DNA of 45,319 nt, taken from positions 1 through 45,319 of the forward strand of contig RZZR01000006.1 in assembly GCA_009929795.1 (NCBI GenBank), given 5' to 3'. Shown here piece after piece: positions 1 through 45,319 of the stretch (position 1 is its first letter; each line of letters begins with the position of its first letter). Below the pieces are notes generated by a model. It was not told the DNA's origin. It worked only from the letters and a program-made list of their open reading frames with translations, and did no database searches. Position numbers and translations under genes: made by a program. The DNA comes from Deltaproteobacteria bacterium. GTDB lineage: Bacteria > Desulfobacterota > Desulfovibrionia > Desulfovibrionales > Desulfomicrobiaceae.

Positions 1-1
1 T

Positions 2-109
2 TGCTCCAATGGGCAAGCGTCGCAGGAGTGTAGCCGAGAAAATCGGGTAAACCGCCTGGCTCAACAGTTGCTTGAAATGTGGCATTGGGCTAGGAGGCTC
101 CAATTATGA
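2..109 (+). CDS. Possible C-terminal end of an upstream gene (partial)
   Basis: One frame stays open from the left edge to a TGA at 107-109. That stop overlaps the nadK ATG (106-108) in an ATGA arrangement typical of translationally coupled genes. The tail is about 35 residues, rich in Gln, Leu, Trp and Arg, and I do not recognise it. A second frame also runs from the edge to a TAA at 48-50, so the choice of frame rests only on the ATGA overlap. The real call needs sequence to the left of the window. Confidence 0.35.
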   Translation, partial: CSNGQASQECSRENRVNRLAQQLLEMWHWARRLQL

Positions 110-951
110 AAGACATTCATCGCATCCTCCTTGTGACCAAGGCCGACAACCTCCAGGCCGCGGAACTCGGTGGTCAGATCATGGATTGGCTCGTACAACG
201 GGGTCTTCAGGTCAGACAGGTGGAAAATCGATTGGCCACGTCGATCATGATGACCGACAGCGAAAATCCGGACTTGATCATGGTCGTCGGCGGGGATGGA
301 ACCATGCTCGGGGTCATCAGGCGCATCCATGGTCTTGGCATCCCAGTTCTGGGCGTCAACGCCGGCCATGTCGGCTTTCTGGCCGAGTCCTGCTCCGAAG
401 GGTGGGAGTCGAAACTGGGCCTTCTTCTGGACGGACGTTTTACCGTTTGGGATAGACCCGTGCTCAAATACGAAGTCATCAAAAACGGACGCAGTGTACA
501 AACCGGCCCGGCGGTCAACGATATCGTCGTTGGTCGAGGCTCCCTGGCCCGACTCATCAGACTCGACATATCCTACGGTGGCGAACCTGTGACCGGATTG
601 CGGGCTGACGGGCTGATCACTGCCACGCCCACCGGCTCATCCGGATACGGCATTTCCTGCGGCGGCCCACTGGTCCACCCGTCCATGGCCGCTTACGTGC
701 TCATTCCCATCTGTCCGTTCATGGGTGGTTTTCCACCCATGATCCTACCCATGGACAAGACTGTCGTCATTCGCCTGGCCGAACGCCAAAGCGGAGTCTA
801 CCTGACCCTCGACGGTCAGGAATGCCTGGGACTGGACTTTGGCGACGAGGTTCGGATCAGCCGCGACCCCGTCCCGGCGCGGTTTCTGGAATTGTCTTCA
901 GATGCTTATTTTTCGAGGCTCAGGGACAAGGGGTTTGTCCGATCCGACTGA
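106..951 (+). CDS. nadK: NAD kinase
   Basis: ATP- or polyphosphate-dependent NAD kinase, which makes NADP in the cytoplasm. The 281-residue length is normal for the family. The diagnostic GGDGT motif is at residues 62-66. It is followed by an NDIVV segment near residue 138, corresponding to the family's NE/ND substrate-binding motif, and by the TPTGSSGY glycine-rich loop near residue 174. The C-terminal half carries the usual LDGQE segment. The start is supported by AGGAGG at 92-97, eight bases before the ATG. Upstream translation probably ends inside this start codon. The next gene converges from the right, leaving a 58-base gap in which I see no convincing terminator. Confidence 0.95.
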   Translation: MKDIHRILLVTKADNLQAAELGGQIMDWLVQRGLQVRQVENRLATSIMMTDSENPDLIMVVGGDGTMLGVIRRIHGLGIPVLGVNAGHVGFLAESCSEGWESKLGLLLDGRFTVWDRPVLKYEVIKNGRSVQTGPAVNDIVVGRGSLARLIRLDISYGGEPVTGLRADGLITATPTGSSGYGISCGGPLVHPSMAAYVLIPICPFMGGFPPMILPMDKTVVIRLAERQSGVYLTLDGQECLGLDFGDEVRISRDPVPARFLELSSDAYFSRLRDKGFVRSD

Positions 952-1009
952 ACCGATGTCCTGACGCTGAAAGAGGCCGCATGAAAGGTGAATACGGGTC
1001 TCGAATTCG

Positions 1010-2359
1010 CTATCGGGTCAAGCTTGCCAGGAGCTCCTGGGCGCCCTTGTGCCCCGGCGAGACCCGCAGGCAGGATTGAAGGAAAATCCTGGCCCTATCC
1101 GCCTGGGCCGTCTTGACGTAGATTGATGCCATGTTGAAAGCCGCGGTCGGGTTATCGATCAGGTCAGGGGAGTGCTCCTCGGCCAGCTGGGCGTGCTTGG
1201 AGGCCTTGCGGAACTCCCGGCCCTGGGCGAAGGCCATGGCCAGGTTGTAATGGATTCCGCCGTCATTCCGGACGATTTTCAGAGCCTTCTCGTAGATCTG
1301 TACCGCCTTCTGCCAATCTCCCCGCTGCCTGTAGGCCAATCCAAGTTCGTTGAACATCCACAGGTCGTCCATGGAAGACCTCTCGTCCTTGAGATCCAGG
1401 GCCTCGCGCATGTAGTCAAGAGACATATCCGGATCAGCCTCGCTGATCTTGCGGCCGATCTCCATGAGGGTCGCGGCCAGCATGTCCTTGGCCTCCTCCT
1501 TGACAATCTGGAGAGCCCTGCCGAAATAGTCCCGGGCCTTCTCCCTATCACCTTCAAAGCTGTACAGACGGCCAATGTCGATTTTTCTTTGATGATTCAT
1601 GGGCGAGAGCTGGTCCAGCCGAAGCAGGGCCTTGACGAGCTTGTCACGATCTTCGACGGACTCGTAGAGGGAGACGAGTTTCTGCAAGGGCTTGATATAA
1701 AGCTTGGAAAAATTGGCAGCTTGGAGGTAGCAGACCTCGGCCTGCGACACGTCTCCTTCGAGCCGGGCGATATCTCCCTTGAGGATCATGGCGATGGAAC
1801 TGTCCGGCTTCTTCTCCAGAAGAACGCCGATTTCACCTTTGGCCGTCTCGTAGGCCCCCTCTTCGATGAGTGCTTGGATACTGTCCACCCTCCGCTCGAA
1901 TTCGGTATTGGGCCTGATTGTCAAGGCGATTTTCTGGATCAGGGAATTGATGGAAACCGGCTTGACGATGACCGAGTCCACCCCGAGTTCGCCCATGAAC
2001 ACAATGCCGGCCTTGGACGTCTCGGCGGTCAAGACGATGATCCGCAGCCTGTCTCCGAAATGCTCCTTCAGGGCCTTGAGATCGTGGATGTTGCTTCGAC
2101 CTTCTGATCTGGCCTCGATGAACAGGATGAGCCGAGAGTGCTTGATGAACCCGGTCTTGAGCTTTTTTGCCAAGTCCCCGATGCCCAAGGTGCTCTGGAT
2201 CATGTCGTAGTTGAGGCCCAGAAACCGCATGGCCCCGCGGAGGGTCTTGCCGAAAATGGGGTCCTGGGTGGTCAGAACGAATCCCCCTCCCTGATTGGTC
2301 AGATAATCGATGATGATGCCATCGTAGGCCGATCGTTGGCCATACTTCATGATCTTCAT
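1010..2359 (-). CDS. Receiver-like domain protein with C-terminal TPR repeats
   Basis: A 449-residue cytoplasmic protein, last in a long leftward operon. Residues about 25-150 look like a CheY-type receiver: the conserved Thr of LTAE (about 111) and the Lys of VKP (about 133) are present. The usual phospho-acceptor Asp position, in the LILFIE strand near residue 81, is not Asp. Phosphorylation is therefore doubtful and the domain may act as a protein-docking module. From about residue 155 to the end, repeated helical pairs with W/Y-G-A-like TPR spacing form a tetratricopeptide array, for example around YRQRGDWQKAVQIYEKAL. The ATG at 2359 overlaps the stop of the upstream gene as ATGA, which fixes the start; longer in-frame extensions would run through that gene. 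Its target is unknown. Confidence 0.8.
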   Translation of the reverse strand: MKIMKYGQRSAYDGIIIDYLTNQGGGFVLTTQDPIFGKTLRGAMRFLGLNYDMIQSTLGIGDLAKKLKTGFIKHSRLILFIEARSEGRSNIHDLKALKEHFGDRLRIIVLTAETSKAGIVFMGELGVDSVIVKPVSINSLIQKIALTIRPNTEFERRVDSIQALIEEGAYETAKGEIGVLLEKKPDSSIAMILKGDIARLEGDVSQAEVCYLQAANFSKLYIKPLQKLVSLYESVEDRDKLVKALLRLDQLSPMNHQRKIDIGRLYSFEGDREKARDYFGRALQIVKEEAKDMLAATLMEIGRKISEADPDMSLDYMREALDLKDERSSMDDLWMFNELGLAYRQRGDWQKAVQIYEKALKIVRNDGGIHYNLAMAFAQGREFRKASKHAQLAEEHSPDLIDNPTAAFNMASIYVKTAQADRARIFLQSCLRVSPGHKGAQELLASLTR

Positions 2360-3240
2360 CGGCCGCCCCCACCCTGGGCACCCTCGAAACGGCCCAGAAA
2401 ATCGGAAACTCCCGACAAAACCTTTTGCAACGGCGGCCCGGTCAGGGACAGACACTCGAGGTCCTGTCCTCGATCGACCAGAAAGTGGAGACTGTGAATC
2501 AGGGCCGCAGACTCGTGTGGTTCCAAGGTGGCCGTAGGTCTGGCGCCGAATCGGCGAATGCACTCGAAGAATTCGGCCCAGGGGATAGTTCCGCACCCCA
2601 TACCGAGATGCTCGTCTCGGTGGCCGTGATTGTCGTGCAAATGGACATGGGCCAACCTCGGGGCGATCTTTTCGATCCAGGCATTCAGGTCCTTGCGCTC
2701 CCAGCCCTGTCCGAAAGCGTACCAATGCCCAAGGTCCAGACACAGGCCGACGCGCTTTTCGGGCAATTCGGCCAAAACCCGGAGCAAGGGCTCAGGGCTG
2801 GTCTCCCATACGTTCTCCAGCACAAGCAGGCCGGAATCGGGCATGGAGTCCAGACAGTGTTCCCAGGTCCGAACCGACTCCCGAACCCAGTCCTCGAGAT
2901 AAAATTCATATAGGGGGGGACGAAAAGCCCCGTGGGCTACGAGTCGCTTGGGTGCGTACACGTCAGCCAGATCCAGGGCTCTGGAAAGTCGTTCCCGGGT
3001 GGCCTTGACGATCAGGCTATCCAGCCCCCCGGGTTGCAGATCGAAAAAGGGCAAATGAATGGAACAAGACAGTCCGGATTCGGAAAGGGTTCGGGCCAGA
3101 TTCCGATGCCAATCGAGGCCCAGATGGTCGCAGGCCCAGGCGTCCAGTCCCAGTTCCGGGTTGATCCGACATTCCAGAAACAGTTCCAAATAATGAGGAT
3201 GGCGGACGACATGGCTGAGGGGGAGGTTAACGAACGGCAC
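2356..3240 (-). CDS. Sugar phosphate isomerase/epimerase-type TIM barrel protein
   Basis: A 294-residue protein of the xylose isomerase-like TIM barrel / AP endonuclease 2 superfamily. Typical metal-site strands are visible: SIHLPF near residue 60, LENVWE near 140, LCLDLGHW near 167, and HVHLHDNHG with a following DEHLGMG near 195-210. These supply the Glu, Asp and His ligands expected for a divalent metal. The substrate cannot be inferred. It starts with GTG, preceded by a GAGGGGGGAG ribosome-binding site, and overlaps the upstream reading frame by 14 bases. It also overlaps the downstream TPR gene by four. A DNA-repair endonuclease is possible but less likely from its size and operon context. 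Confidence 0.8.
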   Translation of the reverse strand: MPFVNLPLSHVVRHPHYLELFLECRINPELGLDAWACDHLGLDWHRNLARTLSESGLSCSIHLPFFDLQPGGLDSLIVKATRERLSRALDLADVYAPKRLVAHGAFRPPLYEFYLEDWVRESVRTWEHCLDSMPDSGLLVLENVWETSPEPLLRVLAELPEKRVGLCLDLGHWYAFGQGWERKDLNAWIEKIAPRLAHVHLHDNHGHRDEHLGMGCGTIPWAEFFECIRRFGARPTATLEPHESAALIHSLHFLVDRGQDLECLSLTGPPLQKVLSGVSDFLGRFEGAQGGGGR

Positions 3241-3841
3241 GACCGTCTCCCCCCTCGGCCCTAAGGTCGATGGTGGCCAATTGCAGGAGGTCCGTGTGCC
3301 CGTAGACGTTGAGGATGTGGGCTCCGGGAGGGAGGTCGAAATCTTGCGAAAACCGAAGCGGCAAATCGTTGACCATGACCACGACCTGATCCCGCCCTCC
3401 CTGGGTCCAGACGTCGTCTAAAGTGTATCGGCCAGCCGGTACGACCTGCTGGTCAGCTTGGGGGCGGAGAAAAAATGAATTTTCTCCGCTGGTAATGCGC
3501 ACGGCCTCCACGGTTCTGGGGCTGACTTGGACGATGATTTTGGCCGACTCTTGATTAGGGGTTTCCCGCTGGACGGGAAAGGACCAGGACGATCCAAAAA
3601 CGTCGAGATACCGCTGAATGAAGTCTCCACGGTTCAGGACGATGACGGCCCCTAGATCCTGCCCGTCGTTGGGACCCGGAGAGGTGACGATTCCCTTGGC
3701 GTTGAGGATCTCGTCGATCTCGCTCCCCCACAGCCCCTCGATGATCAAGGTGTCGCCCTCGCAGGCCTTGATGATCGTTCCGCTTTCGGCGATCCGAAAA
3801 TTGCCGTTGAGCGTGTATGCCCACAGCGGCAGCTCCGGCAC
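3227..3841 (-). CDS. C-terminal continuation of the M99-like peptidase after an in-frame TAG
   Basis: A reading frame of 204 codons from a GTG at 3841. It lies in exactly the same frame as the upstream peptidase, separated only by the TAG at 3863-3865 and seven sense codons. Altogether 211 codons are open after the TAG. There is no recognisable ribosome-binding site before the GTG. The sequence is beta-rich, with no signal peptide or membrane segment, as expected for the C-terminal beta domains of an M99-type carboxypeptidase rather than for a free-standing secreted protein. It overlaps the next gene by 14 bases, like the other tightly packed junctions here. It could be translated by readthrough of UAG, by reinitiation at GTG, or be the stranded end of a recently broken gene. 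Confidence 0.55.
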   Translation of the reverse strand: MPELPLWAYTLNGNFRIAESGTIIKACEGDTLIIEGLWGSEIDEILNAKGIVTSPGPNDGQDLGAVIVLNRGDFIQRYLDVFGSSWSFPVQRETPNQESAKIIVQVSPRTVEAVRITSGENSFFLRPQADQQVVPAGRYTLDDVWTQGGRDQVVVMVNDLPLRFSQDFDLPPGAHILNVYGHTDLLQLATIDLRAEGGDGRAVR

Positions 3842-3862
3842 AGAGTTTTCGGCCCGCGGAAG

Positions 3863-4942
3863 CTAGCTTACTGGAATCCGGGCCACCCGGACTCCGTCCT
3901 GAATAACGTCCAGATATTGGAACGGGCGTAGGACCCGTCTAGGCTGGGAGACCATGTTCTGTCCAGGACGATCCGAGGCGAAGACCCCCACGGCCTTCTG
4001 GTCTTCCGCTTCGGGAGCCGGTTGAGGATTGAGCATCTCGCCGAGTCGAAGCGTAACCCCTGAGTCCTGGCCGTCGCCACAGTTCAAATCCACCGGAACG
4101 GGATTCCCGAACCAATCCCGAATCCTGTCCAATTCGGTTTGCTCCAGATACACCTCAAGGCCCATGGACCGCAAAAAGGCCAAGGTCAGACGAACCTGGG
4201 CTCGGACCTTCCACTCCAGATCGACGATGTCCTTGCTGACCTCCACGGCCATAGCCGGTATTCCTCGCTGATTCACGGCATAAAAACTCAAGGACTTGCG
4301 CTGCTCCGGGTGGACCGAACCTGGATCGCTCGTTCGGGTATTCATCAAAGTGAACCGATAGTTCCGGGGCAGACTTTGATTAAAATCCGTCAAAACCGAC
4401 TCCACCAGACCGGCAAGATCGAATCCGTCGCAGCACACGGCTTGGTCGATGATCACCGATTGGCCGAATCGTTTCGGGCCTCGCAGCGCATTCTGATATA
4501 CTTGGCTGTAGAATCCGCTCCCCTCGTGGAGATGGATGAATGCGTCGGCCCTGGAGATCAAAAGACGGATGCATCGGGCCAGACGATCCTCGTAGAACTG
4601 GTTGTAGTCCTGATCGAACCTTCGGTTGAGATCGACGTTGATCTGCCTGGACCGAGCCATGATGGATGGGATGTTGGCCCTGGGGACGACGATGAGCTTG
4701 CCGTTCTCGAGCCGGGCCCGGGTCAGTATTTGGGCGCTGATGAACCCGGCCACCTCGTCCCCCTGGATCCCGCCTTGGACCATGACCGTTGGACCAGGGG
4801 CAATTCCCTCCAGAAAATGGACATTCAGGGGGTATTGGGTGTTGGCGAAAAAGGTGAAGTCCTGACCCCAAACCGGAGACCAGGTTACCAGGACCAGAAT
4901 CGCCAGACTAGCGCAGAATGCGTTCGACGGGAATGGTCTCAC
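3863..4942 (-). CDS. Csd4/Pgp1-like M99 family murein carboxypeptidase, ended early by TAG
   Basis: A predicted periplasmic metallo-carboxypeptidase of 359 residues with an N-terminal signal peptide (about 1-26, ending VWG before QDF). The zinc-site strand reads GGIQGDE at residues 57-63. The first ligand is therefore Gln60 with Glu63, and a later HLHEG (His139, or possibly His137) supplies the third. Glu234 in AVEVSKD is the likely catalytic Glu. A Gln in place of the usual M14 His is the hallmark reported for Helicobacter Csd4. Csd4 trims peptidoglycan tripeptides to dipeptides and is needed for helical shape. The frame ends at TAG (3863-3865) but continues open for 211 more codons. The GTG start overlaps the upstream gene by 35 bases. 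Assignment to this family is strong; the exact substrate is inferred. Confidence 0.8.
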   Translation of the reverse strand: MRPFPSNAFCASLAILVLVTWSPVWGQDFTFFANTQYPLNVHFLEGIAPGPTVMVQGGIQGDEVAGFISAQILTRARLENGKLIVVPRANIPSIMARSRQINVDLNRRFDQDYNQFYEDRLARCIRLLISRADAFIHLHEGSGFYSQVYQNALRGPKRFGQSVIIDQAVCCDGFDLAGLVESVLTDFNQSLPRNYRFTLMNTRTSDPGSVHPEQRKSLSFYAVNQRGIPAMAVEVSKDIVDLEWKVRAQVRLTLAFLRSMGLEVYLEQTELDRIRDWFGNPVPVDLNCGDGQDSGVTLRLGEMLNPQPAPEAEDQKAVGVFASDRPGQNMVSQPRRVLRPFQYLDVIQDGVRVARIPVS

Positions 4943-5621
4943 GGAAGAATACGGTTCCGCTGTCCCTGTCGCTCAGGGTCAGCCGGATGGCAAAGAGGTT
5001 CTGTTCCGGAATTTCGCCAGGGAGCTCGATGTTGAACTTGGTGTTCTTGAACTTCTGAATCTCGAACAACTTGTCCTTCAAGGTCTCCGACACGTCCGTC
5101 TCCTGGCCATGGATGTCGATCAGACTCAGGGAAACCAATCCCCTGAGGGTATCCGTGGCCGTCAGGTTGTTGATGTCGAAGCTTAACTGGAGGCGTCCAC
5201 CCTGAAGCCTGGTCTGGATGTTGGCCAGGCCAAGCTGGCCAGTGTCTGTCATAGAAAAGACGTCCCGCAAATCAAGTCGCGGTGGCGTTGAGGGCTCGGT
5301 CGATTGCTCGGCCTTGGACACGGCGTGGATCGTGGCCAACGAATCGCTCTCGGCCTCAGACTCAATGATCAGCTTCATATTCCTGAAACGTTGCAATTCA
5401 GTTTCCGTATGGGCCAGAAGACGCTTGTTCTCGACGTCCTCGGCCTTGAGGCGTACGTTTTCCTCCCACAGGGTGTAGCTCGCGTACAATCCGGCGGAGC
5501 CGGTCCCGACAAGGACGATCAGAAAATAGAGGAAAAACCTGAGCCAAGCCGGGTTCAGTCGATATCTCCGGACCGGGCTGTCGTCCCGCATGAACAGGAT
5601 GTTGTACTTAATATCAGCCAT
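4908..5621 (-). CDS. Membrane-anchored coiled-coil protein with periplasmic beta domain
   Basis: A 237-residue protein of unknown function. A short basic cytoplasmic N-terminus (about 1-26) is followed by one transmembrane helix (about 27-50). Next comes a heptad-like charged helix (about 52-85, with EENVRL and ETELQRF) and then a Ser/Thr/Pro linker. The C-terminal domain is predicted to be beta-rich (about 125-237) and should lie in the periplasm. The ATG at 5621 overlaps the stop of the L,D-transpeptidase-like gene by eight bases, and its 3' end overlaps the peptidase gene by 35 bases. This topology suits a scaffold tethering cell-wall enzymes at the inner membrane, but that role is inferred only from the two neighbours. 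Confidence 0.75.
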   Translation of the reverse strand: MADIKYNILFMRDDSPVRRYRLNPAWLRFFLYFLIVLVGTGSAGLYASYTLWEENVRLKAEDVENKRLLAHTETELQRFRNMKLIIESEAESDSLATIHAVSKAEQSTEPSTPPRLDLRDVFSMTDTGQLGLANIQTRLQGGRLQLSFDINNLTATDTLRGLVSLSLIDIHGQETDVSETLKDKLFEIQKFKNTKFNIELPGEIPEQNLFAIRLTLSDRDSGTVFFRETIPVERILR

Positions 5622-6909
5622 CGTCGATCTGCTCCCAATCTTCCTGGACAATTGTCCAATCCGTTCCTTCGGCGGCGGGCCTCAAAACGAGGGTCTTCAG
5701 CCCCTGGTCCCGGTATCCTGAACGAGATCGATAGGTCTGCTTGAACCGAACGACCCGATCCTGACCGGACTCGAACACCCTAAGCTCACTGATGGCCACT
5801 TCCATCGGACGATCGCCGGCAGCCCAAAGCTTCCGCCAATGATCCTCCAGGGCCTTCTTGCCCCTGACCTTTCCCCGGACGATGCGGTCGTGATACCGGC
5901 TCAGGTAGGCATCAAGACGTCCATCCTCCCAGGCCATTCGCCATTCCTCGATCCAAGGATGGACATCCTTGGCCTCCAGAATCCGAGGCTCCTCCAGCCT
6001 GATGTTCACATCGGCCTGGATGAACTCGGAACCGACGATGAGCCAGTCTCCTGAAAGCCCTTTTTCCCAGTACAATCGCTTCACGCCCTCTGAAACAAAT
6101 GACGCGGCCTCGTATCTCTGAAGAAAAAAGGTGACCATGTAGTCCGGCCCGGGCAGGCAGGACACGTCTTGAATCGTGACCCGAATCCATGGGTAGCGGG
6201 CGAACAGAGACCGTTTTCGCCTCTCGTAATGGGCCCATGTGGCGCCCTGGGTTTGAGCAAACTTGGCCTGATCGTAGAATTGAAAATAGCGGTCCGCTTT
6301 CGAGGCCCAGGCTTCGGCCCACGCCTGGGTTCTCTCCACCAGGACCTGGCATTCCTGGGCGCTCGAAGCGCCGTTAAGATCCACGGAATAGGCAATGATG
6401 GCCGGGGTCAACCCGAGGGACACCACAGGGTCGAGGATGCGAAGGTCCTGGTCGTTCAAGGCCACGCAGCCCCTGGTCTCCATGGGCTCGATGGGCTGTC
6501 CCCGGCCATGGATCCAGATTCCGTGTCCGGTCTTGCCCCTCAGCCTGTCGATGGGATTGGGGAAATTGAGGGTGAAGGCCATGGATCCGTACAGATTGTA
6601 GTCCAGGCCCCGTTTAAGAGTTCCGGTCAGGAAATAGACACCTTCAGGGGTCTTCAGGTCACCCTCGAAAAATTTGTCTCCGGGATTCTGGCCTGTGGCG
6701 CAGTCCAGACTCATGGCCACCGGAACCTTGGTCGATGGATTAAACTCCAGGAGATGAAACTTCTGACGACTCTTGTCCACGGCCACGAGCATCTTGGGAG
6801 GTGTACAAGAATTTGAAGGCAGACCAACCTTCCAGCCCTCGGCTTGGCAGATGCCGACCGAGAGACAAAGAGAGAAGCACAAAAAATAGAGAACCCTAAA
6901 CGCTTTCAT
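5614..6909 (-). CDS. L,D-transpeptidase-fold protein with NTF2-like C-terminus (Csd6/Pgp2-like)
   Basis: A predicted periplasmic cell-wall enzyme of 431 residues. The signal peptide (about 1-23) ends in a C-Q-A stretch. The YkuD catalytic domain spans about 38-170, with GHGIWIHG (His134) and the nucleophile motif TRGCVAL (Cys148). The remainder appears to hold two NTF2-like domains, about 185-300 and 320-430; each begins with a W-x-AW helix followed by Tyr-rich strands. Helicobacter Csd6 and Campylobacter Pgp2 combine a YkuD domain with an NTF2-like domain and act as L,D-carboxypeptidases in shape control, so this protein may trim rather than cross-link. The ATG at 6909 is chosen because it directly precedes the signal peptide; it overlaps the lipoprotein gene by 14 bases. 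Confidence 0.85.
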   Translation of the reverse strand: MKAFRVLYFLCFSLCLSVGICQAEGWKVGLPSNSCTPPKMLVAVDKSRQKFHLLEFNPSTKVPVAMSLDCATGQNPGDKFFEGDLKTPEGVYFLTGTLKRGLDYNLYGSMAFTLNFPNPIDRLRGKTGHGIWIHGRGQPIEPMETRGCVALNDQDLRILDPVVSLGLTPAIIAYSVDLNGASSAQECQVLVERTQAWAEAWASKADRYFQFYDQAKFAQTQGATWAHYERRKRSLFARYPWIRVTIQDVSCLPGPDYMVTFFLQRYEAASFVSEGVKRLYWEKGLSGDWLIVGSEFIQADVNIRLEEPRILEAKDVHPWIEEWRMAWEDGRLDAYLSRYHDRIVRGKVRGKKALEDHWRKLWAAGDRPMEVAISELRVFESGQDRVVRFKQTYRSRSGYRDQGLKTLVLRPAAEGTDWTIVQEDWEQIDDG

Positions 6910-7510
6910 TCCATTCAAAGACCAGTTGCCCAAGAGGGCCGGTTATGACCATATGCAGGGTATCTTCGGTCTGGACCGGAAATCGAACCCATAAAAACTT
7001 CTGCCATTGGGTGTAGTGAGGGATGAACCGCCGCAACTGCTGGGTATTCCAAGATGCGTCCCGAATTTCCAACGGGAAAATTTTCCGGCCCTGACCATCG
7101 AGCAGAAAAACCTTCCAGAGATCTCCGGCATATTCGATCTTCCTGTTTTCGGGAAATGACGACGACGTGGCGATCAGGATGTCGATCCCGGACTCGGCGG
7201 CTCGGCGCTGTTCGTCCAACAGATCGGCCTGCTCCCGGGACGTGAGCCGATACATTGCCGCCCTTCTCTGCACATAGGCCTCTCTCCAGGGCCACGAAGT
7301 CAGGGTGGCCCGGACTTTCAATTCCGTGTCCAGCCCCGAGTAGATGGCGTCCGTCCTGGTCCACTCTTCGGTGACCTGAAAGTAATCGTCATGAACCTCG
7401 GGCCACAGAGTCCTCTCCACTTCGTGCCAAGTGCAGGCCGACGAGAACAGGACCAGCAGTACCATAGCCGAAAGTGTTCTCGAGAAGTTCCTCTCAGCGG
7501 CCTCTGGCAA
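6896..7510 (-). CDS. Predicted lipoprotein of unknown function
   Basis: A 204-residue protein with a lipobox: a hydrophobic run followed by LFSSAC places the lipidated Cys at about residue 26. I chose the TTG at 7510 because it gives a normal n-region with basic residues before the hydrophobic core; the internal ATG would leave almost no n-region. This start overlaps pyrE by 17 bases. The mature part is alpha/beta, with many Trp and Arg residues and no family I recognise. Its place directly upstream of two predicted murein-trimming enzymes suggests an envelope role, perhaps outer-membrane attached, but no function can be read from the sequence. Confidence 0.7.
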   Translation of the reverse strand: MPEAAERNFSRTLSAMVLLVLFSSACTWHEVERTLWPEVHDDYFQVTEEWTRTDAIYSGLDTELKVRATLTSWPWREAYVQRRAAMYRLTSREQADLLDEQRRAAESGIDILIATSSSFPENRKIEYAGDLWKVFLLDGQGRKIFPLEIRDASWNTQQLRRFIPHYTQWQKFLWVRFPVQTEDTLHMVITGPLGQLVFEWNESV

Positions 7511-8063
7511 GCAATTCCCGCCGCGTGAAGATGGACCTGAGTTCATAGCCATGCTCCTTGAGTCTCGCGTCGCCGCCCTGTTCCCGATCAAGCACGCAGA
7601 GGATCCCGACGATGGATAGCCCGGCGTCCTCCACCCTTTGGCAGGCCGTCAGCAGGGTGCCTCCGGTAGTGACAACATCCTCCAGCAGACAGACCTTCAT
7701 GCCCTGGCCGAAGTTGGCCATGCCCTCCAGAAACTGATTCGTGCCGTGACCCTTCGATTGTTTGCGAACGATGAACCCCGGCAGAGGGGTGTTGCGGATG
7801 TGGGACAGAAGCGTAACGGCCGAAACCAGAGGATCGGCCCCCAGGGTCATGCCGCCGACCCCTTCCAGGCCAGGGAATCCGAGGGCAAGATCGAGCAGAA
7901 TGCTGCCAATCAAAAAACTGCCTTCAGGATGGAGGGCCGTCTGCTTGCAGTCGAAGTAGTAATCGCTTTTCTGTCCCGAGGTCAGGATGAATTCACCCTC
8001 GATGTAGGACTTCTCAAGAAGAATTCCGGCCAGTCTGGTCTTCATGTCCTCGAGGTCAGGCAT
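7494..8063 (-). CDS. pyrE: Orotate phosphoribosyltransferase
   Basis: Transfers orotate to PRPP to give orotidine monophosphate in pyrimidine synthesis. At 189 residues the length is normal. The N-terminal FILTSGQKSDYY segment is the typical orotate/PRPP hood region. The PRPP-binding loop VCLLEDVVTTGGT lies near residues 122-134. Two adjacent ATGs (8066 and 8063) follow a GAGGAGGG site. I list 8063 because 8066 would leave almost no spacing. It overlaps purB by eight bases, so purine and pyrimidine genes are coupled at the head of the envelope operon. Confidence 0.93.
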   Translation of the reverse strand: MPDLEDMKTRLAGILLEKSYIEGEFILTSGQKSDYYFDCKQTALHPEGSFLIGSILLDLALGFPGLEGVGGMTLGADPLVSAVTLLSHIRNTPLPGFIVRKQSKGHGTNQFLEGMANFGQGMKVCLLEDVVTTGGTLLTACQRVEDAGLSIVGILCVLDREQGGDARLKEHGYELRSIFTRRELLARGR

Positions 8064-9369
8064 CATCCCTCCTCGCGGGCGGAAAGACCCGCTCGAAAAT
8101 ATGGTTCTCGAATCGCAAATAGTAGGACGGATCGAAAAGATCGTCGAACTCTTCGTCGCGAATGATGGTGGCGAGGTCTTGATCCTGGCGGACAAGCTCC
8201 GGGAACGAAACCCTCCTGCTCCAGCTCTCCATGGCCGTCTTCTGGACCATGACGTAAGCCTTCTGGCGCTCCAGACCGTGATCGATGAGGGCATTGAGAA
8301 CCCGCTGCGAAAAATGCAGCCCGTAGGAGGCCTCGAGATTCCGGTCCATGTTTTCGGGGATGATCCGCAGATTGGACAAAAGCCCGCCCAGCCTGTGGAG
8401 CATATAGTCGGCCAGAATGGTCGAGTCGGGCATGACAATCCGCTCGGCCGAGGAATGGCTGATGTCCCTCTCGTGCCAGAGAGCCATGTTCTCCATAGTC
8501 GCCAGGGCATTGGAACGGACCACCCTTGCCAGGCCGCAGAGATTCTCGGCCGAGATTGGATTTTTCTTGTGGGGCATGGCCGAGGATCCTTTTTGGCCGG
8601 CCCGAAATCCTTCCTCGACTTCGAGGACCTCGGTCCTCTGCAAATGCCTGAGCTCCACGGCCAATCGCTCTACAGCCCCGGCCAGAAGGGCCAGGGACGT
8701 GAAATAGTGGGCATGACGATCACGCTGAATGATCTGGGTGGAAACGGGATCGACCTCAAGCCCCAGGATCCGGCAGGCATCGGCCTCGACTTCCGGCAGA
8801 AGGTGGGCGTAGGTCCCCACTGCCCCGGAAATCTTTCCCACCCGGATGGATTCGACGGCCTGGGCGAAGCGTGCCTTTGCCCGTTCGAACTCCGCGTAGA
8901 AGCCGGCCAGCTTCAGGCCGAAGCTTGTAGGTTCGGCATGTATTCCATGCGTCCGGCCCATGACTAGACGCCCCCTGTGCTTGTGGGCCATGTCCTTGAG
9001 AATGCCCAAAACCATTACCAAATCGTCAAGGATTATTCGCCCGGCCCGGGTCAGGACCAGGGCGTTGGCCGTGTCCACGATGTCCGAGGAAGTGCAGCCC
9101 AGATGAATGTAGCGCGACGAGGGTCCGACCCGCTCCTCCACTGCGGTGAGGAAGGCGATGACATCGTGGCGGGTCTGCTCCTCGATCTCCAGGATGCGGT
9201 CCAAGCTGAAGTCCGCCCGTTCCAGAATAACCTGTAGATCCTGTGCAGGAATTCGGCCCAGACCGCTCCAGGCTCGACATACGGCGAGCTCGACCTCGAG
9301 CCAGGCCCTGAACCTGGCCTCCAGGGTCCAGAGATCCCGCATCTCGGGACGGGAATATCGTTCGATCAT
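8056..9369 (-). CDS. purB: Adenylosuccinate lyase
   Basis: Cleaves SAICAR and adenylosuccinate in purine synthesis. The 437-residue length and the fumarase-superfamily signature GSSAMPHKKNP (residues 261-271) are diagnostic. TSSDIVDT (about 93-100) and the GRTHGIHAEP segment (about 138-147) are the other two active-site regions. The ATG at 9369 begins the family-typical MIERYSRPEM; an upstream ATG at 9405 would add 12 atypical residues. It is the first clear gene of the operon that continues through pyrE to 1010. The 277 bases upstream hold no gene and no strong promoter match. Confidence 0.95.
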   Translation of the reverse strand: MIERYSRPEMRDLWTLEARFRAWLEVELAVCRAWSGLGRIPAQDLQVILERADFSLDRILEIEEQTRHDVIAFLTAVEERVGPSSRYIHLGCTSSDIVDTANALVLTRAGRIILDDLVMVLGILKDMAHKHRGRLVMGRTHGIHAEPTSFGLKLAGFYAEFERAKARFAQAVESIRVGKISGAVGTYAHLLPEVEADACRILGLEVDPVSTQIIQRDRHAHYFTSLALLAGAVERLAVELRHLQRTEVLEVEEGFRAGQKGSSAMPHKKNPISAENLCGLARVVRSNALATMENMALWHERDISHSSAERIVMPDSTILADYMLHRLGGLLSNLRIIPENMDRNLEASYGLHFSQRVLNALIDHGLERQKAYVMVQKTAMESWSRRVSFPELVRQDQDLATIIRDEEFDDLFDPSYYLRFENHIFERVFPPARRDDA

Positions 9370-9646
9370 TCGCTGTCTCGCTTGTACGTTGAGTGAACCC
9401 GGCATGTTGCCTGGCCGATCGGCCGTGGGCTATCAAAAGGAGCCGGGCCCTTCGTGACCGCCGACAAGTCCGCATACCCGCTTTCCAACTCAAGGGCAAG
9501 ACGAGTCGGCCCAGAAACGCAACCGCCGGGCGGGACACCGAAAACCGGCTTCCCGTCCGGACGGAAGGATCAAAAGCCGAGAATATACCCGGCTCGAAGC
9601 GACTAATATATGGATCCGGACTACGGACATCCGGTCAAGGGAAAAT

Positions 9647-9949
9647 TCAGGCCTGTGGCGAGGCTGACGAGTCCGTCGTGGCCGAAGACTTTTCGGAAGA
9701 AGATGCTGTTTCCTGCTTTTTCTGACCGTCTCCGTTGCCGCCTGCGGCTGTCTGGGAGGAATGTTCTCCCTTACGGCAATAGTCGGTCACATACCAACCA
9801 CTGCCTTTGAGCACGAAACAGGTGTTGGAGATAAGCCGTTTGGAGGTACCGCCGCACACTGGGCAGGGTACACTCTGATCTTCATATCCCTTTTGCCATT
9901 CTTCGAAAATCTGCTGGCAGTCCTGGCAACGGTATTCGTAGATGGGCAT
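9647..9949 (-). CDS. FmdB-like zinc ribbon protein
   Basis: A 100-residue protein. The first 40 residues match the FmdB-type regulatory zinc ribbon: it begins MPIYEYRC, with Cys8, Cys11, Cys29 and Cys32 forming the CxxC pairs, the second as CPVCGG. The C-terminal part is a low-complexity Ser/Ala/Gln tail, usual for the family. The family name comes from a putative regulator of amidase/formamidase genes, but most members have no proven role. It lies 38 bases downstream of the small basic gene and probably shares its transcript. Confidence 0.85.
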   Translation of the reverse strand: MPIYEYRCQDCQQIFEEWQKGYEDQSVPCPVCGGTSKRLISNTCFVLKGSGWYVTDYCRKGEHSSQTAAGGNGDGQKKQETASSSEKSSATTDSSASPQA

Positions 9950-9987
9950 TGGTCACATCCTCGCTGATTGATGCTAAAAAACCGGCT

Positions 9988-10107
9988 CTACTTGGTTTTT
10001 CCGGCCGTTTCCTTGGCTTCCTTGATGCGCTGTTTGATGCGTTTCATACGCCGATGCCTCTTGCGATCCAATTCCTTTTTCCGTTCGATCTTCTTATGCT
10101 TGGCCAT
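9988..10107 (-). CDS. Small basic protein of 39 residues
   Basis: A very short gene. It starts MAKHKK at the ATG 10107, with GGAGTG (10111-10116 on the complement) as ribosome-binding site four bases ahead. Nearly half the residues are Lys or Arg, and the rest are helix-formers, so the product is probably one highly positive helix that could bind RNA or ribosomes. The frame extends further upstream as an open stretch, but that part looks non-coding and has no ribosome-binding site. Function unknown. The next gene downstream is the zinc ribbon protein. Confidence 0.7.
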   Translation of the reverse strand: MAKHKKIERKKELDRKRHRRMKRIKQRIKEAKETAGKTK

Positions 10108-10181
10108 TGTCACTCCATGAATAATTTGAAAAAAAATGAATCTGGGCTTTAAGCCTTCAAAAAAAATGTGCCCTATGTCCC

Positions 10182-11297
10182 TTAGCCGAGTCGTGTCAAG
10201 TGATAATTCCGCATGCCCAACCCCAGGGACTGGGCATGGGCCAGGGCATGATCTCCATGGATGTCTGGCCGCAGGGCCTTGAACTTGTCTTCTCCTTGAT
10301 GAATTCCCTGCGGCAAGCGCCCTCCCGGCAACGGCAAGGCCTCGTTGACCAAATCGAGGGAGGCCTGATCCACGGCCACCGGATCCAACCCGGCCAAAAT
10401 CCCTATATCCGGACACAAAGGGGCATCGGAATATCCGGCACAATCACAGTCGGGGGTCACATTCATGACAAAATTGAGATACAAACAAGGTCTTGCAAAT
10501 GAGGCCGTCACCGCTCCGGCATATTCGACCATCCGCTCGATGAAATCGGGCCCTTGACCACTCCAGTCGAGTCCCAAGGCATGGTGTCGGCAGGCCGTGA
10601 CGCAGGCTCCGCACCCGACGCAAAGACTTTGATCCATCCAGACCAAGCCTCCCTCAAGCCTCAGAGCACCATGCCGACATCGAACAATGCACAGCCCGCA
10701 CCCGTTGCACCGGGCCTGGTCCAGAGTCGGGCCCATCCGGCAATGCTGGTCGATCTTTCCCTTTTTAGAAGCACATCCCATGCCAAGGTTCTTGAGCGCA
10801 CCCCCGAACCCGGCGATCTCGTGGCCTTTGAAATGTGATAGGCAAACCAGGGCTTCGGCCTCGACAATAGCCCCGGCCAGATGAAAGGCCTCAAAATGCC
10901 CTCCGGGTCCTGAAACCCGACACTCGAATTCTCCGCGCAGTCCGTCGGCGATGATTACCGGGGCTCCCAGTCGTAGGGCCTCGAACCCGTGAGCGGCGGC
11001 CAGAAGCAGATGGGAAACAGCTTCGGCCCGTTCTCCCGGGTACAGAGTATTCGTATCGGTCAGAAACGGACGACATCCGGCCTTGGCCAACAGGGAGACA
11101 ACAGGAGCGACCAGCATTGGATTGATGAAGCTGGTGCCTCCTCTTTCTCCGAAATGGATTTTTAGAGCCAAGGAGAGGTCGGGAGCCAGATGGGCGAGAA
11201 ATCCCGTGGACTTGACCAGGGCGCGAACGCGCGTTGCGAAGGGGGCCTTTCTCGAAGCCCGCAGAGGCCAAAGAAAGACTCGGGACTTGGCCTGCAT
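10182..11297 (-). CDS. DUF362 family protein with two 4Fe-4S clusters
   Basis: A 371-residue protein with the DUF362 fold in its N-terminal two thirds: KIHFGERG near residue 46, LSHFKGHEIAGFGGALKN near 153-170, and a CASKKGK motif. A ferredoxin insert follows with two cluster motifs, CNGCGLCIVRC and CVGCGACVTAC (about 198-238). Such proteins are common in strict anaerobes and are presumed iron-sulfur redox or assembly factors, without a proven reaction. The ATG is two bases after the RNase J stop, with no clear ribosome-binding site of its own, which suggests translation coupled to RNase J. Confidence 0.85.
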   Translation of the reverse strand: MQAKSRVFLWPLRASRKAPFATRVRALVKSTGFLAHLAPDLSLALKIHFGERGGTSFINPMLVAPVVSLLAKAGCRPFLTDTNTLYPGERAEAVSHLLLAAAHGFEALRLGAPVIIADGLRGEFECRVSGPGGHFEAFHLAGAIVEAEALVCLSHFKGHEIAGFGGALKNLGMGCASKKGKIDQHCRMGPTLDQARCNGCGLCIVRCRHGALRLEGGLVWMDQSLCVGCGACVTACRHHALGLDWSGQGPDFIERMVEYAGAVTASFARPCLYLNFVMNVTPDCDCAGYSDAPLCPDIGILAGLDPVAVDQASLDLVNEALPLPGGRLPQGIHQGEDKFKALRPDIHGDHALAHAQSLGLGMRNYHLTRLG

Positions 11298-11299
11298 GT

Positions 11300-12952
11300 T
11301 CAGACGGACATTATCAGAGGAACGATGACCGGATCCCGGTCGAGGACCTTCCTGAAATACCGTCGCAAGGAACCTCGGATCCGCTCCTTAATCTTCTTGG
11401 TCGAAGAGGCCGGCACGTTCTCCAGGATGTCGAGGACGATCTCCTTGGCGTCATCCAGCACATGAGAAAGCTGCTGTTCGAAGATGAAGCCCTTGGACAG
11501 AATGTTCGGCCCGAGCAGGATCTGATTCGTGCTCTGTTCGGTCAGCAGAAGGACGATGACCAAGCCCTCTCCACCCAAAATCTGCCGCTCCTTAAGAACC
11601 GTCAGTCCGACGTCCCCGACCCCCTTGCCATCGACATTGACCTTCTCGGCGTTGACCTCCGAATCAAATCGGACCCCTCCCGAGGAGTCGAACGTCAGAG
11701 GCTGACCGTTCTCGATGATCAATGCCCGTTCCGGGGCCACCCCGCACTCCCTGGCCAGTGCGGCATGTTTGAAGAGGTGTCGGTACTCTCCGTGGACTGG
11801 GATGAAGAACTTTGGACGAACACATTCAAGCATCGTCCTCAATTCCTCGCGATGGGCATGGCCCGAAGCGTGAATGGCCTGGACCTTCTTGTAGAGGACC
11901 TCGGCCCCTCGGCGGTAGAGGTCGTTGATGACTCGGGTGATGGCCTTGGTGTTTCCTGGGATGAACCTGGAGGACATGAGCACGAGATCGTTTTTCTTGA
12001 TGGACAGATGCCGGTGTTCGCCTCTGGCCAGTCGGCTTAATGCCGAAAGAGGCTCTCCCTGCGATCCCGTCAAAAGCAAGACGACCTTCTCGTCCTTGTG
12101 CTCGTGCAGGTTTTCCAGGGGACACCATGTGTCGTCGGAATAGTTCACCAAACCCAATTTTTTTGCGATCTCCAGGTTCGAGGCAATGCTCCGGCCATCC
12201 ACGGCCACCTTGCGACCGAACATCTCGGCCAACTCAAAGACCTCCTGCATCCGCTGGATGTGGCTCGAAAAGAGGGTGATCAGAATCCGACCCTGAGCCG
12301 CCGCGAAAATATCCTTGAGCGATTCCATGATCTCACGCTCGGTCAAGGCGTGCCCCTCGCGGTCGATGTTAGTCGAATCCGACAGCAACAGGAGCGCCCC
12401 GGGTTCGGAAAAAGCGGCAAAGGCCTCCATGTCCGTGGCGTGCCCGCCCATGGGCTGTCGGTCGATCTTGAAATCTCCGCTATGCACGATTCGGCCCACC
12501 GGAGTCTCGATGCCCAGTCCGAAGCCCTGAATGATCGAATGGCACACAGGAATGAAGGTCACGCTCAAACTCCCGAGATCGGCCCGCTCTCCTCCCCTGA
12601 CGACCTGAGGATGGAATCGTTCCAGAAGTCCGTGTTCCTCAAGTTTCTTCCGGACCAGACCCAGGGTGAACTCGGACCCCATGACCGGAGCTTCGACATG
12701 GGGCAACAGCCAGGGCATGGCTCCTATATGATCCTCGTGACCGTGAGTGAGGACAATAGCCTTGAGTTTGTCCTTCCGCTCCACGACATAGTCCATTCTG
12801 GGGATGACCACGTCGATCCCCAGAAGGTAGTCGTCCGGAAACATCAGCCCACAGTCGACCAACACCATGCTGTCCCGGGTCTCGAAGGCCATGCAGTTCA
12901 TTCCGATTTCGCCCAGACCGCCCAGAGGGGTGATGGTCAGTGTGTCCGGCAT
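11300..12952 (-). CDS. rnj: Ribonuclease J
   Basis: A beta-CASP metallo-beta-lactamase RNase with 5'-3' exonuclease and endonuclease activity in mRNA decay and rRNA maturation. The 550-residue length is normal. The zinc motif HGHEDHIG starts at residue 70. PVCHSI near 137 and LLSDSTN near 190 supply further ligands. The beta-CASP region includes LLTGSQGEP near 290, and a C-terminal SGHA(H) motif near 365 precedes IPVHGEY. The start has an AAGGAGA site nine bases upstream. RNase J in a Gram-negative background fits Desulfobacterota-like lineages. A promoter candidate lies just upstream. Confidence 0.94.
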   Translation of the reverse strand: MPDTLTITPLGGLGEIGMNCMAFETRDSMVLVDCGLMFPDDYLLGIDVVIPRMDYVVERKDKLKAIVLTHGHEDHIGAMPWLLPHVEAPVMGSEFTLGLVRKKLEEHGLLERFHPQVVRGGERADLGSLSVTFIPVCHSIIQGFGLGIETPVGRIVHSGDFKIDRQPMGGHATDMEAFAAFSEPGALLLLSDSTNIDREGHALTEREIMESLKDIFAAAQGRILITLFSSHIQRMQEVFELAEMFGRKVAVDGRSIASNLEIAKKLGLVNYSDDTWCPLENLHEHKDEKVVLLLTGSQGEPLSALSRLARGEHRHLSIKKNDLVLMSSRFIPGNTKAITRVINDLYRRGAEVLYKKVQAIHASGHAHREELRTMLECVRPKFFIPVHGEYRHLFKHAALARECGVAPERALIIENGQPLTFDSSGGVRFDSEVNAEKVNVDGKGVGDVGLTVLKERQILGGEGLVIVLLLTEQSTNQILLGPNILSKGFIFEQQLSHVLDDAKEIVLDILENVPASSTKKIKERIRGSLRRYFRKVLDRDPVIVPLIMSV

Positions 12953-12997
12953 GTGAGAACTCTCCTTGTCAGTGTCTGAATCGCCTTGGATGATTGC

Positions 12998-13026
12998 ATC
13001 ATAGTTTCAACCAGCCCGATTTTCAG
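12998..13026 (-). promoter_or_regulatory. Candidate sigma-70 promoter for the RNase J operon
   Basis: On the complement, CTGAAA (13021-13026) and TATGAT (12998-13003) are separated by 17 bases. The -10 box matches the consensus at five of six positions and the -35 at four of six. It lies about 45 bases before the RNase J start and just downstream of the EF-G-like gene's terminator, where a new transcript would be expected. Confidence 0.45.
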
Positions 13027-13063
13027 CTTGTATGCGATGACTTCTCAATGCACAAGCGAAGCC

Positions 13064-13087
13064 AAAAAAAGGCCGCTCTGGGCGGCC
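13064..13087 (-). terminator. Rho-independent terminator after the EF-G-like gene
   Basis: On the complement, a six-base-pair GC-only stem (GGCCGC pairing with GCGGCC, 13071-13087) with a five-base loop is followed by seven T residues (13064-13070). It lies about 40 bases after the stop of the EF-G-like gene and separates it from the RNase J operon. Confidence 0.88.
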
Positions 13088-13128
13088 TTCGCATGAGTCG
13101 TCTCGGATCCCCGCCTGGGCGGGGCAAA

Positions 13129-15189
13129 TCAATTCTCTTCCTTCTTGCTGTCGGAGATGATCTTTTCGGTCACAGGCGGGGGACACTCCTCGTAATGGTC
13201 GAACTCCATGGTAAAGGTGCCCTGGCCGCCGGTCATGGACCGCAAATCCGGCGCATACTGGAGCACCTCGGCCATGGGCACGTGAGCCCGAACCTCGGTG
13301 ACACCTCCCTGAGAGTCCGACCCCAAAACTCGGCCTCGACGACTGGAAAGATCCCCAATGACATCCCCCATGAACTCGTCGGGCACGAATACTGAGACGG
13401 TGACTATGGGCTCAAGAAGAATCGGATTGCAGGCTTCGGCCGCCTTCTTGAAAGCCAGCGATCCGGCCACCTTGAAGGCCATTTCCGAAGAATCGACGCT
13501 GTGGAAGCTGCCATCGAAAAGATGAACTTTGAAGTCGATCAGGGGATATCCGGCCAGAATACCCCTCTGACAGGCCTCCTGGATTCCCTTGTCCACGGCC
13601 GGAATGAATTGTCTGGGAATGGACCCGCCCACGATCTCGTCCAGGAACTCGTATCCCTTGCCCCGCTCGTTGGGCTCCATGCGGATCCAGCAATCCCCGA
13701 ACTGACCGCGACCACCGGTCTGCTTTTTGTGACGGCCCTGGACCTCGGCCTTGCCCTTGATGGTCTCCCGGTAGGGGATCTTGGGAGTCTTGAGCAAAAT
13801 GTCGATCTTGTTCCGGCGCTTGGCCTTTTCCACGGAAAGCTCAATGTGCAGCTGACCCATGCCCGAGACGAGCATGTCTCCGGTCTCTTCGTTCCTGGAC
13901 AGCTGGAGGGTGATGTCCTCGTCCAGAAGTTTGTGCACTGCTGCATAGACCTTATCCTCGTCGCCTTTTTCGGCCGCGGCCAGTGCGTAGGAAATGATGG
14001 TCGAGGTGATGGCGGGCGAGGGCAGAAGAAACGGGTTCTTCTCATCGCAGAGGCAGTCCCCGGTTTTGGTGTTCTTGAGCTTGGCCAGGGCGATGATGGC
14101 TCCCGGACCGACCTCCTCCTTGCAGGGATTCTGCTTCTTTCCCTCCAAAAACAATAGCTGCCCAAACTTCTCCTTGGTGTCCCTAGTCACGTTCAGAACG
14201 GACATATCCGAGGAGGCTCTGCCGGACAAGACGCGGACCACGTTCAGCTGTCCGGCGAAGGGATCGGCCAGAGTCTTGAACACGAACCCGGCAAAAGGCT
14301 GGTCCGGGTCCGACGGCCGCTCCCGACCTTCGGCATCCTTCCAGGAATCCCGTTCCAATGCCGAGGGCAGAATATCCTGGACGGTGTCCAGAAGCATGGT
14401 GCATCCCTTGTTTTCCATGGCCGACCCGACGCAAACCGGCACGATGCTCCTGGCCAAGGTTCCTTTCTTCAGTCCGGTAACGATCTCGTCCGGAGAGAGT
14501 TCGCCCTGCTCGAGATATTTTTCCATCAATTCTTCATCACTTTCCGCGATGTTTTCGATGGCCACCTCCCTCAGGCCGTCGATCTCATCCCTCATTTCCA
14601 AGGGGACTTCGGCCGCGGTGACTTTCCCTTCCTGGCCGAACATGAGGGCCTTGTTGCCGAGGACATCCACCAGTCCCTTGAACTCGCTTTCGGCCCCGAT
14701 GGGCACAAAAAGGGGAACAGTCCGTATGCCTAGCATAGAACTCAACCCGTCCATGGCCATGGCGAAATCGGCCCGCTCCCGGTCCATCTTGTTGACGAAG
14801 ACCATGGCCGGAAGCTCGGCCTTGCCCACCTCGGACCAGATTTTCTTGGTCAGGGGCTTGACCCCGTCTATTGCGTCCACCACCAGTACGGCACTGTCGG
14901 CGGCAGTCAGAAGATAGGCCAGATCACCGATAAAATTGTTGTCCCCCGGTGAGTCGATCAAAAAATGGTTGGCCTTGTTCCACGTGTAGGCCGCGAAGGC
15001 TGGCTGAATGCTCCCCCGTCGCTTGATCTCCTCGGGCTCATAATCCAAGGACGTCGTGCCTTCCTCGATCTTGCCCATTCTTGGCAAAACCCCGGCAGTG
15101 TGCAGGATCATCTCGGCCACGGAAGTCTTTCCGGTGCCCCCGCTTCCAACCAGGACATAGGTACGTTGTTTCAGCAGTCTTTCATCCAT
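13129..15189 (-). CDS. EF-G-like translational GTPase (type II paralogue)
   Basis: A 686-residue protein with the full EF-G domain plan: GTPase, domain II, and domains III-V with the conserved GRGQFGD and RGRVLG regions. The GTPase motifs are atypical. The P-loop is GSGGTGKTS (15-23) rather than the canonical AHIDAGKTT type, and G3 is DSPGD (79-83) where canonical EF-G has DTPGH, so the catalytic His is Asp. G4 NKMD (133-136) is intact. It belongs with the EF-G-2-like paralogues, not the housekeeping fusA, and no rpsL/rpsG/tuf neighbours are present. It is monocistronic, ends at a strong terminator, and has GAGGGGG upstream of the ATG. Role in translation is uncertain. Confidence 0.9.
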   Translation of the reverse strand: MDERLLKQRTYVLVGSGGTGKTSVAEMILHTAGVLPRMGKIEEGTTSLDYEPEEIKRRGSIQPAFAAYTWNKANHFLIDSPGDNNFIGDLAYLLTAADSAVLVVDAIDGVKPLTKKIWSEVGKAELPAMVFVNKMDRERADFAMAMDGLSSMLGIRTVPLFVPIGAESEFKGLVDVLGNKALMFGQEGKVTAAEVPLEMRDEIDGLREVAIENIAESDEELMEKYLEQGELSPDEIVTGLKKGTLARSIVPVCVGSAMENKGCTMLLDTVQDILPSALERDSWKDAEGRERPSDPDQPFAGFVFKTLADPFAGQLNVVRVLSGRASSDMSVLNVTRDTKEKFGQLLFLEGKKQNPCKEEVGPGAIIALAKLKNTKTGDCLCDEKNPFLLPSPAITSTIISYALAAAEKGDEDKVYAAVHKLLDEDITLQLSRNEETGDMLVSGMGQLHIELSVEKAKRRNKIDILLKTPKIPYRETIKGKAEVQGRHKKQTGGRGQFGDCWIRMEPNERGKGYEFLDEIVGGSIPRQFIPAVDKGIQEACQRGILAGYPLIDFKVHLFDGSFHSVDSSEMAFKVAGSLAFKKAAEACNPILLEPIVTVSVFVPDEFMGDVIGDLSSRRGRVLGSDSQGGVTEVRAHVPMAEVLQYAPDLRSMTGGQGTFTMEFDHYEECPPPVTEKIISDSKKEEN

Positions 15190-15392
15190 GAAGAATCCCC
15201 CTCATCGGTCAATTTTTCGGCCTTTCGACTGGAGAGTTGCAAACATCAATTTTTTGCGGGAAAATGAATGATCTGGCTATCCAGAAAAGATTCAGACCTA
15301 TAGGGAGATGGACGAGAAGATGTCAAGGCGGACCCCTAATTTAGACCATTCCCGGACCCGCCGGGGACAGGATGGACCAAAGGACGTCCGTC

Positions 15393-16355
15393 ATGAATGA
15401 CCCGTTTCTCCTGGCTTCCGAGATCCTGGCCGACCGGCCATGGATTCTCTGGCCCGGGCAGCCAGAGGCTCCCCTTCTCCGCAGCGTGACCCGGTTCGGC
15501 GTCCTCTCCCCGGTGGACGTCGAAGAAACCGAAGACGGGATTGTGCTCCTGGCAGGCTACCGTCGCCTGCATGCCATCGGCCCGCATGCCCGAATTCCAG
15601 TCCGCTTTCTGCCCCCAACCAACCCGGTTCAGCGGGCCATCTATTATGTCGCCACCAATACCGGTCAAGCCTGGGACGCCTGGCGTCTCGTCCGCCTGGC
15701 CAGGATGGCCATCCGGCCGGAGTACTCAGGGCTGGCCGCCGAGGCTCTGCCCCTTCTTGATCTTCATGAAAAAGCCCGCCCTTGGATTCAGGCCCTGGCC
15801 TGGACCGCACTGCCTGAAGCCTGGGACGAACGTCTGCTCTTCAACGCACTAGGCCTTGAATGTGGCACGTACTTGACCCGCTTCGACGAGGCCGATCGGC
15901 TTCGTTTGGTTCCCCTCTTCCAAAATTTGTGTTGGGGCCGCAACGGTTCCCTGGCCCTGATTGAAAAGCTTTATGAGTGCTCGAGACGAAATGCTTCGGG
16001 ACTGGCCGAAGTGCTGGTCGATCTCGATACGCATCGCGTTTTAAATTCCGACCTCTCTCCCAAGGACAAAATTAATTATATTCTCGAGATGTTGCGCCGG
16101 CTCAGGCACCCGGTGCTCCACGCCTTGCGAACCGAACAGGAGACTCTCTTTTCCGAATTTTGTCGGGAGACGAGCTGGTCCGTATCTCGCCCGGACCAGT
16201 TCGAAACAAACAAGACAACCTTCTCGGTCACCGTCTGCTCCGGCCAGGAAGTTCAAGAGGCCGCTCAGACACTCTTCAAGGCCGCGGTCATTCTCGACCG
16301 AGACCGTCCACACCCATCACAGGATGCCAAGGTATGCCGTCCAAAAAATTTGTGA
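15393..16355 (+). CDS. ParB-like nuclease-domain protein
   Basis: A 320-residue protein. Residues about 30-75 match the ParB/sulfiredoxin-type N-terminal fold: an LLRSVTRFGVLSPV helix-strand followed by LLAGYRRLHA, equivalent to the GxRR nucleotide-contact motif. The remainder is helical and has no recognisable DNA-binding HTH of classical ParB, nor a parA neighbour. It is therefore an orphan and not a chromosome-partition ParB. ATG 15393 is preferred over 15372 because AGGACG lies at a suitable distance before it. The end overlaps the acyltransferase gene by 22 bases. Confidence 0.7.
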   Translation: MNDPFLLASEILADRPWILWPGQPEAPLLRSVTRFGVLSPVDVEETEDGIVLLAGYRRLHAIGPHARIPVRFLPPTNPVQRAIYYVATNTGQAWDAWRLVRLARMAIRPEYSGLAAEALPLLDLHEKARPWIQALAWTALPEAWDERLLFNALGLECGTYLTRFDEADRLRLVPLFQNLCWGRNGSLALIEKLYECSRRNASGLAEVLVDLDTHRVLNSDLSPKDKINYILEMLRRLRHPVLHALRTEQETLFSEFCRETSWSVSRPDQFETNKTTFSVTVCSGQEVQEAAQTLFKAAVILDRDRPHPSQDAKVCRPKNL

Positions 16356-17125
16356 CCACCGGTTTCTACCGAACTGAAAAACAGACCGTCCCTTTTCCAG
16401 TCCAAATCTGGCCGACACCCTTTTTCTACGCGCGTGTGTACGGAGTTGTCCGGCGGGCCTCGGCCCTGGCCCGAGCCGGCCGCTACAAAGACCCGGAATG
16501 GGCGGCCTCCAGCGGCTCGATAGTCGACGCCCTGGAGTCCGTGGGCGGAACCGTGTCCGTCGACAACCTCTTCGCCTTCCGGAATGCCGGAGGCCCCTGC
16601 GTCGTCGTCGCCAACCACATGAGCACTCTGGAAACCTTCCTTCTGGCCTTTTTTCTCTGTCCCTTTGGACCGGTGACCTTTGTGGTCAAAGAGGCCCTGC
16701 TGGACTATCCCCTGTTCGGGCCGGTCATGAGAAGCCGCGATCCCATTGTCGTCGGACGACAAAATCCCCGCCATGACCTACAGGCCGTGCTGGAAGATGG
16801 CTGCGACCGTTTGTCCCAAGGCATTTCGGTCATCGTCTTTCCCCAAACCACCCGTTCGGCAGTGTTCGACCCGGCCAGATTCAACTCCATCGGAGTCAAA
16901 CTGGCCCGAAAAGGATCGGTCCCGGTCGTGCCTCTGGCCCTCAAGACCGATGCCTGGGGAACAGGAAGACTGATCAAGGACTTCGGCCCCATCAGGCCCG
17001 AGATTCCGACCATGTTTGAATTTGCCGATCCCATGCCCATCAAGGGCCCCGGCAAGGAGGAACAGGCCCGTATCGTCGAATTCATCGCCACCCGCCTGGC
17101 CGTCTGGTTGAACGCTCAATCCTGA
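16334..17125 (+). CDS. Lysophospholipid acyltransferase (PlsC-like), variant motifs
   Basis: A 263-residue membrane-associated acyltransferase of the 1-acylglycerol-3-phosphate acyltransferase superfamily. Motif I is NHMSTLE (His95 to Glu100), so the catalytic HX4D is HX4E. Motif III is FPQTTRS (169-175) where FPEGTRS is usual, and VPVVPLAL (about 196-203) is motif IV. Because several motif positions differ in a coherent way, this looks like a distinct subfamily rather than a dead enzyme, but the acyl acceptor is unknown. The start is inside the end of the ParB-like gene, so the two are co-translated. Confidence 0.75.
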   Translation: MPSKKFVTTGFYRTEKQTVPFPVQIWPTPFFYARVYGVVRRASALARAGRYKDPEWAASSGSIVDALESVGGTVSVDNLFAFRNAGGPCVVVANHMSTLETFLLAFFLCPFGPVTFVVKEALLDYPLFGPVMRSRDPIVVGRQNPRHDLQAVLEDGCDRLSQGISVIVFPQTTRSAVFDPARFNSIGVKLARKGSVPVVPLALKTDAWGTGRLIKDFGPIRPEIPTMFEFADPMPIKGPGKEEQARIVEFIATRLAVWLNAQS

Positions 17126-17169
17126 CCGAAGCCCGTAAATCCGCTGACGATTGGATCTTTCTTTAGTAC

Positions 17170-17198
17170 TTGATGATTTTTTCTTTCTCTTTTATGTA
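17170..17198 (+). promoter_or_regulatory. Weak promoter candidate before the tandem periplasmic genes
   Basis: TTGATG (17170-17175) is followed after 17 bases by TATGTA (17193-17198) within a markedly T-rich stretch. The -35 box fits fairly well; the -10 fits only at its TAT. It lies 45 bases before the next start codon, after the acyltransferase gene has ended. Confidence 0.3.
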
Positions 17199-17243
17199 TG
17201 AAGTAAATCCCGATGACGAGATTCCCAAAACAAGGAGGATATC

Positions 17244-18122
17244 ATGATTCGTTTGACCATGTTCGCCGTGATGGCCCTTTTCACCCTGTGCACCGTCCTT
17301 CCCGTCCAGGCCGCCGATTTGCCGCGGGTGATGATCGTTGGCGAGGATGACGATCCCGACACCATCCCCCGTGATTCGAGAGTCTTCAAACGTGTCCTGG
17401 AATCCATCTCCAATCAACTGATTGACGAAGGGTTCACCGTCAAGGACGAGACGGCCATGACCGTCGGCACCCACGTCCAGGGACGGGTTAGAAGAGCGGA
17501 TGCCGAAGTCATCCAGATCGGCAGGGATGTCGGTGTGGACACCTTGGTCATCTTCTCGATCTATCCCAACGCCAAGGTCAATCAGAACAGCGTCCGGGTC
17601 ACGGCCCGAGTCACCGGCCGCATCCTCGGAACCTACACCGGAGATAGGATGGGCAGCTTTGAAGCTGAGCCCCAGGCCTACCAGCTCGTTCCAAGCCCGT
17701 ATTCCCGCAATGACATCCTTGAGGCTGTTGGCAAGTTGGCCAAAACCATCGGCCAGGAAGTTGGAGCGGTTCTCGCCGAACGCCTGGCCGGATACGCCGA
17801 CCAGCCCGGCGGCCAGCTTCTGGAATGGGTTCTGGTCTTCGATGGATTCACCGATTCCGACATGCGGGAAATCGAAGACATCCTGGTCATCTTCTCCGGC
17901 TACGACAGCCATCGTCCCAAGCCCAACGCCGTCAACACCTCAACCCACCACGAGTACATCTATTCCTCGTCCATCGACTCGGCCAAACTGAGAAGCAACA
18001 TGAACAAGATGCTCGACAAGTTGAACATGAAGGGTCGAATCTCCATGGCCGGGAACGAAGTCCAGGTCGTTAAGACGACTGGGGTCAAGCAACGCAAGCA
18101 GCAAAGTCAAAGCGAGTGGTAG
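17244..18122 (+). CDS. Periplasmic protein, short paralogue of the next gene
   Basis: A 292-residue protein with a signal peptide (about 1-23, ending VQA before AD). There is no family I can name with confidence. The mature part has a Rossmann-like start (PRVMIVGED), a central region (TLVIFSI) and a C-terminal region (EWVLVFDGF through DILVIFSGYD). All three line up with corresponding segments of the next protein: RILVLGTD, LITFSL, and YLITFYDF through LTVLSGF. AAGGAGG at 17232-17238 lies five bases before the ATG. The end is a Gln/Lys-rich tail. It was probably formed by duplication. Envelope location is well supported; function unknown. Confidence 0.78.
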   Translation: MIRLTMFAVMALFTLCTVLPVQAADLPRVMIVGEDDDPDTIPRDSRVFKRVLESISNQLIDEGFTVKDETAMTVGTHVQGRVRRADAEVIQIGRDVGVDTLVIFSIYPNAKVNQNSVRVTARVTGRILGTYTGDRMGSFEAEPQAYQLVPSPYSRNDILEAVGKLAKTIGQEVGAVLAERLAGYADQPGGQLLEWVLVFDGFTDSDMREIEDILVIFSGYDSHRPKPNAVNTSTHHEYIYSSSIDSAKLRSNMNKMLDKLNMKGRISMAGNEVQVVKTTGVKQRKQQSQSEW

Positions 18123-18125
18123 CCT

Positions 18126-18157
18126 GATTGGGCTCCGGCCGTAGTCGGAGCCCAATC
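18126..18157 (+). repeat. Perfect 12-bp inverted repeat between the tandem paralogues
   Basis: GATTGGGCTCCG (18126-18137) and its exact reverse complement (18146-18157) flank an eight-base loop. No T-run follows, so this is not a standard terminator. It sits four bases after one stop codon and ends 13 bases before the next gene's ribosome-binding site. It could stabilise or process the shared mRNA, or reduce expression of the second gene. Confidence 0.75.
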
Positions 18158-18181
18158 TCCATGACCGCACAAGGAGAAGCC

Positions 18182-19309
18182 ATGAAAGGAACCGGCATTG
18201 TATCCGGACTGCTGACGGTCTTGCTCGTGCTGTTCTGCTCGACGACCGTCTCCGCCCAATCAGTGGAGGCCACTGGCGTCGGCGTCGATCGCGACCATGC
18301 TCTGAACAACGCCTTGCAGCTCGCCGTGGAATCGGCCATCGGCGTTCTGGTCGACAGTGGAACCCTGGTCGAGAACTTCACGGTGGTCAAAGACGAAATC
18401 GTGACCCACTCCGTCGGCTACGTTGAGAGCTACAAAATCCTGACCGAAAAACCCGAACCCGATGGCGGCCATTCGGTGACCATCAGCGCCCTGGTCAACA
18501 GTGGACGCATTTCCGACGACATGACCAGCCTCGACGTTCTGATGAAAATGGCCGGGCACCCGAGGATTCTCGTGCTAGGCACCGACACCGAACTGACCTC
18601 CATTCCGACCGGCACTCAGGTCTTCCAGACCCTGGTCGAGGATGTGAAGCGGGTCTTTCGGGAGAAGTTCCGATTCGAGGTCATCGATTGGGACACGGTC
18701 CGCCAGGCCCATAAAAACCTCCCCGGCAAGCTGACCAAAGAGCGGGCCCTCAAGCACAACGACGTCATTCGAGCGGACAACCTGATCACCTTTTCCCTGG
18801 AGTATGCCTCGGCCCAGGCCAATCCGGCCCCTGTGGACATGACCATGTCCGCCATCCGCATATCCGATGACTTCATGATCAAGTCAGTCACCCAGAGGAT
18901 AGGCTCGGTGTCATCCGGGGGGCTGACCGCCCCGGAGAAGGATCGCAGAGCCATCGCCCTAGCCGGGGAACATATCTTTTCCCTGGCTGTTCAGACCGCC
19001 AGGGCAGTGGTGGAGGACCTGCAGGGTGAGGTCGAGCGGGGCAAGGGCTTCCGATACCTGATCACCTTCTACGATTTCCCCGATGCCAAAGCGCTGGAAG
19101 ACCAGTTGACCGTCCTCAGTGGCTTCGTCCGCTATTCGGTCGAAAAATCGACTCCTACCACTCTTGAGCTGTCCTACTGGTCAAACCTTCGAGAAAGCGC
19201 ACTCCTGGAAAGGGTCCAAAAACTCATCGAAGAACGTGGTCACAAGTACAAGTTCAAGCAGGAAGGTCGTGCTCTGAGATTCAAATGGGAGCACCCTGAA
19301 GGCTTCTGA
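18182..19309 (+). CDS. Periplasmic protein with FlgT-like N-terminal domain
   Basis: A 375-residue secreted protein with a signal peptide (about 1-25, ending VSA before Q). Residues about 28-105 resemble the N-terminal domain of flagellar assembly protein FlgT: a VEATG start, an alternating ALNNALQLAVESAIGVLV helix, then SVGYVESYKIL and a beta strand. The rest is paralogous to the preceding protein, so this gene equals that protein plus the extra domain. AAGGAG lies five bases before ATG 18182; an earlier TTG at 18128 would run through the hairpin. Flagellar-motor association is only suggested by the FlgT-like domain. A terminator follows. Confidence 0.75.
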   Translation: MKGTGIVSGLLTVLLVLFCSTTVSAQSVEATGVGVDRDHALNNALQLAVESAIGVLVDSGTLVENFTVVKDEIVTHSVGYVESYKILTEKPEPDGGHSVTISALVNSGRISDDMTSLDVLMKMAGHPRILVLGTDTELTSIPTGTQVFQTLVEDVKRVFREKFRFEVIDWDTVRQAHKNLPGKLTKERALKHNDVIRADNLITFSLEYASAQANPAPVDMTMSAIRISDDFMIKSVTQRIGSVSSGGLTAPEKDRRAIALAGEHIFSLAVQTARAVVEDLQGEVERGKGFRYLITFYDFPDAKALEDQLTVLSGFVRYSVEKSTPTTLELSYWSNLRESALLERVQKLIEERGHKYKFKQEGRALRFKWEHPEGF

Positions 19310-19335
19310 TTCGCTTTCAATATTTGATAAAAGAT

Positions 19336-19377
19336 ACGGCCCTGGGTCCGAACGGTTCCCGGGGCCGTCTGTTTTCT
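19336..19377 (+). terminator. Rho-independent terminator after the tandem paralogues
   Basis: An eleven-base-pair stem (19336-19346 with 19358-19368, one T·G pair, otherwise ACGGCCC/GGGCCGT and GGG/CCC) with an eleven-base loop, followed by a TTTTCTT run. It begins 26 bases after the stop codon. Confidence 0.85.
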
Positions 19378-19489
19378 TGTCCTTCTCGCTCATGGTTCGT
19401 CCGCTTCAATCCACAGACCAGCTCCGGGCAGGCAATGACGACCTGACCCCTTTCCGCTCCACTCTCTCCCTCAGTCAAGAGGAACAGGC

Positions 19490-19963
19490 ATGAAGCATGT
19501 GGTCCACATTTCAGACATGAAAATCTCCAAGAACCCGAGGGATGTTCTCGTCACCCATTCCCTGGGTTCTTGCCTGGGTCTTGCTGCCTACGACCCGGAG
19601 GTCCGCGTGGGGGCTCTCATTCATTGCCTTCTTCCCAATCACTCCGGGAACCCAAAAGCCCGCGAGAACCCATACATGTTCGTCAGCAGTGGCGTGCCGG
19701 CCATGATCCGCAAAATGTACGACTACGGCGCTGAAAAGCAAAGAATCATCCTCAAAGCCGCCGGATGCGGCCGGATGCTGAACATCACCAACCAGTTCGA
19801 CACCGGGGAAAAGAATTTCTCCACCCTCCTGAAGCTCCTTGAAGTGAACGACATGCCTTTGGCCGCCCGGGATGTCGGCGGCAGCAGACCGAGGACCGTT
19901 GTTCTGCACCTTGAAAACGGACGAGTCGTGATCCGCTCCAGAAAAGAGGAGAGCGATCTATGA
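19490..19963 (+). CDS. cheD: Chemoreceptor glutamine deamidase CheD
   Basis: Deamidates glutamines of chemotaxis receptors and may interact with CheC. The 157-residue length is normal. The catalytic triad can be read as Thr22, Cys28 (in LGSC) and His45 (in GALIHCLLP), one residue offset from the triad known for Thermotoga CheD. AAGAGGAA lies before the ATG. It overlaps the HDOD gene by four bases (ATGA). No other che genes are in the window, so this pair is separate from the main chemotaxis cluster. Confidence 0.9.
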   Translation: MKHVVHISDMKISKNPRDVLVTHSLGSCLGLAAYDPEVRVGALIHCLLPNHSGNPKARENPYMFVSSGVPAMIRKMYDYGAEKQRIILKAAGCGRMLNITNQFDTGEKNFSTLLKLLEVNDMPLAARDVGGSRPRTVVLHLENGRVVIRSRKEESDL

Positions 19964-20820
19964 TAAAACGGAAAATAATTCTGGCCAGGATCAAACGGAT
20001 CGAGGACCTGCCTTCCAGCGTCGGCAAGGCCCTCAAGACCATGAACGACCCCGATGTCGACATGGGCCAGTTGACCAGCGTACTCGAGCGGGATCCGGCC
20101 ATCACGGCCAACATCTTGCGGTTGGCCAACTCGGCCTACTTCGGGGCGACCCACAAGATCGCCTCCCTCCGGGACGCCGTTGTCCGCCTCGGATCCAAGC
20201 AGCTCTTCCAGCTCATGCTTACCGTGGCCGTGGCCCCCCGTATGTCCCCGGCCGTCTCCGGGTACGATATGCCGGCCTGCGCCCTGCTCGAGCAGTCCCT
20301 GGCCGTCGCGGTGGCCTCGGAACTCTCGGCCGCTACCCTCGACATCCAGGCTCCTCCCCATACCTTCACAGCCGGTCTCCTGGCCAACATCGGCAAAATC
20401 GTCCTTGGCCAATTCCTGGAGGTCAGCGGTCAGGAAATCGTCTCCTTGGCTGAGGAACGGGAAATCCCATTCGACCAGGCCGAGCGGGAGATCCTCGGCA
20501 TCGACCACCTTGAGGTCGGCGCCGAACTGCTCAGGAACTGGTCCATCCCCGAAGAAATTGTCCAAGTGGTTAGATACCGGCTCCAGCCCGATCTTCTCCC
20601 GTCCCGGAATCTTGCCTTGGATCTCGTCCATGTCGGAGACGCCATCACCAGGATGACCGGTATCGGCCAGGGATTCGACGGTATGCACTACCCGATTTCC
20701 GGGCAGGTGATCGAGCGTCTGGGCATGAATTCCAGGCATGTCGAACAAATTATGAGCCTGCTCGTCGACCGGGTCGAGGAGTTGCAGCGGCTTCTGCCCA
20801 AGTGCGAGGGGGATATCTGA
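19960..20820 (+). CDS. HDOD domain protein
   Basis: A 286-residue cytoplasmic signalling protein made almost wholly of one HDOD domain (about 10-210): LPSSVGKAL, then DPAITANILRLANSAYFG and the AVVRLGSKQL helix are the family's landmarks. HDOD proteins are HD-domain relatives that usually lack a complete metal site and act in signalling. In FTAGLLANIGKIV the usual HD pair is not present, so enzymatic activity is unlikely. It starts within the cheD stop codon, so the two products are probably made in a fixed ratio and may act on the same chemosensory system. Confidence 0.9.
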   Translation: MIKRKIILARIKRIEDLPSSVGKALKTMNDPDVDMGQLTSVLERDPAITANILRLANSAYFGATHKIASLRDAVVRLGSKQLFQLMLTVAVAPRMSPAVSGYDMPACALLEQSLAVAVASELSAATLDIQAPPHTFTAGLLANIGKIVLGQFLEVSGQEIVSLAEEREIPFDQAEREILGIDHLEVGAELLRNWSIPEEIVQVVRYRLQPDLLPSRNLALDLVHVGDAITRMTGIGQGFDGMHYPISGQVIERLGMNSRHVEQIMSLLVDRVEELQRLLPKCEGDI

Positions 20821-20861
20821 CCGGAACCCAACGATCCGCAGAGCAAGGTCACGTCGCCGTC

Positions 20862-20886
20862 AAAAAAAACGACCCCGCCAAGGTCG
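20862..20886 (-). terminator. Probable terminator of the rimI-to-glycosyltransferase operon
   Basis: On the complement, a short stem CGACC/GGTCG (20870-20886, seven-base loop) is followed by eight T residues (20862-20869). It lies 30 bases after the glycosyltransferase stop, between two convergent transcription units. The stem is only five base pairs, so strength is uncertain. Confidence 0.6.
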
Positions 20887-20916
20887 AGGTCTTCCATCCC
20901 AGGAACACCCTTTGAA

Positions 20917-21996
20917 TCATGCCCCGAATCCGGTCAATTTGGCATAGACCCGGGCATAGTCCGAGGCCATGGCCTCCACGGTGTACAGGGCCGACTCCTG
21001 TATAGCCCGTTCGACTACGCTCGACCTCAAGGCATCGTCGGTCAGAATGCGGCGCAGGACTAAACCCAGTGCCGAGGCCTCGGCCCGTGGAAAAACTAGG
21101 CCGGTCAGGCCGTCTTGGACCAGCTCAAGGTTGGAGGGCAGGTCGGAAGCCACCACCGGGACCCCGCAGACCCAGCCCTCCTTTATTGCTGCACTGCTCC
21201 CTTCGCCATCCTGGGAGGGCACCACGAGAACGTCCGCTTCCGGCAAAACCAGTCGGCTGTCCACGTGGCCAGGAAACCGGACCCGCTCCGAAATCCCTAG
21301 ATCTCTAGCTAAAACCTCCAGTTCCCCCCGAAGTGGACCTTTCCCGACCAGAACAGCCTCCCATGGCAAATCCTGCATCCCGGCAAGGGCCCGAAGAAGG
21401 ACCGCATGCCCCTTCTGGGCCGTCAGCGCCCCCATCAGACAGATGACGGGAAGCGGACTAATCCGGTCTCGACAAGGCCTATACCTTCCCGGATCAATGG
21501 CGCTGTGTCGGACATGGAGTCGATTTCGTTCGACGCCGCATTGAGCCATGATCTCCAGAATTTCACGACTGACGCAGACTACGGCCCCGCCACGTCTGTA
21601 TTTCCAGAACCCGGTTTGGGAGGGAGGATAGGACACCCGGCGGGTATGCACAAGACGAATCTTTCCTGGAAGCAGAAAAGAAAGGAACGCCCCGAGGCCA
21701 GCTGCTCGGGGCTCGTGGGTGTGGATGATGGCTGCCGAAACCCGACGAATCAAACCCAGGAGGGAGAGCCAGTTCCTTGGGTCATAGTCCCAACGGGACG
21801 GGAGGGCCTCTGTTTGGAGATTCCGAGACCGGGCCTCAATTAGAAGCGGGCTTCCAGTCGGACAGGCCAGCAAAGGTTCCCAAGGACCGCGGCCGGCCTG
21901 GGATCCGGCCAGGTACAGGACTTGGCGCTGCCCGCCGCGAAAGTCAGGGCCCAGGTCCAGATGGAGCACTCGTTGCCGGGCCATATCCCGGAGCAT
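20917..21996 (-). CDS. GT4-family glycosyltransferase
   Basis: A 359-residue GT-B fold glycosyltransferase. The N-terminal domain begins VLHLDLGPDFRGGQRQV, the acceptor-side glycine loop. The C-terminal nucleotide-sugar domain has LMGALTAQKGH (about 187), FPGHV, and the GT4 signature PSQDGEGSSAAIKE followed by GVPVVASDLPSNLELV (about 260-295). The second Glu of the usual EX7E is present as KE. Substrate cannot be read; lipopolysaccharide or another surface glycan is likely. It is last in the operon, 13 bases after the aminotransferase gene. An alternative start four codons in (ATG 21984) is possible. Confidence 0.85.
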   Translation of the reverse strand: MLRDMARQRVLHLDLGPDFRGGQRQVLYLAGSQAGRGPWEPLLACPTGSPLLIEARSRNLQTEALPSRWDYDPRNWLSLLGLIRRVSAAIIHTHEPRAAGLGAFLSFLLPGKIRLVHTRRVSYPPSQTGFWKYRRGGAVVCVSREILEIMAQCGVERNRLHVRHSAIDPGRYRPCRDRISPLPVICLMGALTAQKGHAVLLRALAGMQDLPWEAVLVGKGPLRGELEVLARDLGISERVRFPGHVDSRLVLPEADVLVVPSQDGEGSSAAIKEGWVCGVPVVASDLPSNLELVQDGLTGLVFPRAEASALGLVLRRILTDDALRSSVVERAIQESALYTVEAMASDYARVYAKLTGFGA

Positions 21997-22009
21997 ACAG
22001 TCCGGCCCC

Positions 22010-22957
22010 TCAAAGAAAAGGGGTGCCGGTTTTTTGCAGATCGTCCTGGAGCATGGCCCGAAGTTTCCGGCTCATGGGTCCGGGTCGGACGTCGTGGATC
22101 GCCCTGCCGTTGTAACGAACCACACTCACGGCATCGATGGAGGTTCCCAGAAGGATCACCTCACGGGCATCGTAGATCTCCGACTCCCGTATCGACCGGG
22201 TGATTGTCGAAATACCTGACAGGGCCAGCAGTTCCAAGGTCCGGGCCAAGGTCGTGCCAACCAGGACGTGGGTCGTGTCCGGAATCACGACCTGCCCGTC
22301 TTGACCAACAATGACCACGTTTTCGGCCGCGCCCTCGGCCAAATGGTTGTCTGGAGTGAAGCCCAGTGTGTAGTCACACCCCTTTTCGGCCGCCTCCATC
22401 TTCATCAACACGTTGTTCAGGTAATTGACGGTCTTCAGCCCGACCTGATGCCCTGGCTTGACCGGAATGCCCGACCGGCAGGCCGTGACCCCATTTTCCC
22501 AGAATGATTCCGGTCGTTGAGGAAATCTTCGTGCGACCACATACAGACTCGGGAAGGCGCACTCCCGGGGATCGGGCGTGAACCCGCCAGGGCCTCGTCC
22601 GATAAAGATGGTCAAAATTCCGCGTTTCCGGCCACCCGTTTGGGCCACGCCGATAACGATATCTCGAATCTCCGGCCATGGGCAGGGGGGCGTGAGCTTG
22701 ATTCCATGCAGTGAACGACCCATTCTGTCCAGATGTGCGTCGAGCTGGTAGATCTTGCCGTCAACATACTTGAGAGTCTCAAAGGCCCCGTCTCCCCGAT
22801 GGACGAGATGGTCGTCCAGCGGAACGAGCATGAGACGGGGGTTGGTCATAACCGCCCTCAGCCGGTGGTCATAGAAGGCGAAGATATTCTCTTCGCCCGG
22901 CCGGTCCAGGGCCAGAATACGCTCCAGAAATCCGTATTCGTCGATTGTATTCAGCAT
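22010..22957 (-). CDS. Class IV aminotransferase (branched-chain or aminodeoxychorismate lyase type)
   Basis: A 315-residue PLP enzyme. The HRGDGAFETLK segment (about 52-62) and the PLP lysine in GLKTVNYLNNVL (about 175) identify the fold. AEGAAENVVIV and TTLARTLELL provide the phosphate-binding loops. The family holds IlvE, D-amino acid aminotransferase and PabC. The family motifs fit IlvE or PabC about equally, so no symbol is given. It starts eight bases after the asd stop, without a clear ribosome-binding site, and is probably coupled to it. Confidence 0.82.
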   Translation of the reverse strand: MLNTIDEYGFLERILALDRPGEENIFAFYDHRLRAVMTNPRLMLVPLDDHLVHRGDGAFETLKYVDGKIYQLDAHLDRMGRSLHGIKLTPPCPWPEIRDIVIGVAQTGGRKRGILTIFIGRGPGGFTPDPRECAFPSLYVVARRFPQRPESFWENGVTACRSGIPVKPGHQVGLKTVNYLNNVLMKMEAAEKGCDYTLGFTPDNHLAEGAAENVVIVGQDGQVVIPDTTHVLVGTTLARTLELLALSGISTITRSIRESEIYDAREVILLGTSIDAVSVVRYNGRAIHDVRPGPMSRKLRAMLQDDLQKTGTPFL

Positions 22958-22964
22958 GTCCGCA

Positions 22965-23996
22965 TCACCGACCGGTTATCCGCAGCAAATCCATCTCCAC
23001 GAGTTTCTCGGCAATCTGGACGGCGTTCAAGGCCGCACCTTTACGCAGATTGTCGGATACGACCCAGAGGTTCAAACCGTTGGGGATGGTCTCGTCTTCC
23101 CGGATCCGCCCGACCATGGTTTCGTCGCCTCCTGCGGCCAGAATCGGCATGGGGTAGAGTTTCTCGTCCGGATTGTCCACGACCCGCACCCCCGGGGCCT
23201 GGCTCAGAATGACCCGGGCCTCCTTGGCCGAAAGCTTCTTTTCAGTCTCAATGTTCACCGACTCCGAGTGGCTGTAGAACACAGGCACTCGTACACAGGT
23301 GGCCGTGACCCGGATGTCGGGATCGCCCATGATCTTGACCGTTTCGTGGACCATCTTCATCTCTTCCTTGGTGTATTCGTTCTCCAGGAAAACGTCGATG
23401 TGGGGAAGGCAATTGAAGGCGATCTGGTATGGGTAGACCTTGGCTTCGGGCTCGCGCATGCCAAACAGGTCCCGAACCTGCTGCTCGAGTTCGGCGATTG
23501 CCTTCTGGCCGGTGCCGGACACGGCCTGGTAGGTGGACACCACCACCCGCTTGATGCGGGCGGCGTCGTGGAGGGGTTTCAAAGCCACAACCATCTGGAT
23601 AGTCGAACAGTTAGGGTTGGCGATGATGCCCTTGTGCCACGCGAGGTCATGGGGGTTGACTTCCGGAACTACCAAAGGACACTCGGGATCCATTCTCCAC
23701 GCGCTCGAATTGTCCACCACCACGCAGCCGGACGCGGCCGCCACCGGGGCGAACCTCTCGGACACCGAACCCCCGGCCGAGAACAGGGCCAGATCCACAC
23801 CGGTGAAGGAGTCATCCTTCAATTCGGCCACGGTCACCTCGGCATCGCCGAAAGGGACCTTCATGCCCACGGACCGAACCGAGGCCAGGGCCCTGATCTC
23901 GGACACAGGAAAACCCCGTTCGGCCACCGTCTTGAGCATCTCCCTCCCCACGGCTCCGGTCGCTCCGGCCACAGCCACCACGAACTTCTTGCTCAT
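22965..23996 (-). CDS. asd: Aspartate-semialdehyde dehydrogenase
   Basis: Reduces aspartyl phosphate to aspartate semialdehyde, the branch point to lysine, diaminopimelate, threonine and methionine. At 343 residues it has the NADP loop GATGAVG (11-17), catalytic Cys130 in NPNCSTIQ, and the C-terminal RKGAALNAVQIAE helix. ATG 23996 is chosen because GGAGGGA lies six bases upstream; the open frame continues to 24065 but has no ribosome-binding site there. It follows metF by 29 bases, so methionine- and DAP-related steps share a transcript. Confidence 0.95.
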   Translation of the reverse strand: MSKKFVVAVAGATGAVGREMLKTVAERGFPVSEIRALASVRSVGMKVPFGDAEVTVAELKDDSFTGVDLALFSAGGSVSERFAPVAAASGCVVVDNSSAWRMDPECPLVVPEVNPHDLAWHKGIIANPNCSTIQMVVALKPLHDAARIKRVVVSTYQAVSGTGQKAIAELEQQVRDLFGMREPEAKVYPYQIAFNCLPHIDVFLENEYTKEEMKMVHETVKIMGDPDIRVTATCVRVPVFYSHSESVNIETEKKLSAKEARVILSQAPGVRVVDNPDEKLYPMPILAAGGDETMVGRIREDETIPNGLNLWVVSDNLRKGAALNAVQIAEKLVEMDLLRITGR

Positions 23997-24025
23997 ACCA
24001 ATCCCTCCAAAAAAAATGGTGAAAT

Positions 24026-24907
24026 CTACAAGAGATCCCGCACGTTCTGAAAAATCTCCATGCACGTGTCCGCTCTGTTCAGGGTGTACAAGTGCACACC
24101 GGGTGCCCCTCTTTGGAGGAGATCCCGGACCTGGGCGATGGCAAAGCCCAGTCCGAGGCCACGGACCGCCGCCGGACCGTATGTCTTGTGGATATGCTCC
24201 AGGTCATGACCGTATTCACCCGGGAGGCTGGCCCCGCACAGCCCAAGCATCCGCCGCAGTCCATCCAGGCTGAGCACCGGTAGGACCCCGGGAATGATGG
24301 GCAGGTCGATGCCAATGGTCCGGGCCCTGGCAACGAAATCAAAATACAGGTCATTGTCGAAAAACAATTGCGTAGTGACGAAATCCGCCCCCCTGTCCAC
24401 CTTGTGTTTCAAAAAATTCAGATCGGCCTCGCGATCAGATGACTCGGGATGCCCCTCGGGATAACCGGCCACACCGATGCCCATGTCAGGATACCGCTCC
24501 CGGATATACCCGACCAAATCCGAGGCGTAGGCAAAACTGTTCCCGGGATCAGGCCTGAACACAGTCTCTCCCCGAGGCGGGTCCCCCCGCAGGGCCAAGA
24601 CGTTCTCCACCCCTCCCCGGCTCAACCCCTCCAGGAAGTCTTCGAGCCTCTCGGCCGAAGCCCCGACACAGGTCAGATGGGCCACGGGCTCCAGTCTGTA
24701 TTCCTGCTTGAGCCTGGTCACAATTTCCAGGGTATTGGTCTGGGTCGTGCCTCCGGCCCCATAGGTCACCGAAACGAACAGGGGGTCGATGGCCTGCAGG
24801 TTTCTGACAACGTCGAAAAAGCCCGGCCAGGCACGGCGTTCCTTGGGCGGGAAAAACTCCAGGGACAGAAATCTCTTGCCCCCCTCCAACAATTTCTTGA
24901 CTCTCAT
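24026..24907 (-). CDS. metF: 5,10-Methylenetetrahydrofolate reductase
   Basis: A flavoprotein forming 5-methyl-THF for methionine synthesis, or for C1 metabolism in anaerobes. At 293 residues it is the short bacterial form. LSLEFFPPK (about 15-23), SVTYGAGG (about 46-53) and the LALRGDPPRG loop (about 103-112) are typical; FVTTQLFFD (about 175) completes the FAD site. ATG 24907 has GAGGAA at six bases. There is no fused zinc-ribbon or MetV partner next to it. The upstream neighbour is pilC, 22 bases away, so a housekeeping gene is carried in the pilus operon. Confidence 0.94.
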   Translation of the reverse strand: MRVKKLLEGGKRFLSLEFFPPKERRAWPGFFDVVRNLQAIDPLFVSVTYGAGGTTQTNTLEIVTRLKQEYRLEPVAHLTCVGASAERLEDFLEGLSRGGVENVLALRGDPPRGETVFRPDPGNSFAYASDLVGYIRERYPDMGIGVAGYPEGHPESSDREADLNFLKHKVDRGADFVTTQLFFDNDLYFDFVARARTIGIDLPIIPGVLPVLSLDGLRRMLGLCGASLPGEYGHDLEHIHKTYGPAAVRGLGLGFAIAQVRDLLQRGAPGVHLYTLNRADTCMEIFQNVRDLL

Positions 24908-24929
24908 GACGTTCCTCTTCACCCGGGCC

Positions 24930-26138
24930 CTAGCCGCCCACGGCTCCGGCCAGCTTGAAGATGGGCAAATACATGCTGATGACCAGCCCGCCGACCACCA
25001 CACCCAGGAAAACAATCATGATAGGCTCAATGAGCGAGGTCAGGGCGCTGACGGCAACGTCCACCTCGTCGTCATAAAAGTCAGCAACCTTCCCAAGCAT
25101 GCTGTCAAGGGCACCGGTGGACTCGCCGATGGAGATCATGTGAATGACCATGGGCGGAAAGACGCCAGTGTCGTCCAGAGGCTCGGCCAGGGTCTGGCCT
25201 TCGGCGATGCTGACCCTGGCCTTTTGCACTCCGCCCTCCACGGTCTTGTTCCCAGAGGTCTTGGCCACGATGTCCAGGGCGGCGAGGATGGGGACACCGC
25301 TGGAGATGAGGGTTCCCAAGGTCCGGCTGAACCTGGCCACGGCAACCTTGCGCAGCAATGGCCCGAACACGGGCAGGAAAAGAACGTAGCGGTCCACGAA
25401 CTTCCGTCCCTTGTCCCATTTGTAGAACATCTTGAAGGCCACGAATATCCCGATAACACCGCCGATGAGATAGAGGATGTTCGAGGTGACGAACCGGCTC
25501 ATAGCGATGACCACGGCCGTGGGCACAGGAAGGGCCCCGCCGAAGTCGCTGAACAGCTCCTCAAAGGTGGGGATGACGAAAACGAGGATAACGGCCACCA
25601 CCAGAACGGCCACCACCGTGACCACGGCCGGGTAGATCATGGCCCCCTTGACCTTGGCCTTTAGGTTGGCCGCCTTTTCGATGTATGATGACAGACGGTT
25701 CAGGACCACGTCCAGAATGCCGCCCACCTCGCCCGCATTGACCATATTCGTATAGAGGTCGTCAAAGATCTTGGGGTGCTTCTTCAGGGCATCGTAGAGG
25801 GAACTGCCGGACTCGATATCGTTGCGGATCTGATAGAGCCGACGCCGAAGATAGGCGTTCTCAGTCTGGTCGCACATGACCTGGAGACTCTGGAGAATCG
25901 GCACGCCGGAATTGATCATGGTCGCGAACTGGCGGCTGAAGACAACCATGTCCCGGGATTTGACCCCACCTTCCAGGGGAGTACCCTCGAACAGATCCTT
26001 GGGCCTGAGCTTGACCTTAATTTCCTGAAGGCCTCTCCGGCGCAGAACGGATTCGGCCATCTCCAGGGACGGGGTGTCCAAATCTCCCTTGACCCTTCTT
26101 CCTCCCCGGGTCTTGGCCTTGTAGACAAAAATCGGCAT
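24930..26138 (-). CDS. pilC: Type IV pilus/type II secretion inner-membrane platform protein (PilC/GspF)
   Basis: A 402-residue inner-membrane protein with two repeated GspF domains (about 68-190 and 270-395). Each starts with an FSRQFATMINSGVPI or FSRTLGTLISSGVPI helix and ends in hydrophobic segments. Transmembrane helices lie at about 165-190, 215-240 and 370-395. The N-terminus begins MPIFVYKAKTRGG, which fits PilC. It lies 16 bases after pilB, and together they form the motor and platform of a type IV pilus or related system. No pilins, pilT or secretin are in this window. Confidence 0.92.
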   Translation of the reverse strand: MPIFVYKAKTRGGRRVKGDLDTPSLEMAESVLRRRGLQEIKVKLRPKDLFEGTPLEGGVKSRDMVVFSRQFATMINSGVPILQSLQVMCDQTENAYLRRRLYQIRNDIESGSSLYDALKKHPKIFDDLYTNMVNAGEVGGILDVVLNRLSSYIEKAANLKAKVKGAMIYPAVVTVVAVLVVAVILVFVIPTFEELFSDFGGALPVPTAVVIAMSRFVTSNILYLIGGVIGIFVAFKMFYKWDKGRKFVDRYVLFLPVFGPLLRKVAVARFSRTLGTLISSGVPILAALDIVAKTSGNKTVEGGVQKARVSIAEGQTLAEPLDDTGVFPPMVIHMISIGESTGALDSMLGKVADFYDDEVDVAVSALTSLIEPIMIVFLGVVVGGLVISMYLPIFKLAGAVGG

Positions 26139-26154
26139 GAATCCTCCCGTGTCG

Positions 26155-27861
26155 TTATACCGTTACCCGCAGGATTTCCTGCACGGACGTCATCCCGTTG
26201 GCCAGCTTGGTCAATCCGCTCTGGCGCATGGTCAGCATGCCCTGGGAGAGGGCCGTGTCCCTGATCTCCAGCACCGTGGCCTGTCTAAGGATGAGTTCCT
26301 GAATCTCCTCGGTCACGGTCAATACCTCGTAGAGTCCACTGCGGCCCTTGTATCCGACATTGTTGCATTCCGGACACCCGACCGGCTCAAAGATCTCTAC
26401 GGTTCGGGCCTCTTCGGGTGTGAACCCCAGTCCGACGAGAAACTCGGGGTCCATGTCGACCTTGCGCTTGCAAAACGCGCAGAGCTTTCGGATGAGGCGC
26501 TGGGCCACGATGGCGTTGACCGACGAGGCCACCAGAAATCCGTCCACGCCCATGTTCAAGAGGCGGGTCAGGGTGCTCGGGGCGTCGTTCGTGTGCAGGG
26601 TGGACAGAACCAAGTGCCCGGTCAGGGCCGCCTTGATGGCGATCTCGGCCGTTTCCAAATCCCGGATTTCGCCCACCAGGATGATATCCGGGTCCTGACG
26701 GAGAAAGGATCGCAGGGCCGCGGCAAAGGTCAGACCAACGTCTTCCTTGACCTGGACCTGGTTGATGCCGTGGACGCTGAATTCGACCGGGTCCTCGGCC
26801 GTGGAGATGTTCACGTCCTCCTTATTCAATTCCATCAGGGCCGAGTATAGGGTCGTGGTCTTGCCCGATCCCGTCGGCCCGGTGACCAGAAACATCCCAT
26901 AGGGCCTGTTGATGGCCGTCTTGATGGCCGTCAGAGACTTCTCTTCAAGGCCCAGCTGGGTCATGTCCACCTTTAGGGCCGACTTGTCCAGAAGACGCAT
27001 GACCACCTTTTCCCCGAACAGGGTCGGCAGGATGGAGACCCGGAACTCGATTTCCTTGCCAGAGGGTGTGCGGACCTTGATGCGCCCGTCCTGTGGAAGA
27101 CGCTTCTCGGCGATGTTTAAATGGGCCATGATCTTCAAACGGGAAATGAGGGCGTTTTTTAGCCTGGCCGGAGGCTGCATGACCTCCTGGAGCATGCCGT
27201 CGCTCCGAAATCGGACCCGGAAATCCTTTTCGTAAGGTTCGATGTGGATGTCCGAGGCCTTCCTCCTAATGGCGTCCATAATGATCAGGTTGACCATCTT
27301 GACCACCGGGGCCGCCGAGGCCGCCTCCAGAGTCGATGCCGTATCCCCGCCCGATTCGTCTTCTCCGGAGACATCCAAGTCGCTCTCGGCCATGTCGGAC
27401 ATGGCCTCCTGAAGGGTGCCGAAACCCGAATCCCGCTCGTCCTTGACCCGCTCCAGGGCCTTGTGCACCGCCCCGGGCGCGGCCACGTGCATGATCGGCT
27501 CCATGCCGGTCATGAATCGAATGTCGTCCACAGCCAGGATGTCCTCGGGCTCCGAGGAAGCCAGGAAAAGCTGAGTGCCCTGGACGAAGAAGGGCACGGC
27601 CCTGTACTTGACCAGAAGGTCCCTGGCCACGATCTCCAGAATCTTGTCGGAAATGACCATCTTGGAAGGGTCGGCAGCGGGCATGTTTAGTCGTTCGGCC
27701 AAAAACTCCACATACTGGGACTCATCGATGACTCCGGTCTCCAGTGCCCCATGCAGAAAGCCGACGCGCTTCTTGCCCTGCACGGCCTCGATTTTGGCCA
27801 CGTCAGGAGCGCTGAGTTCCGCCCACTCAATGAGATGTTGCGATACGGTCTGTCCGGCCAT
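26155..27861 (-). CDS. pilB: Type IV pilus assembly ATPase PilB
   Basis: A 568-residue hexameric secretion/pilus ATPase. The N-terminal half holds a MshEN-type region (about 60-140). The catalytic half has Walker A GPTGSGKTT (328-336), the Asp box TAEDPVEF, Walker B with GEIRD (397-401) and the His box STLHTND (420-426). The tetracysteine zinc site is Cys461, Cys464, Cys496 and Cys499. ATG 27861 is chosen over a TTG at 27909. A long acidic, Ser/Gly-rich linker (about 142-185) separates the halves. It could serve a T2SS, but the pairing with a PilC-type protein favours pili. Confidence 0.92.
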   Translation of the reverse strand: MAGQTVSQHLIEWAELSAPDVAKIEAVQGKKRVGFLHGALETGVIDESQYVEFLAERLNMPAADPSKMVISDKILEIVARDLLVKYRAVPFFVQGTQLFLASSEPEDILAVDDIRFMTGMEPIMHVAAPGAVHKALERVKDERDSGFGTLQEAMSDMAESDLDVSGEDESGGDTASTLEAASAAPVVKMVNLIIMDAIRRKASDIHIEPYEKDFRVRFRSDGMLQEVMQPPARLKNALISRLKIMAHLNIAEKRLPQDGRIKVRTPSGKEIEFRVSILPTLFGEKVVMRLLDKSALKVDMTQLGLEEKSLTAIKTAINRPYGMFLVTGPTGSGKTTTLYSALMELNKEDVNISTAEDPVEFSVHGINQVQVKEDVGLTFAAALRSFLRQDPDIILVGEIRDLETAEIAIKAALTGHLVLSTLHTNDAPSTLTRLLNMGVDGFLVASSVNAIVAQRLIRKLCAFCKRKVDMDPEFLVGLGFTPEEARTVEIFEPVGCPECNNVGYKGRSGLYEVLTVTEEIQELILRQATVLEIRDTALSQGMLTMRQSGLTKLANGMTSVQEILRVTV

Positions 27862-27939
27862 GAAATCCCGTTCCGGGTGGTACGCCTCCCGCCCTTTTCG
27901 CTTTTTCAAAAACTCTGGAAATCGAAAAAGGCCTCGTTG

Positions 27940-28371
27940 TCAGCCTGGCACATCCGCCGAGGCTGTTCCCCCAATATCCCCCTTGGCTCCATCCTTCAAG
28001 AGGAGGCCCAGGCGGGACCAAACCTGCCCATGGGGCGCAGGCAATCCTGGAACCGGCTCCCGGCCAGGCCGGAGCCAAAGTTCGCCGGGTCCCGGCTCGG
28101 ATGGATCTGAATCGAGTGTGACCATAGTGTACAGCCACCAAACTGGGACCGCGTCGACTGTCAATCGTCGTTCGCACCAGGGCCGAAAGGACAAGGGAAC
28201 GAGACCCAAGCTCTGGAGATGGTTCCGAAGGGCCTGTTCCAAATTGTATTCGGATCGCACTTCGGCCCAAGGAAAATCCCAGAGACCGAACGATCCTCGG
28301 CGAACTACCAGGACCAGATCCCGGTGGACCACCACCCCGGCCGCCCGCATGGAAAAACATATCGGCACCAC
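27940..28371 (-). CDS. Nudix-fold protein with degraded Nudix box
   Basis: A 143-residue protein that starts with GTG three bases after the ABC-F stop. The first 60 residues follow the Nudix pattern: RAAGVVVHRDLVLVVRR, then GLWDFPW and a helix ending SLGL. Where the catalytic REUxEExG should be, the sequence reads RNHLQSLG, so the metal-binding glutamates are missing. Hydrolase activity is unlikely; a binding or regulatory role is possible. The C-terminal 40 residues are Gly/Pro-rich. A second degenerate Nudix-like gene lies at 30909-31463 on the other strand. Confidence 0.6.
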   Translation of the reverse strand: MVPICFSMRAAGVVVHRDLVLVVRRGSFGLWDFPWAEVRSEYNLEQALRNHLQSLGLVPLSFRPWCERRLTVDAVPVWWLYTMVTLDSDPSEPGPGELWLRPGREPVPGLPAPHGQVWSRLGLLLKDGAKGDIGGTASADVPG

Positions 28372-28374
28372 CGT

Positions 28375-30333
28375 CTAGTCGGCGTCCTTGAAGCTCTCGA
28401 TCTCCTGGATGTCCAACTCGATATAGGCCAGACGAGTCATCAACTCCTCGCTTCTGGCCTCCATGTCCCTGTAGGCCCTGGTCATCTCCTCCAACTGCCC
28501 CGAATCCCCGTAGGTTGCCGGGTCTGCCAGCACTCGCTCCAGCCGACCGTGTTCCTCCAAAACCGCCTCAAGTTCGGCCTCCAGACGACGGAACTCTTCC
28601 TGCTTGGGACGCAGAAGCCGGTACATCCGGTTGCGTTCCTCGGCCTCCTTGCGCCGCGTGTCTCTACGCGACGGCACACGGGGACCATCTTTGGAGGCGA
28701 TCTGCTCGGCATTCTCTGCGGAAGCGGCCTCTTGTCGAACCAGATAGGCATTGAACCCGCCCTGAATCTCGTCAATGGCCCCCTCGCTGACCACCCAGAC
28801 TTGGTCGGCCACGCGGGACAGCAGATGACGATCGTGAGCCACGATGAGCAGCGTCCCCGAATAGTCCTCCAAGGCCGAGATCAAAGCCTCCCGGCTTTCG
28901 ATATCCAGATGGTTCGTAGGTTCGTCCAGGATCAGAAAATTGGCCCGGGACAAAAAAAGAACCGAAAGGACCAGCCTGTTCTTCTCCCCTCCACTCAGAT
29001 CCCTGACCTTTTTCTCCCAATAGTCCTCCCCGAGCATGAAAAGGCCAAGAACCGACCGGAGTTCTTGCTCGGTGGTCTTGGGATCAGTCTGACGCCGGAT
29101 CTCGCTGATGACCGCGGACTCCATCCGCAGTATCTCGGCCTGATGCTGGCTGAAATAGCCTGGACGGACCATGCTTCCGAGCTTGATCTGGCCTCGGGCC
29201 GGTCTCAGGTGGCCGGTCACGAGCTTGAGCAGGGTCGACTTGCCCGCCCCGTTGACCCCGACAAGAGCCACTTTCTGTCCCCGGTACAGGTTGAAGTTCA
29301 GACCGTTCAAGATGGGCCGCTCGCTTCCGTCGTAGTCGAACCCGACGTCCACGGCCGAGACCACCAAACGGTTGGCCTGGGGCGGCTCCGGCCAAGAAAA
29401 CGACAGGCTCCGGCCGGACCCGCCTGGGGGCTTGATGGCCGAAAGTTCCCGCTCCAGGCGCTCTATGCCCTTCACCCGGCTCTGGGCCTGAGCGGCCTTG
29501 GTGGCCTTGTATCGGAAACGGTCCACGAAACGCTGTCTTCGCTGGATCTCGGACTCCAGACGGGCGGCCTGTTTCCGGGCCAAGGAATCCCGCTCCCGGC
29601 TCCAGTCCAAAAATTCACTGAAATTTCCGCTGCGAAACGTCGGGCGCACCCCGTCGAAAAAGAGAACCTCTCTGGACACCCGATCCAGGAAAATCCGGTC
29701 ATGGGCCACGAAGACCAGGACTCCCTCGAAGGCCAGCAGGTACTGCTCCAACCACTGCACCGCCTCCATGTCCAGGTGGTTCGTGGGCTCGTCCAAAAGT
29801 AGGAGATCGGATCCGGCCAGCAGAACCCTTGCCAGCTTGGCCCGCTCGCGCCAGCCGCCGCTCAACTCGGCCAACGGCCTCGACCATGATGACTCGGCAA
29901 AACCCAGCCCGTGCAGGATGGTCTGGGCCCTGTGCTCCGGATTGTAGCCGAACTCGTGCTCCAGATCTGACTGGACCACCGCCAGACGCTCCAATGTTTC
30001 GCTGTCTTTCCGTGCGATGGCCTCTTCCCACTCGCACCAAAAAACGCTCCAGGACGGCAATACGGCCATGACAAATGACATCAGCGACCGCTTCAGGTCC
30101 TCTTCACCGAGTTCCTGCCGCACGTAACCCAATCGGCTTCCCTTGGTCGTCCTGACCGCCCCGGAGTCAGGGGAAACCTCCCCAGCCAGGATTCGGAGAA
30201 AAGTCGTCTTGCCGCACCCGTTGGGGCCAATCAGGGCCATTTTGGTTCCCGGCCGCGCCTGGAGGGAAACCCCGTCAAACAGGTCCCTGCCGCCGTAAGA
30301 CTTGCTCACGCCCTCCACGGTCAGCAAGGTCAT
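28375..30333 (-). CDS. ABC-F family ATPase
   Basis: A 652-residue protein with two ABC domains and no membrane segments. The first has Walker A GPNGCGKTT (36-44), signature LSGGW (156-160) and LLLDEPTNHLD. The second has GVNGAGKST, LSGGEKNRLVLS and LILDEPTNHLD. A linker of about 80 charged residues joins them, and a coiled-coil tail with VLEEHGRLERVL and EEMTRAYRDME ends the protein. ABC-F proteins act on ribosomes. The C-terminal coiled coil resembles Uup-type members more than antibiotic-resistance ABC-F proteins. It overlaps rimI by four bases (ATGA), giving a ribosome-related pair. Confidence 0.92.
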   Translation of the reverse strand: MTLLTVEGVSKSYGGRDLFDGVSLQARPGTKMALIGPNGCGKTTFLRILAGEVSPDSGAVRTTKGSRLGYVRQELGEEDLKRSLMSFVMAVLPSWSVFWCEWEEAIARKDSETLERLAVVQSDLEHEFGYNPEHRAQTILHGLGFAESSWSRPLAELSGGWRERAKLARVLLAGSDLLLLDEPTNHLDMEAVQWLEQYLLAFEGVLVFVAHDRIFLDRVSREVLFFDGVRPTFRSGNFSEFLDWSRERDSLARKQAARLESEIQRRQRFVDRFRYKATKAAQAQSRVKGIERLERELSAIKPPGGSGRSLSFSWPEPPQANRLVVSAVDVGFDYDGSERPILNGLNFNLYRGQKVALVGVNGAGKSTLLKLVTGHLRPARGQIKLGSMVRPGYFSQHQAEILRMESAVISEIRRQTDPKTTEQELRSVLGLFMLGEDYWEKKVRDLSGGEKNRLVLSVLFLSRANFLILDEPTNHLDIESREALISALEDYSGTLLIVAHDRHLLSRVADQVWVVSEGAIDEIQGGFNAYLVRQEAASAENAEQIASKDGPRVPSRRDTRRKEAEERNRMYRLLRPKQEEFRRLEAELEAVLEEHGRLERVLADPATYGDSGQLEEMTRAYRDMEARSEELMTRLAYIELDIQEIESFKDAD

Positions 30334-30797
30334 GGCTCGGCCTCCAATCCGTTCCGGTCCAATGCTTTTCTCAGCACCAATGCGTCCTCGTTGTTATCCG
30401 GATAGTACCTGGTCCGCCTACCGACAGCCAGGAACCCGGCCTTAGCGTACAGGGCCAGGGCCGCTTCGTTCGAGGCCCTGACCTCGAGAAAAACCCGTTC
30501 AATGCCGCAGGCTCTGGCCTGTGCCAGGGCCCTGTCCAAAAGCGCACCCCCAAGCCCTTGTCGACGGTGTTCGATCCGAACCGCCAGGTTAACCACTTCC
30601 ATCTCCCCCCCGGCCATGAACACCGAAATGTACCCGCACAGGCGACATCCGAGGCATGCCCCCCAGACCCGGTAGGCTGTCTGGGACAGAATCGACATGA
30701 GCTGATCCCTCGACCAGGGCAGGGAAAAACAGGCTCGCTCGACTCCGGCCAGCTCGTCGACCTGCTCTGGCCCCAGGACATGGAAGACCGTGTCCAT
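30330..30797 (-). CDS. rimI: Ribosomal protein S18 alanine N-acetyltransferase (RimI)
   Basis: A 155-residue GNAT acetyltransferase. The acetyl-CoA loop RRQGLGGALL spans about 78-87. FSLPWSRDQL near 25 and ASNEAALALYAKAGF near 116 are typical RimI segments. ATG 30797 is preferred because AGGG lies seven bases before it; ATG 30803 would add two residues. It is the first gene of the operon that continues through ABC-F to pilB. Another GNAT substrate is possible, since RimI relatives are hard to separate by sequence alone. Confidence 0.85.
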   Translation of the reverse strand: MDTVFHVLGPEQVDELAGVERACFSLPWSRDQLMSILSQTAYRVWGACLGCRLCGYISVFMAGGEMEVVNLAVRIEHRRQGLGGALLDRALAQARACGIERVFLEVRASNEAALALYAKAGFLAVGRRTRYYPDNNEDALVLRKALDRNGLEAEP

Positions 30798-30908
30798 CAC
30801 CATACCCTAATCATCGGAAAAATGCCCATTGACAGAAAGGACCCGAGCCCGGAGGATGGCTCGGTTCGCATGGTCCGAATTGTATCTTCAACCCTTTTGG
30901 ATATCAGC

Positions 30909-31463
30909 ATGGCCACTAGGTCAACATCACCCACGTCTCCCACGAACTCATCCCCACCGACCCATCCCTGTCTGCTCGAGGCCGTGGACGATCGCAACCG
31001 CCCTCTGGCCGTTCTGACCAGGGACGATGTCCATCGCCAGGGGCTGTGTCACAGGAGATGCGTGATGGTAGCCTTTTCCGGGAACGGGAGACTTTGCCTG
31101 CGCCGTCGGGCCATGGACGAGGACAGTTTTCCGGGCCGATGGGATTTCCCAGTCAGTCGGCATGTTCCCGCCGGAGACAGCCACGAGGAAGTCATTGAAA
31201 ACATGCTGGACCGGCTGCGAGGCCTCCATGTTCTTGTCTTGCAACCCGTCCGGACTTTGCCCGCCGCATCGCAATCCGGCCAGGAATTCCTGACCATTTT
31301 CCAGGCCCAGGCCAAACTGAAAAAATCACTCGAATTGGCCGCTTTGGACAGGATCGAGGCCGAACGACTGGCCACTGACTATCCCGACCAATTGACTCCG
31401 CTCCTGGTCCATCTCTGGCGCAGCGGGATCCTCCCTTCCCTGTGGATGTCTGAAGAGATCTGA
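30909..31463 (+). CDS. Nudix-fold protein (IPP isomerase-like subfamily) lacking catalytic Glu residues
   Basis: A 184-residue protein. From about residue 22 it follows the Nudix subfamily that resembles isopentenyl-diphosphate isomerase: EAVDDRNRPLAV, HRRCVMVAF, then LCLRRRAM, SFPGRWDFP and HVPAGDSHEEVIENMLDRL. The GHV-AGES start of the Nudix box is present as RHVPAGDS, but the REUxEE catalytic core reads ENMLDRL. The enzyme is therefore probably inactive or altered. I place the start at ATG 30909; ATG 30870 is also open. The ribosome-binding site is weak for both. It converges on mreB with a 15-base gap. Confidence 0.65.
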   Translation: MATRSTSPTSPTNSSPPTHPCLLEAVDDRNRPLAVLTRDDVHRQGLCHRRCVMVAFSGNGRLCLRRRAMDEDSFPGRWDFPVSRHVPAGDSHEEVIENMLDRLRGLHVLVLQPVRTLPAASQSGQEFLTIFQAQAKLKKSLELAALDRIEAERLATDYPDQLTPLLVHLWRSGILPSLWMSEEI

Positions 31464-31478
31464 AACCAACCTTTTTCC

Positions 31479-32504
31479 CTAATTGACATAGACCCGGGAA
31501 TAGATCCGCTCCTGGGCCAAAGCCAGCCCTGTCCCCCTGGCCACTGTGGTCAGAGGGTCCTCGTCAATAATGGCCGTCAACTGGGCCGATTCGGTAATCC
31601 TCCTATCCAGCCCTTTGAGCAGTGCCCCACCCCCGGCCAGCAGAAGGCCGTTGGTGGCGATATCAGCGACCAGTTCCGGGGGAGTCTTCTCCAGAGCCTT
31701 CTTGACCGCCAGGACAATAGCGTTGACCGGTTCCTGAATGGCCTCCCTGATGTGCCCATCGGACACGGTCATGGACTTGGGGGTGCCGTCCACCAGATTC
31801 TTACCCGAGACCCGACAGGTCAGGGGCTCGTCCAAGGGATAGGCCGATCCGATCAGGATCTTGGCATGCTCGGCCATGTTCTCCCCGATCAAGAGCTGAA
31901 ACTCATCCTGCATATATCGCTGGATGGCGTCGTTCATCTCGTCTCCGGCCACCCGTACCGATTCGGAATAGGCCACAGCCGAAAGAGAGATGACCGCCAC
32001 TTCCGTGGTTCCCCCGCCGATGTCCACGACCATGTTGCCCAGGGGCTCATGGATGGGCAACCCGGCTCCGATGGCCGCAGCCATGGGCTCCTCGATCAGC
32101 TTTACGTCCCTGGCCCCGGCCAGCATGGCCGACTCGACCACGGCCTTCATCTCCACCTGAGTGATTCCAGCCGGCACGCAGATGACCATCTTGGGTTTGA
32201 CGATCTTCCAGCCGTGGATGACCTTGGCGATGAACGATGAAATCATGACCTTGGTTACCTCGAAATCAGCGATGACCCCGTCTTTTAAGGGCCTGATGGC
32301 TCGAATGCGGTCGGGGGTCCGACCCAGGTATTCCTTGGCCTCCCGACCCACAGCCAACACCCTGTCCGTCCTGGAGTCCAGGGCAACCACCGACGGCTCG
32401 TTGAGAACGATGCCCTCGCCCGGAATGTAGAGAAGCGAGTTGGCCGTGCCCAAGTCCATTGCCAGGTCCTTGCCGAGAAAGCCGAAAAGTCGATGCCAAA
32501 ACAT
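31479..32504 (-). CDS. mreB: Rod-shape determining protein MreB
   Basis: A bacterial actin that guides lateral wall synthesis from the inner membrane. At 341 residues it shows phosphate-1 DLGTANSLLY (about 17-26), phosphate-2 VVDIGGGTTEVAV (about 160) and the adenosine motif LLAGGGALLKGL near 290. The first ten residues, MFWHRLFGFL, form the amphipathic membrane-binding helix known for Gram-negative MreB. No mreC or mreD follows: the downstream gene converges from the opposite strand. It lies seven bases after the GAF gene and has no strong ribosome-binding site, which suggests coupling. Confidence 0.96.
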   Translation of the reverse strand: MFWHRLFGFLGKDLAMDLGTANSLLYIPGEGIVLNEPSVVALDSRTDRVLAVGREAKEYLGRTPDRIRAIRPLKDGVIADFEVTKVMISSFIAKVIHGWKIVKPKMVICVPAGITQVEMKAVVESAMLAGARDVKLIEEPMAAAIGAGLPIHEPLGNMVVDIGGGTTEVAVISLSAVAYSESVRVAGDEMNDAIQRYMQDEFQLLIGENMAEHAKILIGSAYPLDEPLTCRVSGKNLVDGTPKSMTVSDGHIREAIQEPVNAIVLAVKKALEKTPPELVADIATNGLLLAGGGALLKGLDRRITESAQLTAIIDEDPLTTVARGTGLALAQERIYSRVYVN

Positions 32505-32511
32505 GGTGTCA

Positions 32512-33489
32512 TTAATCCGTTGAGTGAGGTTGCGGCCTTTTTCCGGCCAAGCGATTGCGAAGATAGAGGTTTTCCAGCAGAAGGGCCATGTGGTCTGCGG
32601 CCATGAGCAGGAAATGGCCGAGATCCTGACCGGGGTCGAAGCTGCGGCGGTCGACAAGGGCCAGAACACCCCTGGTCTTCTTGTGAATCACCAGGGGCAG
32701 GCAGATGGCGGTCCGTATCTCCGGACCCGCACTGTCCTTGGCGAACAGGGGAATGGGCACACCGTCCTCGGCCCGCCTCTCGATCATGATCCGCTGATAA
32801 TTCTTGAACAGCCAGCCGACCAGACCGCTCCCCATGGGAAATCTGCGCCGGTTCATGTCTTGAACGGGAAAAAAATCCCGATTCCAGCCCTCAAGAAAAT
32901 AATTTTGCCCACACTCGTCCCGTGCGGCCAAAAGACAAAATTCGAATTCCGCGGCCTCGGCCACGATTCGCAGATAGTGTTTGAGAAAATCGGACCATCG
33001 GGGATGGGTTTCCCTCAGCCCGTGGAGTTTCCCCTGGGCCTGGGCCAGGGCCGATTCCCGACTGTCGCACTCCCGATTGGCGAGATCCCCTCTCATGTCC
33101 GAAAGAAGCCTGGCGAATTGGGAGAATATCTTCTGGTCCTTGGTGCTCAGCGCATATGATTTCTTGGTGTCCAGACAGAGCACGCCCCGTTCTCCGGGTA
33201 GGGGGCAGGCCATGAAGGCCTTGATGCTCGACTCCTGACCGGGGGAATAGTATCCGAGGAACTGGTTCTTCTGGTCGAAACTCTTGACCAGAAGCGGCTT
33301 ATTCTCCCTGGCCACCCATCCGACCAGACCCTGCCCCGGCTTGACCCGGGCCTGCATGTTCAGATGGCGGCTCAGACTAAACCCATCAAGGACCACCTGC
33401 TCCTCTCCATTGGGCACAAAGAGGACCACGGAATGGGCATCAAATATATTTCCTATTATCTCAAGCAATTGAGAAAAACACGTACTCAT
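32512..33489 (-). CDS. Tandem GAF domain protein upstream of mreB
   Basis: A 325-residue cytoplasmic protein with two GAF domains, about 5-130 and 165-310. Both show the GxGLVGW core (PGQGLVGWVA and GSGLVGWLF), a central acidic strand and a final LLL helix. There is no kinase, cyclase or DNA-binding domain. Ligands cannot be read; the single Cys per core does not point clearly to a chromophore. It is co-transcribed with mreB, so it may sense a small molecule or stress state relevant to MreB-directed growth. That is an inference from the operon only. Confidence 0.85.
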   Translation of the reverse strand: MSTCFSQLLEIIGNIFDAHSVVLFVPNGEEQVVLDGFSLSRHLNMQARVKPGQGLVGWVARENKPLLVKSFDQKNQFLGYYSPGQESSIKAFMACPLPGERGVLCLDTKKSYALSTKDQKIFSQFARLLSDMRGDLANRECDSRESALAQAQGKLHGLRETHPRWSDFLKHYLRIVAEAAEFEFCLLAARDECGQNYFLEGWNRDFFPVQDMNRRRFPMGSGLVGWLFKNYQRIMIERRAEDGVPIPLFAKDSAGPEIRTAICLPLVIHKKTRGVLALVDRRSFDPGQDLGHFLLMAADHMALLLENLYLRNRLAGKRPQPHSTD

Positions 33490-33633
33490 GATCCGCCTGA
33501 TGAAAAATTCGATTCACACGACTTGATATCTATAGGTCCAATTCACGCACTCCGCAAGGACGGCCAAAGGCGGTCTTCCAGTGAGGTCCGGGCCCTACCG
33601 GGTTTTTGCCTCCCCCGGAAAAAAGGTATAGAA

Positions 33634-33649
33634 ACCGTCGCCAGACGGT
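33634..33649. repeat. Small inverted repeat upstream of the 573-residue protein gene
   Basis: ACCGTC and GACGGT flank a four-base loop GCCA, 30 bases before the start codon at 33680. On the complement an interrupted T-run follows at a distance, so it could be a weak terminator in that direction. On the plus strand it would be a 5' leader hairpin or operator. I cannot tell which. Confidence 0.35.
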
Positions 33650-33679
33650 CTCAGAGAGTACTCCCCAAACCAAACACAA

Positions 33680-35401
33680 ATGCACAAGGATTGGCATACC
33701 ATCTTTTCACAGGCCCCCGGCCTCGCATGGGACGAGGACGACAGCCTGACCACCCCTCCGGAGCTGACGAATCTGGTCGACCTGAAAATTTTTCTCGACC
33801 TCGTTCAGGCCAGACGGTGTCTGATCAAACCCTTTCTGAGCAGCAAGGACTACCCGGCCGTGGAGGCCAGAGAACTTCTGCCCTCCTTTGAGTCGGATCT
33901 ATACGAGTACCCCGATCTTCCGGGATTTTCCCTGATGGTTATGGATCGCCCGCTCCGCTTCTTTGACGAGCATTTCCAATTCGACATCCTCCACGCTCCG
34001 GGGGACAATCCAGACCTTTCCGACGATGGGATCTGCTACCTATGCGACCACATTCAGGAAGGGAACTTCCAGACCATGTTGTCTCGGCTCCCGAAGCCGT
34101 ACCAAGCCAATTTCCGCCAGCGGTTCCAGAGACGTCCCTTGACCGACCTGGCCCAATACCCGGCCCTGATGGATGTTCTCCTTCAGATGGACCGCGGCCA
34201 TGTAATGGCCAGGACACAGGGCGGCACGTACTATCTGGCCGGGATCTTCGCCTCCCTGCCCTCCGAACTGGACATGGAACTCAAGAGATTCGGGCTGCGG
34301 ATCAAAAAATTCGCTCCGGGCGACAACGCTCTGTACGAACGGAACCGCAATTTCGTCTATCAGTTTCTCATGGAATTGTACGGCTACCCCATAGCCTCGG
34401 AGCGAAGGACCTCGGCCGCCCTGTTCTCCCGTCGCCTCCATAAAATAGGCGAGTCCTTCCTCATCCGGGTCCTCGGCCAGACCGACCGGACCATCACCTC
34501 CCTGTACAGCAGTCCCGAGGCCAAGGCCTATCCACAGATCGAGAAGATCGCCCTGGTCCGGGCCGACTCAGTGGACAAGGACACCCTGAATCTTCTCGAC
34601 GACCACGGATTCCTCCTCTGCAGGAAACGCAAGGTGGTCATCCTGCGGGTCATCTACCGCCAGCACCGGTTCGATCCCAGGAACCTCAGGCAGGACCGGG
34701 CCCTATCCCTGATCCGCCAGGAAGTCATTCACCCCCTGACCGCCAGGGTCATGGAGACCAACATCCTTCGGGACACCTATTCCCTGACGCTCCAGCTGAA
34801 CGACATCGTCCGGGGGGAATTTGTCGGCCGGGTCAAATATCGACGCAACGAGATCGTCGAAGGGACCGAAACCCACGAGAAACGGCTCAAGTTTCTCCAC
34901 ACGTGGCTGACCAAGCACCAGCGCAGGATCATCGGCTACTCCGACGAATTCTACACCGGAGTGGCCAAAGTCCTTGACGGCTACCTCCTGAACCCGGATC
35001 TGGCCGACGAATTCGGGGAAATCCGGACGTTCCACCAGGAGGTCTGGGCCGCCTACAGTTTCATCCGCCAAGCTAGGAACATCCAGAAAATCAAGGATGT
35101 GGCCACCAGAAATATCCGAGGCCGGAGGCTCAACTACCGGGAAATGCTTGATTGGATCATCGAGCTCGTCGGCGACCTCCGATTTGAGATCGTCCACTAC
35201 TTCGATTCCCTGATCGCCCACCTTCTTGATGAACTCGAATGCGTCCTGAACGACTCGTATCTGCGAAACGCGTATATCCTTCCGTCCGAGGACGATTTGA
35301 CGGACTACGGCCGCGATGTCCGCCGACTCTACCGACGCCTGATCGCCCTGCTGGACGAGATCAAATCCATCGACCGGGCCCGGGCCAAGGCCTCATCATA
35401 G
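33680..35401 (+). CDS. Large protein of unknown function (573 residues)
   Basis: No signal peptide and no obvious membrane segment, so it is probably cytoplasmic. The N-terminal third is acidic and aromatic-rich, with a YLCDHIQEGNF segment. The middle is basic and ends with RKRKVVILRVIYRQHRF. The C-terminal half is almost all helix, with charged faces and many Arg and Leu residues: KRLKFLHTWLTKHQRR, then a final helical bundle RLYRRLIALLDEIKS. I recognise no domain. Codon use looks like that of its neighbours, so recent transfer is not suggested. There is no clear ribosome-binding site before ATG 33680. It is followed by gcvT after 58 bases. Confidence 0.75.
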   Translation: MHKDWHTIFSQAPGLAWDEDDSLTTPPELTNLVDLKIFLDLVQARRCLIKPFLSSKDYPAVEARELLPSFESDLYEYPDLPGFSLMVMDRPLRFFDEHFQFDILHAPGDNPDLSDDGICYLCDHIQEGNFQTMLSRLPKPYQANFRQRFQRRPLTDLAQYPALMDVLLQMDRGHVMARTQGGTYYLAGIFASLPSELDMELKRFGLRIKKFAPGDNALYERNRNFVYQFLMELYGYPIASERRTSAALFSRRLHKIGESFLIRVLGQTDRTITSLYSSPEAKAYPQIEKIALVRADSVDKDTLNLLDDHGFLLCRKRKVVILRVIYRQHRFDPRNLRQDRALSLIRQEVIHPLTARVMETNILRDTYSLTLQLNDIVRGEFVGRVKYRRNEIVEGTETHEKRLKFLHTWLTKHQRRIIGYSDEFYTGVAKVLDGYLLNPDLADEFGEIRTFHQEVWAAYSFIRQARNIQKIKDVATRNIRGRRLNYREMLDWIIELVGDLRFEIVHYFDSLIAHLLDELECVLNDSYLRNAYILPSEDDLTDYGRDVRRLYRRLIALLDEIKSIDRARAKASS

Positions 35402-35459
35402 CCAGCCTGACCGGGACAAACGAATCCCACCAAACCACAATACGGAGGTACCGAAATTC

Positions 35460-36545
35460 ATGTCCGAACTGCTCATCACCCCACTGAACGCCTGGCACAG
35501 GGAACACGGGGTCCGGATGGTCCCCTTTGCCGGCTGGGAAATGCCTGTCCAGTATTCCGGGATTCTCGACGAGCACCGCCAGACCCGAACCGCCGCCGGC
35601 CTGTTCGACATCTGCCACATGGGCGAATTCATCGTCTCCGGGCCCGGAGCCGAATCCGCCCTAGCCAGGATCGTCACCCATGACCTGACCACCCTCAAAC
35701 CCGGGAAATGCCGCTACGGATTCATGCTCAACGAACGTGGAGGGGTCCTGGACGATCTCATCGTCTACCGCCTGGAGGACGAACGATTCATGACCGTGGT
35801 CAACGGAGCCTGCATTTCCTCGGACCTGGACTGGATGCGTGACCATCTGCCTCGAGAAATTGACATCGCGGACAGATCCATGGAAACGGCCAAGATCGAT
35901 CTCCAGGGACCTCGCAGTTTTGAAGTCCTTGCCCGGACCATTCCAGGAGATTGGTCAGGTCTGGGATACTTCTCCTTTCGAACGGTCACCTGGGACGGCT
36001 ACGAGCTTCTGGTCAGCCGGACCGGCTACACCGGAGAACTAGGCTGCGAAATCTACCTGCCCTGGAACAGGGCCTTCGGCCTTTGGGAACGCCTTACGGC
36101 CGATCCGGACGTGGCCCCGGCCGGCCTCGGAGCCAGAGACACCCTCAGACTGGAGGTCGGTCTGCCCCTCTACGGCCAGGACCTCGACCGGAATCATACC
36201 CCGGTGGAGGCTGGATACGGATTCATGATCAAATCCCAGGCCGACTTCATCGGCAAGGCCGGATTGTCGACGGTCCGGGAACGGCTCCTTCCCCTGGTCG
36301 TCGACGGCCGCCGCAGCCCAAGACATGGAGACGAGGTTCTCGATCCTGACGGATCCCGGGTCGGCACGGTGACCAGCGGCTCCTTTGCCCCGTCCCTTGG
36401 CCATTGCGTGGCCTTGGCCTATGTGGCTGCGAACCGTTCCGAGGACGACACCTTTACCATCCGTTCGCAGCGTTTTGAAATTCCGGCCCGCAAGGGAACC
36501 CTGCCCTTCTACGATCAAGGCACGGCCCGCATGCGCCTAGGCTAA
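35460..36545 (+). CDS. gcvT: Aminomethyltransferase (glycine cleavage T protein)
   Basis: Transfers the aminomethyl group's C1 unit from lipoylated H protein to THF. At 361 residues it has FAGWEMPVQYSGILDEH (about 22-38) and LFDICHMGEF (about 47-56) typical of GcvT, the ASGLGARDTLRLEVGLPLYG-like segment (here GLGARDTLRLEVGLPLYG, about 222-239) and a C-terminal GxVTSG domain. GGAGGT lies ten bases before ATG 35460. gcvH and gcvP do not follow; a TRAP permease pair does. A related folate-dependent methyltransferase is possible, but the N-terminal motifs are canonical. Confidence 0.92.
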   Translation: MSELLITPLNAWHREHGVRMVPFAGWEMPVQYSGILDEHRQTRTAAGLFDICHMGEFIVSGPGAESALARIVTHDLTTLKPGKCRYGFMLNERGGVLDDLIVYRLEDERFMTVVNGACISSDLDWMRDHLPREIDIADRSMETAKIDLQGPRSFEVLARTIPGDWSGLGYFSFRTVTWDGYELLVSRTGYTGELGCEIYLPWNRAFGLWERLTADPDVAPAGLGARDTLRLEVGLPLYGQDLDRNHTPVEAGYGFMIKSQADFIGKAGLSTVRERLLPLVVDGRRSPRHGDEVLDPDGSRVGTVTSGSFAPSLGHCVALAYVAANRSEDDTFTIRSQRFEIPARKGTLPFYDQGTARMRLG

Positions 36546-36552
36546 ACCGGAC

Positions 36553-37002
36553 ATGCTCACGATCCGCCGAGTCTACCGGACCGTTTCGGTCACCATTCTT
36601 ACATGGACCATGGCCGTTCTCTTTCTGGCAATTGTCGCCCAAAATCTGACCAGAATCTTAGGCCGTCCCGGATTTGCCTGGACCACAGAACTCGTCCAGG
36701 CGTCCCTGGTCTGGATGACCGGGGCCGGGCTCGGCCTCATCGCCCTGGAAGGCCGGCTTCTGAGGCTCTCCCTACTTCCTGCTGCCCTGACCGAAAAAGT
36801 GACCGGCTTCATCTCCATGGTCCTCGGTCTTTTTTTGGTATGTGCCTCGGCCCTCATGACCGCCAGGACCTGGGAACAGACCACCCCGGTCCTGGACCTG
36901 CCTATGGGACTCCATTTCATCCCCTTTGCCTGGGGGGGACTCGGGCTCGTTCTGGCCCGCCTCGCCTGCGGGCCGGATAAATCCGCCCCCCGGACGACAT
37001 GA
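36553..37002 (+). CDS. dctQ: TRAP transporter small permease (DctQ)
   Basis: A 149-residue membrane protein with four predicted transmembrane helices, at about 10-32, 45-68, 80-103 and 118-140. The WTTELVQASLVWMTGAGLG segment (about 43-61) fits the DctQ family, where an E-x-x-x-x-x-x-W pattern is usual. The ATG is seven bases after gcvT and the stop overlaps dctM by four bases. Substrate unknown, since no DctP binding protein is encoded nearby. Confidence 0.85.
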   Translation: MLTIRRVYRTVSVTILTWTMAVLFLAIVAQNLTRILGRPGFAWTTELVQASLVWMTGAGLGLIALEGRLLRLSLLPAALTEKVTGFISMVLGLFLVCASALMTARTWEQTTPVLDLPMGLHFIPFAWGGLGLVLARLACGPDKSAPRTT

Positions 37003-38267
37003 CCCTCCTCCTGATCACCCTCCTGGTCGGCCTCGTCCTGGGTCTGCCCATCTTCCTGGCCCTTGCCGCCGCCAGTCTGGTGGTGGCCTGGGCCGTCCTG
37101 GCTCTGCCCCCGACCTTCATCCTCCACCGGATGCTGGAATCAGTCCATTCCTATCCTCTGGCGGCCATCCCGCTTTTCCTCCTGGGCGGGGATCTCCTGA
37201 CCGCCGGAGGCTACACCCGAAAGCTCATGGATTTGGCCCAGTCTGTGGGCTCCAGGCTAGGCTTCGGCCTACCCAGCGTCACGGTCCTCGTGGCATTTTT
37301 CCTCTCCGGCCTGACAGGAGCGGCCGTTGCAGAGGCCTCGGCCCTGGGCGGAGTCCTCCTCCCGGCCCTGGACCGATCAGGAGTTCCCAAGGCTAGGTCG
37401 GCGGCTCTCATTTCCGTGGCCTCGACCCTCGGGCCCATCGTTCCCCCGAGCATTCCCCTCATCCTTTTCGGAATCCTGGCCCATGTATCCATCATCGAGC
37501 TCTTCTGGGCCGGACTCGTACCCGGCATTTTGACCACCCTGGGTCTACTCGTCCTGGCCCGCAGGCTCGAGGCCAAAACCACCGAATCGGCCAGACCCCG
37601 AGACCCTGCGCCATGGAAACAGATCTGGCTCCAGGGAATTCAGACCGCCCTGCCGCCGACACTGGTCCTCGGATCCATGCTGGGCGGCCTGTTGACCATC
37701 ACTGAAGCCGCTGCGGGGTTCGTTGTCCTCGGCGGTTGGTTCTGGGCCAGAAATCCTGACCGGCCGCCGCTCAGTCCCATCCTCGTCAAGACCGCCCTGG
37801 CCTCGGCCCAGGTTTTGATCATCATCGCCGGGGCCTCGGCTCTGTCCTACGCCCTGACCATGCTGGGCTTCGCCAGAAACGTCCAGAATCTGCTGACCGT
37901 CTGGGAACTTGGACCTCTGGGCTTCCTGATCCTCCTGAACCTCGTCCTACTCGGCATCGGGACCTTTCTGGAAACCACCGCAGCCCTGTACCTCGTCGTC
38001 CCGGTCATCGTCCCGCTGGCCCTGGCCCTCGGCGTGGACCCCGTCCACCTGGGAATCTTAACCGTCTTCAACCTGGTCTTGGGCATGGTCACCCCGCCCT
38101 TCGGCATCTCCCTTTTCGTCACATCCACCATCGCCGGACTCGAACCCCGCCAGGTTTTCGAACGGGTCTGGCCCTTCTTTTTCGTAGGGCTGGCCGTCCT
38201 GGCCCTCATCCTCGTCTTTCCAGATCTCTGCCTTTTCCTGCCCAGGCTCATGATCCGAGGCGGATGA
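36999..38267 (+). CDS. dctM: TRAP transporter large permease (DctM)
   Basis: A 422-residue membrane protein of about 12 hydrophobic segments. PLFLLGGDLLTAGG (about 54-67), FLSGLTGAAVAEASALG (about 95-111), LGPIVPPSIPLILFG (about 143-157) and GMVTPPFGISLFV (about 365-377) are the conserved reentrant-loop regions. TRAP transporters use sodium or proton gradients with a periplasmic binding protein to import carboxylates or amino acids. The missing DctP is presumably elsewhere. It starts inside the dctQ stop (ATGA). Confidence 0.92.
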   Translation: MTLLLITLLVGLVLGLPIFLALAAASLVVAWAVLALPPTFILHRMLESVHSYPLAAIPLFLLGGDLLTAGGYTRKLMDLAQSVGSRLGFGLPSVTVLVAFFLSGLTGAAVAEASALGGVLLPALDRSGVPKARSAALISVASTLGPIVPPSIPLILFGILAHVSIIELFWAGLVPGILTTLGLLVLARRLEAKTTESARPRDPAPWKQIWLQGIQTALPPTLVLGSMLGGLLTITEAAAGFVVLGGWFWARNPDRPPLSPILVKTALASAQVLIIIAGASALSYALTMLGFARNVQNLLTVWELGPLGFLILLNLVLLGIGTFLETTAALYLVVPVIVPLALALGVDPVHLGILTVFNLVLGMVTPPFGISLFVTSTIAGLEPRQVFERVWPFFFVGLAVLALILVFPDLCLFLPRLMIRGG

Positions 38268-38350
38268 TGCCCGGTCATACTAACTCATAGAGCGAAAATA
38301 ACCGCTCCTGACGACACAGCGAAATCAGACCGGCCAACAGCCGAAACAAA

Positions 38351-38382
38351 GGAAAAAAGAGAAATGCCCCAGAGAACGGGGC
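38351..38382 (-). terminator. Terminator of the heme/rpe operon
   Basis: On the complement, GCCCC and GGGGC (38378-38382 with 38366-38370) close a seven-base loop. They are followed by ATTTCTCTTTTTT (38353-38365). It is just after the rpe stop at 38396. Confidence 0.72.
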
Positions 38383-38395
38383 CGGAAGAAATCAG

Positions 38396-39073
38396 CTAGA
38401 GGCCCCGGGCCGCGGCCAGAAAGGCTTGATGCCGAAGGTCGTAGGGCGGATGCCCGAAAAATGCCGAACCGGAAACGAACACCGAAGCCCCGGCCTCGAC
38501 AAGGTCCCGAATATTTCCGGGCTGGACCCCTCCGTCCACTTGGATGACCGTGGCGAGGTCCCGATTGCGAATCATGGCCGCCAGGCTCCGGATCTTGTCC
38601 AAACTGAAGGGAATGAAGGACTGGCCTCCGAAACCAGGATTCACGCTCATGATCAGGACCAGATCCAGCAGGGGCAGAACGTATTCCAAAACCGACAGAG
38701 ATGAGGCCGGATTTAGGGCCAGGCCGCAGCGGACCCCGGCCTGGCGAATCTGCTGCAGGGTCCGCTCCAGGTGAAGCGTGGCCTCGGCATGGACACAGAC
38801 CAGGTCGGCCCCGGCGTCCACGAAATCGGCGATGTACCGCTCGGGACGGTCGACCATCAGGTGCACGTCAAAAAACAGGGAAGTGGCCGGACGCAGGGCT
38901 TTGATCACCGGAGCCCCCAAGGTGATGTTGGGGACGAATGCCCCGTCCATGACATCCCAATGCACCCAGGGCAGCCCGGCGGCCTCCAGGGCCGAAAGTT
39001 CCTCGGCCAGTCGGCCAAAATCAGCCGACAGCAGGGATGGGGATATGATGATCTCTTGGCTCTCCACGCTCAT
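38396..39073 (-). CDS. rpe: Ribulose-phosphate 3-epimerase
   Basis: Interconverts ribulose 5-phosphate and xylulose 5-phosphate. The 225-residue TIM barrel has ISPSLLSADF at the N-terminus, HWDVMDGAFVPN (metal His and Asp, about 38-49), FDVHLMV (about 67-73), MSVNPGFGGQSF (about 143-154) and VDGGVQ (about 179-184), all of them family signatures. ATG 39073 overlaps the upstream stop (ATGA). A GTG at 39067 lies seven bases after GGAGG and could be the true start. Confidence 0.95.
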   Translation of the reverse strand: MSVESQEIIISPSLLSADFGRLAEELSALEAAGLPWVHWDVMDGAFVPNITLGAPVIKALRPATSLFFDVHLMVDRPERYIADFVDAGADLVCVHAEATLHLERTLQQIRQAGVRCGLALNPASSLSVLEYVLPLLDLVLIMSVNPGFGGQSFIPFSLDKIRSLAAMIRNRDLATVIQVDGGVQPGNIRDLVEAGASVFVSGSAFFGHPPYDLRHQAFLAAARGL

Positions 39074-39528
39074 TCCTCCCTGTCGCTCATGGGAAAATCC
39101 ACCCTGATCTTGAAGGTCTTCTCTGCCGGAAGATTCATGATCTCGATGCCGGTCTTGGTCGTGATCTCGGCCAAAGTTTTCTCCACATCCTCCCAGGATG
39201 GACCGATGAAAGTGAACCAGACATTTCGCTCGTGGTCGCGCAGATAGTTGTGGGTCACTCCGGGATGTCGGTTGACCTCGGCCACAAAGGCCTCGAGCTT
39301 GTCCTCGGGCACCGAGGCTGAACACAGTGTCGACCTCCACCCCAACTCCCTGGACTGGAAATTGGCCCCGATCCGGCGAATGACCCCGGACCGCTTGAGG
39401 GCCATGACCCTCTCAAAGGCCTCGTCTTCGGCAATGCCCACCCGGGCACCAATCTCCTCATAGGGTCTGGAGACAATGGGAAAATCGACCTGGATGATGT
39501 CCAGGATCTTGCGGTCGACGTTATCCAT
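39070..39528 (-). CDS. Siroheme decarboxylase subunit (AhbA/AhbB family)
   Basis: Removes acetate-chain carboxylates of siroheme to give 12,18-didecarboxysiroheme in the alternative heme pathway, normally as a heterodimer of AhbA and AhbB. The 152 residues combine an AsnC/Lrp-type helix-turn-helix (about 1-50, with VIRRIGANF) and a ligand-binding beta-alpha domain with HPGVTHNYLRDHERNVWFT near 88. I cannot decide whether it is AhbA or AhbB. ATG 39528 has AGGA six bases ahead; ATG 39540 (four more residues) overlaps the ahbD stop and is also plausible. No second subunit is found in this window. Confidence 0.85.
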   Translation of the reverse strand: MDNVDRKILDIIQVDFPIVSRPYEEIGARVGIAEDEAFERVMALKRSGVIRRIGANFQSRELGWRSTLCSASVPEDKLEAFVAEVNRHPGVTHNYLRDHERNVWFTFIGPSWEDVEKTLAEITTKTGIEIMNLPAEKTFKIRVDFPMSDREE

Positions 39529-39536
39529 GGATGTCC

Positions 39537-40613
39537 TCATGTTCTGGCCGGTCGATAGGTGCACAGAGGTTCCTCGGCCAGATGGTCTCCGGACATGGTC
39601 AGAGCCCTGGCCCGGCAGCCCCCACAGACCCGGTGATATTCGCACGGACCGCATTTTCCCTTGTAGCAGGACGGAGTTCTGAGCTCCACGAAGCGCTCCG
39701 ATCGGGCCCATATCTCCGGAAAAGGCCGTTTGCGGACGTTTCCGCAGTCCAATTCCAGAAACCCGCACGGCTGGACCGTGCCAACGTGGGAGATGAAGCA
39801 GAACCCGATGCCGCCCAGACACCCCCGGGTCATGGCATCGAGACCGAAATTCTCAGGGGTGACGGCCACGCCCTCGGCCTTGGCGCGCTGGCGCATAATC
39901 CGGTAGTAGTGCGGAGCGCAGGTGGCCTTGAGGTGCATGTCCGTGGTCTTGCGGAAGTCGTAGAACCAACTCAGAACATCCTCGTATTCCTGGGCGTTGA
40001 TGATCTCGCTCCGGATCTGGTCGCCCCGGCCCGTGGGCACCAGGAGAAAAATGTGCCAGGCCGCAGCGCCCAACCCCTTGGCCAGATCGAAGATCTCCCT
40101 GAAGTGTCCGAGATTCTGCCTAGTGACCGTGGTGTTGACCTGAAAAGGCAGACCCGCGCCCTTCAGATGGCGGATCCCGGCCAGGGATCGCTCAAAGGCT
40201 CCGGGCACGCCCCTGAAGTCGTCGTGGAGTTCAGCAGTGGGCCCGTCTAAAGAAATGCTACACCGCTGTACCCCGGCCGAAATCATCTTGCGGGCATTTT
40301 CCGGATTGACCAGAGTGCCGTTGGGGGCCATGACGCAGCGTAGGCCCTTGGAGGTGGCGTATCCGACCAGCTCGAAGATATCCGGGCGAAGCAGTGGCTC
40401 GCCACCGGTGAAGATGATGATCGGGCTCCCGGTCTCCGGAAAGGTGTCGATGAGGGCCTTGGCCTCGTTCGTGTCCAGCTCATCCGGATAGGGCTCTTCG
40501 TGGGCTTCGGCCCGACAATGCTTACAGGCCAGATTGCACGATCTGGTAATTTCCCAGGCCACGAGTCTGAGGGGCGGAATGCCCTGGCCGGAAGGGTGGC
40601 CGTGGCCGCTCAT
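39537..40613 (-). CDS. ahbD: AhbD-type radical SAM heme synthase
   Basis: Converts Fe-coproporphyrin III to heme by two oxidative decarboxylations. The 358 residues begin with a His/Gly-rich tail and the radical SAM motif Cys26-x3-Cys30-x2-Cys33 (RSCNLACKHC). FTGGEPLLRPDI follows. The C-terminus holds auxiliary-cluster cysteines: CYKGKCGPC and CGGC, plus CGFLELDC. The start overlaps hemB's stop as ATGA at 40613; ATG 40625 is an alternative. The order next to hemB and ahbC is the known Desulfovibrio arrangement, which separates AhbD from other SPASM-like proteins. Confidence 0.9.
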   Translation of the reverse strand: MSGHGHPSGQGIPPLRLVAWEITRSCNLACKHCRAEAHEEPYPDELDTNEAKALIDTFPETGSPIIIFTGGEPLLRPDIFELVGYATSKGLRCVMAPNGTLVNPENARKMISAGVQRCSISLDGPTAELHDDFRGVPGAFERSLAGIRHLKGAGLPFQVNTTVTRQNLGHFREIFDLAKGLGAAAWHIFLLVPTGRGDQIRSEIINAQEYEDVLSWFYDFRKTTDMHLKATCAPHYYRIMRQRAKAEGVAVTPENFGLDAMTRGCLGGIGFCFISHVGTVQPCGFLELDCGNVRKRPFPEIWARSERFVELRTPSCYKGKCGPCEYHRVCGGCRARALTMSGDHLAEEPLCTYRPART

Positions 40614-41587
40614 TCCCTGTTCCATTCCAGGACCTGCTCGGCGAAATAGGTGATCACGAACCGGGCTCCGGCCCTGGCCAGGCTGGTCAAGGTCTCCATG
40701 ACCACTGCCCGCTCATCCAGCCAGCCATTGGCAGCAGCGGCCCTGATCATGCTGTATTCGCCGCTGACCTGGTAGGCCCCGACCGGAATGTCGAACCGCT
40801 CGCTCACTTGGCGGACCACGTCCAGATAGGGCAGCCCCGGCTTGACCAGAAGGAGGTCCGCCCCCTCGGCCACATCCGCAGCGGCCTCCTGCAGGGCTTC
40901 CCGCAGGTTGGCCGGGTCCATCTGATAGGTTTTGCGATCCCCGAACTGGGGGGTGCTTTCGGCCGCCTCCCGGAACGGACCGTAGAAGGATGACGAATAC
41001 TTGACCGCATAGGACATGATGGGCAGATCCAAGAATCCCTCCTCGTCCAAGGCGGCCCGAATGGCCTCCACCCGGCCGTCCATCATGTCCGAAGGGGCCA
41101 CTACGTCCGCTCCGGCCCTCGCGTGGGACACGGCCGTCCGGGCCAGGAGGGTCAGGGATGCGTCGTTGATCACCGCACCGTTTTTGACCACTCCGCAATG
41201 GCCGTGGGAGGTGTATTCGCACAGGCAGACATCGGTCACAACGAGGAGATCCGGCCATTTCTCCTTGATCATGGCCACGGCCCGCTGCACGATGCCATCG
41301 GCCGCATAGGCTCCGACGGCCCGTTCGTCCTTTTGGGCCGGGATCCCGAACAGAATGAGCCCCCGCAGTCCCAGATCCGCGGCCCTGGACACTCGACGTT
41401 CGAGGGCCTTGAGCCCGTATTGGCTCTGGCCAGGCATGGCTTTTATCTCTTGGACGAAGTCCTCGTCCTCGCTGTCCACCACAAAATATGGCTGGATGAG
41501 GGTCTCAGGCCGGACGACGGTTTCCCGGACCAGATTTCTAATGACCTGCGAACGCCTCAGGCGGCGTCCACGAAAAAAATTCGGCAT
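40610..41587 (-). CDS. hemB: Porphobilinogen synthase
   Basis: Condenses two 5-aminolevulinates. At 325 residues it shows the zinc-binding cysteines Cys121, Cys123 and Cys131 (in DVCLCEYTSHGHC), so it is a zinc-type enzyme. Lys196 (in YAVKYSS) and Lys249 (in LLVKPGLPY) are the two active-site lysines, and APSDMMDGRV is conserved. AAGAGG precedes the ATG. The early precursor enzyme is thus encoded between two late enzymes of the siroheme-based heme route. Confidence 0.96.
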   Translation of the reverse strand: MPNFFRGRRLRRSQVIRNLVRETVVRPETLIQPYFVVDSEDEDFVQEIKAMPGQSQYGLKALERRVSRAADLGLRGLILFGIPAQKDERAVGAYAADGIVQRAVAMIKEKWPDLLVVTDVCLCEYTSHGHCGVVKNGAVINDASLTLLARTAVSHARAGADVVAPSDMMDGRVEAIRAALDEEGFLDLPIMSYAVKYSSSFYGPFREAAESTPQFGDRKTYQMDPANLREALQEAAADVAEGADLLLVKPGLPYLDVVRQVSERFDIPVGAYQVSGEYSMIRAAAANGWLDERAVVMETLTSLARAGARFVITYFAEQVLEWNRE

Positions 41588-41627
41588 GAGCTACGGCCTC
41601 TTGAATGCTACGGTTTCACGATTCGAA

Positions 41628-42806
41628 CTAGGCGATTTCCTCGTCGGTCAGATAACAGGCCGGATCCGGGGCCCAGATGTCCCCGTAATAGGCTTCAGCC
41701 CTGGCCCGAAAATTTCCCCCACAAATGTTTAAAAATCGGCAGGTCGCGCACCGGCCGGTGACGTGGGCCTTCTTGTCCTTGAGCTTGTGTAAAAGTTCGA
41801 TCTTCGGGTCGGTCCAGATTTCTGAAAAAGGCCGCTCCAGGACGTTGCCGAAGGTATGGTTTCGCCAAAACTGATCGGCGTGGACCTGTCCGTCCCAAGA
41901 GATGCACCCGATTCCCCGGCCCGAACTGTTGCCCTCGTTGAACTGCAGAAGTTCCAAAACCTCTGCGGCCCGATCCGGATTCTCCTTGAGCAGCCGGAGA
42001 TAGACCAGGGGACCGTCGGCGTGGTTGTCCACGGTCAGGATTTCCTTGGGCATGCCGGCCTCAAAAAATTTGCGGCTGGCATCCATGATGTCGTTGACCA
42101 CTTTCCGGGTCTCTTCATGTCCCAGATCCTCGTTGATCAACTCACTTCCACGGCCCGAATAGACCAGATGGTAGAAGCAGCACCTCGGGACTTCCAATTC
42201 CTCGAGAAGCCTGAACACCTCCGGAATTTCGTCAGCGTTCCGCTTGTTGATGGTGAACCTGAGCCCGACTTTAAGCCCGGCCTCTTGGCAGTTTCTGACC
42301 CCGTCCAGGGCCCGGCGAAAAGCACCGGTCACACCGCGGAACCGGTCATGAACCGCCTCGCCTCCGTCCAAAGAAATGCCCACATAGGACAAGCCGACCT
42401 CTTTCAGTTCGGCCGCCTTGGCCTTAGTGATCAGGGTTCCGTTGGTGGAAATAACCGCCCGCATGCCGCGGTCCACGGCATAGTGGGCCAATTCGGTCAA
42501 ATCGGCCCGAACCAGGGGCTCTCCCCCGGAAAAAAGGATCACCGGAGCCCCGAAGTCGGCCAGATCGTCGATGATGGCCTTGGCCTGGACCGTGTCGATC
42601 TCGTCTCGTCCCTGCTCCCCAACTGCCTGAGCGTAGCAGTGTACGCATTTCAGGTTGCAGCGTTTGGTCATATTCCAGACCACCACAGGCTTTTTGTCCT
42701 CGGAAAACTGGAGCAAATGCGAGGGAAGTATTTTGGACTGGCGGCCGTAGCGCAAAGCGTCCGAAGGTTCGACCGTGTCGCAATAGAGCTTGGAAATGCC
42801 GATCAT
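41628..42806 (-). CDS. ahbC: AhbC-type 12,18-didecarboxysiroheme deacetylase (radical SAM)
   Basis: Removes the acetate groups at C2 and C7 of didecarboxysiroheme, giving Fe-coproporphyrin III. The 392 residues begin MIGISKLYCD, then carry the radical SAM motif Cys50, Cys54, Cys57 (RCNLKCVHC) and FSGGEPLVR. The C-terminus has Cys353, Cys356, Cys362 and Cys384 as likely ligands of a second 4Fe-4S cluster. A GGGTGA site lies before the ATG. The related NirJ of denitrifiers makes heme d1; the hemB and ahbD neighbours favour AhbC. Confidence 0.9.
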   Translation of the reverse strand: MIGISKLYCDTVEPSDALRYGRQSKILPSHLLQFSEDKKPVVVWNMTKRCNLKCVHCYAQAVGEQGRDEIDTVQAKAIIDDLADFGAPVILFSGGEPLVRADLTELAHYAVDRGMRAVISTNGTLITKAKAAELKEVGLSYVGISLDGGEAVHDRFRGVTGAFRRALDGVRNCQEAGLKVGLRFTINKRNADEIPEVFRLLEELEVPRCCFYHLVYSGRGSELINEDLGHEETRKVVNDIMDASRKFFEAGMPKEILTVDNHADGPLVYLRLLKENPDRAAEVLELLQFNEGNSSGRGIGCISWDGQVHADQFWRNHTFGNVLERPFSEIWTDPKIELLHKLKDKKAHVTGRCATCRFLNICGGNFRARAEAYYGDIWAPDPACYLTDEEIA

Positions 42807-42839
42807 GAATTCACCCGTTTTTGGAATGTGTGTTGTCGA

Positions 42840-43172
42840 TTATTGCAAGATGTCGGTGGGAGGCGGGGTAACCTGGATAAGCTGGATCAGGTTGTCCCGG
42901 GAATGCTCGAGCCCGGCCAGGAGCTCTCGCCGCTGTTTGACGGGAAGCCTCAAGGCCCCCTTGGCGTCCAAAAGCCGCCGAAGCTCGTCCATCTCGTCGT
43001 GAATTCGCCGGAGTTTGGCCATCATGTCCGGATCGGCGGAGCACAGACCGCGAGCCACCCGAACAAGATCCAGAATCTCCCCCGTCAAGGACTGAAGGGC
43101 CCGGGGCGTGATTCTCCAATGGATGCGGACCGCCTCATGCCACCACACCCCGAATCGTTCCCAAAGCCGCAT
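42840..43172 (-). CDS. Small helical protein of unknown function
   Basis: A 110-residue protein, predicted all-helical, with no membrane segment. There is a Trp-rich N-terminus (WERFGVWWHEAVRIHW) and a charged coiled-coil stretch (KLRRIHDEMDELRRLLDAK) near the centre. ATG 43172 is used; a TTG at 43193 would add seven residues. It lies between the YIP1-like gene and ahbC with short gaps, so it is probably part of the heme operon. I recognise no family. Confidence 0.6.
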   Translation of the reverse strand: MRLWERFGVWWHEAVRIHWRITPRALQSLTGEILDLVRVARGLCSADPDMMAKLRRIHDEMDELRRLLDAKGALRLPVKQRRELLAGLEHSRDNLIQLIQVTPPPTDILQ

Positions 43173-43199
43173 GAACTGAGGTACGCCGCCCAAGGCCCG

Positions 43200-44114
43200 T
43201 CACTGCAGGACCAACCCCAGACCGACCAGCACGACGCCAGCCAGCAGGGGCAGCAGCATGGCCAGAAGGACCCTTGCGGCCGATGCCCTGTGTACGCCCA
43301 TGTACCCGATAAAGGTCGTGACCAGAGCCCAGATAGCCCCGATTATGGCTCCCAGAATCGGGATGACGCCAAGGACCATGGGCGCGCTTCCGTAGGTGAT
43401 GGCCCTGAAGGTCCCCTCGAAACCCTGGGTCGTGGCCCGGACGAGCATCAGGCACAGATGGCTGAGTCCGGCTCCGATGAACAGGAAAATGGTCAAAAAC
43501 AACGGGTAGAGGATGAGCATGAGGGCCGCTCCGGCCCCCATAGCCCCGAAACCTATGGCCCCCATACCATCGCCGGGAAACATCGGGGTCAGGCCGATCA
43601 TCTGCAAAAGAAACTGGGCCACGGCCTGAAGTTCGGCCAGAAGGAGATAGAAGACCAGAGGGCGAAGCAGTCCCCCGCCGGTCTGCATCTTCGAAAAGAA
43701 GATCCGGGGGCTGAACATGACTTCCTTGATGGTCTTGAAAAAACCCGGAAAAAAGCCATGGATGTCGAGACGCTCCCATGGAGGGCTCCAGCCTTCGGCC
43801 TCGGCCCGGCCTGCCTGGAACTCGCTTTTGTCCCCCTTGGACCCGCCTATCCGGTCCAGATCATGCCAGATGTCCCCGGCCTTGCCCTCGGGTCCGGGTC
43901 GGCCCTGGGCGGACATTCCTGTCGGCTGGCTCTGAGCCGATCGCTCGGTCTGTGGGGAAGAGCCCTCAACACCGGGCTGGCCGTTTCCGGCTCCCAAAGT
44001 CCGAAATTTGAACTTGTTCTTGCACTTGGGACAGGTGGCCATCTCCGCCCGGGCGGGCAGCTTGTCGTCGGCTACACTCCGACTGAATCCGCATTCAGGA
44101 CACTTGATGATCAT
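43200..44114 (-). CDS. Zinc-ribbon and YIP1-domain membrane protein
   Basis: A 304-residue protein. The first 40 residues are an MJ0042-type zinc ribbon: CPECGFSRSV, then CPKCKNKFKF. A Gly/Gln/Pro-rich linker of about 75 residues follows, then a YIP1-like domain (about 125-304) with five or six hydrophobic helices. The KTIKEVMFSPRIFFSKM helix at the domain start is typical for this bacterial group. Its function is not known. It may begin the operon that continues into heme synthesis, but a promoter between it and ahbC cannot be excluded. Confidence 0.8.
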   Translation of the reverse strand: MIIKCPECGFSRSVADDKLPARAEMATCPKCKNKFKFRTLGAGNGQPGVEGSSPQTERSAQSQPTGMSAQGRPGPEGKAGDIWHDLDRIGGSKGDKSEFQAGRAEAEGWSPPWERLDIHGFFPGFFKTIKEVMFSPRIFFSKMQTGGGLLRPLVFYLLLAELQAVAQFLLQMIGLTPMFPGDGMGAIGFGAMGAGAALMLILYPLFLTIFLFIGAGLSHLCLMLVRATTQGFEGTFRAITYGSAPMVLGVIPILGAIIGAIWALVTTFIGYMGVHRASAARVLLAMLLPLLAGVVLVGLGLVLQ

Positions 44115-44204
44115 GAGCTCCCTCGCCGCTGGATGTCGTTGATGAGCGTCTCATTGTTCTGCGCAAAGAATTTTCCTATATCGACGAGGATCGAGAATCA
44201 AGGC

Positions 44205-44237
44205 AAAAAAAATGGGAGCCGACTCACGCGGTTCCCA
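44205..44237 (-). terminator. Rho-independent terminator after fliS
   Basis: On the complement, a nine-base-pair stem with one G·U pair (44213-44221 with 44229-44237) and a seven-base loop is followed by eight T residues (44205-44212). It lies 41 bases after the fliS stop and closes the fliD-fliS unit. Confidence 0.88.
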
Positions 44238-44278
44238 TTGGTACCCCTTGGGCCGGAAAATTTTCGCCGGAATTTTGG

Positions 44279-44692
44279 CTATCTGTAGGCTGAGGCCCCA
44301 AGACTCGTGGTTTTGGCCACTTCCGGGCTCTGGACGACGATCTCAGCAAAGGCTGAACGGACTCCCTTGAGCACGTCGATAACCTTGTCAATAAGTTCCT
44401 GGTCCATCTGAAGGTTGGCCTTCAAGAGCTGTGTGCTGCAAAAAAAGTACATTTTGTGAAGGTTCTCGGCCACATCTCCCCCCCTTTCAAGATTGAGGGA
44501 GCCATCCAGCTCGGCGATGATGTCTAAAGCCTTGGAGATCAGGATTCCCTTTTGGGCGTAGTCCTTTTCGGCCATTTTCTTTTTGGCCTGCTGCAGAAAC
44601 TTGATGGCCCCGTCATAGAGCATGACCACCAGGCTCCCTGGCGTGGTCGTGGTCACCGAAGTCTGGAAGTAGGCTCGCGCCGCTTGATTCAT
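44279..44692 (-). CDS. fliS: Flagellar export chaperone FliS
   Basis: Binds the flagellin C-terminus in the cytoplasm and prevents early polymerisation. At 137 residues it has the family pattern: AYFQTSVTTTTPGSLVVMLYDGAIKFL (about 7-33 in two motifs, Y-x-x-x-x-v-x-t-s/t-p and LYDG), then the AL-x-I-I-x-EL-x-x-SL helix around residues 55-68. GGGAGGA lies before the ATG. It follows fliD by 78 bases, the usual fliD-fliS order. Confidence 0.95.
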   Translation of the reverse strand: MNQAARAYFQTSVTTTTPGSLVVMLYDGAIKFLQQAKKKMAEKDYAQKGILISKALDIIAELDGSLNLERGGDVAENLHKMYFFCSTQLLKANLQMDQELIDKVIDVLKGVRSAFAEIVVQSPEVAKTTSLGASAYR

Positions 44693-44770
44693 CGTCTTCC
44701 TCCCCGATCATCCTCTGTCATTGTATTTCTACCCGCTTCCATACCGTTCACATTCCGGTCTTTTGTGCTG

Positions 44771-45319
44771 CTACGTCTTGACGTTCAGCTGTTTGATCTG
44801 GCTTTCGAGCTGACTCTTGAGATCGTCGTAGTATCCGAGCATTGACTCGAGATTGGCGAACCGATTGCGCAGATCTCGTTCGTATCTGGAGAGTCTGGCT
44901 GCCTCGTACTCAAGCTTTTTGTCGATGCTGGCGATGATGTCCAGATAGTTCTCTTCCAGAATGTTCAGGGTGCCTTCTTCGGCGTCTGTCAGAATTTTCA
45001 GCTCATCCACCATCTCCTTGGCCTTGCCGCTTTTCAGCCGAATTTCCCCGCTGTAACTGCCGGGAGTGAGATTGTTGACCTTCAGGGCCAAGCCCTTGGC
45101 CGGTCCTTCCATGGCCGTGATCACATACTCTCCGGATTCCATCGACACCGAGGCCGCGTAGCCGCCGATAGAGGCGTTGGTCACCGGTGGGCTCCCCGTG
45201 CCTACATCGTAGGTCACTTCGTACACCCCGGCCTTGGTGATGCCCGTGATGGCCGAGTAGTACCTGAAGTCCGTCGAATTCCAGGCCGGCAAAAGATTGG
45301 CACCGAAGACCTCGGACAC
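44771..45319 (-). CDS. fliD: Flagellar filament cap protein FliD (C-terminal part)
   Basis: The last 182 residues of FliD (HAP2), cut by the window edge. The visible part has a beta domain, then a long C-terminal coiled coil: SRYERDLRNRFANLESMLG and a Gln/Leu-rich helix ending QIKQLNVKT. This is the family's D0-D1 C-terminal pattern that packs against the filament tip. FliS directly downstream confirms the call. The start lies to the right of the window. Confidence 0.85.
   Translation of the reverse strand: MSEVFGANLLPAWNSTDFRYYSAITGITKAGVYEVTYDVGTGSPPVTNASIGGYAASVSMESGEYVITAMEGPAKGLALKVNNLTPGSYSGEIRLKSGKAKEMVDELKILTDAEEGTLNILEENYLDIIASIDKKLEYEAARLSRYERDLRNRFANLESMLGYYDDLKSQLESQIKQLNVKT

Follow-up and report, generated by a model that had tools for sequence, protein, structure and literature searches.

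FlgT, a periplasmic protein of the Vibrio H ring (structure 3w1e; 8z5n for the LPHT ring), carries an FlgT_N-type domain ahead of a TolB-N/CsgG-like middle domain. Excerpts of published work state that FlgT is missing from many flagellated species, with none in 13 dual-proton-stator species (PMC6375700), and that flgT of Aeromonas sits outside the polar flagellum regions (PMC4960245). Among the CsgG/PelC/GNA1162-like lipoproteins, PelC assembles into a ring of 12 subunits that sits on a TPR-bearing barrel, according to an excerpt of PMC12141448. We analysed two tandem genes, p1 and p2, in a 45,319-nt stretch of Desulfovibrionales DNA (hereafter the window, meaning that whole stretch); no published description of the pair was found in the literature searched. 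Our main reading, to which we give a probability of about 0.5, is that p1 and p2 are periplasmic proteins with an FlgT/CsgG fold that serve as subunits of an outer-membrane/peptidoglycan complex outside the flagellum. The analysis gives an unannotated pair a domain architecture and a set of partners, and it places FlgT-type domains in conserved envelope operons for which no flagellar linkage was found.

The p1–p2 locus

The features of the locus are collected in Table 1. The ATG at 18182 is more likely than the listed TTG to be the translation start of p2, because AAGGAG stands just upstream of it and a signal-like N-terminus follows, as read by eye; the N-termini of p2 homologues also fall near this ATG in alignment A2, which was itself built from that start. 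Inspection by eye found both proteins signal-like at the N-terminus, p1 ending in AxA (VQA/AD) and p2 in VSA/QS, and found no lipobox in either, C16 of p1 and C19 of p2 having none before them. Neither the p1 alignment (A1) nor A2 contains an invariant cysteine.

Table 1. Features in and around the p1–p2 pair (nucleotide positions are those of the window)
Feature	Position	Strand	Size	Basis or remark
Acyltransferase-family protein	16160..17125	+		Upstream; Pfam Acyltransferase E 1.4e-14; no known link to p1–p2
p1	17244..18122	+	292 aa	ORF list; predicted secreted periplasmic protein
Intercistronic RNA hairpin, p1/p2	18126..18157	+	14-bp stem	No T-run; z -4.1, 0/200 shuffles as stable
p2 ORF as listed	18128..19309	+	393 aa from TTG	
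In-frame 5' extension of p2 ORF (TTG start)	18128..18181	+		Probably untranslated; first bases inside intercistronic hairpin
p2	18182..19309	+	375 aa from ATG 18182	ORF list; predicted secreted periplasmic protein
p2 FlgT_N-type domain (predicted)	about residues 25-118			Alignment A2, AlphaFold model, fold searches
p2 FlgT_M/CsgG/TolB-N-type middle domain (predicted)	about residues 125-282			Alignment A2, AlphaFold model, fold searches
p2 ferredoxin-like C-terminal domain (predicted), common to p1	about residues 286-375			
Terminator-like hairpin with T-rich tail, 3' of p2	19336..19379	+		z -4.6, 0/200 shuffles as stable
CheD	19490..19963	+		Downstream neighbour; Pfam CheD E 7.7e-23
HDOD-domain protein	19960..20820	+		Adjoins CheD; Pfam HDOD E 1.6e-47

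The terminator-like hairpin behind p2 separates the pair from cheD-HDOD; its inner stem (19352-19368) is one of two such sites in the region, compared with a mean of 2.5 in its shuffles. A fliS gene and a fliD-like fragment lie about 25 kb from p1–p2, which otherwise stands alone beside cheD-HDOD. The frame of the upstream acyltransferase is listed from TTG, and its real start is probably further downstream.

Paralogy and domain folds

Sequence comparison confirmed p1 and p2 as paralogues across two domains, the middle and the C-terminal, in agreement with the claim of an earlier note that p2 repeats the segment order of p1. BLASTP aligned them with 20% identity across 260 positions (E 1e-9), pairing PRVMIVGEDDD, LVIFSI and LVIFSGY of p1 with PRILVLGTDTE, LITFSL and LTVLSGF of p2; these motifs start at residues 29 (VMIVGED), 101 and 214 of p1 and at residues 129 (ILVLGTD), 201 and 309 of p2, counted from ATG 18182. 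The alignment of the mature proteins scored 44.3 bits versus a maximum of 25.0 across 1000 control shuffles of p2, and after p2 the next match of p1 among the 42 gene calls of the window reached 26.2 bits (E 0.025). Comparison of the two family profiles gave a probability of 95.9% (E 5.9e-9); split by domain, the profiles gave E 6e-7 for middle against middle and 1e-5 for C-terminal against C-terminal, and the three cross-comparisons gave E 0.04 to 0.4. The LV-strand that had been placed near the start of both proteins is there in mature p1; in p2, the extra domain precedes it. The C-terminal domain of p1 has the order beta-alpha-beta-beta-alpha-beta-beta and a terminal W that is invariant in the seven aligned members of A1.

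Direct family searches gave little. For p1 and p2 nothing rose over cut-off in Pfam (best for p1, PA4575, E 0.14) or NCBIfam (best for p1, infA, E 0.067), PADLOC matched neither, and PHROGs gave p2 two weak matches to families of unknown function (E 0.17 and 0.26). Among PDB sequences, no relative was found with p2 alone (best, UDP-GlcNAc carboxyvinyltransferase, E 0.17) or with the p1-family profile (best, PH0734, E 0.074), and the p2-family profile did not match FlgT (best, lysozyme, E 0.86); when FlgT_N-type relatives and p2 were combined in one profile, it reached FlgT 9yec at E 0.19 and lipoprotein 9hmf at E 0.02, both weak.

The extra FlgT-like N-terminal domain described for p2 was borne out by homologues and by the fold of the model, but not by the direct Pfam scan, which matched FlgT_N neither in the window's p2 nor anywhere in the window's genome. 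Pfam FlgT_N scanning of 61 genomes gave eight places over cut-off, and 14 control genomes gave no match; p2 also matched seven of the eight (in genomes G031, G036, G037, G041, G043, G062 and G064; E 1.6e-10 to 6.3e-21). Both of the two p2-matched proteins that were re-scanned carried FlgT_N over cut-off, and FlgT_N was matched at E≤1 by four of eight p2-family members (best E 3.7e-4). The assignment of the p2 N-terminal domain as FlgT_N-type is therefore supported, resting on homologues over the Pfam cut-off and on the predicted fold. p1 has no such domain.

The AlphaFold model of p2, made from five sequences, had a pLDDT of 71 and a pTM of 0.57, with residues 54-78 and 114-125 below 50. With this model, Foldseek returned the LPHT ring chain 8z5n (E 1.9e-9) and FlgT 3w1e (E 5.6e-9), then 3nrb, an enzyme that looks unrelated (E 2.8e-5); the FlgT and LPHT matches span nearly all of p2, but their rmsd is poor and the TM-scores to FlgT are low (0.29-0.31). 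VIA aligned the model with 3w1e at Z 10.9 (rmsd 9.2, 210 residues, model 26-282) and with 8z5n at Z 10.7 (141 residues, model 61-293); for about residues 125-280, TolB (best Z 10.6), HpaA (10.6) and CsgG (10.5) were tied with FlgT, followed by PelC (9.2), LpoB (9.0) and GNA1162 (8.3). FlgT and the LPHT ring thus come first by Foldseek, yet VIA cannot separate FlgT from TolB, HpaA and CsgG. The VIA alignment with FlgT stops at residue 282, and for residues 286-375 the matches are ferredoxin folds like that of ribosomal eL22, with Z about 8, a value typical of common arrangements. The model of p1 was poor (pLDDT 47, mainly residues 190-280 above 50); it is too weak to be used for the middle domain. 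Foldseek found no match for it at E≤0.001, and we set aside its matches, of which ribosomal proteins (E 0.03) ranked first. The p1 middle domain is taken as CsgG/TolB-N-type from its paralogy with that of p2. The predicted fold thus rests on a moderate model for p2 and on paralogy for p1.

The likeness to FlgT lies in the predicted periplasmic location and in the order of the two N-proximal domains of p2; in contrast to FlgT, p1 and p2 share a C-terminal domain predicted to be ferredoxin-like and p1 has no N-terminal domain. The same middle-domain scores, for CsgG, HpaA, PelC and GNA1162, are consistent with a second reading, in which p1 and p2 serve a CsgG/PelC-type port for the export of exopolysaccharide or protein, their middle domains forming a periplasmic ring that gates the channel. 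The ring of PelC on its barrel also speaks for such a port; however, the fold is common to proteins of quite different roles, and p1 and p2 differ from the CsgG/PelC/GNA1162-like lipoproteins in their extra domains and in having no recognisable lipobox. The scores for TolB and LpoB agree with a third reading, in which the pair acts in homeostasis of outer-membrane lipid or of the outer membrane and peptidoglycan, with neither ring nor export, and the TolB/LpoB-like fold is an adaptor that activates SpoIID or an amidase. The Foldseek ranking argues against it: the E values of FlgT and of the LPHT ring chain are four orders of magnitude better than that of the next match, and both alignments cover nearly the whole protein, albeit with poor rmsd.

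Envelope operons of the relatives

Of the 245 genomes sampled from the order, 18 carry p1, and 15 of these 18 belong to one genus. The searches for p1, fliG, the CsgG-like lipoprotein, the SLH/TPR lipoprotein and MotY covered 245 genomes each at the same settings, which we took as an identical set; the p2 search covered 247. In relatives, p1 and p2 are the first genes of two operons. Operon A continues with lipoprotein X, lipoprotein Y, a CsgG-like/TPR lipoprotein (CsgG-like by our own reading) and an FlgT_N-like protein, and operon B with an SLH/TPR lipoprotein, an LPP20-like protein, a YhdP-like protein, a TPR lipoprotein and SpoIID; at one locus (L072) the two stand side by side and divergent. 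The operon A CsgG-like lipoprotein occurs in 9 of the 18 p1 genomes and in G018, and the window's genome is without it. That genome has SLH/TPR, LPP20-like, Amidase_3 and SpoIID genes together on a contig (C42) away from that of p1–p2, and on another (C78) an LPP20-like gene together with one for a GNA1162-like lipoprotein.

LPP20-like and CsgG-like proteins are the classes to which FlgP and FlgO belong, and their presence in the relatives' operons is a further likeness to FlgT. By Pfam, LPP20 was undetected in operon B itself and under cut-off at L078 (21.7 vs 25.9 bits), and the analogous neighbour lipoproteins of relatives matched neither FlgO nor LPP20.

The SLH/TPR lipoprotein (E≤1e-50) was found in 18/18 p1 genomes versus 19/227 others (p=2e-17, inflated by kinship) and, by genus, in 4/4 versus 9/47 (p=0.003), the protein having been chosen as an operon B neighbour, p1-bearing genomes having supplied three of its four profile rows, and the line at 1e-50 having been drawn after the gap from 3e-52 to 1.5e-7 was seen. 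At this line, 37 genomes were kept and 59 of 96 dropped, the latter with best E values of 1.5e-7 to 1e-3 and partial cover, mostly of the TPR stretch. One genome of the main p1 genus (G108, 99% complete) has fliG and gave no match for p1, p2 or the SLH/TPR lipoprotein. Operon membership in relatives and order-wide co-occurrence indicate that p1 and p2 probably belong to an envelope module outside the flagellum; the relatives' operon context agrees with the "outer-membrane structure not yet named" that the earlier note had offered as one option.

The export reading gains from the CsgG-like lipoprotein of operon A and from the TPR lipoprotein and YhdP-like protein of operon B; nevertheless, inspection of the operons by eye revealed neither an outer-membrane barrel nor a glycosyltransferase or an exported substrate, and we consider this reading rather unlikely. 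The SLH, SpoIID, YhdP-like and Amidase_3 partners are those that an adaptor in envelope homeostasis would have, a role that we judge unlikely in view of the fold ranking given above.

In the non-flagellar complex that we prefer, the parts would be lipoproteins (CsgG-like, TPR and SLH), LPP20-like proteins and cell-wall proteins (SpoIID, Amidase_3), with p1 and p2 as add-on subunits. Beneath a lipoprotein ring at the outer membrane, the middle domains of p1 and p2 may stack into a collar or ring in the periplasm, in the manner of FlgT with FlgO and FlgP, and the N-terminal domain of p2 would dock this collar to the LPP20/CsgG-like proteins. The SLH/TPR lipoprotein would tie the complex to peptidoglycan, SpoIID and the amidase would open or remodel the wall at it, and the whole could serve as an outer-membrane portal or as a scaffold between outer membrane and wall; its ring form, substrate and outer-membrane placing are what we infer. 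OmpM/SlpA-type outer-membrane tethers, in the partial accounts used here, likewise have an SLH domain on an envelope protein, whereas in the present system a TPR lipoprotein bears it, encoded close to SpoIID and, in the genome of the window, also close to amidase genes.

More broadly, and tentatively, Desulfovibrionales might carry a flagellum-independent machine of the FlgO/FlgP/FlgT type. LPP20/CsgG-like lipoproteins would form its outer-membrane ring and p1–p2 its FlgT-like periplasmic collar; an AsmA/YhdP-like protein would act as a bridge, SLH would anchor it to the wall, and SpoIID/amidase enzymes of its own would make the holes. On this view, the envelope has a portal or scaffold of general use, and the flagellar H ring would be one version of it that was recruited. 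Should p1 and p2 prove to be ring-forming, it could be tested whether the H ring of sodium-driven motors arose by the recruitment of a pre-existing outer-membrane scaffold.

FlgT_N over cut-off also occurs beside lipoproteins in other families of the order (L038 and L041), with no flagellar gene recognised nearby; these pairs resemble p1–p2 in domain and neighbours and differ in that their C-terminal parts align poorly with p2 and that their genomes, G031 and G037, are without a listed p1 match.

Flagellar linkage and distribution

The earlier note had also proposed a flagellar basal structure, which would make p1–p2 an H-ring-like or basal-disk part of the Desulfovibrionales motor and p2 an analogue of FlgT. 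The predicted N-M domain order of p2 is that of FlgT, cheD adjoins the pair in the window, where the fliS and fliD-like sequences also lie, and fliG is present in 18/18 p1 genomes. However, fliG is near-universal, being present in 202/227 other genomes as well (p=0.13 by genome, 0.78 by genus), so this co-occurrence check, which gave no enrichment, is a weak test with little power; of 220 fliG-positive genomes in the order sample, 18 have p1. Among the fliG matches listed, p1 shares a contig with fliG in 7 of the 18 p1 genomes, at a distance of 161-1333 kb, and lies on a different contig in 10, one further genome having no listed fliG match. In the viewed p1–p2 neighbourhoods of relatives (L074 and L079-L081 viewed in part), inspection by eye revealed no flagellar gene; the operons have SLH/TPR, SpoIID and YhdP-like genes, and in place of flgO/flgP neighbours the window has the acyltransferase and cheD-HDOD. 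fliG occurs without p1 or p2 matches in G108, and G018 has p2 with no fliG found (genome 77% complete). Rarity and distance are compatible with a flagellar role, because FlgT itself is patchy and can sit apart from flagellar genes. On balance, the flagellar proposal is unsupported, p1 following the TPR/SLH lipoprotein rather than fliG, and we regard it as quite unlikely.

MotY, the T-ring partner of FlgT, was looked for by its MotY_N domain, which was found in 0/245 genomes and likewise in none of 14 control genomes, so that it is uninformative as a marker of sodium motors. A cheD-like match was found in 12 of 21 other genomes of the family, at ≤29% identity; a link between p1–p2 and cheD was dropped, since no cheD was recognised in the viewed p1–p2 neighbourhoods of relatives. 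At L045, which has an FlgT_N-like gene and no p1, a CheD-like gene is seen by eye 2.3 kb away.

Beyond the order sample, the 297 genomes of the phylum sample gave no p1 match outside the genome of the window itself. A first contig scan with p2 alone gave no relative; four loci came from a second scan that used the p1 alignment. p2 was absent from the phages and plasmids searched, and p1 was found on one plasmid record among 72,556. A p1 relative in Methylobacterium has a different gene context.

Organization of the p1–p2 locus and paralogy of its products

The genes p1 and p2 look like a two-gene unit in the genome of the window (G000; 3.17 Mb, 407 contigs, 96% complete). The listed TTG start of p2 falls inside the hairpin between the two genes, and the true start is likely to be the ATG at position 18182, which has AAGGAG in front of it. 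The hairpin might possibly set unequal expression of p1 and p2. Read by eye, the N-termini of both proteins are signal-like segments with terminal AxA motifs. Upstream of p1 lie an acyltransferase-family gene (Pfam) and a gene that appears ParB-like by eye and has no Pfam match above cut-off. Downstream of p2 there is a terminator-like hairpin, followed by cheD and an HDOD gene. Among the other 21 genomes of the family, 12 contain matches to this CheD, all of them distant (≤29% identity), and its closest relative is the second CheD of G000 on contig C84 (32%).

Features of the p1–p2 locus, of related loci and of other window genes
Feature	Sequence	Positions	Strand	Description
p1	window	17244-18122	+	ORF; AAGGAGG precedes ATG
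p2	window	18128-19309 as listed (TTG start)	+	ORF
p1/p2 intercistronic hairpin	window	18126-18157	+	14-bp stem, very stable, z -4.1
CheD and HDOD neighbours	window	19490-20820	+	CheD adjoins HDOD protein
Peptidase_M99 carboxypeptidase and YkuD L,D-transpeptidase	window	3863-6933	-	close together; Cds6_C domain on the transpeptidase
FliS and FliD fragment	window	44279-45319	-	FliS above Pfam cut-off; FliD C-terminal fragment (23.1 bits, cut-off 25.4) crosses window end
p1 relative	L065 (Methylobacterium aquaticum plasmid pMaq22A_2p)	14926-15876		33% identical
Two divergent p1 copies	L072 (genome G155)	10104-12998		each first in its own lipoprotein operon
FlgT_N protein	L038	7318-9666		adjoins DUF6340/TPR lipoprotein
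FlgT_N protein	L041	3565-10845		adjoins series of lipoprotein-like genes

The earlier note took the two products for tandem paralogues with one segment order, and both points were borne out. p1 and p2 align over 260 positions with 20% identity (E 1e-9), the pair scoring 44.3 bits against a maximum of 25.0 in 1000 shuffles, and their family profiles match with E 5.9e-9 and a probability of 95.9%, although the underlying alignments are shallow. The middle domains match each other (E 6e-7), as do the C-terminal domains (E 1e-5), whereas three cross-domain comparisons gave no match (E 0.04 to 0.4). All three motifs named in the note align in the same order.

FlgT-like features of p2

The extra FlgT-like N-terminal domain proposed for p2 was also supported, FlgT_N matches of relatives and a structure model connecting the first ~95 mature residues of p2 with FlgT_N. 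In a 61-genome sample, the Pfam family FlgT_N was above cut-off at eight places, of which p2 itself matches seven (in G031, G036, G037, G041, G043, G062 and G064; E 1.6e-10 to 6.3e-21) and leaves one, in G039, unmatched. Re-scanning two of these p2-matched proteins again gave FlgT_N above cut-off in both. In the p2 family, a FlgT_N match at E≤1 was obtained for four of eight members, the strongest at 3.7e-4. A Pfam scan of the window's p2 itself returned no match, and a FlgT_N search of G000 found none.

The best Foldseek matches of the predicted p2 model (pLDDT 71, pTM 0.57) were an LPHT-ring chain (8z5n, E 1.9e-9) and FlgT (3w1e, E 5.6e-9), followed by a seemingly unrelated enzyme (E 2.8e-5). 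VIA gave Z 10.9 for 3w1e (model residues 26-282) and Z 10.7 for 8z5n (61-293), with TolB, HpaA and CsgG level with both (best Z 10.5-10.6) over residues ~125-280. The rmsd to FlgT is 9.2 and the TM-scores are ~0.3, so domain placement in the model is either different or badly modelled. The predicted fold class of the middle domain is clear. Because of the tied VIA scores, the poor rmsd and TM-scores and a pLDDT below 50 at residues 54-78, the N-domain is assigned to the FlgT type chiefly by sequence. A ferredoxin-like order is seen in the C-terminal domain (286-375), whose matches are all commonplace (eL22, Z ~8). Taken as a whole, the likeness of p2 to FlgT is real. The p1 model is poor (pLDDT 47), and the fold of p1 is therefore predicted through paralogy with p2.

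Distribution and gene neighbourhoods of relatives

A sample of 245 Desulfovibrionales genomes from 51 genera contains p1 in 18 genomes and 4 genera, genus g28 accounting for 15 of the 18; in the phylum sample it was found in one of 297 genomes, G000 itself. For p2, a search of 247 genomes gave matches at E≤0.001 in 50, many covering the N-domain only, and full-length relatives are found in g1, g28, g44 and g48, with one in g3 (G018) that starts at a contig end. The alphaproteobacterial plasmid pMaq22A_2p carries a p1 relative (E 1e-34) and no p2, which was found on no plasmid. This p1 relative lies downstream of neighbouring OmpA-family and serine-protease genes and, at a distance of 7 kb, of a caspase-family gene.

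Two p1–p2 layouts recur among relatives, in which lipoproteins were recognised by eye from lipobox-like starts. Operon A comprises p1, p2, lipoproteins X and Y, a CsgG-like/TPR lipoprotein and an FlgT_N-like protein (L032/L051 and L033/L050, the paired loci being the same contig, and L046, where p2 is truncated by the contig end and p1 is not seen); L072-L075 show this layout with one p1 and without p2. The names CsgG-like and FlgT_N-like come from reading the sequences, in which Pfam found no such family; the former protein occurs in 10 of 245 genomes, namely nine of the 18 p1 genomes and G018. Operon B comprises p1, p2, an SLH/TPR lipoprotein (SLH above Pfam cut-off), an LPP20-like and a YhdP-like protein (the latter at 26.4 bits, cut-off 46), a TPR lipoprotein and a TPR-bearing SpoIID protein (SpoIID E 1.7e-26). 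It is whole or ended by the locus edge in L035, L036, L049, L052, L053, L072, L079, L080 and L081, where L049 and L053, with contigs of equal length, count as one locus. The LPP20-like protein is named from its relative in G000 (BLAST E 1e-10), which itself scores 21.7 bits against LPP20, below the cut-off of 25.9. In L072 the two operons stand side by side and divergent, as if the module had been duplicated and specialised. Locus L037 holds another p1/p2 pair, divergent, with neighbours unlike those of either operon. By eye, no flagellar genes were recognised near the FlgT_N proteins of L038 and L041, which place FlgT_N outside flagella within the same order.

Co-occurrence and a possible envelope complex

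The flagellar role suggested by the earlier note was not supported and retains a low probability. The marker fliG (FliG_N) is present in 220 of 245 genomes, 18/18 with p1 and 202/227 without (p=0.13 by genome, 0.78 by genus), and no link is shown by this test, which is weak because fliG is near-universal in the sample and true FlgT is itself patchy among flagellated bacteria, according to a passage in PMC6375700. The full-length SLH/TPR lipoprotein (E≤1e-50) is present in 37 of 245 genomes, 18/18 with p1 and 19/227 without (p=2e-17, inflated by kinship), and by genus in 4/4 versus 9/47 (p=0.003). Given this kinship, and since this gene was picked as a p2 neighbour in operon B and three of the four profile rows came from p1-bearing genomes, the informative genera are g1 (the window's), g44 and g48, in each of which it lies on a contig other than that of p1 (G000:C42, G201:C44, G227:C56). 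SpoIID+TPR, Amidase_3+TPR, LPP20-like, SLH/TPR lipoprotein, unknown and FecR genes share one strand of contig C42. For G108 (g28, 99% complete), fliG is present and no match is listed for p1, p2 or the SLH/TPR lipoprotein.

p1 and p2 are secreted-looking paralogues, p2 with an FlgT_N domain and the middle fold, accompanied by lipoproteins and wall proteins. Passages in two articles describe Vibrio FlgT as a periplasmic protein that forms the H ring with the outer-membrane lipoproteins FlgO and FlgP, the ring being absent and the flagella mostly periplasmic in flgT mutants (PMC7990780, PMC6375700); according to a passage in a third, 12 PelC subunits build a periplasmic ring that sits on a barrel in the outer membrane (PMC12141448). 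p1 and p2 may form a periplasmic collar beneath a lipoprotein ring, in which the SLH/TPR lipoprotein would serve as anchor and SpoIID and the amidase would remodel the wall at the complex. Candidate functions of such a complex are export port, lipid bridge and tether; a trans-envelope conduit is favoured by the YhdP-like neighbour and the CsgG-like lipoprotein, a tether by the SLH protein.

Elsewhere in the window, the carboxypeptidase and transpeptidase genes look like a cell-shape peptidoglycan cluster, Pfam describing Peptidase_M99 as controlling helical cell shape.
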